Source of the DNA: an uncultured Sulfolobales archaeon | GTDB lineage: Archaea; Thermoproteota; Thermoprotei_A; Sulfolobales; Desulfurococcaceae | Reading direction: 5' to 3' | DNA: 8,448 nt | NCBI GenBank assembly: GCA_938003605.1 | Contig: CALKYD010000114.1 | Coordinates: forward strand, 1 to 8,448 | Shown here: positions 1 to 8,448 of the stretch, piece by piece | Layout: every line of letters begins with the position of its first letter | Position numbering within the stretch: the stretch's first letter is position 1 | Notes under the pieces: generated by a model | The model's database searches: none | What the model was told of the DNA's origin: nothing | What the model saw: the letters and a program-made list of their open reading frames with translations, nothing else | Made by a program: the position numbers and the translations under genes

Positions 1-1204
1 CAGCCTCAAGATAGTATTCGCCAGTCTGCTTATCCCTCAGTACAGCAGCCGTTAATCCAGCTGCAGTCGATCCCTTGCCGCTTGTAAATACAGCTCTTGG
101 AGCAAGCATAGCTACGTACTGGAGGAGCATTGACTTCCCTATGCCTGGGTCTCCGACCAGTAGGACGTGTATATCGCCTCTAATCCTTGTACCATCCCTC
201 TGAATCTTTGGAATACCGCCGAACAAAGCTAGGGCCAGGGCTTTCTTAACGTCGTAGTGCCCGTGGATTGTTGGAGCTATGCTTAGAGCTATCCTCTCAT
301 GGATCCATGGATCCTTGGCTAACCCCCTAATCTTCTCTTCATCCTCCCTAGATATCTCTATTTCTTCAAGAACCCTCTGCTGTACATCAATGTAGTTAGC
401 GTCTACGTACATGTTGAACACGCTTGATCCAACACCTTTTGGAGCAGTTGAACTAGGCATAACTCTAAGTACTCCAACTACGGTCGCTCTATCCCCAGGC
501 CTAGCTCTATCAACGAGGTCTCCAGTCAATATTACTTCAATGCTCCTAGGCATCTGCCCAGGAGGTATTTCCTCAGGCTTCTCCTGAATAGCTATCTTCT
601 GCCAATCCATGTACCTAGACTTACTTACGTCTAGTTGTAGGCGCCCACTCCTACCGCACTGGGGGCAGGCTATTGGCCTCTCAAGCCTCTCCCCAACTTC
701 CCCTATCTCAGGGTAGTAGAATCCATGCCTGTCCTCAGAATCTACGTGGATGAAGAATGCCTTCACAAGCTTTGCTTCAACTTTAGTGAGCCTAACGACT
801 ATCCCCTCTATAGCTATTAATTTCCCTATGTACTCACTGCTAAGATCCCTTATCTTAAGTATTCTCGGAATATTCCTGAACCTAGGGTAGAACTTCTCGA
901 TTAACTTAGGTAAGTCTGGGAAGCTTGCCTCAAGGAGCTCCTTAACGACCTTGCTGGCTGCTTCAATAGCTATGTCAGGGTATTCAACGACCATTCTAGC
1001 GAGGTCTTGGTCATAGTTTAGCAAGTCCTCGAAGTCTATTGTAAGGCTTCTAAGGCCTATTGTACCCATTTGCTCAAGTAAATCCCTGTAGACGTATCTC
1101 CCGCTAGAGCTATCCCTATAGTTCTGCAGGAACTCCTTAAACCTTAGTGAAGCGTCTTCAAGCCTTACTTGCTGTTTTTCACGCACTAAATCACTTAGCT
1201 CCAC
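1..1204 (-). CDS. mcm: Replicative DNA helicase MCM, N-terminal ~401 residues (partial)
   Basis: MCM is the hexameric 3'-5' helicase that unwinds DNA at the fork and works with GINS. The gene is cut by the left window edge after about 401 codons; archaeal MCMs are usually near 690 residues. Visible parts are the N-terminal domain, a zinc-binding/OB region, the linker reading KDPWIHERIALSIAPTIHGH, and the start of the AAA+ domain with Walker A GDPGIGKS (about 351-358, Lys357), followed by TGEYYLEA at the edge. Walker B, the arginine finger and the C-terminal winged helix lie outside. GTG at 1204 is chosen because a TAA lies two codons upstream in frame and a GGTG ribosome-binding element sits 6 nt before it. 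It follows gins23 after 32 nt, so they are probably one transcript. The zinc motif keeps Cys180-x2-Cys183, but the first pair is His153 and Ser156/His160 where Sulfolobus has a Cys. Identification is secure. Confidence 0.96.
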   Translation of the reverse strand, partial: MELSDLVREKQQVRLEDASLRFKEFLQNYRDSSSGRYVYRDLLEQMGTIGLRSLTIDFEDLLNYDQDLARMVVEYPDIAIEAASKVVKELLEASFPDLPKLIEKFYPRFRNIPRILKIRDLSSEYIGKLIAIEGIVVRLTKVEAKLVKAFFIHVDSEDRHGFYYPEIGEVGERLERPIACPQCGRSGRLQLDVSKSRYMDWQKIAIQEKPEEIPPGQMPRSIEVILTGDLVDRARPGDRATVVGVLRVMPSSTAPKGVGSSVFNMYVDANYIDVQQRVLEEIEISREDEEKIRGLAKDPWIHERIALSIAPTIHGHYDVKKALALALFGGIPKIQRDGTRIRGDIHVLLVGDPGIGKSMLLQYVAMLAPRAVFTSGKGSTAAGLTAAVLRDKQTGEYYLEA

Positions 1205-1236
1205 TGCTTACACCACCCATATACATAGCTCAGACC

Positions 1237-1812
1237 CTATTGAATGCTTAGCGCCTGCCTCCAAGCTTCAACCACTTCCTTTAAAATGCTGTAAACAGCT
1301 TTCTCCTCTTCACTCAGCTTAGCAAGTATCTCTTGTGGAGGAGTTATTGGAATTAATTGGAGTATTTTCTTAAGCCTTATTGAGAAAAGCCTTGAGAAGC
1401 CATCAATAGTCTTATCGAGCTCCCTAATTCTGCCCGTATCCATAGATCTCGTTATTTCCCTCTTTAACTGCTCGATCTCGTGCTTAGCCATGCTGTATAT
1501 GTATGGACTTACCTTCTGGAAGTCGAGCTTTCTACGCTCTCCCTCCTCCAGGAAGACGAGCCTGGCGAGCTTTGAGACATCGATAATGCCCTCCTTTAAC
1601 TTAACTACTCCTTTCTCAGCCAGCTTTCTCGCAGCCCAGAGAGGCATTGCTTGCTCAATTCCTCTAACAAGGCTTATCGCTTTGTCTCCAACGTATATAG
1701 AGCCCGAGTCCTTTAATACAATTACGCTTACCGTCTGCTCCTCTGCTTCCCTTAAGAGCTCAGCTAAGGCTAAGTCAATGAAGTACTTTATGCAGCTACT
1801 TCCCTCAGGCAC
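1237..1812 (-). CDS. gins23: GINS complex subunit Gins23
   Basis: This is a subunit of archaeal GINS, the factor that joins MCM (and Cdc45/GAN) in the replicative helicase complex. The 191-residue protein has the B-A domain order of the Gins23 type. A small beta-rich B domain lies at about residues 28-72 and includes the hallmark-like stretch MPLWAARKLAEKG (56-68). A mainly helical A domain follows, about 95-155, rich in Lys/Arg/Glu, with a helical tail. The start is GTG at 1812. A GGTG element lies 7 nt upstream, and a TATA element about 50 nt upstream fits a short leader. The gene lies 32 nt before mcm on the same strand, the arrangement known from Sulfolobus. The sequence is too divergent to call by single residues, so the assignment rests on domain order, size and the mcm neighbour. 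A Gins51 (A-B order) identity is unlikely. Confidence 0.85.
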   Translation of the reverse strand: MPEGSSCIKYFIDLALAELLREAEEQTVSVIVLKDSGSIYVGDKAISLVRGIEQAMPLWAARKLAEKGVVKLKEGIIDVSKLARLVFLEEGERRKLDFQKVSPYIYSMAKHEIEQLKREITRSMDTGRIRELDKTIDGFSRLFSIRLKKILQLIPITPPQEILAKLSEEEKAVYSILKEVVEAWRQALSIQ

Positions 1813-1862
1813 TAGGCAGCACCGGGAGAACCCCTATTCCTAAAGCTCTCCCCATTAATTAG

Positions 1863-1870
1863 TTTTTAAA
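1863..1870 (-). promoter_or_regulatory. TATA box of the gins23-mcm operon
   Basis: On the minus strand the sequence reads TTTAAAAA, about 50 nt before the GTG of gins23. Transcription would then start near 1841 and leave a leader of about 29 nt. The element sits within a 12-bp dyad (AGTTT-2-AAACT, 1861-1872). It was judged by position and base composition only. Confidence 0.5.
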
Positions 1871-1950
1871 CTCAAGGCTCTCAGCAGGCCTCACGCAGTA
1901 GAGCTATAGCGTTAACTAACCTCCCCCCTCCTTCAATATAATTGTCCAGC

Positions 1951-1963
1951 TGCTTTATAAGCA
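1951..1963 (+). promoter_or_regulatory. TATA box of orc1 inside a 13-bp dyad
   Basis: TGCTTTATAAGCA is a perfect 5-3-5 inverted repeat (TGCTT / AAGCA) whose centre is the TATA element. Start of transcription is expected near 1983, giving a leader of roughly 15 nt to the ATG at 1998. A dyad over the TATA box would place a bound dimer in competition with TBP; this is an inference from position. Confidence 0.5.
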
Positions 1964-1997
1964 CGGCATGTGAGTAGCAAGTGGTAGGTTGGAGTAT

Positions 1998-3230
1998 ATG
2001 TCTGCTTGGGATGTAATAAGGGAGGAGTTAGAGAAGAAGAGCGTATTTAGAGGAAAGGAGAGCCTGGCCCCCGAGTTCCTCCCAGAGAAGCTCCCCCATA
2101 GGGAAGAGCAGTTGCGTGAACTAGTAGCAATGTTCAAGCACTTAGCCATAAGTCCAGGCAGCTTCAGCCAGAAAGCCCTATTGATTGGAGGCGTTGGAAC
2201 AGGGAAGACTGCTACAGCAAGGATTTTCGGGAGGGACTTCACTAGAGCTCTCTTAAAGCAAGGCATTTCAGTTAAGTACGTCCACATAAATTGCCACAGG
2301 AATAGACAACTGTACAATATAGTGCTCGACATAGCTAGGCAGATAAACGTGCCTCTACCGAACAGAGGCTTATCAGCTTGGGAGATGTACTTAACTATAT
2401 TGAATCACTTAGATGAGGAGGATGGTTACGCCATAGTGGCATTAGATGAATTCGACTACTTCGCTAGAATATCTGGCAGGGATGCCGTATACTTCCTAGT
2501 CAGGACATACGACGAGTACGCTGACATGATTAAGAGAATGAACTTCGTGTTCATAACTAGGGATCCATCGAATCTATCACTCTTAGATAGTGCTACTGAG
2601 AGCTATTTGCTTAGACATGTAGTTAAGCTAAATCCATATACTTCCAGAGAGCTCCTCGACATACTGAAGTATAGAGCTGGACAAGCATTCTACGAGGGAA
2701 CAGTAGATGAAGATGCATTAAAGTACGTTGCTGAGCTAGAGGGGTATGACAGAGGTGGTAGAGGCAACGCTAGGTTTGCCCTAGAGCTACTGATGCTTGC
2801 CGGGGAAATAGCTGATAAAGAGGGGTGCCTCAAAGTCTCCGTAGAACACGTTAGGAGGGCTGTTACAGCCCTCAGCCCAGACATAATAAACGTATCTGAC
2901 GCCATATACTACTTACCTCTACACGAGCTACTCCTACTGTGGGCTATAATCAGGTTGTTGAGGAGAACGGGAATGTCATACGTATCAATGGGGGATGCTG
3001 AGTCTGAGTACGTAACTCTATGTGAAAGCATTGGAGAACAGCCTAGGAGGCACACTCAAGTATATGAATATGCAATGAATCTGAAGAGAGCATCAATAAT
3101 TGACGCTAAGCCCAGCGGGAAGGGTAGGAGGGGGAGGACCACAATGCTTAGCGTAAAGTACGGGCCTCTAGACGCACTTGAAAAACTCGTAGAGGACCTA
3201 GTGGCAAAGAAGCGTGGAGAGCCGGGTTGA
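1998..3230 (+). CDS. orc1/cdc6: Orc1/Cdc6 replication initiator protein
   Basis: This AAA+ initiator binds origins and recruits MCM. From ATG 1998 it has 410 residues, normal for the family. The N-terminal signature PEFLPEKLPHREEQL leads into Walker A GGVGTGKT (Lys70), Walker B ALDEFD (Asp150-Glu151) and a sensor-2-like GNARFALELL (about 256-265). A C-terminal winged-helix domain follows (about 303-407), with YEYAMNLKRASII as its recognition end and a basic wing KPSGKGRRGR. The sensor-1 region reads FITRDPSN, with Arg where many Orc1-1 proteins have Asn; this resembles Cdc6-2-type paralogues, but I am not sure of the paralogue. TTG at 1989 is an in-frame alternative start, but it directly abuts GGTAGG. 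ATG 1998 has GTGGTAGG/GGAG at workable spacing. It is divergent from gins23-mcm. Its stop overlaps the next gene by 4 nt. Confidence 0.95.
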   Translation: MSAWDVIREELEKKSVFRGKESLAPEFLPEKLPHREEQLRELVAMFKHLAISPGSFSQKALLIGGVGTGKTATARIFGRDFTRALLKQGISVKYVHINCHRNRQLYNIVLDIARQINVPLPNRGLSAWEMYLTILNHLDEEDGYAIVALDEFDYFARISGRDAVYFLVRTYDEYADMIKRMNFVFITRDPSNLSLLDSATESYLLRHVVKLNPYTSRELLDILKYRAGQAFYEGTVDEDALKYVAELEGYDRGGRGNARFALELLMLAGEIADKEGCLKVSVEHVRRAVTALSPDIINVSDAIYYLPLHELLLLWAIIRLLRRTGMSYVSMGDAESEYVTLCESIGEQPRRHTQVYEYAMNLKRASIIDAKPSGKGRRGRTTMLSVKYGPLDALEKLVEDLVAKKRGEPG

Positions 3231-3430
3231 GCGAGCTGAATGAAGCGTGTAGAGTAATACTTGAGACCCTGTCTAAGCACGGCGAGCTAAATGTAACAAG
3301 CATAGTGAAGCTAACTGGGCTCAGCTTTAGGACAGTCAATAGTAAGTTGAGAGAACTTGAGGTAAGGGGCTTAGTAACTGAGAGAAGGTACGGTAGGCTA
3401 AGGCTAGTGAGAATTAAGGGAAGTGCGTAA
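3227..3430 (+). CDS. Small winged helix-turn-helix DNA-binding protein
   Basis: The 67-residue protein consists of almost nothing but a winged-helix domain. Helix 1 is ACRVILETLSKHG, the helix-turn-helix is NVTSIVKLTGLSFRTVNSKL, followed by RELEVRGLV and a beta wing ERRYGRLRLVRI. This layout matches MarR/ArsR/Lrp-like DNA-binding domains without an effector domain. It starts at TTG 3227 within TTGA, where the TGA is the orc1 stop; GTGGAG lies 7 nt upstream. The overlap implies translational coupling with orc1, so the two products are probably made together. It may regulate the divergent promoters or assist the initiator, but neither is shown by sequence. The fold is confident and the role is unknown. 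Confidence 0.85.
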   Translation: MSELNEACRVILETLSKHGELNVTSIVKLTGLSFRTVNSKLRELEVRGLVTERRYGRLRLVRIKGSA

Positions 3431-3450
3431 GGGGACGGCGGCTTAGCGCT
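3431..3450 (-). other. GC-rich 3' tail of the tRNA-Asp 5' half (putative trans-pairing arm)
   Basis: Immediately after G37 the minus strand reads AGCGCTAAGCCGCCGTCCCC. GC-richness stops at the boundary with the stop codon of the convergent winged-helix gene. In split tRNAs such a tail pairs with the leader of the 3' half to form the BHB for the splicing endonuclease. Here C36-G37-A would be the 5' bulge and the following bases the outer helix. Oddly, 3435-3443 repeats the tRNA 5' end exactly (9-nt AGCCGCCGT, also at 3483-3491). Confidence 0.5.
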
Positions 3451-3490
3451 CGACAGGCCCGCATACTGTACCGGGCTATACTACGGCGGC
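3451..3490 (-). tRNA. 5' half of tRNA-Asp(GUC), candidate split tRNA gene
   Basis: Reading down from 3490: acceptor 5' strand GCCGCCG, T8-A9, D-stem GTAT, D-loop AGCCCGGTACA (with A14, G15, G18-G19, A21), D-stem GTAT, G26, anticodon 5' stem CGGGC, then CTGTCG (C32-U33-G34-U35-C36-G37). The D-stem pairs as G-U, U-A, A-U, U-G, as in many tRNA-Asp. The anticodon is GUC. After G37 the expected 3' stem GCCCG is absent (GCGCT is found), and no variable loop, T-arm or 3' acceptor follows within the adjacent gene. The break is at 37/38, the canonical archaeal splice position, as in the tRNA-Pro of this window. Split tRNA-Asp(GUC) genes are known from a few Desulfurococcales (to my recollection Aeropyrum and Thermosphaera). 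The alternative is a dead 5' tRNA fragment. Confidence 0.75.
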
Positions 3491-3516
3491 TCACTGTACT
3501 TACACGAAAACTTCTC

Positions 3517-3525
3517 CTAATAAAC
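3517..3525 (-). promoter_or_regulatory. TATA box for the tRNA-Asp half
   Basis: The minus strand reads GTTTATTAG, preceded by the purine-rich GGAGAA that could serve as BRE. Its centre is 31 nt from the tRNA 5' end. The TATA element of the intact tRNA-Pro gene in this window has the same spacing, which supports independent transcription starting near 3495. Confidence 0.5.
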
Positions 3526-3535
3526 TTCTCCACGG

Positions 3536-3670
3536 CTACTCATTCTTAAGGCTTTGCAGGACGTTGAAGAGCCCTCTGCGCATCCTAATAGATCTTGGGG
3601 CTAACAGCGTTGCAAAGCCCCTCATTACTGGTGCATCCCTAACTATACTTCCGTAACCTAAGGCAATCCA
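3536..3670 (-). other. In-frame 44-codon open extension after the DUF2070 stop
   Basis: Directly after the TAA of the DUF2070 gene the same frame stays open for 44 codons, beginning WIALGYGSIVRDAPVMRG and ending at TAG 3536-3538. It is Arg-rich and would follow the last membrane helix as a cytoplasmic tail. It could be a tail cut off by a recent stop mutation, a stop that is read through, or chance. No independent start with a ribosome-binding site is visible. The TATA element of the tRNA half lies just beyond it. Confidence 0.25.
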
Positions 3671-5305
3671 TTAAATGACTATGATCAGCGGTATAGCTAT
3701 GTAGTATGCTAGGAGTAGTAGAATTGTTAGTGGAATAGCTCTCTGCATAAATTCATCAACTTTGCCCACAAAGCTGCAGAAAAGCTCTAGTTCATCTTCA
3801 ACAATGCTTAGCTTGAAGCAGACTTTGCTGCATCCACTCATGGCTCTGGAAGCAAGCTCCTTTACAACGTTCTCTAACTCAGCTGTAAGAACTACTGGCG
3901 TATAGGCGTTGCCTGGAATAATTCCTGTAGCCACGTGATCATCATTAGTCATCACTATAACATAGTTATAGCCACTAGCCCTAATGACTTCCTCAAGGGA
4001 TTCCCGAACTCCTTCAGCCATGTTGTTCCCAGGCACGTAGAGTATTCCCAGGGGTTCTCCACTAATGATCATTGAGACGAAGACCACGTCTCCGAGGACT
4101 CCCGGAGTATTCTCCACTTTAGAGTAGGCTACAGATACGCACGCCTCCTTAAAGAACTCCTTAACTGAAGCCAGTCTTTCAACAATTGACTCTGCAAGTC
4201 CCTTGATGCCGTAGAGCTCTAAGTCCTTTGAAAGCACTTCGTTATGTGAATCAACAAGTATTACCTCTTGACAGCCCCTCCTGCTAGTTAACTCGTTTAC
4301 ATACAGCTGTAGTTCATAGGGCAGGTCATCTATGCCCCCCTTCCTGCTTATAAAGGCTATGGCTATCTTATTAAATGGTATGACTGTGGCGCTCCAATCC
4401 CTCAGCGAGAGCGTGAAAGGCCTCCCAATCAATAGTTCCCCACCGTCCTTTACGCTCTCCAGAATTTCCTCAGCATACTTGAGGGAATAGTCTTTAGACA
4501 CTATGTTTCTCTCATGGCTTCCCATTCCATGTAGGACTAGGGCCTTTAAACCCCTTTCACAGGCCTTCTCCCAGACTACTTGAGGGAAGTCACTGCTGCC
4601 TATGTCTCTAAATGGGCCGAAGTGTATATCTGGGTAGATCATTAGTAGCTGTCCTCCGCTAACCACGCATGCCTTAACTCTACTTCTACAGCTCTTCCTT
4701 CTAAAGACTCCCTCTATGCTTCTATCTTGCATAACCCACGTCCTCAGATAGCTCGACCCTAGTTCTATTGCGCTAACGCCATCAACTCTCTGTAGAGCTA
4801 TTAAAGCCATTATCGCTGCCCCAACGATGTATGGGATTAGCGCTTTACTGAAGGCTTCAACAACTCCTCCAAGAGCTATAGCTATTAATGCGGGCACTGC
4901 GAGTAAAGCCATTGATGTAGTTATTGAGCGCTTGTTGAGCCCCATAAATCCCACTATGATTGGAATGGGGGATAGAGATGCCAGCGCTGTAAGCTCTATT
5001 AATGATGCTTCTCTGGAGAACAACTTGTTGGCTAGTACGTAGAGCAATACATAAGTACTTGAAAACGCAGCTAAGCCGAGGAGCCTTGAAGCCTTGGATA
5101 AAGCATTGCTGGTCCTACGCAATACAGTACATTCCACTAAGTAAGTCACGCTAAGCACTATGAGCGCGTTTAAACGATGCGCAGGGCTTAATGAGAGGAA
5201 TATAGTTAAGTAGAGCAATACATTAAGGACTATTAAGAGCTTTAACGACGGCAGATGGAAAAGCAACCTATAGTACTTTAATGCAGGTTTCCTAAGCTCG
5301 TTCAT
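3671..5305 (-). CDS. DUF2070 family integral membrane protein
   Basis: This 544-residue archaeal membrane protein belongs to a family of unknown function. Residues 1-175 hold about six hydrophobic helices. A soluble domain (about 195-520) follows, and one last helix (about 525-544) ends the protein. The soluble part carries family motifs rich in possible metal ligands: PDIHFGPF (225-232, His228) with IGSS, LHGMGSH (258-264, His259 and His264), VDSHN (351-355, Asp352 and His354) and NDDH (454-457). These suggest a metal-dependent enzyme facing one side of the membrane, which is an inference. ATG 5305 begins the conserved-looking stretch; the ribosome-binding site is weak (GGCAGG). It lies downstream of tRNA-Pro on the same strand, 182 bases away, with its own TATA element. 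The frame stays open after the stop, so the true C-terminus may be questioned. Confidence 0.88.
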   Translation of the reverse strand: MNELRKPALKYYRLLFHLPSLKLLIVLNVLLYLTIFLSLSPAHRLNALIVLSVTYLVECTVLRRTSNALSKASRLLGLAAFSSTYVLLYVLANKLFSREASLIELTALASLSPIPIIVGFMGLNKRSITTSMALLAVPALIAIALGGVVEAFSKALIPYIVGAAIMALIALQRVDGVSAIELGSSYLRTWVMQDRSIEGVFRRKSCRSRVKACVVSGGQLLMIYPDIHFGPFRDIGSSDFPQVVWEKACERGLKALVLHGMGSHERNIVSKDYSLKYAEEILESVKDGGELLIGRPFTLSLRDWSATVIPFNKIAIAFISRKGGIDDLPYELQLYVNELTSRRGCQEVILVDSHNEVLSKDLELYGIKGLAESIVERLASVKEFFKEACVSVAYSKVENTPGVLGDVVFVSMIISGEPLGILYVPGNNMAEGVRESLEEVIRASGYNYVIVMTNDDHVATGIIPGNAYTPVVLTAELENVVKELASRAMSGCSKVCFKLSIVEDELELFCSFVGKVDEFMQRAIPLTILLLLAYYIAIPLIIVI

Positions 5306-5370
5306 AGCCTGCCTTAAGCCTCTTCGCCCTCACGCACGCCTTAGGAGAACTAACTCCCCAGCTATTAAGT

Positions 5371-5378
5371 TATTAAAA
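5371..5378 (-). promoter_or_regulatory. TATA box upstream of the DUF2070 gene
   Basis: The minus strand reads TTTTAATA about 66 nt before the ATG at 5305. A start near 5348 would leave a leader of about 43 nt, longer than for the other genes here. No other AT-rich element is closer. The rest of the 5306-5487 spacer shows only the palindrome next to the tRNA. Confidence 0.35.
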
Positions 5379-5469
5379 CGATCCTCCTTCATTGAGGCTT
5401 GAGGAAGCGCCTCCACGAAGTATGTAGAGGCAAGGAAGTCCAATGAGGCATCGAGGGTTTCCGGAAATG

Positions 5470-5485
5470 GCTTCCTTAAGGAAGC
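5470..5485. terminator. 16-bp perfect palindrome 2 nt after tRNA-Pro
   Basis: GCTTCCTTAAGGAAGC is a perfect inverted repeat starting 2 nt beyond the tRNA discriminator base. In the transcript it would fold into a 6-bp stem with a TTAA loop, followed by CATTTCC. It may act as a terminator or mark the 3' end for processing. The T-run is short, so terminator function is uncertain. Confidence 0.35.
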
Positions 5486-5487
5486 AG

Positions 5488-5586
5488 TGGGGCCGCGGGG
5501 ATTTGAACCCCGGGCCACGGGCGCTCTAGGCTACTTTGGGGAACAGCTCCCCAGGCCCGCATCCTACCAAGCTAGACGACGGCCCC
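5488..5586 (-). tRNA. tRNA-Pro(GGG) with a 25-nt intron
   Basis: The tRNA folds as acceptor GGGGCCG/CGGCCCC, D-stem GTCT/GGAT with loop AGCTTGGTA, anticodon stem CGGGC/GCCCG, and T-arm CGGGG-TTCAAAT-CCCCG, with discriminator A73 and no encoded CCA. The anticodon loop is CTGGGG + C38, giving anticodon GGG (proline). The 5' exon is 5549-5586, the intron 5524-5548 and the 3' exon 5488-5523; the spliced tRNA is 74 nt. It stands alone on the minus strand with its own TATA element, back to back with the 97-residue gene. Confidence 0.96.
5524..5548 (-). other. Canonical BHB tRNA intron at position 37/38
   Basis: The central helix pairs exon CTGG (32-35) with intron CTAG. The 5' bulge is G36-G37^A and the 3' bulge is A-G^C38. 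The outer intron helix is GCTG/TAGC with a 10-nt loop. Both cuts fall after the second bulge base, as expected for the archaeal splicing endonuclease. It provides a template for reading the tRNA-Asp half at 3451-3490. Confidence 0.9.
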
Positions 5587-5611
5587 CTAAAGGGGATTAA
5601 CTTACCTCAGG

Positions 5612-5622
5612 CTTAAATTTTT
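5612..5622 (-). promoter_or_regulatory. TATA box of tRNA-Pro
   Basis: The minus strand reads AAAAATTTAAG, centred 31 nt before the tRNA 5' end. Transcription would start near 5591, leaving a leader of about 5 nt. Confidence 0.6.
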
Positions 5623-5624
5623 CC

Positions 5625-5632
5625 TATAAAAT
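5625..5632 (+). promoter_or_regulatory. TATA box of the 97-residue protein gene
   Basis: TATAAAAT is centred about 23 nt before the GTG at 5651, so transcription and translation would start at about the same base (leaderless mRNA). It is back to back with the tRNA-Pro promoter. Downstream, arms GCGCTC (5634-5639) and GAGCGC (5653-5658) enclose an 8-bp palindrome CTCTAGAG (5643-5650), a possible operator over the start site. Confidence 0.6.
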
Positions 5633-5650
5633 GGCGCTCTAACTCTAGAG

Positions 5651-5944
5651 GTGAGCGCTCTGTCATGCGAAGCCCTCATCGAACTCCTCGAGAAGTATTA
5701 CGGCAGAGTTCTATGTGAGAATCAGGGGAGGCAGCTATTAATAGTGATCCTTAGTGAAGTACCACTTATGCTATGCATATCCAGTAAAGTAGGCCGCCTA
5801 TACGCAAAGCTGTTAAAGCTTGAGAGCGCGAGCACTATGAATTGCGCAGAGGCAGTAGTTGAAGCCAGGGGGCTGTATTTATTCGCTAAAAATCCCTCTG
5901 AGTTAGCGATGAAAGTTGGGGAGAAAGCCGAGAGGCTTTGTTAA
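5651..5944 (+). CDS. Hypothetical protein, 97 residues
   Basis: I do not recognise this protein. It is soluble-looking with an alpha/beta pattern: a helix CEALIELLEKYYG, a strand-like QLLIVILSEVPLMLCISS, a basic helix KVGRLYAKLLKL, an acidic/helical middle, a strand ARGLYLFAK and a final helix SELAMKVGEKAERL. It contains four to five cysteines (including Cys6, Cys21 and the C-terminal residue) but no CxxC motif. GTG 5651 is chosen because the TATA element predicts transcription starting at it. The GTG also overlaps an AGAGGTGA sequence, so an internal-leader start cannot be excluded. It is followed after 61 nt by the HAD phosphatase, which has its own TATA element. The coding call rests on length, codon use like the neighbours and the promoter. 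Confidence 0.7.
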   Translation: MSALSCEALIELLEKYYGRVLCENQGRQLLIVILSEVPLMLCISSKVGRLYAKLLKLESASTMNCAEAVVEARGLYLFAKNPSELAMKVGEKAERLC

Positions 5945-5960
5945 TGCCCATTAATTAGCC

Positions 5961-5968
5961 TTATAAGG
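5961..5968 (+). promoter_or_regulatory. TATA box of the HAD phosphatase gene
   Basis: TTATAAGG lies about 41 nt before the ATG at 6006. Transcription would start near 5990, just before the GAGGTG ribosome-binding site at 5991-5996. Confidence 0.5.
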
Positions 5969-6005
5969 CGTTGACTTGCATGGAGTAAGAGAGGTGTTAG
6001 TCTAA

Positions 6006-6785
6006 ATGGCTCAGTACAGCCTTCTATTAGTCGACATGGATGGAGTTATTTGGAGAGGGGGGGTTTACGTAGCTAATAACGTCAAGGCTTTAAGAGCTCT
6101 CCAGGGGAAGTACAAGATCGTGTTTATGACTAACAATTCTTCGCTCACTAGAGTGGAGTGCCTGGATAGAATTAGGGCTGTTGGCATAAGTAGTGAGGTA
6201 AGCGACGTCTACACTAGCTCTGTGCTAGCAGCAATTTACATAGAGAGGCATGGGGTAGGGAGGACATTCGTCGTGGGTGAAGCGGGGATATATGAGGAGC
6301 TCGTAGCCCGTGGAATACCCATAGTCTCTGAAGGACCTGAAGTAGACTACGTTGTTGTAGGCATAGACAAGTACTTAACTTATCATAAGCTTTCTAAAGC
6401 AGCAAACTATATAATGAATGGAGCTATGTTCATAGCTACAAATGAGGATCCAACGTATCCAGTTGGAGATCGCTTAGAGCCTGGTGCTGGAGCAATAGTT
6501 AACTTCATTAAGGCAGTCGTGGGCAGGGGACCAGACTTCGTGGCAGGCAAACCCAATACATGGATTTTAGACATAGTTTTAGACAAGTATAGGCTGAGGA
6601 AGGAGGAGGTATTAGTGATTGGAGATAGCCTATATACGGATGTGCCTATGGGCCATAAGTACGGCGTAGACACTCTGTTAGTGCTTACTGGAGTCACTAG
6701 TGAACGTGAGTTAGTTAGTTCAAAAACTAGGCCTACGTACATAGTTAAAGATCTGTTGGAGGCCCTGGAGCTAAAGATCGTTTAG
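6006..6785 (+). CDS. HAD-superfamily hydrolase, subfamily IIA (NagD / p-nitrophenylphosphatase type)
   Basis: This is a cytoplasmic sugar- or small-phosphate phosphatase of 259 residues, normal for the family. All four HAD motifs are present: motif I VDMDGVIW with the nucleophile Asp10 and acid/base Asp12, motif II TNNSS (42-46), motif III with Lys182 in AGKPN, and motif IV GDSLYTD with Asp207 and Asp212. The type C2 cap between motifs II and III marks subfamily IIA. The conserved TNEDPTYP and PGAGAIV segments match NagD and archaeal 4-nitrophenylphosphatase/phosphoglycolate phosphatase-like proteins. The natural substrate cannot be read from the sequence. ATG 6006 is preceded by GAGGTG at 9 nt spacing. 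Transcribed alone or with the preceding small gene. Confidence 0.93.
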   Translation: MAQYSLLLVDMDGVIWRGGVYVANNVKALRALQGKYKIVFMTNNSSLTRVECLDRIRAVGISSEVSDVYTSSVLAAIYIERHGVGRTFVVGEAGIYEELVARGIPIVSEGPEVDYVVVGIDKYLTYHKLSKAANYIMNGAMFIATNEDPTYPVGDRLEPGAGAIVNFIKAVVGRGPDFVAGKPNTWILDIVLDKYRLRKEEVLVIGDSLYTDVPMGHKYGVDTLLVLTGVTSERELVSSKTRPTYIVKDLLEALELKIV

Positions 6786-6810
6786 CTGATGTCGGGGGAG
6801 TTATTCAACT

Positions 6811-6821
6811 ACAAATAAATA
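6811..6821 (+). promoter_or_regulatory. Possible TATA element of the 187-residue protein gene
   Basis: The AT-rich stretch AAATAAATACT lies about 40 nt before the TTG start at 6857, the same range as for the other promoters here. The match to the archaeal TATA consensus is only fair. Confidence 0.35.
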
Positions 6822-6856
6822 CTCGTTTAATCCTAGACCATAGTTAGGGAATTGCG

Positions 6857-7420
6857 TTGAGTTCAATCAACCAGTCTTTACCCAGCAAGTACACTGACTT
6901 AAAGGTTAGAGTTGAAGTAAGGGACAATAAAGTGATGGTTAGCGGGAGACTGTATATAGCGAACCACGTTTATTTAACTGGCTTCCACAGTGCGAGCATA
7001 CACATAGCCGGCGTTAAGCAAGTAGTTGAAGTAAACTGCATAGGGCTACCTAATGTAGTGGAGGAGGGAGGTCTTCTGAAAATAGCTTCAAATAAAGGTC
7101 CTAAGGAAGTTAAGAAACCTAGAGTCATTGAAGCCAGGGAGAACTCTGTTAAGGAGGTATTAGTTGAAAACGCTGACTTAAGATTTGAAGTCAGCGAGGA
7201 CGGGGTAATCAATGTAAACGTAGTAAATGTAGGTGAATATGAAGTCAGCGAACTACACGTAATCATAGAGGAAGGCGAGGAAAGCATTTTAAACATACTG
7301 CTGACTCCATTTACGTCCGCATGGATTTATTGCCCAAGCACTAGGGCGTTAACCATAGAGAAAACAGGCCCTGCGCTTAAAGTCATGGTGAGTAAGGGCT
7401 CTCCTAAAGACTCCGCATAA
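6857..7420 (+). CDS. Hypothetical beta-rich protein, 187 residues
   Basis: I do not recognise a family. The protein has no membrane segment or signal peptide. It alternates valine/isoleucine-rich strands through most of its length: DLKVRVEVRDNKVMVSGRLYI at the start, DLRFEVSEDGVINVNVVNVG (about 109-128) and SELHVIIEEGEESILNILL (about 132-150). A charged linker KGPKEVKKPRV (about 80-90) separates two halves, suggesting two beta-sandwich-like domains; that fold is an inference. TTG 6857 is the only good start before residue 25, with TAGGGA a few bases upstream and a weak TATA element. Another start further in, at GTG/ATG near 6932, would remove the first strand. It is on the same strand as the phosphatase gene, with 71 nt between. 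Confidence 0.72.
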   Translation: MSSINQSLPSKYTDLKVRVEVRDNKVMVSGRLYIANHVYLTGFHSASIHIAGVKQVVEVNCIGLPNVVEEGGLLKIASNKGPKEVKKPRVIEARENSVKEVLVENADLRFEVSEDGVINVNVVNVGEYEVSELHVIIEEGEESILNILLTPFTSAWIYCPSTRALTIEKTGPALKVMVSKGSPKDSA

Positions 7421-7431
7421 TTAGTAAGTCC

Positions 7432-7446
7432 GCGCATTTAAAGCGC
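7432..7446 (+). terminator. Short hairpin after the 187-residue protein gene
   Basis: GCGC-ATTTAAA-GCGC forms a 4-bp GC stem 12 nt after the stop codon at 7420. It is short and lacks a strong T-run, so it is at best part of a 3' end signal. Confidence 0.2.
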
Positions 7447-7503
7447 ACTTTCAGTTATGTTTTAGAAGAGCGCTCCTCAACAATGTCGATAACAGTTCTT
7501 CAA

Positions 7504-7535
7504 CCCCCTCTCTGAACGATGGGGAGGGGATTTTT
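7504..7535 (+). terminator. Hairpin followed by a T-run
   Basis: CCCCCTCTC (7504-7512) pairs with GGGGAGGGG (7521-7529) with one mismatch and two G-U pairs, loop TGAACGAT, followed by TTTTT at 7531-7535. This would end plus-strand transcripts from the 187-residue gene. The T-run is followed at once by a TATA element for the next unit. Confidence 0.45.
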
Positions 7536-7537
7536 AG

Positions 7538-7545
7538 TTATAAAA
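7538..7545 (+). promoter_or_regulatory. TATA box ahead of the unassigned 7566-8000 region
   Basis: TTATAAAA follows the T-run directly and is the strongest TATA match in the right-hand intergenic region. It predicts plus-strand transcription from about 7566, 475 bases before lysS. This suggests a separate unit, either an RNA gene or small ORFs. Confidence 0.45.
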
Positions 7546-7565
7546 CGTTAATTGAGCATTCACTA

Positions 7566-7811
7566 GCCGTATAAGAAGTCAAACAGCCAGCCTGCATGAC
7601 GCCGCAGCAACTAACCTGCTGGAAGAAGTGATGGGACGAATGCTTTGGAGGAATGAAAAAGCCCTCCAGGCCTGTGAAAGGTCAAGATATGGTTCTGCAG
7701 AGAAGGGTGGAGAGCAGTCCTCCTAGCACAGCCCTTGACATACCCGAGAGGTCTTTACTGAAAGAAGTTGCTGCACAAAAATTCATTTCCACCGTTAAGC
7801 CAGCCATATGA
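7566..7811 (+). ncRNA. Candidate unassigned structured RNA
   Basis: Downstream of the TATA element several local stem-loops follow one another: CAGCA-7-TGCTG (about 7606-7622), TGGAGG-11-CCTCCA (about 7646-7668), GGAG-7-CTCC (about 7709-7723) and TCTTT-ACTG-AAAGA (about 7752-7765). I tested it by eye against RNase P RNA (no GAGGAAAGUCC), SRP RNA (no GGAAGG-AGCAG loop and too AT-rich) and box C/D RNAs, without a match. The base composition is not clearly raised, which argues against a stable RNA in a hyperthermophile. The end is undefined. Confidence 0.2.
7653..7811 (+). CDS. Tiny ORF, 52 residues, doubtful
   Basis: ATG 7653 is preceded by GGAGGA, only 1 nt away, which is close for a ribosome-binding site. 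The product starts MKKPSRPVKGQDMVLQRRV and is basic at the N-terminus with a helical end (LLKEVAAQKF). I recognise no family. Its TGA overlaps the ATG of the next tiny ORF (ATGA at 7808-7811), an arrangement typical of coupled gene pairs such as small toxin-antitoxin modules. At 52 codons chance cannot be excluded. Confidence 0.2.
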   Translation: MKKPSRPVKGQDMVLQRRVESSPPSTALDIPERSLLKEVAAQKFISTVKPAI

Positions 7812-7975
7812 GGAATACGCTAGAACAGTGCTTCAGCATTAAATGTATTGAGATCCCGATCTCCACGCCTCGACAGCTAGCCTGCCGTAATACCAGCCAT
7901 CATGAACTTGTAAGGATGGAGGTAGTGGAGCTAGCTCTCCTCAATATTTTCCAGGCGCTTTTACTTAGGCCTTAA
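7808..7975 (+). CDS. Tiny ORF, 55 residues, doubtful
   Basis: This ORF begins within the ATGA shared with the upstream tiny ORF and ends at TAA 7973-7975. The product starts MRNTLEQCFSIKCIEIPI and ends with a hydrophobic helix VVELALLNIFQALLL. It uses codons such as CGA, CGT and CTC that are uncommon in the neighbouring genes, which argues against a native coding region. It could be a remnant of an eroded gene. Confidence 0.17.
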   Translation: MRNTLEQCFSIKCIEIPISTPRQLACRNTSHHELVRMEVVELALLNIFQALLLRP

Positions 7976-7989
7976 GCTCAGGTAATCAA

Positions 7990-7998
7990 CTTATATTT
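7990..7998 (+). promoter_or_regulatory. TATA box of lysS
   Basis: CTTATATTT is centred about 24 nt before an in-frame ATG at 8017, so a leaderless start there is possible. Alternatively it gives a leader of about 22 nt to the ATG at 8041, which has the better ribosome-binding site. Confidence 0.55.
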
Positions 7999-8040
7999 AG
8001 GGATTTAATTACATTAATGCTGCTTGAGAAGGTGGGATTA

Positions 8041-8448
8041 ATGCATTCAAGCGAGCTAAGTCAATGCATTGAGTTTTACGTAGCTGAGTCCTCTAAGTAT
8101 CGCTTATTTCCCCATATCTCTGGGGATGAAAAGCACTCTAAGTTAGATAGCATTGCTGAAGTCATTAGTGAAAACACGCCTGTAGTAAGGTGGGAGCGTG
8201 AGGTAAGAGTTGCTGGTAGAGTAATGGCTCTAAGAATACATGGAGCATTAGCGTTCGTGGACTTAGTTAACGAAGGCTACAGAATCCAGTTGTACTTAAC
8301 TAAAGACACACTTAAGGAGGACTACGATTGGTTCACTGATAACGTAAGGCGTGGAGACATACTGTGGGCTAAAGGCAAGTTATTTAGGACTAGGAGAGGT
8401 GAGCTATCAGTAAACGTATCTCAATACAGTCTTTTAGCAAAGAGCCTT
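8041..8448 (+). CDS. lysS: Lysyl-tRNA synthetase class II, N-terminal 136 residues (partial)
   Basis: The enzyme charges tRNA-Lys with lysine. Only the N-terminal extension and most of the OB-fold anticodon-binding domain are in the window; the catalytic motifs 1-3 lie beyond the right edge. The OB fold reads VRVAGRVMALRIHGALAF, then IQLYL, and RRGDILWAKGKLFRTRRGEL followed by LLAKSL. These match the bacterial LysRS pattern AGR..R..GKASF / RIQLYV / GD..G.KG.LF.T.TGELS / LL.K.L, and distinguish it from AspRS and AsnRS. ATG 8041 is preceded by GGTGGG at 4 nt. An in-frame ATG at 8017 would add eight residues and could be read leaderless. Many archaea have class I LysRS instead, so the class II enzyme is a lineage marker. 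Confidence 0.92.
   Translation, partial: MHSSELSQCIEFYVAESSKYRLFPHISGDEKHSKLDSIAEVISENTPVVRWEREVRVAGRVMALRIHGALAFVDLVNEGYRIQLYLTKDTLKEDYDWFTDNVRRGDILWAKGKLFRTRRGELSVNVSQYSLLAKSL

Follow-up and report, generated by a model that had tools for sequence, protein, structure and literature searches.

The 5' half of a tRNA-Asp gene in the window

The window analyzed here is a stretch of 8,448 nt from an uncultured Sulfolobales archaeon. Its minus strand carries 40 nt that read as the 5' half of a tRNA-Asp(GUC) gene, with a promoter-like element ahead of them and a GC-rich tail behind them. The window itself shows the 5' half only. For comparison we used the genomes of two congeners, G001 and G073; G073 and G002 are one genome, with identical coordinates (record CALIML01). 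The features of interest in the window are the following.

3451..3490, minus strand: tRNA-Asp(GUC) 5' half, 40 nt, read from the sequence, matching the contiguous tRNA-Asp of relatives and conserved in G001 and G073
3431..3450, minus strand: GC-rich 3' tail of the 5' half, 20 nt, identical in G001 and with three differences in G073
3516..3529, minus strand: BRE/TATA-like promoter element of the 5' half, AGAAGTTTATTAGG, scored with a matrix from 42 G001 tRNA genes
3227..3430, plus strand: winged-helix (HTH) ORF, a neighbor only, from the ORF list and Pfam HTH_24
5488..5586, minus strand: tRNA-Pro(GGG) with an intron at 37/38, separate from the split gene, Rfam RF00005, 50.5 bits

Read from 3490 to 3451, the minus strand gives GCCGCCG UA GUAU-AGCCCGGUACA-GUAU G CGGGC CUGUCG, that is, a defect-free 5' half composed of the acceptor strand GCCGCCG, U8 and A9, a D arm (GUAU/GUAU), G26, CGGGC, and C32 U33 G34 U35 C36 G37. 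Except in the D loop, it equals the 5' part of the contiguous tRNA-Asp of relatives. The anticodon GUC occupies 3454-3452, and the 37/38 splice site falls between 3451 and 3450. At 3450 the sequence departs from the tRNA and AGCGCUAAGCCGCCGUCCCC (3450-3431) begins; this tail consists of the third bulge nucleotide, A, and then GCGC-UAAG-CCGCCGUCC(CC). The HTH ORF is convergent with the 5' half, and its stop codon abuts the tail.

The promoter element starts at -39, and its TATA core is centered near -31. It scores at least as high as 37 of the 42 contiguous G001 tRNA genes from which the matrix was built, a score reached by 0.16% of 5000 random G001 60-mers. These readings bear out what a first-pass annotation, made from the letters alone, had described: a 40-nt tRNA-Asp 5' half intact to G37, an exit from the tRNA exactly at the 37/38 splice site, a 20-nt GC-rich tail in place of the 3' half, and a TATA element about 31 nt upstream. 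It had also described a bulge-helix-bulge (BHB) motif at 37/38 of the tRNA-Pro, and our own reading of the sequence agrees: that gene is in one piece, and its 37/38 intron lies in a BHB with the central helix CUGG/CUAG. As that annotation expected, scanners pass over the 5' half. ARAGORN without introns reported no tRNA in the window, missing the intron-bearing tRNA-Pro too, and the Rfam tRNA search of the window (E up to 1) returned the tRNA-Pro at 5586-5488 alone, leaving the 5' half unreported.

Among the genomes compared, G001 is nearest to the window, with 20% of 31-mers in common. By kinship assignment, the genus belongs to the family of G082, which we take as Thermosphaera aggregans. 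Half and tail together (60 nt) match the window at 100% identity in G001 and at 93% in G073, in which one D-loop base and three tail bases differ. Across the three species (the window, G001, and G073), promoter, half, and tail are kept; apart from the promoter, the sequence upstream of the half has diverged. The 5'-half promoter of G073 scores in the middle range (at least as high as 14 of the 42 tRNA genes; reached by 4.6% of random 60-mers). HTH and Cdc6 genes lie beside the 5' half in all three species. A DUF2070 gene adjoins it in the window and G073; in G001 this gene lies 7 kb off, in the opposite relative orientation. The break in synteny between DUF2070 and the 5' half (G001 L010, about 744-9501, against window 3431-5305) is occupied in G001 by MCM and Cdc6 genes and by ORFs that by eye resemble a corrinoid protein and a methylamine-type methyltransferase.

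A complementary 3' half in two congeners

An exact search for the tRNA 3' end GGTTCRAATCCCGGCGGCGGC gave four matches in each genome (G001 and G002), namely two tRNA-Glu genes, one CAU tRNA, and one orphan.

G001, C11:132440-132497, minus strand: orphan tRNA-Asp 3' half, exact 3'-end search
G002 (= G073), C12:17210-17267, plus strand: orphan tRNA-Asp 3' half, exact 3'-end search

The orphan reads GGACGGCGGUAAGGCGCGC-GUAG-AG^A-GCCCG-UGACC-CGGGUUCAAAUCCCG-GCGGCGGC-G, where the caret marks the cut and the last base is G73; the leader in G073 has one extra G at its start. Its 35-nt 3' exon runs AGCCCGTGACC...GGCGGCGGCG. In order, the locus comprises an element resembling a promoter, a leader that complements the tail, GUAG pairing with CUGU, the bulge AG^A38, GCCCG, a T-arm, CGGCGGC, and G73. 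The first-pass annotation had proposed searching for such a GCCCG/T-arm/CGGCGGC half with a complementary leader, and the search yielded one orphan in each congener. Its forecast of the partner was right as to the leader, four nucleotides pairing with CUGU, two bulge bases (AG), base 38 (A), GCCCG, the T-arm, and CGGCGGC; the four nucleotides it had suggested, ACAG, are GUAG instead.

Both orphan halves carry G73, which we take to be the Asp discriminator, as do the contiguous tRNA-Asp genes of relatives (e.g. G058 and G078-G081); both near-identical tRNA-Glu genes carry A73. Joined at 37/38, the halves equal, apart from D-loop bases, the tRNA-Asp that relatives such as G058 encode contiguously. 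The promoter-like element AAACATTTATAAGG of the 3' half scores at least as high as 39 (G001) and 37 (G073) of the 42 tRNA genes. An archaeal split tRNA requires two halves, which are present in both congeners, and separate promoters, which the matrix scores indicate at the level of sequence.

In G001, 33.5 kb separates the halves, which are on opposite strands; in G073 they are on different contigs. The two congeners share the gene downstream of the 3' half. On its upstream side G001 has a gene (by eye, the RFC large subunit) that was not found in the 20 kb around the G073 3' half; with the shift of DUF2070, this means that within the genus synteny is broken upstream of both halves. As a check for the ancestral site, we looked for the neighbor of the contiguous tRNA-Asp of G058 (eIF2-alpha-like by eye), which was seen beside neither half. 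A plasmid search gave no result.

A contiguous tRNA-Asp(GUC) was looked for among the Rfam tRNA matches (E up to 10), all 46 in G001 and 41 of 43 in G002, and none was found; the two matches omitted are T-arm fragments of ~20 nt. The sole TGTC near the anticodon position among those matches lies inside the intron of a CAU tRNA. The combination that the first-pass annotation had named as counting against a split gene, a complete tRNA-Asp(GUC) with no complementary 3' half, thus occurs in neither congener. With completeness at 91% (G001) and 88% (G073), both assemblies could lack a contiguous Asp gene that the genomes have.

Since the 3' half was found by its exon, its leader provides an independent test of pairing. 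The tail/leader duplex of G001 has an energy of -32.5 kcal/mol compared with a mean of -19.2 for dinucleotide-shuffled leaders, 1 of 2000 being as good; for G073 the values are -32.0 and -22.1, with 6 of 2000 as good. When 25,947 sequence windows (52 kb) of G001 were paired with the tail, those at -32 or below all fell in one of two places, the leader of the 3' half or the opposite strand of the tail itself. In G073 (9,988 windows, 20 kb), one unrelated non-tRNA site pairs as well as the leader (-32.3 versus -32.2). The Asp tails reach only -15.2 to -15.6 with the leader of the initiator tRNA described below (G001 tail, -15.6); among 26-nt stretches ahead of the other G001 Rfam tRNA matches, the best reaches -15.3 with the Asp tail. 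A poorly designed degenerate leader pattern did not single out the leader (29 hits versus 19 for the reversed control in G001; 62 versus 50 in G073).

The helper helix is interrupted, consisting of GCGC (4 or 5 bp), an internal loop around UAAG/UAAG, and a further 9-10 bp. One change in the G073 tail breaks a pair (U-A to C.A), and no compensatory change for it was seen. The tail also repeats, at window 3434-3442, the sequence AGCCGCCGT from the start of the tRNA half (3483-3491). Tail and leader therefore resemble a copy of the acceptor stem, which may hint at how the helper helix originated.

A canonical BHB can be drawn for the paired halves, with the central helix CUGU/GUAG and the bulges CG^A and AG^A. 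The computed minimum is a slipped register, possible because the leader contains GCGCGC, and lies below the BHB structure in both genomes (-77.3 versus -57.2 in G001; -78.7 versus -49.6 in G073). The energy model likewise disfavors the BHB of T. aggregans (-59.2 versus -73.4), and it folds even the spliced tRNA-Asp into a non-cloverleaf.

Proposed trans-splicing and rival readings

Taken together, the evidence from sequence makes it very probable that this locus is the 5' half-transcript gene of a split, trans-spliced tRNA-Asp(GUC). The TATA promoter would drive an RNA of ~60-65 nt, whose tail would pair with the leader of the 3' half, itself transcribed on its own. The anticodon region of the paired halves would then adopt the BHB described above, the splicing endonuclease EndA would cut it, and RtcB would join 37 to 38 to give the mature tRNA-Asp. 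Profile searches of G001, G073, and G082 found two PF01974 (EndA-type) matches and one RtcB (PF01139) match in each genome. We infer that the window genome also has the 3' half, and the spliced product is probably the cell's sole Asp tRNA.

The 40 nt could instead be a dead tRNA fragment, such as an integration scar, with an ordinary tRNA-Asp in unassembled DNA. The assemblies are indeed incomplete, and partial tRNA pieces do occur in these genomes: a degenerate tRNA-Arg at G001:C13:60096-60156 and an orphan 3' part of a tRNA-Arg at G002:C2:777-843, copies that are themselves possible integration scars. However, a dead fragment would hardly agree with the retention of half, promoter, and tail in three species whose upstream flank diverges, nor with a matching 3' half that has its own promoter and complementary leader in both congeners, neither of which yielded a contiguous gene. 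We regard this reading as very unlikely.

Less likely still is alternative pairing, in which tRNA-Asp and tRNA-Glu would use one 3' half in common, in the manner of the two tRNA-Glu of Nanoarchaeum. The G001 tRNA-Glu(UUC) does agree with the halves fully in its 3' body and nearly so in its 5' body, but both tRNA-Glu are encoded with their two parts in a single gene and have A73, whereas the orphan 3' half has G73 and a leader matching the Asp tail. Splicing in cis of one long transcript with a large intron would fit the interruption of tRNA-Asp at 37/38 in 7 of 40 family genomes (among the matches listed); yet each half has its own promoter-like element, and halves 33 kb apart on opposite strands cannot flank one long intron in G001, so that we give this reading the least credence of the three. 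The same distance and orientation of the G001 3' half rule out a circularly permuted gene.

The split tRNA-Asp proposed here may have a further feature in its 3' half. After G73 both congeners read CUCUCUAC and then diverge. The trailer GCUCUCUAC, made up of G73 and the next 8 nt, is the exact complement of GUAGAGAGC, a stretch that spans the central-helix strand, the splice bulge, and bases 38-40. The G001 3' half folds at -36.6 with the trailer compared with -21.8 without it. A 7-bp form of this complementarity is present in three genomes of the Thermosphaera genus; by eye, it was not seen in A. pernix, the split tRNA-Lys of Staphylothermus, or the intron-bearing tRNA-Asp genes inspected. 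The hairpin could be protective or gating. More specifically, but tentatively and against our own expectation, the 3' half might be a self-closed precursor whose trailer hides the splice strand and protects the half until the 5' half displaces the trailer. If true, this would be a built-in check on tRNA trans-splicing in two lineages.

Split tRNAs among relatives and a candidate split initiator tRNA

According to PMC3218864, split tRNAs are known from few archaea, their ancient or recent origin is debated, and a tRNA-Asp(GUC) split at 37/38 has been published for Aeropyrum pernix and T. aggregans. The split of tRNA-Asp is itself thus already known from two other genera; what differs here from the published adjacent halves is that the halves are unlinked. 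In the open-licence literature searched, including the available parts of PMC3218864, PMC4390854, and PMC8450103, we found no report of a split tRNA in the present genus.

An unguided pattern search recovered the published T. aggregans case in G082, its 5' half lying at 41,001, the position listed in Table 1 of PMC3218864, and the same convergent split is present in G083 and G084, from the T. aggregans genus. The A. pernix tRNA-Asp (G014, 372,080) and the tRNA-Lys of Staphylothermus hellenicus and S. marinus (G076 and G077) were read at their published coordinates. T. aggregans shares with our genus the 37/38 split, the 40-nt 5' exon, an identical 35-nt 3' exon, the AG^A bulge, and complementarity between a 3' trailer and the splice region of the 3' half. 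It differs in that its halves are adjacent and convergent, whereas 33 kb separates those of G001 and those of G073 sit on two contigs, with other neighbors, and in that its helper helix is an uninterrupted 13 bp.

A. pernix has the same split tRNA, splice site, and AG^A bulge, without trailer complementarity by eye. In PMC3218864 its halves share a strand, with 121 nt between them and a helper stem of 14 bp, in contrast to the unlinked halves here; the paper gives a perfect 13-nt pairing for Staphylothermus. It also reports RT-PCR and northern support for the A. pernix split.

The exact anticodon-arm sequence GTATGCGGGCCTGTCG was found in 36 of 40 family genomes, the exceptions being G067, G075, G087, and G093. 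Among the matches listed and the loci fetched, tRNA-Asp is contiguous in 24 of these 36, interrupted by an intron at 37/38 in 7, and split in 5 (G001, G073, and G082-G084, among the matches listed). The introns measure 27 to 448 nt in six genomes, that of G094 being cut by a contig end. The longest, in G070 (C494, L150), has one frame open throughout its 448 nt, encoding 149 residues, perhaps, by eye, a homing endonuclease. Initiator tRNA introns reach ~1.3 kb in some family members, and an apparent tRNA-Trp(CCA) with a long intron lies at G001:C11:189402-189546 (L136). Archaeal tRNA-Trp is known to carry a long intron with an embedded C/D box RNA.

The trailer complementarity shared with Thermosphaera led us to consider a common origin of the two splits. 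Against this speak the differing contexts and a DUF2070 tree (31 sequences, one gene), in which the genus joins G074 and stands away from the Thermosphaera group, not as its sister, although the join with G074 consists of long branches and may be false; the tRNA-Asp of G074 is contiguous. On the simplest reading of the sequences, the genus is apparently a third independent lineage with a split tRNA-Asp, and tRNA-Asp would have been split three times at the same bond within one order. With contiguous, intron-bearing, and split forms among relatives, and unlinked halves next to published adjacent ones, a series leading from an intron through adjacent halves to scattered ones would be testable within one family.

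A second tRNA of the genus, the initiator tRNA-Met(CAU), is also encoded in two pieces.

G001, C11:151307-151519, plus strand: two-piece initiator tRNA-Met(CAU), read from the sequence
G073, C19:10867-11114, minus strand: two-piece initiator tRNA-Met(CAU), read from the sequence

This tRNA is the sole initiator found in either genome. Its pieces read AGCGGGG...CUCAUA^AGCACUCCUCAACG and CGUUGAGGAGUGC-UAAG-AG^ACCCCG..., separated by 139 or 174 nt; with the cut placed after A37, the 5' exon measures 38 nt. A perfect 13-bp pairing joins tail and leader (-32.5; 0 of 2000 shuffles as good), and the central helix CUCA/UAAG contains one C.A mismatch. A TATA-like element between the pieces is conserved, while much of the other gap sequence differs and the length changes by 35 nt. 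Its scores are modest, at least as high as 15 and 22 of the 42 tRNA genes and reached by 4.5% and 1.8% of random 60-mers. The pieces may therefore give two transcripts, or one with a long intron, and the initiator tRNA may be a second split tRNA of the genus.

Nanoarchaeum equitans has a split initiator tRNA-Met(CAU) with the same 37/38 site, its halves being ~32 kb apart (PMC3218864, Table 1) compared with 139 and 174 nt on one strand here. No split initiator tRNA-Met outside Nanoarchaeum was reported in the same open-licence literature, including the available parts of PMC3218864, PMC4390854, and PMC8450103. The Desulfurococcales cases of PMC3218864 are reported to have one split tRNA per genome, with which a split initiator tRNA in this genus, if confirmed as such, would contrast. 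The 5' piece is flanked by GCAGGGG...CCCCTGC, and in both genomes the pieces lie within ~5 kb of EndA-type and RtcB genes (G001:C11:146822-151519 and G073:C19:10867-15548).
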